Virus record (IMG/VR): IMGVR_UViG_3300042565_001917
Coordinates: 1 to 37,401 of that record
Source: a virus
DNA length: 37,401 bases
Reading direction: 5' to 3' (one strand)
This document shows positions 1-37,401 of this stretch, one piece after another. Each line of letters begins with the position of its first letter. The first letter of the stretch is position 1. The position numbers were made by a program, and so were the translations under genes. Under the pieces are notes generated by a model that worked only from the letters and a program-made list of their open reading frames with translations, made no database searches and had not been told where the DNA came from.

Positions 1-37
1 CCGACGTCGCGCTGCCCGAGCTATAGAGCAGCAGCAT
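1..37 (-). CDS. 5' fragment of the low-complexity virion protein gene (cut by window edge)
   Basis: Twelve codons starting at ATG 37 encode MLLLYSSGSATS and run off the window edge. They match the start of the complete 175-codon gene at 36328-36855, except that the CTG run after the ATG is two codons shorter here. If the genome is circular this is the same gene in a variant genome. The sequence gives no independent function. Confidence 0.7.
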   Translation of the reverse strand, partial: MLLLYSSGSATS

Positions 38-39
38 CG

Positions 40-204
40 TCAGCCCAGCGACTCGATACGCGCGATCGTCTGCTCGGTGGATAGAATGTCCGCGTCGATC
101 GCGCTCACGCGCTCGAGGTCGCCGACGCTAGCCGCGTGCGACCGCTGCAAGCCTAGCGTCGCAAGCCGGTTTCGTAGAATGCGCAGGACCTCTTCAATCG
201 ACAT
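40..204 (-). CDS. Small helical phage protein, 54 aa (copy A)
   Basis: Unknown function. The frame can be extended upstream, but ATG 204 is chosen because GAGGAG lies four bases before it, overlapping the stop of the preceding gene. The 54-residue product (MSIEEVLRILRNRLATLGLQ...) is predicted helical, with heptad-like leucine and isoleucine spacing that suggests a short coiled coil. A second copy at 36858-37022 differs by two conservative changes near the N-terminus (I to L, V to I) among many silent changes, which shows it is translated and under purifying selection. Its place between tail-fibre-region genes suggests a virion or assembly accessory. Confidence 0.75.
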   Translation of the reverse strand: MSIEEVLRILRNRLATLGLQRSHAASVGDLERVSAIDADILSTEQTIARIESLG

Positions 205-212
205 GGCGCTCC

Positions 213-1832
213 TCACACAAGCGGGATGAGCTCTTGGCACAGCGTGGACGCGTGCGATTGGAGCAAGACGATCGAGTATTTGTCGGTCCCGTCGATTGCC
301 GCATACGCGGCCATGCGCCCGCCGAGTGCAGCTGTCCCGGTCTGAATGAAGTCGGTCGCTGTGTACGGAGAGAACACGCGATTTTTAGCGTCGAATCTGA
401 AGATCTGATTCAGCGCTGAAGCGGTGTAGACGTTGACGTACGTGTAGCGACCCTCTTGATCTGCCGGCGCCGGAGCGCCCGTAGTGCCAGTGCCGAAGGC
501 GTTGACGTTGCCGTCATACGTAATCGCGCCGGTCCACGTGCCAGTGATCGATCCAGCGATGTCGAGGACGTCTAGAGTGACCGCGCCGCCGCGGAAAAAG
601 TACTGGAAAGAATGCCGCGCAAAGCGCCCTGGGTCTGGCTGGATTCCGAAGCTCGGAGCCCACAGACATCCCGCCGCGTTTGCAGCTGGGGCTGCGCCGA
701 AATACGTGGTGGACCAAGCGTCCGCCGCGATGCTGTTCGTCCCGTTGTTGATCGTGGCGTCGGAGTAGTTGTACGTGTACGTCGTTGTGTTCGCAGTCGT
801 GCGGAGGATCGCGATGTTCGGATTCTCGATCACGAACTTTGCCGACGTGCTTGGAGTCGTAGTCCACGCCGCGCCGAGTGTGTAGACGGCACTCGGTCCG
901 GCGGTGTGCGATGCGATGATCCTACGCTGCCCCACCGCGGCAGACGTAAGCGTGTCCTCGACAATCCGGATCTGAAAGTTGCGGTACTCGTTCGCAGTTA
1001 CCGCAGCGTCGCCGCCGCTTGCTCTGCCCGTGATCGTGCTCGCGCCCGATCCGGTAGCGGTGATCGCAAAGCGACTTCCACCGTCAGAGTCTGTGTCGTG
1101 CCCGCCTTTGATAAAGCCCTCGCCGGGCTTGTTGTCATACGGGACGTATTGCTCATCGAGGCAGATAGCAGCGCTATCAGTCGAGAGTGTCGCCGGGAGA
1201 TTGGCGATAGAGCGGTTCGCGAGCGTGTTTGACGCGGGCTCGAAAGACCGGAAAGCGCCCGCCGCAAGCGTGCCGCTACCGAGCATGAGGAGTCGGCCGC
1301 ACAGGATCTCGTACCTAGCAGACGAGCCAGGCGTGAATGTGAGCGCGGTGTCAAGACGGATTGTCGGAGTCGTGCCCGAGCTATTGCCTACGATCCAGCG
1401 CTCTTCGGTCTTACCAGCAGTCCCGTCGATCACTCGGATTCGGAATCCAAGCTCGCCGCTTCCGCCTCTGTTTGCCAGCATGTTCACGCCAACCGCAGTC
1501 GGCAGCGCGGTAGTCAGTGCAAACGAAGTCGTCGTCGCGCCGGTCGGATTGATCGTCCCGACGGCTCCAAAGCTCGGCGCGAAAAAGCTCGTGGCGCCAG
1601 CGCCAAACGTGCCCGCGGTGAGCGGATTCGCGATTGCCGTCTGCCAGGCTTTGGTGACGATGTTGTACCGATTCAAAACGGCGTTGCTGGCAAGCTGGTA
1701 CACAAACGGATTGCGCGTCGAGTCGTTGCGATGATCCGCGGAGAAGCCCTGAGCCGCGGCGGCCGCGGTGATCGAAGGCGCGACTTGCGCCCACATCATG
1801 CGATCGATGACCTTCTTGAAAGTGTTCGCCAT
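213..1832 (-). CDS. Large tail-region structural protein, 539 aa (probable tail fibre/surface protein)
   Basis: This is the largest gene of the distal tail block and lies two bases after the preceding gene's stop. The protein is rich in Thr, Ala, Gly and Ser, as is common in virion surface proteins. Two segments, about residues 129-176 and 285-336, look like copies of one beta-rich domain: each starts with an F-x-I-R-I/V motif, passes an E/Q-R-W/R-I core, and ends with S-A-R/K-Y/F. There is no signal peptide or membrane segment. The last ~123 codons recur at 37031-37401. Function is inferred from position and composition; it could be receptor binding or a tail-tip decoration. Confidence 0.7.
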   Translation of the reverse strand: MANTFKKVIDRMMWAQVAPSITAAAAAQGFSADHRNDSTRNPFVYQLASNAVLNRYNIVTKAWQTAIANPLTAGTFGAGATSFFAPSFGAVGTINPTGATTTSFALTTALPTAVGVNMLANRGGSGELGFRIRVIDGTAGKTEERWIVGNSSGTTPTIRLDTALTFTPGSSARYEILCGRLLMLGSGTLAAGAFRSFEPASNTLANRSIANLPATLSTDSAAICLDEQYVPYDNKPGEGFIKGGHDTDSDGGSRFAITATGSGASTITGRASGGDAAVTANEYRNFQIRIVEDTLTSAAVGQRRIIASHTAGPSAVYTLGAAWTTTPSTSAKFVIENPNIAILRTTANTTTYTYNYSDATINNGTNSIAADAWSTTYFGAAPAANAAGCLWAPSFGIQPDPGRFARHSFQYFFRGGAVTLDVLDIAGSITGTWTGAITYDGNVNAFGTGTTGAPAPADQEGRYTYVNVYTASALNQIFRFDAKNRVFSPYTATDFIQTGTAALGGRMAAYAAIDGTDKYSIVLLQSHASTLCQELIPLV

Positions 1833-1833
1833 G

Positions 1834-2259
1834 TCAGGTGATCCGCGCTCGGACGCAATCGGCCCACGCCGAGAGGTTTGTCTGATTGATTAGCATTGCG
1901 CCGTTGCGGCCGTCGATGTTGGTCAGGCCGGTAACTGTCGTGCACGTGGTCACCGTCGTGACGGTCGTGACGGTGCCGCTTTCGATCACCGCAGTCGAGC
2001 GAGCGCGGCGCAGCGTAGAGTCGTATCCAGGCGGGCTTTGCAGCACCGCGAGGATCTGTCTTTGCGGCCCGCTAGCGCCGCCGGTCTCTTGCACGGGAAG
2101 AGGATCTGCGACCGTGACATCGGTCGCAAGCTTCGCATCGTCGGCCCCGGTGAGCACGACGAGGCCGACAGTCTGCGCCTGCGCAGTCTCTCCGCTGTAC
2201 GAGACTTCGCGCGTCGTGACTTTCCCAGAGCTCGCGGGCAGTGAGACGTTGTCGGCCAT
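1834..2259 (-). CDS. Tail-region structural protein, 141 aa
   Basis: I do not recognise the family. Start ATG 2259 overlaps the stop of the upstream gene as TGATG, so the longer upstream frame (to 2418) is rejected. The N-terminus (MADNVSLPASSGKVTTREV) resembles small phage virion proteins with a beta-rich N-terminal strand. A run of TVTTVTTVTTCTTVTGL around residues 97-113 is made by repeated GTGAC/GTCAC-like units. Position among tail-fibre genes suggests a minor virion component. Confidence 0.65.
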   Translation of the reverse strand: MADNVSLPASSGKVTTREVSYSGETAQAQTVGLVVLTGADDAKLATDVTVADPLPVQETGGASGPQRQILAVLQSPPGYDSTLRRARSTAVIESGTVTTVTTVTTCTTVTGLTNIDGRNGAMLINQTNLSAWADCVRARIT

Positions 2260-2696
2260 CAGTCCTCCGTGATTGTCGAGGCGGTGGTGAGCCTCGGAGT
2301 GACGCCGCTGGACACAGCGATGTTCGGCGTGACCGTGCCTTTGTACAAAAGCACGCCAGCGCCCGATAGCGCGGTACCGATCCCGAAATGAGTGATCGTC
2401 GCGGTGCCTCCGGTGCACGCCGGGAAGTCGACGTTCGCCGCTGGCGAGACGCTATTCGCAGTCACTACAAAGCCAGCGCCAGACCTCGCCACCGCGACGC
2501 GAGCGTAGGACGTATACGCGGTCTCGCTCGTAGTCTGGTCGCCAGCCTCGCCTGGATCTGCGGTGTGCAGAGACACGAAAAGCGACCCCGCAGTAGTCGA
2601 CCCGCGGAGGCCAGTGGCGTCGCCCACGTTCGCGAGATTCGTGTTCTTGAAGAGCAGCTCGAGCAGCCCGTTTTCTAGTGCGTTGCTCTTGCTCAT
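2259..2696 (-). CDS. Conserved phage tail-fibre-region protein, 145 aa
   Basis: The pattern is one seen in many tailed phages and prophages: an N-terminal N-A-L-E-N-G-L-L-E-L-L-F helix, then L-F-V-S-L-H-T-A-D-P-G-E-A-G-D-Q, Y-x-x-Y-A-R-V-A-V-A-R, F-P-A-C-T-G-G, and a C-terminal ending in T-E-D. Members are usually annotated as tail fibre or structural proteins; no enzymatic role is known to me. Length is typical. It is tightly packed between two other virion genes, one base after the preceding gene's stop. Confidence 0.8.
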   Translation of the reverse strand: MSKSNALENGLLELLFKNTNLANVGDATGLRGSTTAGSLFVSLHTADPGEAGDQTTSETAYTSYARVAVARSGAGFVVTANSVSPAANVDFPACTGGTATITHFGIGTALSGAGVLLYKGTVTPNIAVSSGVTPRLTTASTITED

Positions 2697-2697
2697 A

Positions 2698-2961
2698 TCA
2701 CCCGCCGATCTGCGCTACAGCGACGTCAGACATGGGAACGTTCACAAGCCCAGATACAACGCCGAGCCGCTCGCCGGGCACTGCAAAAGATCCGCTGCTT
2801 AGCTGCACCGGTGCCGCGCATGAAGACGTCGTGATCGAAGACACGAATCGCCCGCTTCCGACTTGGATGCCTTGAGACGTCGCTGGGTATTCAAGCGCCG
2901 AGTCTCGCGCGGAGATAGCCGCGAGAGCCGCTTCCTTCGTCGGGTAGATCACTGACATCAT
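2698..2961 (-). CDS. Small tail-region protein, 87 aa
   Basis: Unknown family. Start ATG 2961 overlaps the stop of the LamG-like gene (2958) as ATGA, supporting translation. The N-terminal ~25 residues are helical (YPTKEAALAAISARDSALEY), followed by a Ser/Gly/Val-rich beta-like part ending VAVAQIGG. No membrane segment, cysteine motif or catalytic motif is visible. Probably a minor virion component or adaptor for neighbouring fibre proteins. Confidence 0.6.
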   Translation of the reverse strand: MMSVIYPTKEAALAAISARDSALEYPATSQGIQVGSGRFVSSITTSSCAAPVQLSSGSFAVPGERLGVVSGLVNVPMSDVAVAQIGG

Positions 2962-3683
2962 AGCGACCTCATATACGCCTCAAGAGAGGCGCGCTGTGCC
3001 GAGCTAGCAGTCGCAATCGCGACGACCGCCGCCTTGATCCTGCCGTCCCAATACTGCCCAGTCGCCGCGGAAAAGCATCCAATCGACAAGGTCTGTGGCG
3101 AGTTGGTGACCGTAGCTGGGATCGTGCCCGTGTACGTCTGCGTCTGGAGCACTCCATCTCTGAAGAGCTGAAGCCGATCCGCATTGGTGGCGCCCCCGCC
3201 CGCGTACACCCAAACAAACGTCGCCTCGGTACCTGCCGTGAGCTGAGAAGCGGCCTCTCCAAAACTGGCGCCAGGCGCGCCAAAATGGAACCGGAGCGCC
3301 GCCCCGTTGGTCTGAGTCGACCATGCGCCGACCGTCGTCTGCGACCTCGCGATCGGGCATCGGGTAGACGTCACGACGTCAGGACTTGCTCGGATCGCGA
3401 CCGTGAGCGCGGTAGACGCATCAAGCGTGGCAGACGACGGAGCAAAGATGTTGTCGTCAATGCCGTCGAAGTCGATGCCGCCGGACGCAAGCGACGGTCG
3501 GAGGGATGCAGTCGCTTGCGACGCGTCGTTGAGCTTGCCCGATTGATCCGCCCACGCCGCGACTTCTGGCGGGGTGCCGAGCGTCACACCGCGCCTGAAG
3601 TCAAACCACGCCGCGAGGGTAGACCCGAAGATCGATATCGGGCTCGGCAGCGATGTCGACTGTCTGCGTCGGTCTCGGCGCAT
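2958..3683 (-). CDS. LamG/concanavalin-like lectin-fold virion protein, 241 aa
   Basis: The sequence shows a jelly-roll carbohydrate-binding pattern: L-A-A-W-F-D-F-R near residue 24, W-A-D-Q-S-G-K-L-N-D-A around 45, then G-I-D-F-D-G-I-D-D (about residue 70) and a later L-Q-L-F-R-D-G-V-L. This resembles LamG-type domains in phage fibres and bacterial surface proteins. The role is probably binding a host surface glycan. The first ~12 residues are very basic, so the true start may be a few codons downstream. It overlaps both neighbours by 1-4 bases. Confidence 0.7.
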   Translation of the reverse strand: MRRDRRRQSTSLPSPISIFGSTLAAWFDFRRGVTLGTPPEVAAWADQSGKLNDASQATASLRPSLASGGIDFDGIDDNIFAPSSATLDASTALTVAIRASPDVVTSTRCPIARSQTTVGAWSTQTNGAALRFHFGAPGASFGEAASQLTAGTEATFVWVYAGGGATNADRLQLFRDGVLQTQTYTGTIPATVTNSPQTLSIGCFSAATGQYWDGRIKAAVVAIATASSAQRASLEAYMRSL

Positions 3684-4078
3684 CAGCCCACCGAAGACGC
3701 GCGGTCGATTCGTACGGTGATTGTGCCCGATGCCGCGGCGATGCGGAGCACGACGACTGGAGTCGCGAGGTCGCTGGTAGGCACCACGAATTCGTTTCGC
3801 ATGCCGCTGCGAATGACAAACGCGTTCGTGCGGATTGCGGCTTCGCTCCCAGACGCTGGCGCGGTCGTGACAGTCGTCGTCGTGATCGACTGTCCGGTTG
3901 CCTCAAAGAAGCACGCTTCGGCGTCACCGCTCACATCCACGTTGATGATCTGACCCGCCCACTCGGTGAGCGTGAAGTCCGTGCCCGTAGTAACCGCGGC
4001 GTCGCGCAGCACTCCAAGGCCACGAGCGGGTGTCATGTACTCGCCGTCGTCGAGCGGCCGATTGGAGCGCAGCGTCAT
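3683..4078 (-). CDS. Tail-region structural protein, 131 aa
   Basis: Not assigned to a family. The N-terminal half contains M-T-P-A-R-G-L-G-V-L and a beta-rich segment (TGTDFTLTEWAGQIINVDV), followed by a Thr-rich stretch (TTTTVTT) and a strand-rich C-terminus. Size, composition and position fit small neck/fibre decoration proteins often found beside tail fibres. It shares one base with the next gene. There is a 53-base gap to the upstream gene with no obvious signal. Confidence 0.6.
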   Translation of the reverse strand: MTLRSNRPLDDGEYMTPARGLGVLRDAAVTTGTDFTLTEWAGQIINVDVSGDAEACFFEATGQSITTTTVTTAPASGSEAAIRTNAFVIRSGMRNEFVVPTSDLATPVVVLRIAAASGTITVRIDRASSVG

Positions 4079-4131
4079 GCCTGCACGGTGCTACGCGGAC
4101 GGCCCGTAGGCCATAGGACGCAAGCGTCCTA

Positions 4132-5172
4132 TCAGTCGTTTTCGTATACGCACCACCCGCGGATTTTTGCAGGGTTCACACTGGCCAGCGGCTTTTTGAT
4201 TTCGATCGATAGCGTGTCGTAACCGCCCGACGGCACGCCGTTGACAGTAGAAGTAGATTCGCAGTCGATCGCCACGTCGATCGGATTGCTCCACGCGTAT
4301 GTCGCTGGAAGTGCCGTCCACGCCGAAGCGCCAGCGACGCCGGCGACGACGCGGAAGTCGCCGTTCTCCGCATACACTCGAGCACGGACTGTCTTGGTCG
4401 TAGACGTGGGAGTCGTCTTCCTCGGCAGAAGTCTGTACGGCGCTGTCGTGAGAGCGACACCGGTCGTCGACGTAGTCGTCATCTCGTAGCCCCACCGTGC
4501 GATGTGGCCGATCCTTCTGAGCGGAGCCGCGACAGTCATGCGGTGCGACTGATTATAGACGGCGCCGAGTGACACGACGCTTGGAGTCGCGTCATCGTCG
4601 ATGATCGGTCTACGCGGGAACAGACTGTCGAGAGACACGCCGCAGTCAGCGACAGTTCTATCGAGCACGGCGCGAGGCAGCTCCCAGCATCCCACGGACT
4701 CTATGCGTACGGCGTACTGTCTGGTCGTGTCGCTGGTCACCTGGATCGTGACCTGCCCTTCGCTTGTGCTCGGCGTGACTCCGGACTCAAGCACAAGTGC
4801 CATTAGCGGCAGGCTCTTGTGCTCAGTGTAGAAAGGCACCGTCACGCCGCCCACGGTGATCGTTCCTTCGGCGCCGTAGCTCGGCCCTTCGCCGTTCGTT
4901 GCTGCGGTACGCAGGTCGAACGCCCATGCGCGATACATCGCTCGACCGCTGCCTGGCACGTAGTACCGGAGGGTCTCCGTGGTGCCACTCACGATCATCG
5001 CCACTCTGTGCTGAGGGATTACGCACTGCCCACGACCGCTGATCCAGTGCGCCAGTAGCGCATGGTCAAGCGCGGTTTGCGCGAGCACAGGAGCGCCGAT
5101 CTTGACGATATCCGGAGAGACGTAGACGTCGGGCCTGTACACCGGCACTCGGCCGTCAGATGCGCCTGGCAT
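4132..5172 (-). CDS. Tail-tip/fibre protein, 346 aa
   Basis: A beta-rich protein without a recognised domain. It begins MPGASDGRVPVYRPDVYVSP and shares base 5172 with the stop of the upstream gene, so the start is well supported. Thr/Ser-rich strand segments alternate with short aromatic motifs (RWGYEMTT, CWELP, GWCVYEND at the C-terminus), a style common in receptor-binding virion proteins. No hydrolase or protease motif is visible. Position after the 873-residue tail protein suggests a distal tail component. Confidence 0.65.
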   Translation of the reverse strand: MPGASDGRVPVYRPDVYVSPDIVKIGAPVLAQTALDHALLAHWISGRGQCVIPQHRVAMIVSGTTETLRYYVPGSGRAMYRAWAFDLRTAATNGEGPSYGAEGTITVGGVTVPFYTEHKSLPLMALVLESGVTPSTSEGQVTIQVTSDTTRQYAVRIESVGCWELPRAVLDRTVADCGVSLDSLFPRRPIIDDDATPSVVSLGAVYNQSHRMTVAAPLRRIGHIARWGYEMTTTSTTGVALTTAPYRLLPRKTTPTSTTKTVRARVYAENGDFRVVAGVAGASAWTALPATYAWSNPIDVAIDCESTSTVNGVPSGGYDTLSIEIKKPLASVNPAKIRGWCVYEND

Positions 5173-5840
5173 TACTGCACCTCCGCGATGTGCACGCCGT
5201 GCAGCCTAGGCTCGCCAGCGCCCTTCGCCATCACTCGGAAAACGATTGTGGGGACGACGAGCCCAACCGGCGTGCTGCTACCGGGCACGTCGGCGACCTC
5301 CCAAACTCTTTCGTAGATAGACGCTGGCGAGATCGTCATGATGCTATTGCTAGACGTGGGGTCGGCAGACAGCCACGCAGGCGTCACCGAAACAGCAGCG
5401 CTGAATACGACGCAATCGACGCCGGTAGTCAGCGACGACGACGACATGAAGTCTATGTATCCATAGCCGTAACCAGTCATCGCGTGTACCGCGAAAGAGC
5501 ACGTCGATGTAGCCGCCGCGGCGTAGATAGCGCAGCGGATCCGATAAGTCGTGACCGTCCCGGCACTGATAGCGCAAGACAAAGGGAATGGTCCGTAAGC
5601 CGCTATCGGCCGCCACTGCGTGCTGTCGTATCCGCCGCTTGTGTACTGCGGGACGCTGTTGCCGGTCAGCGAAGACACCGGCGACATGTCGTTGACGAGT
5701 ACGCGCGCGCAAGTCTGGTCGGCGCAATGGAGGAGGTTGTTGCTCACGTAGTCAGTGAGCAGCACAGGATCGACCATCCCAGTCGGCGTGATGTGCGCCG
5801 CGTCGAATGCGCGGATACCAAAGAATGGCGAAGTGCTCAT
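5172..5840 (-). CDS. Tail-tip/fibre protein, 222 aa
   Basis: Unknown family, rich in Ser, Thr, Ala and Val, with a probable beta-sandwich core (YRIRCAIYAAAATSTCSFAV, then GYGYGYIDFM around residue 125). It overlaps the upstream 873-residue gene by four bases. It probably assembles on the tail tip, and binding to host surface polysaccharide is possible. The sequence alone shows only a secreted-style, strand-rich protein without signal peptide. Confidence 0.65.
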   Translation of the reverse strand: MSTSPFFGIRAFDAAHITPTGMVDPVLLTDYVSNNLLHCADQTCARVLVNDMSPVSSLTGNSVPQYTSGGYDSTQWRPIAAYGPFPLSCAISAGTVTTYRIRCAIYAAAATSTCSFAVHAMTGYGYGYIDFMSSSSLTTGVDCVVFSAAVSVTPAWLSADPTSSNSIMTISPASIYERVWEVADVPGSSTPVGLVVPTIVFRVMAKGAGEPRLHGVHIAEVQ

Positions 5841-8458
5841 GAAAACACCTTTGAATCGACGACCGTTCCGCTATACGAAAGCCGACGCCCAGAGTCTCCG
5901 AAAAAGGCAAACTGAGATAGTCGATCCGCGCCGGTATACGCGCTGCTCTTTCGCACGCACAGCAGCCAATCAAACGTGCTCGGAGTCCATGCGGTCGCCG
6001 TGGTGACTCTGACGATGTCCTGAGTGACAATCGACTGCACCGTGCAAAGCACTTCAGACGTCGCGCTATCTGGCCTTACTAGTCTGAGCAGATCGCCGAC
6101 ACGGAGCCACGACGAGTCCTCGGGGAATGGCACGATGACAAGCTCCCAGACGTTGCTGCCTAGCGACGTCTCCGAATCAATCGTGTACGAAGGGGCGTAA
6201 CCCGAGAACCGCTGCGTATGCATGAGCACCGCGAGCTGCACTGCTCCGGTACCGAGGTCGAAGGAAGTGGCGACTACGAGGCCGGTGCGGCCAACGATCG
6301 GACTGCAACCGTCTTCGATGTCAGGAAGCATAGAAGAGGAAATCGCCACTACATCGCCGATGAGCACGTCCGAGTACCTGGCGTCTACGGTAAGCGTGAC
6401 AACCGCAGTCGGCATGCCGAAGAGGCCGAGCCTAGTGATAGCAACGCGCGCGACGTCATCTCGTGAGAACGAATCGATCGCTGAATCCGCCCTGAAATAC
6501 GATCCGTCTGCGGTGCTTTTTTGTGCGACTTCCAGCGTGATCGGCGTGCGGACCGCGCTAGTTGTCTGGACGTCTCGAAACGTAAGCGTTCGCTTGTCCC
6601 ACTCTCCGCTTCTTGGATCGTATCCGTAGCGGTAGACGACCTGGGACAGAACTCCTCGGGGGCTCTTTTCGATCGTCTGCTCAAAGCCTGCGCTGTCGCC
6701 GATAGAGATGATCGAGTCATCGGTGGACAGAGGAGGCCGCACGCGGAACAGCTCGACTCTGCCGTCCAGCGCTAGCCGCAGGTAAAGCCCGCACACGAGC
6801 AGCTCTGGCGTGATGTAGTCGAGCAGCGTGTCCTCGCCCTCGAAAGCGTAGAAGCCGCGATTGCGCCCGAGAGGGGAAGACACGATCGCGTTGTCGACGT
6901 CGCTATCCCATGTGATCGAATCGCCAGTTAAAAGAGGCATTGCCCCGGTGTTCGCTAGACCTGGAGACGACGTGATCACGGAAGACAGAAGCCCAGCGAG
7001 GTCGTTATTGAAAGAGCCGGTGAGCGACCTGCCGATGCGCAGCTCAGTCGATGGCCCGAGCACAACGAAGCCGCTTGGCGGAGTCCTGATCACCGCGCTT
7101 CTGGTAGGAGCGTCGACTGCTGTGAATAGGCACATGACGGCGTCTTCGCCATCGCCAAATATCGCCACGTCCCCGCTCTGCGGGGTGACGAGCCCACCGA
7201 GATAGATTCGTTGCCAGTCGGGCGTGTCTCCGCTCTCGGCGCCCGCAGGACCCCAAGCCAGCCTCTTACCGACCGTGCCTCTGGGCACTTCTGCGTTGAC
7301 GTCGTATGAGTAGATCGATCCGGAGATCGGTGTCCACGCGCTTCCCCTGCTTGCCACTTCGGCGTTGATTCCCCAGCCGGACACGCGCGACATCACCGGC
7401 GCGTTGTCGTACGCGTAGAAGTCGATCTGAGAAGACACGTCAGCGAACGCCGCGCGAGGCGTCGTGCTGTCTGCCCTGTACGTGACCGAATAGCCTCCGA
7501 TCCTTTCGACGAGCTTGACGTAGCCGTTGCCGACATTCGACGACATCCCTGGCGACGCCGATATCGCAGAGGCGATCGCGGTATTGGCCGCTGCGATGAA
7601 GTCTCCCTGCGTGTCGAAGAAGCCCGACACTTTAGCGAACACCGTGATCGGGAAAGAGCCTCCGTTGTACAGGTTGATCGTGAGCATCCACGGGCTTGCG
7701 CTCGTATAGTGAATGCCCCTGAACTTGACTGGCGATGAGAGGTCACCCCCGATCGGCTGCTCCAGAATCCTAGTGATCGGATCAATCGCGATCTCGCAGA
7801 CACCGTTAGACCATCTCACGTCGCTCGCACACACACCGAGCCACCTCTGCGTGCCATCGCCTTGTGGGTCGTCGCCTTCGCCGTACAGGTAGAGCGTGGC
7901 CCTGCGCCCCTCAACGCCAATCGGCATGTCGGTCACAAGCGCATCGGACAGGCCCTCGCCGTCGGCTACAAAATGGGCCTGGCGCACAGTGCCCCAGATA
8001 GAGCGATTCGACAGCGTGCCGCACGAGAGTGTCGTCGACGTCCTCGACGTGTACCGAATCGCCTCAGTCCCGATGTGCACGATCCCGCTGGCCGGCAGGT
8101 TGTCCGCGCTGCGCAGCACGATTGACGTCGCCGACGTCGTGACGTTGCTCGCGAGGAAGCACCGCACCTGCGGTGATCGCCACAGAGACATGGTCGATCT
8201 ACCGTGCCTCTTTCCCATGATCCGATCGAGGTCGAGGAGCCGCACCGTAAGCGGCTCGGCGTCGAGCGTCGCTCTCATGAGATCCGCATACGCACCGATC
8301 CGGATCGACTTGATATCGAGGCTTGCGACTCTCACGCGGCCATCGGCGTTGACGCGCTCCATTCGCTTCGAACTGACGAACTCGTACTGTAGCCCCTCGA
8401 TCACGAGCCGAGCGGATAGCCTTCCTCGACCAGTAGCTTTGATTCGTGCGAGTGACAT
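5837..8458 (-). CDS. Large tail protein, 873 aa (probable tail-tip/hub protein)
   Basis: This is the largest gene in the window. It opens with MSLARIKATGRGRLSARLVIEG. Around residues 128-160 it has an I-G-T-E-A-I-R-Y-T...R-S-I-W-G-T motif followed by A-H-F, which I associate with siphovirus tail-hub and tail-tip proteins. A second segment near residue 260 (NLYNGGSFPITVFAKVSGFF) resembles a small domain also seen in the next upstream gene. The C-terminal third carries strand-rich blocks with G-D-L-L-R-L-V. Position after the tape measure fits the order tape measure, distal tail, hub. It may anchor the baseplate and carry fibres. Confidence 0.7.
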   Translation of the reverse strand: MSLARIKATGRGRLSARLVIEGLQYEFVSSKRMERVNADGRVRVASLDIKSIRIGAYADLMRATLDAEPLTVRLLDLDRIMGKRHGRSTMSLWRSPQVRCFLASNVTTSATSIVLRSADNLPASGIVHIGTEAIRYTSRTSTTLSCGTLSNRSIWGTVRQAHFVADGEGLSDALVTDMPIGVEGRRATLYLYGEGDDPQGDGTQRWLGVCASDVRWSNGVCEIAIDPITRILEQPIGGDLSSPVKFRGIHYTSASPWMLTINLYNGGSFPITVFAKVSGFFDTQGDFIAAANTAIASAISASPGMSSNVGNGYVKLVERIGGYSVTYRADSTTPRAAFADVSSQIDFYAYDNAPVMSRVSGWGINAEVASRGSAWTPISGSIYSYDVNAEVPRGTVGKRLAWGPAGAESGDTPDWQRIYLGGLVTPQSGDVAIFGDGEDAVMCLFTAVDAPTRSAVIRTPPSGFVVLGPSTELRIGRSLTGSFNNDLAGLLSSVITSSPGLANTGAMPLLTGDSITWDSDVDNAIVSSPLGRNRGFYAFEGEDTLLDYITPELLVCGLYLRLALDGRVELFRVRPPLSTDDSIISIGDSAGFEQTIEKSPRGVLSQVVYRYGYDPRSGEWDKRTLTFRDVQTTSAVRTPITLEVAQKSTADGSYFRADSAIDSFSRDDVARVAITRLGLFGMPTAVVTLTVDARYSDVLIGDVVAISSSMLPDIEDGCSPIVGRTGLVVATSFDLGTGAVQLAVLMHTQRFSGYAPSYTIDSETSLGSNVWELVIVPFPEDSSWLRVGDLLRLVRPDSATSEVLCTVQSIVTQDIVRVTTATAWTPSTFDWLLCVRKSSAYTGADRLSQFAFFGDSGRRLSYSGTVVDSKVFS

Positions 8459-8464
8459 CGTCCC

Positions 8465-9376
8465 TCAGACTTGATTAAACCAAACGCCGGTTCCTACGAT
8501 GTACACGCCAAACGGGACCGTCTGATAAGACAGGAAATCGGCGGCCATTTGACGCGGCTTTAGCGTGCATGAGTCCTGGCGCATGTACGCCACGATCGGC
8601 GGCTGATCGCTGGTGTACGGATCCAGGTCGTGAGGAGGAGTGATCCACAACGGCTCGACGCACCTGGCTCTTGCGAAAGCCGCCGACCACGTCGTGCCCG
8701 TGCGCGGGAAAATGCCGACGGGATCGGGGTATCCCGTCTCCCAGATTTTGCCGACTGGCTCCCATGCCGCCGCGAAATTCGCGATCCTTGGAGAAGCGAG
8801 CGCAGTGAGTCCTCGAGTGCTCCCGTCAGACCCGACAAGCACTTGCCCTTCGATGTCTTCGAAAGACTCGTTCCACTCGGACCATCCGCCAGCCACCGGC
8901 GAGCACCAGTGAAGGATCCGCCGGCCAGCAGGGATCGTTGTCGGCGTAGTCCACACGAGGCCCGTTGATGAGATGCTCGTGCTGTTTACGCCGAGCATCC
9001 GGGCGAAAGAGTTTGACATCGACGTCAGTTCCCACGACGTCACGCCGCCGCCGCTCGCGGTGATCGTGTATCTCTCGGTGACTGGATTGAACACCACCGT
9101 GTACGTAGCGCCGCCGAGCGCGGTCAAAGCGCTCGCGAGCTCGTCGCCAAAGTTCAGATACGGCCCGATGTCGACATTCACCGGAGAGCTTGAGTTGTGG
9201 TTGATGGGGTCGACGTTGGTCACGCCAGTGGGGAGGCCGCCTTGCGAGTAGATCCAATGCGCGTAGCAGCCAGTCATCGCGCCGCTGAAAGACGAGAAAA
9301 CGCCGAACTCCGTGAGCGTGAAAGACAGCGGCTCGAGACGAGACGCGTCATATCCGATCGACATCCAAGCGGTCAC
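8465..9376 (-). CDS. Distal tail protein, 303 aa
   Basis: First gene after the tape measure and overlapping it by four bases (ATGA), the usual place of a distal tail protein. Residues ~65-130 contain V-N-V-D-I-G-P-Y-L-N-F-G-D-E-L-A, then V-V-F-N-P-V-T-E-R-Y-T-I-T-A-S-G, a small domain of phage virion proteins in which a helix of about 15 residues precedes a beta-hairpin. The C-terminal part is Trp- and Pro-rich. No enzyme motif is seen. The distal-tail role comes from gene order, not a confident family match. Confidence 0.65.
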   Translation of the reverse strand: MTAWMSIGYDASRLEPLSFTLTEFGVFSSFSGAMTGCYAHWIYSQGGLPTGVTNVDPINHNSSSPVNVDIGPYLNFGDELASALTALGGATYTVVFNPVTERYTITASGGGVTSWELTSMSNSFARMLGVNSTSISSTGLVWTTPTTIPAGRRILHWCSPVAGGWSEWNESFEDIEGQVLVGSDGSTRGLTALASPRIANFAAAWEPVGKIWETGYPDPVGIFPRTGTTWSAAFARARCVEPLWITPPHDLDPYTSDQPPIVAYMRQDSCTLKPRQMAADFLSYQTVPFGVYIVGTGVWFNQV

Positions 9377-11052
9377 GCAGACACCCTCCCGCCGAAGCGC
9401 TGACGCGCGTCGCGTAGCGTGGCTCCGAGCTCTCTTCCAAGCTCCGCCCTGGTCCCAGTGACGATCGCGGGCGAGTTCATATTGACGATCACGCTCCCTC
9501 CGGATGCGCCGCTGTCTTGCTGACTCGGGCCTAGCTTCGGCACGTTTGACTGCCCGCCGCCCGACGCCGGGACTGGGATGGCCGCGCCAGCTGCTCCTAG
9601 TCCGATTCCGAGCGCGAGCTTGCCAGCGCCTTCTGCTGCCTTGCCGGCGGCAACCGCGGGCGCGAGCGAGGTATTGCCAATCGCAGTCAGTAGCGCCGCG
9701 ATTCCCTCGTTGATCATCTGCCCGCCGAACTGAATCGCGAGTCCCTTGAAGCTCTTCACCAGCGCGACGTCATAGTCCTCTTGCCCAGATGCGGCGACCT
9801 GGAAAGCGTTGTAAATCGAGGAGCCGATTGCCTGCCCCGCCGTTGTCCACGCGGCGACTTCTTCCTCGATGCGCTTCATCTGCTCTTCGTGCGCGCGCTC
9901 TTGCTTTTCCTTTAGTCTATCGCGCGCCTCTTCCTCTTTGCGGATAGCCTCCAGCGGGTCAGTCCCGAGCCCGCGCGCGAAGCCAATGGCGTCCTGCCCT
10001 CGGCGCTCGAATCGCGCGGTGAGCGACTCCTGCTCCATGAGCTCGCGAATCGCGGCGCCTTCATCAGACTCGAACGCCCGCGGTCTTTGCTCTGCGCCGC
10101 GGCGGCGGCCGCCGCCACGCCTGCCGCCGCCGCTGCCGTCCTGCGCAGCGCGACGGCGTGCTTCCGACTCTCGAGAGACGACCGGGTCTATGTCGGCCCG
10201 GAGCGCCTCGCTTGCGGCGACCATTTCCTCGAAAGAGCCGCTGAGCCTCTCGATATCCTGCTCGTCCAAAGCGCCGAGCTGAAACGGCCGGCTCGTGTCC
10301 CCGACGCCGCGCCCACCGGTAGCCGCCTCGAGTCTTGCTGCGATGCGACGACGCGCGTCTTCAGCAGCTAGCGCCGCGTCCTCTGGCGATAGCCCGGAGA
10401 CATCTCCGCCAGTGATCGCCGCCAGTCTCTCTTGCGCCCTTTGCTGAGACACCGCCCTTTGAAGAGACGCAAGAATGTCGGTAGCGTCCTTCGCCGAGTC
10501 CGCGAGCTTATCGATCTCCTCTGCGTGCTTACGAGCACTCTCCGCCGCCGAGTCATTCGCCCGCTCTACTAGTCCGATCTCTTCCGCGAGAGAATGAAGC
10601 GCAGGCAGCGCGGCGCCGATGATGCCCCCGACGACTGCACCCTGCGGGCCGAACACAGACCCGATAGACACGCCGACAGAAGTCAGCTGCGCCATTCTGC
10701 CAAGCAGCGATCCGATCTCCGACTCAGATCCAAGCGCTGAACTTAAGCCAGAGAGACCGGACGCGAGGTTGCTGATTTTCTGCTGCGTTTCGGAGTACGC
10801 CTGATTGAGCCGTCTCTCTGCCGCCGCCTGCTCGTCAGCAGCGGTTGTCGCCTCCCTTGAAGCTCGACTTTTCCTTCTGACCGCTTGTTCCGCGGCGCCT
10901 ACAGACTCGGTCGATCTTGTGAGCGCGTCCTCGGTCTTTTTGACGGAATCGGAAAGCGCATTTTGGCTCTCGACGGCTTCGTCGGTTTTGATTTCGTAGG
11001 TGACGCTTACGACTCTGTCGGCGTCGCCACCTCCTCCGGTGCGATTAGCCAC
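9373..11052 (-). CDS. Tape measure protein, 559 aa (tail length ruler)
   Basis: Long, mostly helical, Ala/Glu/Arg-rich coiled-coil protein (residues ~20-110, 180-310 and 340-420) interrupted by hydrophobic Gly/Ala-rich segments (about 115-160 and 425-500: VFGPQGAVVGGIIGAALPAL and GKLALGIGLGAAGAAIPVP). This is the pattern of siphovirus tape measure proteins, which fill the tail tube and set its length. The start overlaps the -1 frame of the chaperone by eight bases, as in lambda G/GT-H. At roughly 0.15 nm per residue the predicted tail is about 80 nm, which is short; this number is inference. No lytic transglycosylase or peptidase domain is apparent. Confidence 0.85.
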   Translation of the reverse strand: MANRTGGGGDADRVVSVTYEIKTDEAVESQNALSDSVKKTEDALTRSTESVGAAEQAVRRKSRASREATTAADEQAAAERRLNQAYSETQQKISNLASGLSGLSSALGSESEIGSLLGRMAQLTSVGVSIGSVFGPQGAVVGGIIGAALPALHSLAEEIGLVERANDSAAESARKHAEEIDKLADSAKDATDILASLQRAVSQQRAQERLAAITGGDVSGLSPEDAALAAEDARRRIAARLEAATGGRGVGDTSRPFQLGALDEQDIERLSGSFEEMVAASEALRADIDPVVSRESEARRRAAQDGSGGGRRGGGRRRGAEQRPRAFESDEGAAIRELMEQESLTARFERRGQDAIGFARGLGTDPLEAIRKEEEARDRLKEKQERAHEEQMKRIEEEVAAWTTAGQAIGSSIYNAFQVAASGQEDYDVALVKSFKGLAIQFGGQMINEGIAALLTAIGNTSLAPAVAAGKAAEGAGKLALGIGLGAAGAAIPVPASGGGQSNVPKLGPSQQDSGASGGSVIVNMNSPAIVTGTRAELGRELGATLRDARQRFGGRVSA

Positions 11053-11562
11053 GGCTCAGCTCCCGCTCTTTGCGCTGGCGCTCGAGCACGTCAGACCTGC
11101 AAGCGGCCAATGCGCGGCCGAAGGTCGCCACGCCTTCGAGGATCCATTGCGGAGGATCTGTGCCGAGGAAGACCTCGAGCTGACCTTTATCGTACCAGCC
11201 CCACGCCTCGACGATCGTGCGTACGTCAGAGTCTGCCCACGCGTTCCATGGGCATTCTGGAGGCTCCTGTCCGCATAGCCTGCCAATCGCCGATAGAGCG
11301 CCGACAGCGGCGTCTCCGATCGGGTGCCGCACGTCTCGGCCCGCTGGCCACGACTCTCCCTCACACGGACACCCATATGACCTCCGCAGCTCGTGTCGCA
11401 GACTCCTAGCAACTGGGTCGGCGTTGCTTAGATATCCTCGCGCCTTGTTGCAGTCGCGGCTTGCTGTCGTTGGCTCTGCTCCGCAGATCGGCAGAGAAGC
11501 ATTGCTGCTGCCAGAGGACGCTGCGAGGAAGGCTGCAGCGTATAGCCTCCCACGCAGTCGTG
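11045..11562 (-). CDS. Tail assembly chaperone, -1 frame extension (T part of a G-T fusion)
   Basis: This frame has no stop between the candidate slip site and 11045 and reads as a convincing protein (NADPVARSLRHEL, then SYGCPCEGESWPAGR, then a helical tail ending ERELSRG). Its best internal start codon is GTG 11332, but the open frame continues far upstream of that into the G gene, so it is best explained as the product of a -1 ribosomal shift giving a protein of about 300 residues. In lambda the T part binds the tail tube protein and the G part the tape measure. Here too it lies directly before the tape measure gene, overlapping its start by eight bases. Independent start at 11332 remains possible. 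Confidence 0.65.
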
Positions 11563-11952
11563 AGGGTTTTCGCGGCGCTCCCAGATGATGCGCCCGATCT
11601 CCTTCACGTCAGCACGCGAGAAGCGGTGGACTTCATCTTCGGTCATCGCGACAAAGCCGTGCGTGTCCACGCCCGCAGGCGCCCACGACGCGCCATCGGG
11701 ATACTCGATGCGCCTCACGCACGCGCGGAAAGCGCGGTCGAAAGACTCTACTTCGGTGGTCGACTGCTCAATCCATTTCACCATCGAGCGCGTCGGGGAC
11801 GTGCACGAAAAGACAACGGGCTTCATGCCTGGCTTGAGCACCAGCAGCTTCTCGTCACGCTCCTTCGCGTAGCGCTCGAAAGGGGTGCCCGTGTCATCCG
11901 ACCAATCGATCGCGGGGTCGTAGATCCTGATCGCTTTGAATACGTCGCTCAT
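11428..11952 (-). CDS. Tail assembly chaperone, G-like, 174 aa
   Basis: The gene sits between the tail tube and the tape measure, the conserved place for the tail assembly chaperone. The protein is acidic at its N-terminus (DPAIDWSDDTG) with a beta-rich, Phe/Val-containing core (KPVVFSCTSPTRSMVKW) and a C-terminal Gln/Ala/Arg-rich tail. Chaperones of this class coat the tape measure before the tube polymerises and are absent from the virion. Residues 129-130 are encoded over AAACCCT (11563-11569), a candidate -1 slip site. The start is one base before the tail tube stop. Confidence 0.7.
   Translation of the reverse strand: MSDVFKAIRIYDPAIDWSDDTGTPFERYAKERDEKLLVLKPGMKPVVFSCTSPTRSMVKWIEQSTTEVESFDRAFRACVRRIEYPDGASWAPAGVDTHGFVAMTEDEVHRFSRADVKEIGRIIWERRENPHDCVGGYTLQPSSQRPLAAAMLLCRSAEQSQRQQAATATRREDI
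11563..11569 (-). promoter_or_regulatory. Candidate -1 frameshift slippery heptamer AAACCCT
   Basis: Read on the minus strand the site is A AAC CCT in the zero frame of the chaperone gene, so a -1 slip re-pairs both tRNAs as AAA and CCC. It fits the X XXY YYZ rule for programmed -1 frameshifting used by tail chaperones. The -1 frame beyond it is open for 171 codons to 11045. I found no other good heptamer in the overlap. A stimulatory structure was not worked out. Confidence 0.6.
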
Positions 11953-11953
11953 C

Positions 11954-13201
11954 TCACACCATGTGCAGCCGGAAGGCCGCGTATCGCTGCTCTGTCGTGC
12001 CCGCCGCCGCGCTGCTGTCGAGACGACTCTCGCACACGACCTTTTGCCCGCTTACACCACCGGATGTCTGCCCACGCTGCACGTCAACGACCTGCACAGT
12101 CGGAAGCGAGATGAGCACCGTGGCACCCGCGACGTTGCCTAGCTGGAGGAAGACAGCGCGGTCGAGCTGCTGGTCTCGCGCGTCAATCCACGTGCTGTCT
12201 TCGTAGGGGACATCAAACGTGAACTTCGCGATCACGCCCTCGCGCGGGCGCTGGCGGCGCATGCGGATGATCGTCTCGGTCCCGCCGTATCCAGTGATCG
12301 GCTCGTACGCGAAGCCGAGCTGTAGCGACACGTCAGTCGCAAGCACCTGCGTGCGAGTCGTCGACCCTACGGTCGGCACGGTGAGAGTCGATGCGACGAC
12401 TGCGATAGGGCTCCAGTTGGAGATTGACGGCACGTTGATCCCAGAGTGGTCTGCAAGCTTCGTTGCCGCGCAGCCCTTGAGATCAAAAGTCGCTTTCGCG
12501 AGCTGCCCCGGCTTCGCCTCGATTTGGAAGCTCCCCTGCATTCCGCGGTATAGAAAGTTCTCGCTAAGCTCGCGCCCTTGAGCGATGAACTGAAGCGACG
12601 AATCTGGGTCTTCCGTGGGGAAGAACGTCACTCCACCGCGGACGTTCTGGCCAGTCGTCGGCGCAGCGGAGAAAGCCTCTTTCACGCTCACCACGTCGCC
12701 CGCCACGGAGAGGACTTCGCGCGCCTCGAGGACGCCGCCGACGACGCACGCGATTACGCTGCCCGGAGACCACCTCGCGCCATGCGTCGCAGTCACCGTG
12801 ACGGCCGTAGCGGTCGTGCCGGCCTGCGCAGTCGTCACTGCGGCCGTCGTGCCCGTGAGAGACACGCCACCCATGATCGCACCGAGCACGCGGCGCAGCG
12901 CCCACGTAGTCGCCGCGGGGGGCGTCTCGGTGCCCGCCATGTCTACGCCGTGCGACGCGAGCAGCATAGACATCTGGAGCGCCGCCGTGCGCTTGCCAGG
13001 AATGCGCTCCGCGCGCCCGTCTGCGCGCACCTGCGACAGCATCGGGTCAAGCATGTCGCGAGACGGCGCGCCCATCGCGAACCCCTCCGAGATCGGAAGG
13101 TCGATGAAATTTGCCGGGGTGCCGGATCCGTCGACACCGTACGAGCCCGCGGGCTCCACGTAGACGCGGACAGATCGGAGTGTCTGGAGCTCATACGTCA
13201 T
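11954..13201 (-). CDS. Major tail (tube) protein, 415 aa
   Basis: Position and style identify the siphovirus tail tube protein, directly upstream of the chaperone and tape measure. The N-terminus (YELQTLRSVRVYVEPAGSYG) and the core with I-P-G-K-R-T-A-A-L-Q-M (about residues 65-80) are typical tube-protein patterns, as is the later Q-G-S-F-Q-I-E-A segment. An insertion of Thr/Ala-rich sequence around residues 110-140 could be a surface domain. No sheath protein gene follows or precedes, supporting a non-contractile tail. Confidence 0.8.
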   Translation of the reverse strand: MTYELQTLRSVRVYVEPAGSYGVDGSGTPANFIDLPISEGFAMGAPSRDMLDPMLSQVRADGRAERIPGKRTAALQMSMLLASHGVDMAGTETPPAATTWALRRVLGAIMGGVSLTGTTAAVTTAQAGTTATAVTVTATHGARWSPGSVIACVVGGVLEAREVLSVAGDVVSVKEAFSAAPTTGQNVRGGVTFFPTEDPDSSLQFIAQGRELSENFLYRGMQGSFQIEAKPGQLAKATFDLKGCAATKLADHSGINVPSISNWSPIAVVASTLTVPTVGSTTRTQVLATDVSLQLGFAYEPITGYGGTETIIRMRRQRPREGVIAKFTFDVPYEDSTWIDARDQQLDRAVFLQLGNVAGATVLISLPTVQVVDVQRGQTSGGVSGQKVVCESRLDSSAAAGTTEQRYAAFRLHMV

Positions 13202-13204
13202 CGA

Positions 13205-13720
13205 TCACCCTGCCTGCTGGATAGCCAATAGCACTGACGTGTACGTCGAGACATATGACAGTCGCCTCTTCGTCCAGTCCTCTCGCTCTAGTGTGTGCCC
13301 GTCGTGAGTGTGCATGCACCCTGACACGATGCCAGTAGCAGACCCGTCGGAGCTCGTCGTCAGATTGCCAGGACGCATGAGCGCGGCACGCATGTCCTCG
13401 AGGAGCGAGATAGCCCTAGCGCGTGCGGCGAGTCTCTGCGCGTCGATCAGCTCATGAGCCGTCGTCCACTCGGTGCGGATCCTGATCTCGATGTCGAGCA
13501 ATCGCACCGGAGAGTTCTCCCACGGCGAGCTTTTAGAGACGATGATTTTCGACACCGTAGGCTCGAAGCGCGCGCCGACTAGCACGCGCGCCGCTTCGTG
13601 CTCGACAGTCGACGGATACGCCCTCTCGCGCAGCGCACCAGACTGCACGGTGCGCACAGAGCCAGACACGCCGAGACACACGTCGCGAATGGCTTTGAGC
13701 ATCGGCGCGACGTCAGTCAC
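13205..13720 (-). CDS. Tail terminator/tail completion protein, 171 aa
   Basis: This gene lies between the virion-morphogenesis gene and the tail tube, the normal location of a tail terminator that caps the tube and joins it to the head. Residues ~72-100 (RLLDIEIRIRTEWTTAHEL) and a C-terminal Thr/Tyr-rich strand (YVSTYTSVLLAIQQAG) resemble the alternating strand/helix of such proteins. It overlaps the upstream gene by eight bases. Family assignment is by position and general fold pattern; no diagnostic motif was recognised. Confidence 0.6.
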   Translation of the reverse strand: MTDVAPMLKAIRDVCLGVSGSVRTVQSGALRERAYPSTVEHEAARVLVGARFEPTVSKIIVSKSSPWENSPVRLLDIEIRIRTEWTTAHELIDAQRLAARARAISLLEDMRAALMRPGNLTTSSDGSATGIVSGCMHTHDGHTLEREDWTKRRLSYVSTYTSVLLAIQQAG

Positions 13721-14198
13721 TGCCGCCCTCCCTGAATACCTCGACGCATCTATCGGCCAATCGCTCCGCCCATTCAGTGAGAGCGCGCGAGGACCTGCCT
13801 GTCTCGTGAGTCGGCATCAGACGTCGCGGAGGCTGTCTACTGGAGTAGCCGATGAAATAACGCGAGTACCGCGCGCCGCCCGCGCCTTGCGTGAGCCTCG
13901 CCTTTTTGCGGTTCACGCGAGCGATGATTCCACGGATCATCTTGCCGCTGACGCGCCCGACCTGGCCTTCAGTCGATGACCTCGCAGTCGCCGGCTTGCC
14001 CGCTTGCCTCACCGTTGTCGTCTTGCGCGGCTCCCACGGCTGGCCTTCGGGCGTCTCTCCGAGCGACGCACTGGCACGCGCCAGGTCCTCGATCTCAAGA
14101 GCCCATTCGATGAGCTTTCTCTCGACGTCAGTGATGTCTTGAGACATCCGCGTGATTGCATCGCGCACGCCCTTGATCCCAGTGATCCGCACGGGCAT
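13713..14198 (-). CDS. Virion morphogenesis protein, Mu gpG-like, 161 aa
   Basis: The protein has the pattern of phage virion morphogenesis (Mu gpG / Phage_tail_S) proteins: an N-terminal helix pair, then E-G-Q-P-W-E-P-R-K (about residues 51-59), a basic linker, G-A-R-Y-S-R-Y-F-I-G-Y in the middle and a C-terminal helix. Such proteins help join tail to head. It follows the gp36-like gene with shared base 14198 (TGATG type). Length is normal for the family. Confidence 0.75.
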   Translation of the reverse strand: MPVRITGIKGVRDAITRMSQDITDVERKLIEWALEIEDLARASASLGETPEGQPWEPRKTTTVRQAGKPATARSSTEGQVGRVSGKMIRGIIARVNRKKARLTQGAGGARYSRYFIGYSSRQPPRRLMPTHETGRSSRALTEWAERLADRCVEVFREGGSD

Positions 14199-14656
14199 CA
14201 GTATCCTCGCATTCGAGGCCGCGAGAAGATGCGCGGCTTTGCGGATTCGTCGCTCGAAGACGGGTCGGAGATGCTCGCGGTGATCCCGCCGGGAGCGCGC
14301 GTCACATCACGCGACAGACCTTTGACCTCGAACTCGCCGTTCTGCACACGGAGCAGCATGTCGTTCAGAGTCTGGACCTGATCCTCTGGAATCGACAGGT
14401 CGCGGCGCGCATACGCAAGGCGCTTCCAAACGCGAGTTGCTAGAGAGCGGATCTCCGCCGGGCAGTTGCTAGCGTCCGCGAGATAGACGCTCTCCGGCAC
14501 CGCCGCGGCGTAGCCGCCGATCATGAGCGCTTGCCGCACCTCGGCGCTCGCGTCGTTGATCAGCGAAGCGAGCGTGGACAGGGAGCCGCCCGTCAAAGCG
14601 TAGACTTCCTCCACGCCGTAAGCGTCCTCAAGAAGACTCCCTGTCACGTAAGCCAT
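14198..14656 (-). CDS. Head-tail connector, Mu gp36-like (DUF1320), 152 aa
   Basis: Start ATG 14656 shares a base with the TAA of the preceding gene (TAATG), so the longer frame to 14686 is rejected. The protein opens AYVTGSLLEDAYGVEEVYAL and continues with I-N-D-A-S-A-E-V-R-Q, the helical pattern of gp36/DUF1320 connectors that sit in the neck. The C-terminal ~25 residues are Ser/Arg-rich and probably disordered. Gene order capsid, unknown, gp36, gpG matches the Mu structural block. Confidence 0.75.
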   Translation of the reverse strand: MAYVTGSLLEDAYGVEEVYALTGGSLSTLASLINDASAEVRQALMIGGYAAAVPESVYLADASNCPAEIRSLATRVWKRLAYARRDLSIPEDQVQTLNDMLLRVQNGEFEVKGLSRDVTRAPGGITASISDPSSSDESAKPRIFSRPRMRGY

Positions 14657-15048
14657 TAAGCCCTCTTGCTCCTCACGACCTCGCACACGGAAAGCGGCTT
14701 GATGTCGCGATTGAACATGTCGCGGAAAGCCATCTCGATCGTAGGCGAGGAGCCGTACTTCGTGCGGTCCTTCTTCGCCACTTCATTCATCGCGGCGAGA
14801 CGCGTCTGCGCGGCCTTCATCTGATCGGGACTCGCGGTCTCGAGCTGAGACTGTAGCGCCGGAAGATCCGACACGTGGACGCCGGTGAGGGTCGATTCTC
14901 CCTGCTCGATGCGGCGGCCTGCTTCGACGAGCACGCCACGCGACACGACTCGCACGTCGACGCGCTCGCCAGCGCGCACGTCACGACCAGTGCGATTGGC
15001 CCTCTCCTCCATCAGCGTCTCAAGAATCAGATCGGTAGCGCTACTCAT
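14656..15048 (-). CDS. Unknown head-tail region protein, 130 aa
   Basis: The gene lies downstream of the capsid and tRNA and upstream of the gp36-like connector. No known motif is visible. It is mostly helical, with strand-rich residues 25-50 (RVDVRVVSRGVLVEAG) and the C-terminal text F-R-D-M-F-N-R-D-I-K-P-L. The TAA overlaps the next ATG, implying coupled translation. A GAGAGGAAGAG purine stretch lies upstream of ATG 15048. Its role is probably in head completion, but this is only positional. Confidence 0.6.
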   Translation of the reverse strand: MSSATDLILETLMEERANRTGRDVRAGERVDVRVVSRGVLVEAGRRIEQGESTLTGVHVSDLPALQSQLETASPDQMKAAQTRLAAMNEVAKKDRTKYGSSPTIEMAFRDMFNRDIKPLSVCEVVRSKRA

Positions 15049-15082
15049 ACGATGCTCTTCCTCTCACGCGCACTGTGCGCGA

Positions 15083-15155
15083 TTGCGACGGCGGGATTCG
15101 AACCCGCGTATTCGGATGTATGAGATCCGATGGACAGCCACTATCCCACGCCGCT
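15083..15155 (-). tRNA. tRNA with CAT anticodon (Met or Ile2), lacks encoded CCA
   Basis: The minus strand folds into a cloverleaf. The acceptor has six pairs plus an A-A mismatch at 1:72. The D arm is GGAT/GTCC. The anticodon stem CGGAT/ATCCG carries the seven-base loop CTCATAC. The variable loop has five bases, and the T arm is GCGGG/CCCGC with loop TTCGAAT. The discriminator is A and no CCA follows. The anticodon is CAT, so the product is elongator Met, Ile (if modified by TilS) or initiator-like. The 1:72 mismatch recalls initiator tRNA, but the anticodon stem lacks GGG/CCC. One extra base lies between the D and anticodon stems, which a tRNA finder should score. It sits inside the structural operon. 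Confidence 0.8.
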
Positions 15156-15157
15156 AG

Positions 15158-15183
15158 TGAGAGGGCGCCGAAGCGCCCTCTCA
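15158..15183 (-). other. Perfect 11-bp hairpin with UUCG loop between capsid gene and tRNA
   Basis: On the minus strand the arms are TGAGAGGGCGC and GCGCCCTCTCA around the loop TTCG, closed by C-G, giving an extra-stable C(UUCG)G tetraloop. No T-tract follows, so this is not a standard intrinsic terminator. It sits between the capsid stop (15191) and the 5' end of the tRNA (15155). It may protect the capsid mRNA 3' end, mark a processing point for RNase P or other RNases, or weakly attenuate transcription. Confidence 0.75.
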
Positions 15184-15190
15184 TCAACGC

Positions 15191-16162
15191 TCAGGTGCCG
15201 CCGTAGAACGCGACCTGCCAAGCGCCGGGCACGAGCACGAGATCGTGCTCAGCGGCCCACTCGTAGCGGTCCTGCGACCACCGCGACTGATCCGTGTCCT
15301 GCGTGCGCTCCACGACGCGCGAGCCGCCCTGGTAGCGATACGCCACGATCGGGCGCGCCTGCTTGCTCGTGTCGAGATACAGGTACTTGTTCGCGAGACT
15401 CGTTCCGATGAATCGGGGATTCACGACGACGTTGAGCTCGCCGCCCGTGTAGATCGTGAGTCGGTTTGCACTCTGGACCTCGGCGGCCGCGACAACAGCC
15501 GACGTCGCTTCAGCGCCGGAGGCGTTGATTGCCGCGTAGCGAGTCGAGCCCGTGAGCTCGCGCGCAAGCGGCGCAAGCGCAGGGCCCACCATCAGCGTGT
15601 CGTACTGAATGCCGAAAGGCTCGCCGTACACGTCGCCGAAGCTCGCGCCAGAGACCATCACGGATCGGTGCTGTGCGCCCGAGAGCGCCGTCGCGCTGGT
15701 GTTGCTCTGAGTGCCGCCGCCAGGGCCGCGCGGATGCGAAGAGCTGAAAAGCGAGACCCCGTCGTAGCCAGTGGGATTGCTGACGAGGAAGTCCGTCGCG
15801 ATCTTGTCGAGGTCCATGTCGGGACTGCCGAGCCACATCATCAGTCGACGAAGGAGCTGGCCGTCCGCGGCGCCGGAAAGCGCGCGCTTGCGATCCTCAG
15901 AAAAGGTCTTTTCCCACGTACGCGCGATTCCGCGGACAGTCGCGAACTGCGCGTCGGGCTCCTGGCGCGAGCCGGTCCACTCACGGACGACCGGTAGCGC
16001 CTCGAGCACATCGTGCTCGACGGCGAATCGGTCGGTCGAGTCGAGCGCGCAGAACATACCGAACTGCGGCGCGCGCCGACCCTCGTGGCCGAAGACATCG
16101 TCCGCGTATGCCTTGAACGCGATCGACGTAGACTGAAATGCATTGGGTGAACTGACAGCCAT
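15191..16162 (-). CDS. Major capsid protein, Mu gpT-like, 323 aa
   Basis: The central segment V-S-L-F-S-S-S-H-P-R-G (about residues 135-145) and Y-D-T-L-M-V-G-P-A-L-A-P (about 186-197) are characteristic of the Mu-like gpT major head protein family, which has an HK97-like fold. The C-terminal part contains E-L-N-V-V-V-N-P-R-F. AGGAGG precedes ATG 16162 by five bases. It is the main shell protein, made in large amounts, which fits the strong ribosome binding site. The Mu gene order (protease/scaffold, then decoration, then gpT) is preserved. Confidence 0.85.
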   Translation of the reverse strand: MAVSSPNAFQSTSIAFKAYADDVFGHEGRRAPQFGMFCALDSTDRFAVEHDVLEALPVVREWTGSRQEPDAQFATVRGIARTWEKTFSEDRKRALSGAADGQLLRRLMMWLGSPDMDLDKIATDFLVSNPTGYDGVSLFSSSHPRGPGGGTQSNTSATALSGAQHRSVMVSGASFGDVYGEPFGIQYDTLMVGPALAPLARELTGSTRYAAINASGAEATSAVVAAAEVQSANRLTIYTGGELNVVVNPRFIGTSLANKYLYLDTSKQARPIVAYRYQGGSRVVERTQDTDQSRWSQDRYEWAAEHDLVLVPGAWQVAFYGGT

Positions 16163-16185
16163 CTTTTCCTCCTATTAGACGGCGA

Positions 16186-16641
16186 TCAGAACGCCGCAGT
16201 AGAGAAGACTCCGATTCGGATCCACTGACCCGCAGAGCCGTTGATCGTCTCTCGTTCCATGATTCGACCGACGCGGATGTCATTCGTCGCGACCGTCGAG
16301 GTGGTGACGCCGCTGTCGTCGATCATCACAGCATCGAGTCCGACAGCGCCGCCGGTCCACGTGCCAGAGACCTCGAGAACGAACTCCTCATGATCGAACT
16401 CGAACTCGTACACGGCGCCTGCGACCGATGCGCCAGGGAGGCCAGCGGCGTTGACGCTGCCAGTCTTCGCGATGCCAGCGATGCGGAGACCCGCAGTGTC
16501 CGACGCGAGCACGAGAAGCCCAGTCGAGTTGTACGCCAGAATGGAGCCTCGGAAGAAGATCGTGCCAGTGGCCGCTACGGCCTTCCCATCACGGCCGGGT
16601 CCGCGCCGGAATCGCTGCTTGTCTGCGGTGAGATTTGCCAT
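16186..16641 (-). CDS. Capsid decoration/head protein, 151 aa
   Basis: A beta-rich protein between the protease and the capsid gene, the normal site for a head decoration protein. It opens MANLTADKQRFRRGPGRDGK and shows strand-Gly alternation (GTIFFRGSILAYNSTGLLV). The family is not certain; it resembles DUF2190/decoration proteins that stabilise capsids. GAGGAG lies eight bases before ATG 16641, fitting high expression. No enzymatic motif. Confidence 0.7.
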   Translation of the reverse strand: MANLTADKQRFRRGPGRDGKAVAATGTIFFRGSILAYNSTGLLVLASDTAGLRIAGIAKTGSVNAAGLPGASVAGAVYEFEFDHEEFVLEVSGTWTGGAVGLDAVMIDDSGVTTSTVATNDIRVGRIMERETINGSAGQWIRIGVFSTAAF

Positions 16642-16660
16642 GTTCTATTCTCCTCGGTGA

Positions 16661-18031
16661 TCACTTGATCGAAGCCGAGGCGCGCTCGGCAGAGTCCTTG
16701 TCGAGCACGAGTCGGAGAAGCCGCCTCGCCTCATCGCTTGCGTTGGAGCTAGAGCCGCGCGGCTCGACAGCGGGACGCGGCGCAGACTTGCTCTCAGACG
16801 AAGACGACACCCGGTGTCGCATCGCAGGCATGAGCGCAAGAGCATCGCGCGCAGCGGACATGTCGCGCTCCGCGACAGCCAGCCAGTGTCCACGGCTGCT
16901 CGCCGCGATTCGGCCAGACCGAACCGCAGAGTCCACCAGCTCGGCGCGCGCAGAAGCAGCCTTTTGCGACTCGAGCTCAGAGTCGCTCGGACGCGATTCG
17001 AGATCGCTCGCCATCGAAGAGGCCGCGAGCTGGAGAGCCTCGACGCGTGCCTCGAGCGCGGCGACCTTGCGGCGCATCTCGACGACGTCCTCTTCCTCCA
17101 TCGACTGGACGGTCTCTTCCTCGGGCGCCTCTTGCTCGCCTTCTGCGGTGAGCGCCTCAAGCGCTTTCTTGCACCGAGCCATCATGTCTTCGCTGCACTC
17201 TGGATCTGCCATGATTGCGTTGATCGCATCGACGGCGATCTTCATCTGCTCTTCCATTCCTGACTCTCCTTCCGCCATCGCGCCGGATGCGATGAGACCA
17301 ACAAGCTCGTCGAGGGTGCCAATGCGATCCACAAGCCCGGCGTCGATCGCAGACGATCCCGTGTAGACAGCGGCCTCGAGGCCGGCGACGTCACTGGCAC
17401 TCATGCTCCTACGCGCCGCGACGTGCTCGAAGAACTGCGACGCCATCGCGTCGACCTGCGACTGCATGGCGAGCACCGCTTCGTCGGTCATCGGCTGAGA
17501 CGAATCGCCGTCGCCTTTTCGCGCGCCACTCGTGATGAGACGGACCTTGACGCCCTCTTTCGCGAGCTGCTCACTAGCATCGACGACAGACGCCACGACA
17601 CCGATGCTCCCAGCGATCCCAGTGGCAGGCGACGTCACAGAGTCGCACGCGGCGGCGAGCGCGTATCCAGCGCTCGCGGCCATGCCGTCGACGTACGCGT
17701 GGAGCTGAACGCCAGCGCGCGAGCACATCGACCGGATCGAGTCGCACGCTTCGAAAAGCCCCGCGACGCACCCTCCTGGCGAGCTGATAGACAGCACGAC
17801 AGCCATCGGCGAAGTGCGAAGCGCCAGCGCCACGCGATCGACGATTGACTCGTACGAATCGAACCAGGGCTGCTCGTGCTGCATGAGCGGGCCGCGGATG
17901 GGCACGATCGCTACAGATCCGTCGATGGTCGCTGTCTTGACCGGAGACTCATCGTCTCGGTCATACGATGCGCCGATCGCAGACGGCATGATCGCAAGCA
18001 CTCCGCTCGGGTGGTATCGAGCGCTCTTCAC
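16661..18031 (-). CDS. S49 (SppA-like) head maturation protease with C-terminal scaffold-like region, 456 aa
   Basis: The N-terminal ~250 residues match S49 serine proteases: S-S-P-G-G (oxyanion region, about 83-87), D-G-M-A-A-S-A-G-Y with predicted nucleophile Ser120, and S-G-A-R-K-G-D with Lys172 as general base. Residues ~258-456 are Glu/Ala-rich coiled coil (VVEMRRKVAALEARVEALQL) and a disordered Ser-rich tail, like the scaffold domains of Mu gpI and lambda C/Nu3. Protease and scaffold are thus in one chain, although an internal start could also make the scaffold alone. AGGAGG lies four bases before GTG 18031. The portal stop overlaps as GTGA. Confidence 0.85.
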   Translation of the reverse strand: MKSARYHPSGVLAIMPSAIGASYDRDDESPVKTATIDGSVAIVPIRGPLMQHEQPWFDSYESIVDRVALALRTSPMAVVLSISSPGGCVAGLFEACDSIRSMCSRAGVQLHAYVDGMAASAGYALAAACDSVTSPATGIAGSIGVVASVVDASEQLAKEGVKVRLITSGARKGDGDSSQPMTDEAVLAMQSQVDAMASQFFEHVAARRSMSASDVAGLEAAVYTGSSAIDAGLVDRIGTLDELVGLIASGAMAEGESGMEEQMKIAVDAINAIMADPECSEDMMARCKKALEALTAEGEQEAPEEETVQSMEEEDVVEMRRKVAALEARVEALQLAASSMASDLESRPSDSELESQKAASARAELVDSAVRSGRIAASSRGHWLAVAERDMSAARDALALMPAMRHRVSSSSESKSAPRPAVEPRGSSSNASDEARRLLRLVLDKDSAERASASIK

Positions 18032-19545
18032 GTGGCCTCCTGTAGCTGCTGGTCAGTCGCCGCAGTGTCTTCCTTCGTGGGGACGTCGGGAGTCATCCTC
18101 GGAGTCGCGTAGACCATTTGATCGACGACATTGGGATCGAGGCCAGGAATCGACACGAGGATCACCTGCTTTGCCGCGTCGGCTGGAAGCGTCCCTGCGT
18201 AGACCTTTTCGAGCACGCCGACGAGCGCCGCGACTTGCGCGCCATTCAGAGCAGTCGCGGTGTCGGCGCTCACCGGCGCATCGGCCTCGGGAGTCGGTGA
18301 CAAGCCCTTTTGGAAATCGCGCATGAGCTGCGCTCCAAGGTCGCCGCCGACAGGCGCTAGACCCTGTCGCGCCCTCACCTCGTCGACAGTGTAGATGGCC
18401 GCGGAATCGCCAACGATTTCTTGGCGTTTCGCTGCAATCGACCATCGAAGCCTCGGAGTCGGCGGGACGATTCCGTTCCACCGAGATGCGTTGATCGCGA
18501 CCGCCGGCGTGATGAGATCACGCTCCCACGTCACCGCCAGCGCGCGCTCGTCTTTGAGCACGCGAGCATCGACCGTCGCTCCCTTGCGCGTCTCTACCGC
18601 CGCATACGATCCGACGCGAGTCGGGTCTGCGAGGTCGGTCATTCCGAGGAGAGCTTTCGCAATACCGCGATTGCACTCGGCGATGAGATTGCTCCACGTG
18701 CCGCCATCTTTCACGGTGCTCTCGAGGAGCTGAATCGTGGTGTCCCTGTCGATGACGGCGCCGTGGTCCTGCGCAAGCTCCTCAAGATACTCACGCGCTG
18801 CGGCGCGCGCGCTTGCGTCGCCACCGCGTGCGATCGTCGCGACCTTCATCGGATAGGCAAATTGCTCGGCTCCAGACACGCCGTATTGAACAGCCCAGCT
18901 CTTGAAGAGGTAAAGCCACATCACGGCTCGAAGAACGCCGCCAGTGGGATACCCAGGCAGTGCCCTCGGCTCGTGCACAAGCCAGCGGCCGGGCTCTAGC
19001 TCATAACCATCGGTGCGATACGGGTACTCGTCGCCGAGGTCCATGATGCGAGGAAGCCACTGCGGGTCATAGCAAAAGCGCCGCAAATGCAGCCACTCGA
19101 GAGACACCGGCACTAGCCCGGCGCTCGTCTCGTCATACACGATCTCGTGTACCGCGAGGCCCTTGCCGATAGCGTCGAGACTCTCGTGCGCGTACCTCGA
19201 AGTTGGCATCGACCGAAGCCAGCTATCTACCCAAGCAGCGCAGTCGTCTGCGAGCGCGTCCCGTGCGGAGTCGCCGGTAGGCACTCCAGGCTCGACGATG
19301 ATCTCCGCACCGGAGATCACGGATAGTCGGCTCTCGTACGTCGCGAGGATATCTGGATCTCGCTGTAGCATCCGGTCGCAGAGATCCGCCCAGTCGATGA
19401 GTCTGCCTTGCTCGAGGTCGACCTGAATAGCGGTGAGCGTCTCTGGCTGTAGCGCCGCAAAGCGCGTAGCCATCGCTCCACGATCACGACGCGTCGAAGA
19501 CGTGGTCTTGCCACGCGTCGTTTCGGAAGCCTTCAGTCGAGCCAC
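18028..19545 (-). CDS. Portal protein, Mu gp29-like (DUF935), 505 aa
   Basis: The protein matches the Mu gp29/DUF935 portal family: C-D-R-M-L-Q-R-D-P-D-I-L-A-T near residue 60, E-S-R-L-S-V-I-S-G-A shortly after, W-L-H-L-R-R-F (about 148), and a C-terminal region with A-V-E-T-R-K. Portals form the dodecameric ring through which TerL pumps DNA. The annotated start (GTG 19545) lacks a good Shine-Dalgarno. ATG 19473 gives a 481-residue form starting MATRFAALQPETL and has GGAG close upstream, so the start may be there. Confidence 0.85.
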   Translation of the reverse strand: MARLKASETTRGKTTSSTRRDRGAMATRFAALQPETLTAIQVDLEQGRLIDWADLCDRMLQRDPDILATYESRLSVISGAEIIVEPGVPTGDSARDALADDCAAWVDSWLRSMPTSRYAHESLDAIGKGLAVHEIVYDETSAGLVPVSLEWLHLRRFCYDPQWLPRIMDLGDEYPYRTDGYELEPGRWLVHEPRALPGYPTGGVLRAVMWLYLFKSWAVQYGVSGAEQFAYPMKVATIARGGDASARAAAREYLEELAQDHGAVIDRDTTIQLLESTVKDGGTWSNLIAECNRGIAKALLGMTDLADPTRVGSYAAVETRKGATVDARVLKDERALAVTWERDLITPAVAINASRWNGIVPPTPRLRWSIAAKRQEIVGDSAAIYTVDEVRARQGLAPVGGDLGAQLMRDFQKGLSPTPEADAPVSADTATALNGAQVAALVGVLEKVYAGTLPADAAKQVILVSIPGLDPNVVDQMVYATPRMTPDVPTKEDTAATDQQLQEAT

Positions 19546-19598
19546 ACGCCTAGCGGTACACGCATGTCAGTCGAGCGCCATAGGACAGTCACGGCATG

Positions 19599-21110
19599 TC
19601 ACGTATACATTCCAGTGCCTCGACCGCGCGCCCTCGCTCTTGCATCCGCGGCGGGCTTGAGTCCCGTCGGCGGACCGTGCTCTGTAGAGTGCTCGAGCAC
19701 CGTCGACCTCGCGGCCTCGTCGAATGCGGCGACAATAGCGTCGACGAGATCGTCGCTGTCGCCGTCGAGTCCAGTGAATCTTGATAGTTGATTCACTAGC
19801 TCTTCCGCGTGCCTCAGTGATCTGAGCACTCTGACTTTGCCACTATTCCACGCAGCGGCGAATGGCTGCGCACGACCCCACTTGTCCTCAGTAGCTTTGA
19901 CCTGACGAAGATACGCCGGGAATGTGCCGTGGCTTGCAAGCAGATCCGCAATTGAGCTTTCACCGCCTCCGGTGTACCAGCGGAAAGGCGCGCCGTGCCA
20001 CCGGCGCTGCATCGAGTGCAGACGACGCGCAAAGCCAAGCTCGTGATCACCGTAGTCAGTGCGGCGATCTGTGATGAGCTCTCGCGCCCACTCGATGTCG
20101 ACGACGTAGTAGACGCCGAGCGGATCTTTCGCGAGCATCACCGCTGCCTGATGATCCGATCGGCTCTTTGCAGTCCGCGCGAGGTCGACGCCGCCCGAGT
20201 ACGTAGCCTCCGTGGGCGCATCGCTGGCCCACATAGCAGGGCCAAAAAGAGCGCCGCCTTTAGGCCTTGGCGAGCCTTGGTATAGACTTGCCCACGCGTA
20301 CGGGCCGAGTCTGTCTTCGATGGAGCGCAGCCTCTCAATAGGCCACAGCGCAGGCGCAAGCGCTTCTCCAGACTCAGATATCGCGGGGAGATTGATGAGC
20401 TTGAAAGGGCGTGGGTTGTCCTCGCCTTGTCGTGTCATCACGCCGATGAGATCGTCCTCGTGCCATCGAGTGTGGACGATGACGTGCGATGTTCCCCGAG
20501 GTAGCTGTCGAGTGTAGATATCGTCGCGGTATCCCGTGTTGACCGTGTCTCTCTCTAGCGGTGACTCCGCGCTTTTTCTCGACCGGTGCGGGTCATCGAC
20601 GATGATGAGATCGAAACCGTCTCCGGTAGGAGGGCCGGTAATGCCGCACGCTTTCACGGCGCCGCCGCCTGCGGTAGTCCACTCGCTAGCAGTCTGGACT
20701 TCGCCGAGCGGGATCAATCGCTTGCGCGCCATTGTGCGCATCGCGCGAGTTTGCTTGACCGCCATTCGCGCGCCGAAAGAGCAGTACAGCACGCGCATGT
20801 CTGGGCGCTGCTCTAGTAGCCAGACTATCCAGTGGACGATCGTTGTGGTCTTCCCGTGTCGCGGTGGCACGGAGACACACAGTTCAATCGTCTCGCCCTT
20901 CGCTACTCTCTCGAGCTGCTCTATCAGCGGCGCCAGATGCACCGGGTCTTTCAGGCCAGGAGTCGTGCGCACCATCCACTCCCGCAGCGGTGGCGCCTCT
21001 CGCGCGAGCAGGCTTGCGTCCGCCCTTCTTGCCGCGCGCTCGCGGGCTTGTCGCGCTCCCTCGACCAGACGCCTCAGCCGACTCACCCTGCGGAGGGTCG
21101 ACAGGCTCAT
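19599..21110 (-). CDS. terL: Terminase large subunit (DNA packaging ATPase/nuclease), 503 aa
   Basis: Walker A is P-P-R-H-G-K-T-T (82-89), Walker B is F-D-L-I-I-V-D-D-P (167-175), the coupling motif is H-T-R-W-H-E-D-D-L (213-221), and the RNase H-like nuclease shows G-V-D-L-A (Asp309), Asp319 and D-D-L-V-D-A-I (453-459). Length and order fit terminases of the Terminase_6/psiM2-like group. Start ATG 21110 is preferred because the family keeps ~60 residues before Walker A; it overlaps TerS by 227 bases. The product cuts and pumps DNA into the prohead. Confidence 0.9.
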   Translation of the reverse strand: MSLSTLRRVSRLRRLVEGARQARERAARRADASLLAREAPPLREWMVRTTPGLKDPVHLAPLIEQLERVAKGETIELCVSVPPRHGKTTTIVHWIVWLLEQRPDMRVLYCSFGARMAVKQTRAMRTMARKRLIPLGEVQTASEWTTAGGGAVKACGITGPPTGDGFDLIIVDDPHRSRKSAESPLERDTVNTGYRDDIYTRQLPRGTSHVIVHTRWHEDDLIGVMTRQGEDNPRPFKLINLPAISESGEALAPALWPIERLRSIEDRLGPYAWASLYQGSPRPKGGALFGPAMWASDAPTEATYSGGVDLARTAKSRSDHQAAVMLAKDPLGVYYVVDIEWARELITDRRTDYGDHELGFARRLHSMQRRWHGAPFRWYTGGGESSIADLLASHGTFPAYLRQVKATEDKWGRAQPFAAAWNSGKVRVLRSLRHAEELVNQLSRFTGLDGDSDDLVDAIVAAFDEAARSTVLEHSTEHGPPTGLKPAADARARARGRGTGMYT

Positions 21111-21282
21111 CGGCGCCCTGTGGGATCATCGCTTGATAAGACGTGATCTCCGACGCCGCGATCCCCATGATTGACGCGACTTGCTCCGGCGCCATCTCGT
21201 CGAGCCTTTCGCGCAGACTCTCCGAGCACTCCTCGACTAGCGTCCGCATCCGATCGACCCACCGGGTCCTGCTGATAGCCAC
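20884..21282 (-). CDS. terS: Probable terminase small subunit, 132 aa
   Basis: GTG 21282 is preceded by a good Shine-Dalgarno (AGGGGAG, about seven bases). The first ~60 residues are helical (RTRWVDRMRTLVEECSESL, then EQVASIMGIAASEITSYQAM), with a helix-turn-helix look suited to DNA recognition. The rest is Gly/Ala/Arg/Ser-rich and mostly disordered, and overlaps the start of terL in another frame. Position right before terL and the size are the main evidence. TerS recognises the packaging site and loads TerL. Confidence 0.65.
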   Translation of the reverse strand: MAISRTRWVDRMRTLVEECSESLRERLDEMAPEQVASIMGIAASEITSYQAMIPQGADEPVDPPQGESAEASGRGSATSPRARGKKGGRKPARARGATAAGVDGAHDSWPERPGASGAADRAARESSEGRDD

Positions 21283-21562
21283 TGTCCACGATCTCCCCTC
21301 TGATCAGCAGCGCCACCGAGATCCCTGTCTCGCGCGAGATCGCGAGCGCGTGGATGCCGCGCACCGGCTGGCCCTGCGCACACCGCAGGATCGTGCGCCG
21401 AGAGCAACCGATGCGGTCCGCTAGCGCCTGCAGCGTGCACGCACGCGCGGTGAGCCACCGCTGCAGCTGAGTCGGTCGCCGTAGTACCGTGCATGAGCGG
21501 CATACAGCGAGACGCCCTGGACGACGACAGTAAAGACAGTGGATGCCAGTGAGGTGTGCCAC
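21107..21562 (-). CDS. Zinc-finger plus HTH protein at head of late genes, 151 aa
   Basis: The N-terminus has a four-cysteine zinc-binding motif (H-C-L-Y-C-R-R-P...A-V-C-R-S-C). Residues ~30-90 look like an XRE-type HTH: L-Q-A-L-A-D-R-I-G-C-S-R-R-T-I-L-R-C, then a recognition-helix-like segment. After residue ~100 the frame overlaps terS and its sequence looks non-coding, so the functional part is probably ~100 residues. The GTG start has no clear Shine-Dalgarno. An 8-bp inverted repeat begins at the start codon (21554-21593), so autoregulation is possible. It could activate the late genes; this is inference. Confidence 0.55.
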   Translation of the reverse strand: MAHLTGIHCLYCRRPGRLAVCRSCTVLRRPTQLQRWLTARACTLQALADRIGCSRRTILRCAQGQPVRGIHALAISRETGISVALLIRGEIVDSGYQQDPVGRSDADASRGVLGESARKARRDGAGASRVNHGDRGVGDHVLSSDDPTGRR

Positions 21563-21593
21563 GATCGGTAGTGGCTTGTCACGGCTGGCACAC
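21554..21593. promoter_or_regulatory. Inverted repeat GTGTGCCA ... TGGCACAC at start of late unit
   Basis: Perfect 8-base arms lie at 21554-21561 and 21586-21593 with a 24-base spacer, spanning the start codon of the zinc/HTH gene. Forward copies of GTGTGCCAC also occur at 21862-21870, and of TTGTGCCAC at 21852-21860, next to each other. The placement suggests binding sites for a regulator or for TerS, but no direct evidence exists. Confidence 0.4.
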
Positions 21594-21924
21594 TACGGCA
21601 AGCGTGACTGAGTCGGTCGTGGCTCAGAATGGCAAAATATGGGGTAGGAGGGCGGCCTCGCCCGGGGGGGCGGGGGTGCAGGAATTGCGCGCAGATTTTG
21701 CGCGTGACCCAAGCTCCCCGGATTATTGACGAATCTAGGCGCTGCGCTGCTACGCATGCGCCAAGTATCCAACCGTTGCGCCAAAAAAATGACGCCCGGC
21801 GGTTTCCCGTCGAGCGTTCTCTTGTCTTGCTTTGCTAATACAGCGGCAACGTTGTGCCACCGTGTGCCACTCACGTCGAGCTGGCGCAGGGCGCAGTGCC
21901 CCGTCCAGTCCTCTCCTCGCTGCG
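21563..21924. other. 362-base intergenic region between early and late minus-strand genes
   Basis: No convincing gene is seen; the minus-strand frame 21593-21874 and the plus-strand frames have no protein character. The region holds a strong minus-strand terminator (21783-21817), GTGTGCCAC-like repeats, and a GC-rich run of C and G around 21660-21675. It also holds the inverted repeat CGCGCA-gattt-TGCGCG near 21690-21705 and AT-rich tracts around 21630-21640. It probably contains the late promoter and perhaps a packaging site, but I could not identify a sigma70 promoter with confidence. Confidence 0.6.
21783..21817 (-). terminator. Rho-independent terminator closing the early minus-strand operon
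   Basis: On the minus strand the stem ACGCTCGACGG / CCGCCGGGCGT (11 positions: nine Watson-Crick, one G-T, one mismatch) closes a four-base GAAA loop and is followed by CATTTTTTT. It lies 108 bases after the 79-codon gene and before the late genes, so it separates the early/middle transcript from the late transcript. It is one of the two clearest terminators in the window. Confidence 0.8.
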
Positions 21925-22164
21925 CTACTCGACGCTGCTATGCGCGGATAGCTCCGACGCTAGCGCTGCTGCTAGCGCCGCAGCGCTAGCCTCGTCGCTC
22001 TCCCACCGCGCTCTCCACGCGAGCGATACGCTACCGTCCTCCGCGACGTCTCGCACGATGATCGCGCGTGCGCCTACGTAGCGTCGCAGCGGATGCGCGG
22101 CGTCTAGGTCGCGCCACGCGTCTACGTCGCTGTCAGCGTGCACCGAGCGTCTAGCTACTACCAT
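21925..22164 (-). CDS. Small acidic protein of unknown function, 79 aa
   Basis: Starts at ATG 22164 with AGGGG eight bases upstream. The N-terminus is Asp/Arg-rich (MVVARRSVHADSDVDAWRD), the middle strand-like (YVGARAIIVRDV...VSLAWRARW) and the end an Ala/Ser-rich helix. I do not recognise it. It is the last gene before the strong terminator and has its own untranslated leader. A small host-takeover protein is possible but unproven. Confidence 0.55.
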   Translation of the reverse strand: MVVARRSVHADSDVDAWRDLDAAHPLRRYVGARAIIVRDVAEDGSVSLAWRARWESDEASAAALAAALASELSAHSSVE

Positions 22165-22642
22165 CGTCTATACCCCTATTAGCCTTCATATCGTAGCAGT
22201 TGCGTTAGCGCTACGAGCACAGGACGCAATACGCCGCCCGCCCGGCGAGCCCCCGCTCGGCCTCTGCTGCGTCGTCTCGCTCTGGACCCGGCCCGCGGCA
22301 TCACAGAGCGGCCGACTAGCGCCGCATGCGCCGGTCGCGTCCCGGCTCTATACTCGCATCCCCGTCCCTGTGTCAGCTCGCGCTGAGCGCGATTATCCCG
22401 CGACGGTCTACCGCCGGGGGTCCGGGCTACTCTCCGAGCTCGAGGCCGCCCCCATGACTGAGCGTAGGGCGAGACGAGCCCGGCAGAGATCCCACGTGCC
22501 GCTATATGCGATCCCAGCGGGTACCGGATGTGCGGGGCGCCGGATCGGCACAGACACCACGTGTGTCCGCTGTCGCAGTCCGGCGCTAGTCCGCTGGGTC
22601 GTCGGGGACCCCGCCGAGCGGATGACGCCCGGCCCGACGATG
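22165..22642. other. 478-base stretch without a firm gene
   Basis: Both strands have short open frames here and neither is convincing. The minus frame 22408-22668 overlaps the RHH gene. The plus frame from ATG 22454 is listed separately at low confidence. The inverted repeat CGTAGC ... GCTACG occurs at about 22193-22216. TATACT, a good -10 hexamer for plus-strand transcription, lies at about 22346-22351 but without a clear -35. This may be a promoter-rich control region between small early genes. Confidence 0.5.
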
Positions 22643-22684
22643 CTACCGTGCCAGCGCGCCGACGTCAAGTGCGCGGCGCACTAG
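22454..22684 (+). CDS. Possible small plus-strand protein, 76 aa
   Basis: ATG 22454 has GAGG eight bases upstream. The frame contains L-Y-A-I-P-A-G-T-G-C, C-V-R-C and a final cysteine, which might form a small zinc-binding protein. It would be the only plus-strand gene in the long minus-strand early block and overlaps the 3' end of the RHH gene. TATACT upstream could be a -10 element. It could also be chance; treat as a hypothesis. Confidence 0.25.
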   Translation: MTERRARRARQRSHVPLYAIPAGTGCAGRRIGTDTTCVRCRSPALVRWVVGDPAERMTPGPTMLPCQRADVKCAAH

Positions 22685-22816
22685 CGCAGCGACAGTGACT
22701 CCGCGCGACTCCGCGCACGCACGCAGCGCGTCCAGCTCGCGCTGCGTGAGGCGCACTCGGAGCTCGACTTCACGCGGCTCCTTGAGCCGCGGGCGCCCTC
22801 GCTTCGGCGCGCTCAC
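22643..22816 (-). CDS. Ribbon-helix-helix DNA-binding protein, 57 aa
   Basis: GTG 22816 overlaps the stop of the upstream gene as GTGA, which rejects the long upstream frame. After a basic arm (SAPKRGRPRLKEPREVELRV) comes a strand/helix/helix pattern (RLTQRELDALRACAESRGV, then TVAALVRRALDVG) matching the RHH fold of small repressors such as Arc and CopG. It is a likely transcriptional regulator of early genes. The operators may be the palindromes in the nearby promoter cassettes (23.35-23.82 kb), but this is only proximity. Confidence 0.75.
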   Translation of the reverse strand: MSAPKRGRPRLKEPREVELRVRLTQRELDALRACAESRGVTVAALVRRALDVGALAR

Positions 22817-23010
22817 GCGGACTCGCACGCCGCGCATGCCACGTCGATGTCGGCGAGGAAGGCCGCCGGCGTCATCGAGAGCGCATTCGCGGCGTCCTCG
22901 ACGCTCGCGTAGCCTGCATCGCGCACGTACGCGAGGATCGCCTCGTCGCGCGTCGCGCCCTCGTAGCTCCCCATCGCCTGATCTCCCGCCGTGATCGTGT
23001 AGCTGGTCAT
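22813..23010 (-). CDS. Small protein of unknown function, 65 aa
   Basis: ATG 23010 is chosen because GGAGGAG lies eight bases before it; a longer frame begins at 23034. The product MTSYTITAGDQAMGSYEGAT continues as an acidic helical protein with ALSMTPAAFLADID and a C-terminal C-x-x-C (ACAACESA). Its end overlaps the RHH gene start, so the two are probably translated together, a pairing that could suit a regulator-partner or toxin-antitoxin-like arrangement, but no such function is shown. Confidence 0.65.
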   Translation of the reverse strand: MTSYTITAGDQAMGSYEGATRDEAILAYVRDAGYASVEDAANALSMTPAAFLADIDVACAACESA

Positions 23011-23094
23011 CTTCGTATCTCCTCCGCGCGGCACTGTACCGCGATGCGCCCTGCCGGTAGCGAGCCGGTCCCGATCCGCTCGGGGCGCTGTCGA

Positions 23095-23307
23095 TCATCG
23101 CCAGTCGTCGTGTCCGCCGATCTCCTGTACCAGACCTCCCGATCGCCTGGCGGTAGCGATGTCGAGCGACGAGAAGCGCACCCCGTCGATGTAGACATCG
23201 ATCGACTCGACGCCCGCGGCGATCATCGCCAGCGCGAGGGCGCGCATGTCCGCGGCGCGCGTGATGCAGTAGTCGACTCCATGAAGCGTAGCGATCGGCA
23301 TCGTCAT
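23095..23307 (-). CDS. Small early protein, 70 aa, under duplicated promoter cassette
   Basis: Starts at ATG 23307 or at the next ATG, 23301, which has better spacing to the AGGAG. It is short and compact (MPIATLHGVDYCITRAADMR, then LALAMIAAGVESIDVYIDG). No known family. It is preceded by its own sigma70-like promoter (23346-23376) that resembles the promoter of the 89-codon gene (23776-23803), so it is a separately controlled early gene. Confidence 0.6.
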   Translation of the reverse strand: MTMPIATLHGVDYCITRAADMRALALAMIAAGVESIDVYIDGVRFSSLDIATARRSGGLVQEIGGHDDWR

Positions 23308-23345
23308 TTCTCCTCGCGTCGGGCTCCGTGCCCGCCGTCATGAGT

Positions 23346-23376
23346 ACTATATATGTCGCGGCGTTTATCTTTGCAA
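23346..23376 (-). promoter_or_regulatory. Sigma70-like promoter, cassette 1
   Basis: Minus strand: -35 TTGCAA (23376-23371), 17-base spacer, -10 TATATA (23353-23348), or TATAGT (23351-23346) with a 19-base spacer. A TCGTCGCGACG(G) site lies just upstream of the -35 and a related GTCGCGGCG lies within the spacer. The leader carries the palindrome CGGGC-ACGGA-GCCCG before the AGGAG of the 70-codon gene. Confidence 0.6.
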
Positions 23377-23379
23377 GCC

Positions 23380-23424
23380 GTCGCGACGATTATTTTTCAA
23401 CTATTCTGCAAGTGTCCGAAAACA
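23380..23424. repeat. Direct repeat unit 1 of the promoter cassettes (with 3' remnant of an HTH gene)
   Basis: This ~45-base unit is a diverged copy of 23806-23850 (about three-quarters of positions identical). On the minus strand it reads as the tail F-S-D-T-C-R-I-V-E-K-stop followed by TCGTCGCG, mirroring F-P-E-T-Y-K-V-V-E-K-stop at the end of the 199-codon gene. It looks like a duplicated gene end plus control region rather than a live gene. Confidence 0.65.
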
Positions 23425-23429
23425 CTGGG

Positions 23430-23457
23430 AACTGGGGCCCTTGCGGGCCCCTCAGTT
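23430..23457 (-). terminator. Hairpin after the 89-codon gene, possible terminator
   Basis: On the minus strand GGGGCCC and GGGCCCC form a seven-bp GC stem around a four-base loop, extended by AACT/AGTT past a two-base bulge. It begins immediately after the stop of the 89-codon gene (23458). The following T content is weak (GTGTTTTC), so termination may be partial. Confidence 0.45.
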
Positions 23458-23727
23458 TCATCGCGACCACTCCGTGAGCGTTTCGTGCGCGATCGCGAGG
23501 GCATCCCAGCTCGCGAGAGGCAGTCGGATCGTCTCGCGGTGGTCGGGGATCGTGTAGCCGAGAAGCATGCCCGCCGACGACCAGCAAGCGCGCGCGGCCA
23601 GCCTACGCGACAGCGTGACATTCCCGTGCTTCACGGCGATCCCGCCGACGACCCTCATCCCACCGTCGCGCGCTTCCGCGTAGATCGTCCCGTAGCCGCC
23701 GCCGCACATCCGGATTTCGTACGCCAT
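23458..23727 (-). CDS. Small early protein, 89 aa, under duplicated promoter cassette
   Basis: Begins MAYEIRMCGGGYGTIYAEA and has a glycine-rich start, a middle with R-R-L-A-A-R-A-C-W-S-S-A-G-M and a helical end. The family is unknown. ATG 23727 follows its own promoter (23776-23803) and leader palindrome. It is bounded downstream by a GC-rich hairpin. With the 70-codon gene, it forms a pair of small, independently promoted genes after the replication block. Confidence 0.6.
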   Translation of the reverse strand: MAYEIRMCGGGYGTIYAEARDGGMRVVGGIAVKHGNVTLSRRLAARACWSSAGMLLGYTIPDHRETIRLPLASWDALAIAHETLTEWSR

Positions 23728-23775
23728 TTTCGTCTCTCTTTCGCGTCCGGGCTCCGTGCCCGTCGTCGTGAGGAG

Positions 23776-23803
23776 ATGATAATCGTCGCGACGAGAAACG
23801 CAA
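23776..23803 (-). promoter_or_regulatory. Sigma70-like promoter, cassette 2, with operator-like palindrome
   Basis: Minus strand: -35 TTGCGT (23803-23798), 16-base spacer, -10 TATCAT (23781-23776). The spacer contains the perfect 12-base palindrome TCGTCGCGACGA (23783-23794). A one-mismatch copy (23805-23816) lies directly upstream of the -35, overlapping the stop of the 199-codon gene. Arrangement matches cassette 1, so the same repressor probably binds both. Leader palindrome: CGGGC-ACGGA-GCCCG at about 23748-23762. Confidence 0.65.
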
Positions 23804-23805
23804 GT

Positions 23806-23850
23806 CGCCGCGACGATTATTTTTCAACTACCTTGTAAGTCTCCGGAAAC
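23806..23850. repeat. Direct repeat unit 2 of the promoter cassettes
   Basis: This copy includes the real 3' end of the 199-codon gene (coding V-V-E-K-stop) and the start of the following control region. The shared core includes ATTATTTTTCAACTA, repeated at 23389-23403. Confidence 0.65.
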
Positions 23851-24416
23851 GTTGCGGATTCTAGCGCCAGCCTCTCCACTTCTTCGTACGGTACCGCGCG
23901 TCGGCGACTGACGCGCACCGTGCGGATCTCCCCGCGGCGCGCCGCGGCGCGCAGCTCATCTACGCTCCGCCCGAGCACGCCCGCCGCTTGCTCTATAGAC
24001 AGCGGCTCGTACGTCGGCGACGCACCCGCGTCGTCTGCTAGCGCGCGCAGAGTAGCCGCCGCCTCCGCCCACGACGGGCGCAGCCCGTCTAGTAGCGCGA
24101 CGAGTCTCCGCGCTCGCTCTGTAGCGTCCGCGGCGGTGCTCGACTCTCTAGTCTGCGTCTCGCGCCACGCGGCGCGCGCGCGCGCCGCTATCAGCGCGTC
24201 AGAGCACGCGTCGAGTACCCACACTCGAGCCGCCGCCGAGTCTGCAGCGGCGTCGAGCTCGGGGTGCCCATCGCGCTCCGGTGCGCGAGCCCACGGCGTC
24301 GGGTCCGGCGTCCAGTCTGCGCCGCGGGACACTAGCGTGCCGCGAGGCCCGACGACTAGGCCGAGATACCGGACGCGCTCAAGCCGCCACGCCAGCGAAT
24401 GCGGATCGGCGATCAC
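23817..24416 (-). CDS. HTH protein (excisionase/MerR-like C-terminal domain), 199 aa
   Basis: The last ~60 residues form a helix-turn-helix of the excisionase/MerR-type: L-S-I-E-Q-A-A-G-V-L-G-R-S-V-D-E-L-R, then R-R-G-E-I-R-T-V-R-V and a strand-turn into R-A-V-P-Y-E-E-V-E-R-L. The first ~130 residues are helical and Ala/Arg-rich, perhaps for oligomerisation. GTG 24416 overlaps the helicase stop as GTGA. It could be a transcription regulator of the downstream cassettes. With no integrase in the window, an excisionase role is unlikely. Confidence 0.65.
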   Translation of the reverse strand: MIADPHSLAWRLERVRYLGLVVGPRGTLVSRGADWTPDPTPWARAPERDGHPELDAAADSAAARVWVLDACSDALIAARARAAWRETQTRESSTAADATERARRLVALLDGLRPSWAEAAATLRALADDAGASPTYEPLSIEQAAGVLGRSVDELRAAARRGEIRTVRVSRRRAVPYEEVERLALESATFPETYKVVEK

Positions 24417-26050
24417 CGCGCGCCGTACCGCGCGAGCAGGTCAGAGCTGGGCCTCCAGCCGTGAGTCGCTAGATAGTCCATGATCGTGCGCGCATCGTCG
24501 AAAGTCACATCGCCGCGAAGGCCCGCGCGGATCAGCGTTTGTGCCTGCTTGATCGTGCACAAGCCCTCTCGCCGGCGCCGCGTCGCGTCCGCGAGCTTTT
24601 CGCTCGCGCTTCTCACTGTCTCGCGAGCGGAGACCGGCACTCGCATCGCTTCGAGTCGTGCGATCTGGTCTGGTCTGGCTAGCGGCACTCCCGACGCGTA
24701 AGCGCCTGCCGACACGCCGCATACAGAATCGACTGTCCACATCGATCTGTCGATCGCGCGGTAGCTAGCGCGCGCTTGCACAGCCTCGCGCTCCGCACGA
24801 TCGCGACGCTCCGCGAGCTTGCGTGCGTCCTCCGCCGCGCGCTCTTTCGCTTTCGCGCGTGCTTCGAGCATCGTGGCGCCGCCGGCGAGCTCTTCCGCGA
24901 TCAGCCTCGATGGCACCGAGTCCAGCTCGCCGCCGTCGAAAATGTCGACCACGTGAGCAAGATCGTGGCGCGTGTTTTTAGGGTGGAAGTCGAGCACGAG
25001 GCAGTCGGTCTTTCCCGGCGAGAGACGCGTGCCGCGCCCGACCATCTGAGCATATAGGGCTCGACTCTGCGTGGGCCTCGCGACTGCGACGCACGCCGTG
25101 GCCGGGGCGTCGAAGCCCTCGGTGAAGAGCGCGCAATTGACGAGGAACTGCACGTCTCCGCGCGAGTAGTCCTCAATCGCTTTCGCGCGCGACTCCGGGT
25201 CAGTGGAGCCGTCGAGGCTGCGCACTTTTGAAGCGCCGACATATCCGGCGAGCACCTCTGCTAGAGCATGTGCCGTTTCGACGCTGGGCATAAAGACCAG
25301 AGTCTTCCGATCGCCCGCCTCTCCAGCGAGCGGCGCCGCGATAGCGTGTAGCGGCTCGAGGCCTTGCATCGCCTTCGCGATGTCTTCCGCGGACAGATCG
25401 CGCCCGTGCTCTTGTCGAGTCGTGCGCACGCTGTCGAGCGATACGCAGTCGAGCGGTATGAGCCGCGAGCGCACGTCGCACAGATACCCGCCGCGCACGC
25501 CGTCGAGGATCGTCATCGTGTATGCGGTCGAGTCGAAGACGCCGCCGAGCGCGACACCGTCGCCGCGGTCCGGTGTCGCGGTGACCCCGAGCACGACGGC
25601 TTCGCCGAATCGATCGAGTATGTCTCGGTAGAGCGACGCGGTAGCCCGATGAGCCTCGTCAATCACTATCAGCGAGAAAGCGTCGCGCGGCCATTTTTGC
25701 AGGCGCTTCCCGCGTAGTGTCTGCACTGTAGCGACGACGGCAACCGATCCGAAAAGCGCGCCGAGCACGCTTGCTTTTTTGTCGCCGCTTTCGATCTCGA
25801 CCGCGCATCCCGTGGCTTCGAGTCGCGCCGCCGCTTGCGCCACAAGCTCGATTCTGTGAGCGAGTACGAGCGCGCGCCGGCCCGTTTGTGCGTAGTGCCG
25901 CCGGACGATCTCGGAGAAGACGGTGGTCTTCCCGAGCCCGGTGGCGAGGACCAAAAGCGTCTTTCCTCTGCCCGCTTCCCACTCTCTTTCGACGCTCGCT
26001 ATCGCCTCGACTTGGTACGGCCTCAGATCATGCGCCTCTACTCTCGACAT
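24413..26050 (-). CDS. SF2 DEAD/DEAH-box helicase, 545 aa
   Basis: From M at 26050: L-R-P-Y-Q-V-E-A-I (Q-motif-like), Walker A A-T-G-L-G-K-T-T (36-43), D-E-A-H (131-134), T-A-T-P (157-160), then in domain 2 Q-M-V-G-R-G-T-R (motif VI). This is a DEAH-type restriction/replication helicase of the type III res/UvrB-like group common in phages. The ATG at 26050 has AGGAG with five-base spacing, so the longer frame (to 26158, GTG start) is doubtful. The C-terminal ~190 residues carry helical extra sequence. It likely supports replication or recombination, unwinding DNA with ATP. Confidence 0.85.
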   Translation of the reverse strand: MSRVEAHDLRPYQVEAIASVEREWEAGRGKTLLVLATGLGKTTVFSEIVRRHYAQTGRRALVLAHRIELVAQAAARLEATGCAVEIESGDKKASVLGALFGSVAVVATVQTLRGKRLQKWPRDAFSLIVIDEAHRATASLYRDILDRFGEAVVLGVTATPDRGDGVALGGVFDSTAYTMTILDGVRGGYLCDVRSRLIPLDCVSLDSVRTTRQEHGRDLSAEDIAKAMQGLEPLHAIAAPLAGEAGDRKTLVFMPSVETAHALAEVLAGYVGASKVRSLDGSTDPESRAKAIEDYSRGDVQFLVNCALFTEGFDAPATACVAVARPTQSRALYAQMVGRGTRLSPGKTDCLVLDFHPKNTRHDLAHVVDIFDGGELDSVPSRLIAEELAGGATMLEARAKAKERAAEDARKLAERRDRAEREAVQARASYRAIDRSMWTVDSVCGVSAGAYASGVPLARPDQIARLEAMRVPVSARETVRSASEKLADATRRRREGLCTIKQAQTLIRAGLRGDVTFDDARTIMDYLATHGWRPSSDLLARYGAR

Positions 26051-26111
26051 CATATCTCCTCGCCGCGACGCTACGCGGCTGCCTGTCGTCGTCTTTAGCC
26101 CATCCACACGA

Positions 26112-26690
26112 TCACGGTGCACCACGTTTCCACCTTGCAAAGTCAGCTCCGCCGCCACGAGGCACGCCGCGTCTCCACGTGGGCTCCTGGTACGACGCCC
26201 ATGGCATGCGCCTCACGATCGACTCGTCGCACACGGCAAGAACAGAAGCGCGTGTTGAATCCTCGCGCAACGGGAAGACCCAACGGTCTTTCGGCTCGCT
26301 CTTAGTTTTCCCGTCCCACGATCCGCCACCTGTCGGGGGCGGTCGGAGCCGCTGCCACGTAGGAGCCCACAGCCACCCGCACGCACGGTACAACGCCCCG
26401 TCGTGACCGACAGATGGGTCCGAGTAGCTTACAACTGTGGTCGTTTCCGGGTGTTGCTCTGCGATCCATCGCTTCACGCGCGCCCACTGCCGAGCTCCTG
26501 CGTTGGCCTGCGAAGGCCGTAGCAGACACCACCGTTTGAGCTCCACCCACGACGCCGGGAGCATGCGCGACGATGGACGCCCGATGACCACGATCCCGTG
26601 CTCATCTGTGTACCGCTTGCCTCCAATCTCTCCGAGATAGTGAAACGCGTCGAGCGCGCTCGGCGCGTCATGGAGCAGCCGCAGCGTCAT
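26112..26690 (-). CDS. GNAT-fold protein, Mom-like candidate, 192 aa
   Basis: ATG 26690 overlaps the RuvC-like gene's stop (ATGA), so the longer frame is dropped. The product carries F-H-Y-L-G (16-20), I-V-V-I-G-R-P-S-S-R (33-42), a W-V-E-L-K-R-W-C block, and V-S-Y-S-D-P-S-V-G-H-D-G-A-L-Y-R-A (87-103), a layout seen in phage GNAT-like/Mom-type proteins. Mu Mom uses a GNAT fold to carbamoylmethylate adenine in DNA. The C-terminal part has a W-V-F-P-L segment and ends in a Gly/Arg-rich tail. The enzymatic product is not shown; DNA modification is inference from fold and methyltransferase neighbour. Confidence 0.6.
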   Translation of the reverse strand: MTLRLLHDAPSALDAFHYLGEIGGKRYTDEHGIVVIGRPSSRMLPASWVELKRWCLLRPSQANAGARQWARVKRWIAEQHPETTTVVSYSDPSVGHDGALYRACGWLWAPTWQRLRPPPTGGGSWDGKTKSEPKDRWVFPLREDSTRASVLAVCDESIVRRMPWASYQEPTWRRGVPRGGGADFARWKRGAP

Positions 26691-27178
26691 CGCTTCCCCG
26701 CGATCTTCGCGATCTCCGCGCTGTGCTGCGCTCCCCACAGCGCGATTAGCACGGCCTCCGCCTCGTCATCACTAGCCACCGCGATCCCGCGACCGCTACA
26801 CGCGAGCATCGACTGCGCTTTCCACGCGTCCGACGTGAGTCTGTGCCTACCGATCATCGCGGCTCGCCACGTGTACGGCTCGACACCGATGCACAGCCGG
26901 CGCGGCACGCCCGCAAGCTCGAGCGCCTCAAGCCACCGACCGCGCGCGTCACCCATTCCTAGTATCGTCGCGGGATTCCAATGCCGCCCGCCGCCGACAG
27001 TGTGCGCTTCGTAGACAGCCGCCAGCGGCTCGCCGAGTGACACGGCCCGCGCGATCACATCGCGCCGAGCCATCGCGCCGCGGACAGTGCCGCTCTCAAT
27101 GATCTTCGCCGCGCCGTGTGCACGCCGCGCGATTGCCCATCCGCTCGTAGCCGCTTGATCGATTCCGAGGACGATCAC
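26687..27178 (-). CDS. RuvC-like Holliday junction resolvase, 163 aa
   Basis: The RNase H-like RuvC pattern is visible: G-I-D-Q-A-A-T-S-G-W (Asp7), V-Y-E-A-H (Glu57), and S-D-D-E-A-E-A-V (Asp137/138 with Glu141). Length and order fit phage RuvC-type enzymes that resolve branched DNA before packaging. It overlaps the methyltransferase stop and the next gene by four bases each. It probably acts on intermediates made by the plus-strand recombination operon. Confidence 0.75.
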   Translation of the reverse strand: MIVLGIDQAATSGWAIARRAHGAAKIIESGTVRGAMARRDVIARAVSLGEPLAAVYEAHTVGGGRHWNPATILGMGDARGRWLEALELAGVPRRLCIGVEPYTWRAAMIGRHRLTSDAWKAQSMLACSGRGIAVASDDEAEAVLIALWGAQHSAEIAKIAGKR

Positions 27179-28056
27179 TTGTCATCTCCCATCGATAGCT
27201 GCTCTCGCGGTGACTCATCCACGTCGAGTCGCATTCGTAGCTGCGGGCGCGCCGCAGCGAGTCGCTTGCATGCAATCGCGAAGCGCCCCGGATCTGGCTC
27301 GCATCCGATCGCGCGCCGCCCCAGCTCCACCGCAGCGACGAGCGTCGTGCCCGCGCCCATGCACGGATCGCACACGAGATCGCCTTCGCGCGAGTAGTCG
27401 CCGACGATCGCGCGCATGAGCCAGAGTGGCTTGCCGCCAGTGACGTCCTTGCGCTCCGACGGTCCGACGTACGCGCCTGGCAGCGGCGTCGCGCCGCGTG
27501 TCGCGCGCGCTTCGATCGTGGCCCACTTCACCCATTCGCTAGAGCGCGGTCGCGACACGACTAGCCACGTGGCCCATTGCGCAGGCCCGTCGCCTGTCGA
27601 ACGGAACCGCGATCCGGTCTCGACACACGCAAGCGGCGAGAACGCGTAGCGGTAGGCGTCTTCCATCGCGGCCGCCCAGGCGGCATAGAGAGCGTGGTCT
27701 GTGAGCGACGCAATCCAACCTCGCGTGAGCTGGTTCCAAATCCCTACGAACGACTCGACGTCCGCCGCCGCCCACGCGGCATAGTCGATATTGCGGCGAC
27801 CTTTCTGCGGAGTTCGTTTGCTCGGGCGGCCCTTGTATAGATTGACCATTTCCACGCCGACATCGTGCCCCGCATGCGTGCGCTCCGAATACGGAGCATC
27901 CACGACCAGCGCGTCGACCATCACGCCCGCCGTACGCAGCGCGGCCGCGAGCGTAGCGTGGTCGCATTGAGCGACTACGTAGTGCTCGCCCACCTCGACG
28001 CGGTCGATATGCGTGCACGCTCGCTCGACGTCCTCGAGACTCGTCAATCGGCGCAT
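27175..28056 (-). CDS. Beta-class DNA methyltransferase (N6-adenine or N4-cytosine), 293 aa
   Basis: The catalytic motif IV is D-A-P-Y (53-56), replacing the usual D/S-P-P-Y, and motif I is D-P-C-M-G-A-G-T-T (230-238) with the adjoining G-C-E-P-D-P (251-256) for AdoMet binding. Motif IV before motif I is the beta-class order. Target adenine versus cytosine cannot be decided from the sequence. A conserved W-A-A-A segment lies between. The P-to-A change in the catalytic motif is a small departure. It may protect phage DNA from host restriction. No partner endonuclease is adjacent. Confidence 0.85.
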   Translation of the reverse strand: MRRLTSLEDVERACTHIDRVEVGEHYVVAQCDHATLAAALRTAGVMVDALVVDAPYSERTHAGHDVGVEMVNLYKGRPSKRTPQKGRRNIDYAAWAAADVESFVGIWNQLTRGWIASLTDHALYAAWAAAMEDAYRYAFSPLACVETGSRFRSTGDGPAQWATWLVVSRPRSSEWVKWATIEARATRGATPLPGAYVGPSERKDVTGGKPLWLMRAIVGDYSREGDLVCDPCMGAGTTLVAAVELGRRAIGCEPDPGRFAIACKRLAAARPQLRMRLDVDESPREQLSMGDDK

Positions 28057-28244
28057 AGCGTGATCCTATCTGCGGAGATCCTCCGCGACTGCTCCTCGCC
28101 GTCCACGTGCACTGTCACCAGCTCCAGCCACACGTGCCTCCCCACGTGAAATCCGCAGTAGGTGCGTGACGCTCGGCTCAGCACATCGGCCCCGCGCTCG
28201 ACCTCGCGATTTCGCTCATCGTGCACGATCACTGTCGCTCGCAT
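28044..28244 (-). CDS. Small basic protein, 66 aa
   Basis: ATG 28244 has GAGG five bases upstream, and the stop overlaps the methyltransferase gene start by 13 bases. It starts MRATVIVHDERNREVERG, has a Trp/Cys-containing strand-rich centre (GFHVGRHVWLELVTVHVDG) and a basic end. The family is unknown. Its position suggests an early protein of the DNA-metabolism block. Confidence 0.5.
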   Translation of the reverse strand: MRATVIVHDERNREVERGADVLSRASRTYCGFHVGRHVWLELVTVHVDGEEQSRRISADRITLCAD

Positions 28245-28504
28245 GTATGCCTCGGCTCGTAGTGTGGTGTCGGCAACTGCGCGATCATCGGCCTCGACGT
28301 CGACCGTAGCTGCACGACCTCGATGCCTAGCGCCTGCGCCCTTCTAGCGCCGTCCGCGCACCCTTCGCATTGTGCGTTCCTTCGATGTGCGTCCGGCCCG
28401 CGGACTGCCGCGTGCGCTGCGCCTCGCGCGTGCATCGTCGCGCACGACCGCGCCGATTGCGACACGCCATACGGCGCACACCACGTGCGATCATCGGGCC
28501 CCAT
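28229..28504 (-). CDS. Small Cys/His-containing protein, 91 aa
   Basis: ATG 28504 has GGAGG five bases upstream and is preferred over the further ATG. The product carries several cysteines (D-R-T-W-C-A-P-Y near the start; A-Q-C-E-G-C-A-D-G near residue 45-55) that could bind a metal, and a strongly Arg/His-rich middle. No known family. It overlaps the genes on both sides, as in a coupled small-gene cluster. Confidence 0.5.
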   Translation of the reverse strand: MGPDDRTWCAPYGVSQSARSCATMHARGAAHAAVRGPDAHRRNAQCEGCADGARRAQALGIEVVQLRSTSRPMIAQLPTPHYEPRHTCERQ

Positions 28505-28709
28505 CGTCGCCTCCAATCTTGCGGAGGTTGTCTAGCTCGGCCCACGCCTCGTCGCGCTCCTCGATCACCGCGAGCACGTCGGCGAGTCCGCATACGTACT
28601 CGAGCCCGCGTGCGTGCCTCCGCTCCATCGCTGCGATCCATCGGCGCTCGTCCTCTCTTCGGTACTCGCGCCGCATCCATCGAAGATCGTCCTCTTTATG
28701 ACCGCTCAT
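28491..28709 (-). CDS. Small charged helical protein, 72 aa
   Basis: ATG 28709 overlaps the stop of the Ala-rich gene (28706) as ATGA. The product is full of Arg/Glu/Asp (RREYRREDERRWIAAMERRH) with a predicted long coil and ends KIGGDDGAR. Unknown function. The charge pattern is typical of small phage early proteins that bind a host protein, but nothing specific can be inferred. Confidence 0.5.
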   Translation of the reverse strand: MSGHKEDDLRWMRREYRREDERRWIAAMERRHARGLEYVCGLADVLAVIEERDEAWAELDNLRKIGGDDGAR

Positions 28710-29329
28710 CGTCCCGCCTCCGCTTCCGCGATCTCTCGCTCAATCGCGTCGAGCACGCCCGCGGCGATACGATCCGCCGCCGCACGCGTCGCCGCCAGCG
28801 CTGCATCCGCCGCCGCCCCCGCCGCCGCGTACGCCGCCGACGCCGCCGCCGCCCACGCCGCCGTTCGCGCCGCCGCCGCCGCCCACGCCGCATTCGCGAC
28901 CGCCTCGCGGTCGCTCTCGGGAGCGCCGCGGCGGAGCCAGCCGAGCACGCCGTCGATCGCTGCGAGCGCAACAGCATCGTCGCTCGCGTGCATACGGGTC
29001 TCCTCGACGATCGCGAGGAGCGCGCCGACCTTTGCGCGGTCCCACGCTTCGCCGTCAAGCACATGCCATCGCCGCGCGAGCGATGCATACCGCCGCACGA
29101 CACCGGGCCACGCGTGCTCGCTCGGAGCATCGTCGAGCCACGGAGTCAGATAGGCGAGCCACGGAGGCATGACCGCCGCGGGACACGCGGCGGCAGTCTG
29201 CGCTGCGCCGGCCTCTGGCGATAGCGCGGCCAGCAGGCACGCGCGGCCGTGGCCTGCGGTCCACTTCTCACGGATCAAGCGCCCTTCCGCGATCATCGTG
29301 TCGAGTCTGTCGACTCTCTCACTGTCCAT
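28706..29329 (-). CDS. Alanine-rich repeat protein, 207 aa
   Basis: The chosen ATG 29329 follows the sigma/zinc gene's stop region; the longer frame from 29440 overlaps that gene by 122 bases. The N-terminal half has W-T-A-G-H-G-R-A-C-L-L-A-A-L-S-P, M-P-P-W-L-A-Y-L-T-P-W-L-D-D-A and R-R-Y-A-S-L-A-R-R-W, motifs that I link to a phage family of unknown role. The C-terminal ~70 residues are extremely alanine-rich, with W-A-A-A repeats, expected to be helical. Some Ala-rich repeat proteins of this style are annotated as immunity proteins, but that label would be a guess here. Confidence 0.6.
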   Translation of the reverse strand: MDSERVDRLDTMIAEGRLIREKWTAGHGRACLLAALSPEAGAAQTAAACPAAVMPPWLAYLTPWLDDAPSEHAWPGVVRRYASLARRWHVLDGEAWDRAKVGALLAIVEETRMHASDDAVALAAIDGVLGWLRRGAPESDREAVANAAWAAAAARTAAWAAAASAAYAAAGAAADAALAATRAAADRIAAGVLDAIEREIAEAEAGR

Positions 29330-30047
29330 CGCGCAACCCAGTCCCGCCACAAGCGCTGCACTCGGCTCGATACGAGCCGTCCACGTCCTCGGCAGTCTCG
29401 TCTCCCGAGCCGCCGCAAGCGCGGCACTCCGCGATCTCACTGTCGTCTGGCTCGAGCCTGTAATCGCCGATGTCGATCACTCCGCACCTCTCGATCGCGG
29501 CACTCAGCCGCTCTACCGTCGCCTCTAGTACCGCGACTGCTCTTTCTGCCGCGAGCGTCGCCTCGCTCGGCTCCTGCGCGTCTACCCGTGCAGCGATCCG
29601 CGCCTGTCTTTCCTCGCCGTCTACGCCCTGCCGCAGATGCGGCGGCTCGGGATCTCCGGCGCCGTCGCCGGGACGTCCGCGCGAGAGCCACGCGACGACG
29701 TCTCGCTCACGGACGCCGTCAAGCGCTAGCAGCGCCGCGATCTTTTTGAGCGCCTGCGCCTCGAGCGTGCGCGCACGCTCGCGAGTCACCCCGAGATATG
29801 CGCCGACGAGCTCTAGTGGCATCCCGTCGGGATGCGCCGCGACGATCGCTTGCGCGTCGGGGTCGTCGGCGTAGCGCGTAAAATGGCTGATAGCGCCATC
29901 CGTGCGGCGCATCGACTGCGCCTCGAGCGGTAGCGCGCACGCCTGCTCGCGCGAAAGACCGCGGGCCATCATCGACTCCAGGTGCCGCTTCGCGCGCGCT
30001 TTGTCAGCTCTAAGTTTTGAGACGAGTCCTTCGCCGATAGTGATCAC
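29319..30047 (-). CDS. Sigma70-region-4-like protein with DnaJ-type zinc motif, 242 aa
   Basis: Residues ~76-106 read M-P-L-E-L-V-G-A-Y-L-G-V-T-R-E-R-A-R-T-L, then E-A-Q-A-L-K-K, which match the C-terminal sigma70 region 4 (V-T-R-E-R-I-R-Q-I-E-A-K-A-L) that reads the -35 element. The C-terminus carries two C-x-x-C-G-G-x-G units (C208-C211 and C230-C233), the zinc motif of DnaJ. Region 2 is not seen, so it is not a full sigma factor. It probably redirects or anchors host RNA polymerase. It overlaps the small HTH gene by four bases and is second in the operon. Confidence 0.7.
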   Translation of the reverse strand: MITIGEGLVSKLRADKARAKRHLESMMARGLSREQACALPLEAQSMRRTDGAISHFTRYADDPDAQAIVAAHPDGMPLELVGAYLGVTRERARTLEAQALKKIAALLALDGVRERDVVAWLSRGRPGDGAGDPEPPHLRQGVDGEERQARIAARVDAQEPSEATLAAERAVAVLEATVERLSAAIERCGVIDIGDYRLEPDDSEIAECRACGGSGDETAEDVDGSYRAECSACGGTGLRDGQ

Positions 30048-30241
30048 GACTCACCTACCAGCGCCCCGATGGGACAGTCGAGCACGCGGGCAAGCGTCGC
30101 GAGATCGTCAAGTCGCGGTGATACCGCGCACGTCTCCCACGACCGCAGAGTCGCGATCGTCACGCCTGCGTGCGTCGCGCACTGCTGCTGTGTAAGCGAG
30201 GCGCGCAATCGTGCCTCGCGGATTCTATCTCCGATCCTCAT
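30044..30241 (-). CDS. Small HTH_3-type (Cro/CI-like) regulator, 65 aa
   Basis: The product has a classical XRE helix-turn-helix: R-I-R-E-A-R-L-R-A-S-L-T-Q-Q-Q-C-A, then H-A-G-V-T-I-A-T-L-R-S-W-E. ATG 30241 is chosen over the longer frame to 30349 because GGAGG lies four bases upstream and the short form is a complete domain. It is the first gene of the long minus-strand early operon, behind the best promoter in the window. The short size resembles Cro. An operator-like inverted repeat overlaps the promoter -35. Confidence 0.75.
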   Translation of the reverse strand: MRIGDRIREARLRASLTQQQCATHAGVTIATLRSWETCAVSPRLDDLATLARVLDCPIGALVGES

Positions 30242-30257
30242 CGTACCTCCGATGCGA

Positions 30258-30286
30258 CGTATACCGGACCGCGCGCAGTCTGTCAA
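30258..30286 (-). promoter_or_regulatory. Strong sigma70 promoter for the early minus-strand operon
   Basis: Minus strand: consensus -35 TTGACA (30286-30281), exact 17-base spacer, -10 TATACG (30263-30258). The predicted start is only about 10 bases before ATG 30241, with a Shine-Dalgarno (GGAGGT) in between. The inverted repeat CCGCGC (30269-30274) / GCGCGG (30287-30292) overlaps the spacer and the edge of the -35, so a repressor could cover the promoter. The opposite strand serves the plus-strand operon, making this a divergent control region. Confidence 0.8.
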
Positions 30287-30310
30287 GCGCGGCATGTCGT
30301 GCTCAAAAAG

Positions 30311-30347
30311 TTGCGCTCGATTGCGTTGCTGAGTACGACTAGCGGTC
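30311..30347 (+). promoter_or_regulatory. Candidate promoter for the recombination operon, plus strand
   Basis: TTGCGC (30311-30316), 17-base spacer, TACGAC (30334-30339), which is a poor match to sigma70 consensus. Predicted start would fall at or very close to ATG 30348, and no Shine-Dalgarno precedes that ATG, so a leaderless transcript is possible. Confidence is low; the divergent arrangement is clear, the exact promoter is not. Confidence 0.3.
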
Positions 30348-30602
30348 ATGCGCAGATACGATCACGGCCCCGGCGACGAGCTGTCGCCCGCTGAGATGGA
30401 GGAGTACGTGGACGACGACGATATGACGATCGGTGAGCTAGAGACATCCCTCGCGCGGTATCGCGTGTCTGATCTGCGCGTGCGGCGCATCGAGGGCGTT
30501 TGGTACGCAGAGAGCGACCGGCTCATCGCCGCTGGCGAGGGAGGCACGCTGCTAGCTGCTATCGAGTCGCTGCTCACTCACGCAGACGAGCGGCTGTGGT
30601 AG
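30348..30602 (+). CDS. Small acidic protein leading the recombination operon, 84 aa
   Basis: It starts at ATG 30348, on the opposite strand to the small HTH gene and near the divergent promoter. The protein is acidic (ELSPAEMEEYVDDDDMTIGE) and helical. No family is recognised. GTG of the YqaJ-like gene overlaps its end by seven bases. It may be a regulator or accessory of the recombinases. No Shine-Dalgarno is visible before the ATG. Confidence 0.55.
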   Translation: MRRYDHGPGDELSPAEMEEYVDDDDMTIGELETSLARYRVSDLRVRRIEGVWYAESDRLIAAGEGGTLLAAIESLLTHADERLW

Positions 30603-31318
30603 ACGACGAGCTGTCGCTCGCTCCCGACGTAGTCTCTGCGCAGCTCGTATCCGCGGCAGATCCGTGGCTGGAGCGGCGCCGGCATTCGTGGGGCGCGTCG
30701 GAGATCCCCGCGCTCCTGCTCGCGTACGATCGCCGCGAGGAGGAGGCCGCATCGGCGCGCCGCTACCATCTCGACGACTCTGGTATGTCGCGCGCTGGAG
30801 TGCCTCGGATCGTCGCGAGGAAAGCGGGGCTGCTCGCGGCGAAAGCGGGCTCGCGCGCTATGCGCTCCGGCGCCGAGCGCGAACGCGAGCTTATCGATCG
30901 ATGGTCCTCTGCCGCTGGATTCGATGACGTTCGATTAGAGTCCGCGGCTCCGCGCGAGTGGTACCCACTAGTGGATAGGCACTGCCACAGACTAGCCGCG
31001 ACGCCCGACGCGTGGTGCCGCGGCCCCAGCGGCGAGCTGATCATCGTCGAGGCAAAGTGTACGGCGGGACACCACTCGACGTGCGAGTGGTACTGGCGGG
31101 TCCAGCTACAAGCGCAGATGGGGTGCATGTGCGCATCGGCGGGCGTGCTAGTGTGCGGGCGCGGATGGGTGATGGGCTCCGATAGCGAGCCTGTCGGATG
31201 GATTGTAGAGCGCGACGACGCGGAGATAGAGCGGATCCGCGCCGTGGCGATCAAAGCGTGGGCTGATGTGGAAAGGCTACGAGAAGGAGCGGATAATGAA
31301 GTCCATCGATACCAGTGA
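30596..31318 (+). CDS. YqaJ-like exonuclease (lambda Exo type), 240 aa
   Basis: The catalytic signature A-A-T-P-D-A-W-C (Asp138) followed by E-L-I-I-V-E-A-K-C (Glu152, Lys154) is that of YqaJ/lambda exonuclease, which digests 5' ends of duplex DNA to leave 3' overhangs. Upstream features include G-A-S-E-I-P-A-L-L (33-41) and G-A-E-R-E-R-E-L-I-D-R-W. GTG 30596 gives a normal family length and overlaps the preceding gene's stop, so the longer frame from 30500 is rejected. It should work with the Rad52-like gene downstream. Confidence 0.85.
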   Translation: MVDDELSLAPDVVSAQLVSAADPWLERRRHSWGASEIPALLLAYDRREEEAASARRYHLDDSGMSRAGVPRIVARKAGLLAAKAGSRAMRSGAERERELIDRWSSAAGFDDVRLESAAPREWYPLVDRHCHRLAATPDAWCRGPSGELIIVEAKCTAGHHSTCEWYWRVQLQAQMGCMCASAGVLVCGRGWVMGSDSEPVGWIVERDDAEIERIRAVAIKAWADVERLREGADNEVHRYQ

Positions 31319-31667
31319 CACAACGAGTGAGGATTCCATCGATACCAGTGATTGGATCGATACCAGTGATGGGTTGTGCGAAGTGTTCCGGCTTGTGACC
31401 ACAACAGCCGAGCCATTGCCAGTGGACGTGCTCGCGAAGGGCGCGCTCGAACTCGCGTCGAAGCGCGCGATCGATGCAGCAACGATCAACGGTGAACTTC
31501 GTCTCGAGCTGCTCGCTTCGGCGATTTCTCGCACGGTCCCCGAGGCCCTCGCCCGCGCGGGCCTTGTGCGTGAAGCCCGCGCGGGGGACGATTGGATAGA
31601 GACGCTGCTTGATGTCGCACGTGCTCGCATGACAGTCTCCAATCGGGTCAGAAAGGACGACAAGTGA
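31296..31667 (+). CDS. Protein with SIDTSD repeats in the recombination operon, 123 aa
   Basis: ATG 31296 has AAGGAG six bases upstream and overlaps the exonuclease gene by 23 bases. The first ~25 residues repeat S/W-I-D-T-S-D three times, encoded by three exact 14-base repeats (31305-31369). The rest (DVLAKGALELASKRAIDAAT, then VPEALARAGLVREARA and a basic end) is helical. Unknown family. The repeats may be protein motifs, DNA-binding sites, or both. Confidence 0.65.
   Translation: MKSIDTSDTTSEDSIDTSDWIDTSDGLCEVFRLVTTTAEPLPVDVLAKGALELASKRAIDAATINGELRLELLASAISRTVPEALARAGLVREARAGDDWIETLLDVARARMTVSNRVRKDDK
31305..31369 (+). repeat. Three 14-base iteron-like repeats (ATCGATACCAGTGA)
   Basis: Exact copies lie at 31305-31318, 31338-31351 and 31356-31369, with start spacings of 33 and 18 bases. 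Both spacings are multiples of three, keeping the frame. Copies 1 and 2 share TCC upstream. The arrangement resembles iterons or multiple binding sites and could mark a replication origin or operator inside a gene. It also fits a simple coding repeat. Confidence 0.75.
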
Positions 31668-32227
31668 TCGAAAAACGCAAGCTCCTCGACGCGCCGATTC
31701 CTCGCGAGCACGTCGAAGAGCGACAGCAGTCTGGCATGACGCTGAGCTACATCGCAGGATGGCGCGTCATCGCGGAGCTGAATCGGATCTTTCCCGAGGG
31801 CTGGTCATACGATGCCGGCGACACGCGCGAGGTGGCGCGCGAGCAGGAGGAAAAAGGGCGCTGGCGAGTGAGCTACTCGTGCCGCTGCGTGCTGGAGGCG
31901 GGCGGCGTGCGCGTCGTGGATCGCGGCCACGGTCACGGGATCGATCGGTACGTCGGCGCCGCAGTCGAGAGCGCAGAGAAAGAGGCAGCGACCGACGCGC
32001 TCAAGCGGTGCGCGAAAAGTCTCGGCATGAGGCTCGGACTCGCGCTGTACGACAAGGCGCAGGAGCATGTCGCCGAGCCCGCTCTCACGGTATCTGATGA
32101 GGAGCAGGAGGGCGTGGTCGAACAGTGGCCACGCCAGACGGAGGCGTGGAAGCGGCTAGTCTGGCCCACGCTGCTTCCTGAAATGAAGCAGCGAATCAAG
32201 GATCTCAAAAAGGAGAGTGCAAAGTGA
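31664..32227 (+). CDS. Rad52/Rad22-like single-strand annealing protein, 187 aa
   Basis: The N-terminal half contains L-S-Y-I-A-G-W-R-V-I-A-E-L-N-R-I-F and later A-V-E-S-A-E-K-E-A-A-T-D-A-L-K-R, then C-A-K-S-L-G-M-R-L-G-L-A-L-Y-D-K, which are clear signatures of the Rad52-type annealase family (functionally like lambda Bet). GTG 31664 overlaps the preceding stop (GTGA) and has AAAGGA upstream. The C-terminal ~50 residues are acidic and helical. It should pair complementary single strands exposed by the YqaJ-like exonuclease. Confidence 0.85.
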   Translation: MIEKRKLLDAPIPREHVEERQQSGMTLSYIAGWRVIAELNRIFPEGWSYDAGDTREVAREQEEKGRWRVSYSCRCVLEAGGVRVVDRGHGHGIDRYVGAAVESAEKEAATDALKRCAKSLGMRLGLALYDKAQEHVAEPALTVSDEEQEGVVEQWPRQTEAWKRLVWPTLLPEMKQRIKDLKKESAK

Positions 32228-32547
32228 GCGGAAAGCCGGACATCAGAATCGTCGTGAAAAGCAAGGCCAGCGGGCAGGCGATCAACTTGCTCGCAGGATG
32301 GAAGAGGGACCGCGGCATTAGCTGTCGTCTTGATCGCGACGTGGTGCGGCTCGTCATCGAGCGCGCAGACGGCTCGCGAGAGATCGTCACTCGCGGGCAG
32401 GACGGCAAGGATACGCACTGGCTCGACGCCTACGCAGACGGGGGCGGCGCAGCCCCGCAGCGCGGAGACTCTCGCGGCGCACGTCCAGCACTGAGACAGC
32501 CACCGAGGCAGGCAGAGCTGCCCCACGACGACGACGTGCCTTTCTGA
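32224..32547 (+). CDS. Small protein with SSB-like acidic C-terminal tail, 107 aa
   Basis: The C-terminus ends H-D-D-D-V-P-F, nearly identical to the acidic tip of bacterial SSB (D-D-D-I-P-F) that recruits replication and repair proteins. The N-terminal ~65 residues (RIVVKSKASGQAINLLAGW, then DRDVVRLVIERADG) are compact and strand-rich. An ssDNA-binding function is likely by context. It overlaps the Rad52-like stop by four bases. Not a canonical full-length SSB (~150-180 residues); it may be a divergent phage SSB or an SSB mimic. Confidence 0.65.
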   Translation: MSGKPDIRIVVKSKASGQAINLLAGWKRDRGISCRLDRDVVRLVIERADGSREIVTRGQDGKDTHWLDAYADGGGAAPQRGDSRGARPALRQPPRQAELPHDDDVPF

Positions 32548-32571
32548 ACTGCGCGCGACTCGTCGGTGACC

Positions 32572-32609
32572 AACGCCGCGCCTAGCGATAGACGCGGCGT
32601 TTCTATTTT
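32572..32609 (+). terminator. Rho-independent terminator ending the recombination operon
   Basis: The nine-bp stem AACGCCGCG (32572-32580) / CGCGGCGTT (32593-32601) with a 12-base loop is followed by TCTATTTT. It lies 24 bases after the stop of the SSB-tail gene. On the opposite strand it lies directly after the endolysin stop (32603) but lacks a T run there, so it mainly acts on the plus strand. Confidence 0.8.
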
Positions 32610-33289
32610 GCGAGCGGCCATCCGAGCGCGTCGAGGAGCAGCCCACACGAGTCGATCTTCGTCGAGCCCGGCAGGCTCATGTGCTCAACAGCGCCGCGTG
32701 CGCGCGCGAGCTCGCTCACTGATAGCCTGCGGTCGGAGGGCGCGCGCTGACGAGGTATGTCGAGCCGGTCATCGTCTGCTCGCGAGAGCACATCGGCGAG
32801 CCATCGCCACGCCTCGAGGAGCGCATCCGACGGCTCGGGGCACTCGATGCGATGCCCGTCTACGCGCCGCGAGATGACGCGCCCCTCTACGCCAAGACGC
32901 GCCGCCATCCGCGCGGTGCCAGGCGACATCGTCTCGACGCCGATTGACCTGCGGATCGTAGGCCGGTGACCGACGTGCACGGCGCCGTGCGCGAGGTCGA
33001 GGTACTGCCAGATCCCGCCGTCCCACGCGATGCCGAAATGCACACTCACGCTCAGATCGCGCGAGCCATCCGCCGATCGCCGCGACTCCATCGCACGGTA
33101 TAGAGACCTCCCCGCCGCCGGCCCCTCGCGCGGCGGTCCAGCAGTCCAGTGTCCGACGATGAGATCGATTGTGGCGCCAGCTCGCGGGCGAGTCTCACGG
33201 CCCGCGGTCCACCATGCGTCGGAGTCTCTGAGTACGCGGTCGGTGCCCGGTAGCACGCGTCCGCCGATGACGATCCCTCTTTCGATCAT
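32603..33289 (-). CDS. N-acetylmuramoyl-L-alanine amidase endolysin (Amidase_2/PGRP-like), 228 aa
   Basis: Features of Amidase_2/T7 lysozyme-like enzymes: I-V-G-H-W-T-A-G with zinc ligand His47, S-V-H-F-G-I-A-W-D-G-G near 82-92 and W-Q-Y-L-D-L-A-H. Later E-H-M-S-L-P-G (His203) and K-I-D-S-C (Asp213/Cys215) complete the zinc site. It cleaves the amide between N-acetylmuramic acid and L-alanine in peptidoglycan. No signal peptide is seen, so export probably depends on a holin. It is the last gene of the late run and overlaps the metallophosphoesterase gene by four bases. Confidence 0.85.
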   Translation of the reverse strand: MIERGIVIGGRVLPGTDRVLRDSDAWWTAGRETRPRAGATIDLIVGHWTAGPPREGPAAGRSLYRAMESRRSADGSRDLSVSVHFGIAWDGGIWQYLDLAHGAVHVGHRPTIRRSIGVETMSPGTARMAARLGVEGRVISRRVDGHRIECPEPSDALLEAWRWLADVLSRADDDRLDIPRQRAPSDRRLSVSELARARGAVEHMSLPGSTKIDSCGLLLDALGWPLAK

Positions 33290-34608
33290 GCGCCGATCTC
33301 CACTACTGGCGGTACGATATCGTCGAGTCCAGTATCGCTATCCGCGCACGCGACCTCGACGACACGCAGGTCGCCGACGGGATGCCGCGCGGTAGACTCC
33401 CATATGATCTGCGATGGTCGCGAGCCGTGCACGCCATACGCTCCCTGCGCGTACGCCGCAGTCCCGCCGAGACAGCCGTTGACCACGAGGTCTAGGCCGT
33501 CATCGAGTACCACGCGCATCGGCACGTGATAGTGCCCGAGCGCTAGAGCGCGGATCGGCGCTTCGCCTTGAGCGGCGCGAGCAGAGTTCCATCGTCGGAG
33601 CTGGTCTGCTATCCGATGCGTGTGCACGCTGCGAGCTGGAGTGCCCGCCGAGACGACGGTGTCTCCGTGCGTGAGAGCGCATACGGCGCCGCCGGGCGAG
33701 CGCCACGTGGCGTATGGCGTACGCGGGATCGTCCACGTCACTCCGGGGTCACGCGAAAAGATCGCCTCGAGTGTGCGGTAGAGTACGGTTACGGCGCCGT
33801 CCCACTTTGACGCGACCGCGCGGCCTTGCGCATGCGGCCACCGTCCATGATTGCCAATCGCGCACACGACGTCTACGCGTGCGAATGCCTCTCGCAGATA
33901 CGAGATCGCGCTGGTGAGGATCTGTCTTGCGCCGTCGAGCTGGGACGCTAGCGCGTGAGCCTCGCGCGTCGGCCCGTGGATCTCACCCTCGATGATGTCA
34001 CCGCCGAGCAAGAGCCGACACGTAGTGCGGTCGCGGTGCGATGGCTTGTATGACGCCGCTTCTCGCGCAACGAATGCCGTGCGGCGAGCGGCCTCGGTCC
34101 ACCCGTATTGGCTACCAGGCACCTCGCGAGAGTCGATGATCTGACCGTAGTGCAGATCGGACAGGAGCACGACGACTTCGCGGGCCCCGTCGCACGGCGG
34201 CGAGTACACGCGCGGGGGTGTGTACGAGCTCGACTTCTCGATGCCTGCGAGTACGAGACGCGAGACGGTGTCTGTCCAGTGCTCCGCGTCTCCGACGAGG
34301 CGCTCGAGGCGCCGCGCGTGGAGTAGATCGCGCTGCACTCCGCGTCGCTCACCAAGCTCCTGCGGGTCTGGCGTCGGGCTGCGTGACGGGACGTCGAGCT
34401 CCAGCGCCGCCGCGGCTCGTGCTCGCGCGTATCCGCCGAGCGCGGAGTAGTCGCGGCTCAGCGGCCAATGCTCGTCTGTGTCGAGCCGCATCGCCAGCGC
34501 GACGGATCGCGGCATCGTGGAGATGTCGCGGTTCGCGCGCTCTGCCGCTTCCACTACGCATGAGAGCACCCACTCTCGGTGCTCCGCCGTGCCCTTCGTG
34601 GGCCTCAC
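33286..34608 (-). CDS. Calcineurin-like metallophosphoesterase, 440 aa
   Basis: Metal-binding motifs in order: S-D-L-H (150-153), G-G-D (202-204), G-N-H (252-254), a later T-H-G-D (313-316) and G-H-Y-H (358-361). GTG 34608 overlaps the SprT-like stop (GTGA), which rejects the longer frame to 34698. The first ~70 residues are an extra N-terminal helix region, perhaps DNA-binding. Phage phosphoesterases of this type may be nucleases or phosphatases; the substrate is not visible. Placement beside the endolysin is unusual. Confidence 0.8.
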   Translation of the reverse strand: MRPTKGTAEHREWVLSCVVEAAERANRDISTMPRSVALAMRLDTDEHWPLSRDYSALGGYARARAAAALELDVPSRSPTPDPQELGERRGVQRDLLHARRLERLVGDAEHWTDTVSRLVLAGIEKSSSYTPPRVYSPPCDGAREVVVLLSDLHYGQIIDSREVPGSQYGWTEAARRTAFVAREAASYKPSHRDRTTCRLLLGGDIIEGEIHGPTREAHALASQLDGARQILTSAISYLREAFARVDVVCAIGNHGRWPHAQGRAVASKWDGAVTVLYRTLEAIFSRDPGVTWTIPRTPYATWRSPGGAVCALTHGDTVVSAGTPARSVHTHRIADQLRRWNSARAAQGEAPIRALALGHYHVPMRVVLDDGLDLVVNGCLGGTAAYAQGAYGVHGSRPSQIIWESTARHPVGDLRVVEVACADSDTGLDDIVPPVVEIGA

Positions 34609-34943
34609 TCGTCGGCCTCGAGAGCGGCGTCGATGTCGGCGCGAGCCGCGCGCCACTCGCGACCGTGTGCCGGTATCTCGTGCCCGTGTCGGTGCCACGC
34701 GACGAGATGCGCTAGCTCGTGACGGATGGTGTCCTCGCGGGACTCTGGAGTGCCGCCCTCAAAGAGCTTTTCAGACAGCATGATCACGCCGTAGACCGCC
34801 CATATAAAAGCCTCCCCGTGGACGCCCTCGTGCCACGACCCACACTCACGAGACCAGCCGACGAGCAGGCGCATTTTAGGAGCGACTTTCTCAAGCACGC
34901 GCGACGCGTAGCGCTCGACGCGCGCTCGCTCGCTCGCTCTCAT
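34605..34943 (-). CDS. SprT-like zinc metalloprotease-type protein, 112 aa
   Basis: Contains T-I-R-H-E-L-A-H-L (HExxH, residues 75-79) followed by a third histidine in P-A-H-G-R-E-W (His93), the SprT-type arrangement. ATG 34943 overlaps the upstream small gene as ATGA; the longer frame to 35042 is rejected. SprT-domain proteins (Spartan/SprT) cleave DNA-protein crosslinks in other organisms; a similar DNA-related role may apply. Length is short compared with cellular proteins. Confidence 0.7.
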   Translation of the reverse strand: MRASERARVERYASRVLEKVAPKMRLLVGWSRECGSWHEGVHGEAFIWAVYGVIMLSEKLFEGGTPESREDTIRHELAHLVAWHRHGHEIPAHGREWRAARADIDAALEADE

Positions 34944-35107
34944 GCGCTGGAGCCCATGCCCACAGAGCGGCACCACCACACTAGACGAAGACCGATGTCC
35001 TCGCCGTACTCTTCGATGGCGAGGAAGAGGAGCAGCTCGCACACGTCGCGAGGGTCCTCTTCCATCTTCCGGCGCGCCGCCGCGATAGCCCGTCTTGAGA
35101 CCATCAT
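34940..35107 (-). CDS. Small protein, 55 aa
   Basis: Read directly from the sequence: ATG 35107 overlaps the stop of the Nmad1-like gene (ATGA), and its own stop overlaps the SprT-like ATG (ATGA). The product is helical and acidic in the middle (RKMEEDPRDVCELLLFLAIE) with W-W-C and a Gly/Ser end. The double overlap is strong evidence of translation despite the small size. Function unknown. Confidence 0.65.
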   Translation of the reverse strand: MMVSRRAIAAARRKMEEDPRDVCELLLFLAIEEYGEDIGLRLVWWCRSVGMGSSA

Positions 35108-35361
35108 TTACCGCGCCTCTCGGCGATGCGGAGCAAGATGAAATACCCCAGCAGGTCCATGACTACGTCCTCTCCAGCGGCGCTACCGCGCGCGACGCGT
35201 GACAGCTTGTCGTCGATCCGCACGCGGAGCTGCTCTGTCGCGTCCGCTTTTGAGAAGAGCCGAATCGGCTCAAGCGCACTGTCACCGTAAGCGCGATTCT
35301 TCTCGAGCAGTAGCTCGCAAAGAGCGTCGCACTCTGCCCTGATATCGTCCGCTGAGCTCAC
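35104..35361 (-). CDS. Nmad1/DUF1599-like protein (nucleotide-modification associated), 85 aa
   Basis: The centre reads L-L-E-K-N-R-A-Y-G-D-S-A (about residues 18-29) and F-S-K-A-D-A-T-E-Q-L-R-V-R-I-D-D-K-L-S-R, with D-V-V-M-D-L-L-G-Y near the C-terminus, matching a common phage family that I associate with Nmad1/DUF1599, linked to modified nucleotides. Length is normal. Whether it makes, removes or senses a modified base is unknown. It sits in a late/lysis cluster rather than beside the methyltransferase. Confidence 0.7.
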   Translation of the reverse strand: MSSADDIRAECDALCELLLEKNRAYGDSALEPIRLFSKADATEQLRVRIDDKLSRVARGSAAGEDVVMDLLGYFILLRIAERRGK

Positions 35362-35750
35362 GGCGCTGCAGGATCAGGCTCGGATTCTCCGCCGCTCGAT
35401 TCCGCGTATGCACCGTTCCGATCGCAGACATTCGTGGTCCATCGCGCGGCCTCGCAGATGCCGATCGCGACAGGCTTTGCGACGCTTACAGCAGTAGCGA
35501 TTCCAGCGGACACACCGCCACCGCACCCGTACGCAGAGCCCGCGAGCATCACGAGGAAGATCGGCGCAGCGCCACGCCGCACCATCGCAGGCAGCGACGC
35601 GAGCACAGTAGCGACGACGGGGATCATCGCGGCGAGGATCTCCTCGCGATGCGGCTCAGACGACGTCACCCACACGACGATCGCAGCCGCGAGCATGAGC
35701 GCAAAAGCGACAAGGGTTGTCGTTTCGATCTTGTAGCTTCCGATCTTCAT
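35358..35750 (-). CDS. Membrane protein with late cysteine, holin/spanin-like candidate, 130 aa
   Basis: Two probable membrane helices (about 12-29 and 38-56) are followed by R-R and a third hydrophobic segment ending S-A-Y-G-C (Cys76), a weak lipobox. The rest is polar with more cysteines and ends SEPDPAAP. Location near the endolysin suggests a lysis helper (holin or spanin-like), but the topology does not give a standard Rz/Rz1 pair. It overlaps the next gene by four bases. Confidence 0.5.
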   Translation of the reverse strand: MKIGSYKIETTTLVAFALMLAAAIVVWVTSSEPHREEILAAMIPVVATVLASLPAMVRRGAAPIFLVMLAGSAYGCGGGVSAGIATAVSVAKPVAIGICEAARWTTNVCDRNGAYAESSGGESEPDPAAP

Positions 35751-36040
35751 CGTCCCTCCAGTCTGTCCAGCCTCTGCGCCAGATACTCGATGCGCTCCAT
35801 TCTAGCACCCAGCGACCACGAGGCACTCGCTACCGCGAAGACCACGCCCAGCGATCCCACGACTACCGCGACGACTACCGCCCACACGAGAGAGCGCATA
35901 GCTCGAAGCGCGCGGCCGTGCGATGCAGTCACGCGGACAAGCTCGCGGACGAGCGTCGGGATCTCATGCGGCTCGGGAGTGCGTGGCACTCGTGAGATGT
36001 CGTCCTCGTCCATATGCAGATCACTGATGTCGGTAGCCAC
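35747..36040 (-). CDS. Single-pass membrane protein with C-terminal coiled coil, 97 aa
   Basis: An acidic N-terminus (ISDLHMDEDDISRVP) is followed by a basic stretch, one membrane helix at about 51-73 (LVWAVVVAVVVGSLGVVFAV) and a short coiled coil (MERIEYLAQRLDRLEGR). This resembles small lysis-associated (holin or i-spanin-type) proteins. It overlaps the next downstream gene at 35750-35747 (ATGA). Evidence is position plus topology only. Confidence 0.5.
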   Translation of the reverse strand: MATDISDLHMDEDDISRVPRTPEPHEIPTLVRELVRVTASHGRALRAMRSLVWAVVVAVVVGSLGVVFAVASASWSLGARMERIEYLAQRLDRLEGR

Positions 36041-36047
36041 GGTGCTC

Positions 36048-36338
36048 CTATCTAGACCGCACGCGGACCAATACGGATCGGTCGTCGGTGCGTCCCTGCG
36101 TCGTCGTGATCCTGCACCGGACCACGTAGTCTGAACCGGCGGTCCCGCCGCCGAGGAATGCCGTGGGGTTGCCAGCGACGATTGACGTAGAGTTGATCGT
36201 CAAAGACGCGTCCGGCGCTACGTCGATTCCCCACGATGCCGTCGATATAGAGTCGCCCGCTGGCATCCACTCGGTAGCCCAGTCGAACGCATAGTCGAGG
36301 ACGGCGTTGGGATCCTTGATAAACGACTCACTCATCAT
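36048..36338 (-). CDS. Conserved phage structural protein, 96 aa
   Basis: The order of motifs, F-I-K-D-P-N-A-V-L-D-Y-A-F-D-W near residue 6, W-M-P-A-G-D-S-I-S-T around 25 and R-I-T-T-T-Q-G-R-T-D-D-R-S near the end, is that of a common phage protein found next to fibre genes. It is probably a small virion (fibre or neck) protein. It overlaps the 175-residue gene by 11 bases. Confidence 0.75.
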   Translation of the reverse strand: MMSESFIKDPNAVLDYAFDWATEWMPAGDSISTASWGIDVAPDASLTINSTSIVAGNPTAFLGGGTAGSDYVVRCRITTTQGRTDDRSVLVRVRSR

Positions 36339-36855
36339 CGCCCTCCACTAGCACGGCTCTTCCTTCGTAGAGCACCATTGTCGTGCGCATGCTCTTTTCC
36401 ACGGTGACTGTTCTGCTGTCAGACCCGACGACTCTGACGCGCGCCTCTGCGTCTACCGCTGTCGTCCTACTCTCTGAGCGCACGCGAGCCGTGTACGAGA
36501 CCGACGTCGAGACGGGCTCGTACACGCCGAGCACTACAGACGAGCCAGACGTCGACCACGCGGCGGCGTACGTCGAGGCGCCGACAGAGGACGTGACCGA
36601 CGAGCCACCAGATGACCACGCGGCGGCGTACGTCGAGGCGCCGACAAAGGCCACGGCCGCTGCGCCAGACGACGACGCGACTGCGCTGGACACCGACCCA
36701 GCGGTAGACCCTACGCCCGACACCGTAGCGGTGCCGGATGATGACGCGCTGGCCGCCGCGGTAGATGCCCCGACGCCCACGACCGACGATGTGCCGTCGG
36801 CGGCTCCCGCGCCCGACGTCGCGCTGCCCGAGCTATAGAGCAGCAGCAGCAGCAT
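36328..36855 (-). CDS. Low-complexity Gly/Ser/Ala virion protein, 175 aa
   Basis: After a leucine run (MLLLLLYSS) coded by CTG repeats, most of the protein is Gly/Ser/Ala/Val-rich with repeated V-G-A-S-T-Y-A-A-A-W units, two of them encoded by a 60-base tandem repeat. The C-terminal ~65 residues are more normal and charged (EPVSTSVSYTARVRSESRTT...EGDDE). It looks like a collagen-like or flexible virion surface protein. The first 12 codons recur at position 37-1, with a two-codon length difference in the leucine run. Confidence 0.7.
   Translation of the reverse strand: MLLLLLYSSGSATSGAGAADGTSSVVGVGASTAAASASSSGTATVSGVGSTAGSVSSAVASSSGAAAVAFVGASTYAAAWSSGGSSVTSSVGASTYAAAWSTSGSSVVLGVYEPVSTSVSYTARVRSESRTTAVDAEARVRVVGSDSRTVTVEKSMRTTMVLYEGRAVLVEGDDE
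36541..36660. repeat. Tandem repeat, two 60-base units, in the low-complexity gene
   Basis: Units 36541-36600 and 36601-36660 share an identical 33-base core (36554-36586 and 36614-36646). They encode the repeated A-S-T-Y-A-A-A-W block. Such repeats can expand or shrink by recombination, changing surface protein length. Confidence 0.8.
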
Positions 36856-36857
36856 CG

Positions 36858-37022
36858 TCAGCCCAGCGACTCGATACGCGCGATCGTCTGCTCGGTGGAT
36901 AGAATGTCCGCGTCGATCGCGCTCACGCGCTCGAGGTCGCCGACGCTAGCCGCGTGCGACCGCTGCAAGCCGAGCGTTGCGAGCCGGTTTCTTAGAATGC
37001 GGAGTATCTCTTCGAGCGACAT
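36858..37022 (-). CDS. Small helical phage protein, 54 aa (copy B)
   Basis: Second copy of the 40-204 gene, starting at ATG 37022 with GAGGAG four to five bases upstream overlapping the preceding stop. It starts MSLEEILRILRN rather than MSIEEVLRILRN; otherwise identical in protein, with many silent changes. If the window is circular, this and the 40-204 gene are the same locus in two variants. Confidence 0.75.
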   Translation of the reverse strand: MSLEEILRILRNRLATLGLQRSHAASVGDLERVSAIDADILSTEQTIARIESLG

Positions 37023-37030
37023 GCAGCTCC

Positions 37031-37401
37031 TCACACAAGCGGGATGAGCTCTTGGCACAGCGTAGATGCGTGCGATTGGAGCAAGACGATCGAGTATTTG
37101 TCGGTCCCGTCGATTGCCGCATACGCGGCCATGCGCCCGCCGAGCGCGGCCGTCCCGGTCTGGATGAAATCGGTCGCTGTGTACGGAGAGAACACGCGAT
37201 TCTTCGAGTCGAATCTGAAGATCTGATTCAGCGCTGAAGCGGTGTAGACGTTGACGTACGTGTAGCGACCCTCCTGATCTGCCGGCGCCGGAGCGCCCGT
37301 AGTGCCAGTGCCGAAGGCGTTGACGTTGCCGTCATACGTAATCGCGCCGGTCCACGTGCCAGTGATCGATCCAGCGATGTCGAGGACGTCTAGAGTGACC
37401 G
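37031..37401 (-). CDS. 3' part of the 539-codon tail protein (copy B, cut by window edge)
   Basis: This frame encodes the last ~123 residues of the protein at 213-1832 and ends at the same place (...QELIPLV). Among several base differences only one residue differs in the compared part (R-F-D-S-K-N instead of R-F-D-A-K-N). The 5' part lies beyond the window edge. Confidence 0.85.
   Translation of the reverse strand, partial: VTLDVLDIAGSITGTWTGAITYDGNVNAFGTGTTGAPAPADQEGRYTYVNVYTASALNQIFRFDSKNRVFSPYTATDFIQTGTAALGGRMAAYAAIDGTDKYSIVLLQSHASTLCQELIPLV

Follow-up and report, generated by a model that had tools for sequence, protein, structure and literature searches.

P0001, a 242-aa protein encoded in the window (the whole stretch of viral DNA analysed here, 37,401 nt), is probably an early-expressed DNA-binding regulator of phage transcription, with a standalone sigma-70 region 4 as its core; most likely it regulates phage transcription and is not a sigma factor. 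It is best read as an atypical regulator of the sigma-region-4 type, either an activator or a Q-like antiterminator. The gene, its parts and its neighbours are as follows.

30044..30349, minus strand: XRE/Cro-type HTH regulator directly upstream of P0001, with a 4-nt overlap
29319..30047, minus strand: P0001 ORF, 242 aa, GTG start (ORF and translation); N-terminal helices, sigma region-4 HTH, Pro-rich linker, predicted coiled coil and C-terminal double CxxCGGxG
29739..29852, minus strand: residues 66-103, matching sigma-70 region 4 (25.8 bits in Pfam; also fold matches)
29565..29717, minus strand: conserved central segment, residues 111-161, WLSRxRPGDGxG...DGEERQxRIAARxDAQEPS (alignment with the homologue in the related phage G004)
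29484..29564, minus strand: predicted long helix, residues 162-188 (low-confidence model)
29337..29426, minus strand: zinc-type knuckle pair, residues 208-237 (C208, C211, C230 and C233; cysteine pattern)
28706..29329, minus strand: gene downstream of P0001, N-terminus MDSERVDRL, with an 11-nt overlap
24413..28056, minus strand: early cassette downstream of P0001, encoding an N6/N4 methyltransferase, a RuvC-like resolvase, a Mom-like protein and a ResIII helicase

The P0001 gene is real, as its G+C contents at codon positions 1, 2 and 3 (0.76, 0.53 and 0.74, respectively), its overlaps with the genes on both sides, a homologue in another phage, and the identical sequence in two further assemblies (stretches of 4.0 and 8.5 kb) indicate. 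In the early operon it comes second, following the XRE regulator. The gene downstream, at 28706..29329, has a homologue at another place in G004.

Sigma region 4 of P0001

The first-pass annotation had recognized sigma region 4 from the residues VTRERARTL (87-95) and EAQALKK (96-102); our profile search verified this call, since Sigma70_r4 (PF04545) matched residues 66-103 with 25.8 bits, above the curated Pfam cut-off of 24.1. The nearest PDB sequences to P0001 were those of sigma-A region 4. In the alignment, P0001 keeps, as R89 and E90, the RE of sigma-A region 4.2 that contacts the -35 element. Thr94 stands where the recognition helix of sigma-A has Gln, and the G004 homologue has SRQR, so that -35 recognition may be lost.

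Residues 55-125 were modelled from four sequences (pLDDT 70). The top Foldseek/VIA chains were mostly sigma region 4, with E-values above 0.1 and Z up to 6.9, and the lists also contained other HTH chains (NarL and DosR). Because the E-values exceed 0.1 and Z stays under 8, these matches are supportive of a sigma region-4 fold rather than proof of it. The full-length predicted structure was set aside as a basis because of its poor quality (pLDDT 47). Binding of P0001 to -35 elements or RNA polymerase, as originally proposed, is plausible from the modelled fold.

Zinc-type tail and central segment

Two CxxCGGxG motifs, C208/C211 and C230/C233, are located at the C-terminus of P0001, as had been noted at first reading. 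The double CxxCxGxG occurs only once across the six frames of the window and in none of 2000 shuffles of P0001. The four cysteines form a plausible pattern for zinc and may bind it. The central zinc domain of DnaJ (PF00684) and anti-TRAP (PF15777) contain CxxCxGxG knuckles as P0001 does; however, P0001 falls under the curated cut-offs of both models and has only one knuckle pair. Since DnaJ_CXXCXGXG (PF00684) scored 18.7 bits on P0001 against a cut-off of 32.7, the earlier term "DnaJ-type" holds as a resemblance of the knuckles and not as membership of the family.

The homologue in G004 is 44% identical to P0001 over residues 10-187, keeping region 4 and the central segment, and stops short of the zinc tail. 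The best-conserved stretch of P0001 lies outside the HTH, at residues 111-161, and identity between the two proteins reaches 70% over residues 111-164. Residues 162-188, with the heptad spacing V171-L174-V178-L181-I185 read from the sequence, could possibly form a coiled-coil dimer.

Related phages

A scan with the terminase identified four related phages (G003, G004, G005 and G006). In G004, the P0001 homologue sits between a methyltransferase gene and a RusA-like gene, with overlapping codons. The terminases of G003, G005 and G006 are 66-75% identical to that of the window and their structural genes are largely colinear; no P0001 homologue was found in these three phages, G006 being a 29-kb record that may be incomplete. 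Weak region-4 matches in G003 and G005/G006 were rejected as MerR/excisionase-type HTH (antisense or elsewhere) and XRE HTH.

Searches of named phages and of plasmids with P0001 or the window gave no match. Scans of viral contigs with P0001 or its alignments returned only the same three records, and a scan with region 4 added two region-4 proteins. Genome-collection scans with P0001 and with the terminase detected no prophage, and the helicase scan gave no match.

A wider group of standalone region-4 proteins

By profile comparison, P0001 is similar to a large, unnamed group of proteins encoded by other uncultured phages. Isolated region-4 matches over the cut-off were present in 10 of the 46 records of phages with related terminases, some of them complete sigma factors, and a recurrent protein among the ORFs of those phages carried RPCP[FW]VxCxxHL ahead of region 4. 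A scan seeded with five such proteins revealed 162 encoded relatives in uncultured phages, 80 of which were fetched (loci L129-L208). Against a profile of the standalone region-4 proteins, built on an automatic alignment, P0001 scored 33.9 bits over residues 71-154, the scoring part being in the HTH.

Like P0001, the proteins of this group combine a region-4 HTH, lacking region 2, with a Cys/His motif in one protein; however, their motif is of another type and precedes region 4, whereas in P0001 the knuckle pair is C-terminal and a coiled coil is predicted. P0001 has no CP[FW]VxC..H motif before region 4, where C37 is the only cysteine, and CxxCxGxG was found in none of the 80 fetched proteins. 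For representatives of the group, searches of Pfam, NCBIfam and PHROGs gave no specific model, and the named phages gave no match. The CPFVSC proteins are probably common in myxobacteria. TerL was encoded on the same strand as the region-4 gene in all 18 loci where TerL was found, which are not all independent; at L185, L203 and L205, TerS-TerL directly follows the region-4 gene (TerS being assigned by position and size).

We tentatively raise, as a doubtful extension, the idea that P0001 and the standalone region-4 proteins constitute a widespread class of phage transcription regulators that pair sigma region 4 with differing metal-binding modules and redirect host RNA polymerase. The modules would then be gained and lost as add-ons to sigma region 4. 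If this were true, uncultured phages would hold a large class of transcription regulators combining region 4 with a metal-binding module, missing from the models of Pfam, NCBIfam and PHROGs and from the isolate phage collection that we searched, and the class would provide a handle on gene control in such phages and on sigma region 4 working alone.

P0001 as a probable transcription regulator

The reading of P0001 as a regulator is based on its region-4 profile match above the cut-off, the nearness of sigma-A region 4 in the PDB, the fold matches, and the retention of R89 and E90. It is also based on the score with the standalone group, some members of which are directly upstream of TerS-TerL like known late regulators, on the place of the gene in the early operon after an XRE regulator, and on the phage late antiterminator 21Q, which has a sigma-region-4-like fold (PMC6606751). 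The fold of 21Q and the position of the Ltr regulators, at the end of the early operon and immediately before the promoter under their control (PMC13123087), are precedents for antiterminator and activator roles alike.

As a regulator, P0001 would dimerise via the coiled coil of residues 162-188, place the recognition helix of region 4.2 on a phage promoter, contact RNA polymerase through the beta flap and/or the host sigma, and so activate or antiterminate part of the phage's transcription. A contact with protein or nucleic acid might be stabilised or tuned by the zinc knuckle, which would be dispensable for the core role.

Promoters and candidate DNA elements

According to the first-pass annotation, the promoter of the late genes could not be identified with host rules. 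We located weak host-type matches upstream of the late genes, such as TTGACG-17-TAGCAT (22668-22640), so that a lack of host-type late promoters cannot be taken as given. Host-like matches were also present close to the two 51-nt repeats (23373 and 23800); since promoter-like sites numbered only 3, compared with 1.0 expected in shuffles, no promoter is established either.

As possible targets of P0001, we considered the repeat at 23373/23800 and the palindrome TCGTCGCGACGA. The palindrome is a weak candidate, with a count of 4 against 1.5 expected, which was reached in 5 of 100 shuffles. The 51-nt direct repeat (84%; 23373-23423 and 23800-23850) is located in front of small genes and carries an AT-rich block, GTTGAAAAATAATCG, with sigma70-like hexamers after it. 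A conserved noncoding dyad, CCGCTGGGAYCGCATATAGCGGCACG, lies on the minus strand at 22499-22520, approximately 950 nt upstream of the TerS candidate, and is also present in G004 (L106:8822) and G003 (L104:1354); it is a possible cos/pac or late leader element.

Alternative functions

One alternative, the late-gene switch proper, is that P0001, as a standalone region-4 factor, activates the promoter of the terminase/structural operon in the manner of RinA/Ltr. These small phage regulators are proposed to work at promoters of the host RNA polymerase. Their pre-terminase position is shared by the wider standalone family in some phages, its members lying directly upstream of TerS-TerL in those cases, and the same-strand TerL in all 18 (non-independent) loci points the same way. 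However, P0001 is encoded approximately 8.6 kb upstream of TerL, near the beginning of the early operon; Ltrs, by contrast, occupy the end of that operon, beside their promoter (PMC13123087). G003, G005 and G006 show no P0001 homologue, although G003 has the conserved element upstream of TerS, and a search of the genome with the RinA model (TIGR01636) gave no match at E up to 10. The absence of a homologue from three relatives leaves a general late-gene switch without support, and the early position of P0001 together with its absence from near relatives argues against an obligatory one. The earlier statement that P0001 switches transcription to the late genes is thus weak, the G004 homologue also lacking the zinc tail, and we consider a role of this kind unlikely.

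A non-transcription DNA-binding role also fits P0001, since its neighbours are DNA modification and recombination genes. P0001 would then be an accessory of the methyltransferase/resolvase/helicase cassette, with the region-4 HTH serving solely to hold DNA. Recombination and modification genes adjoin it both in the window and in G004 (methyltransferase and RusA-like), and its best-conserved part is residues 111-161 rather than the HTH. Elsewhere, however, region 4 is characteristic of transcription proteins, and the adjacency of genes in an early operon of a phage is weak evidence that they function together; such an accessory role is improbable in our judgement.

An antiterminator of the Q type would bind near a promoter, join the paused RNA polymerase and read through terminators. 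The likeness to 21Q (PF06530) would lie in its sigma-region-4-like fold (PMC6606751), and the zinc tail weakly matched a Q-like PHROG (E 0.12). However, the Q models PF06530 and PF03589 had no match in P0001 at E up to 10 or in the genome, the gene position differs from that of 21Q, being at the start and not the end of the early operon, and the homologue lacks the zinc tail. Q-like antitermination is therefore quite improbable for P0001.

P0001 shares with the sigma-70 family factors (PF04545) the region 4 profile and, as the model suggests, perhaps the fold, but lacks region 2 and the other sigma regions of those factors. Region 2 (PF04542) was not found in P0001 by the Pfam profile search, and Sigma70_r2 had no match at E up to 10 in the whole phage window or in the four relatives, which extends the first observation that the protein has no region 2. 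On these profile results, P0001 is not a complete sigma factor and has no visible split-sigma partner. A split sigma factor of the SigO-RsoA kind (PMC8103513), with P0001 as its region-4 half, would fit a protein with region 4 and no region 2, but is disfavoured by the missing region-2 partner in the window and the four relatives and is hardly credible.

Other features of the phage genome

The Mom-like DNA modification protein (26112-26738, minus strand) adjoins the RuvC-like resolvase and, together with a Mu-type portal, suggests Mu-like traits, with no transposase seen. A tRNA-Met gene is located among the late genes (15081-15156, minus strand). The ends of the window (1-583 and 36813-37401) are 95% identical across approximately 589 bases, which suggests that the window is a near-complete circularly permuted genome of approximately 36.8 kb with strain variation at the join.
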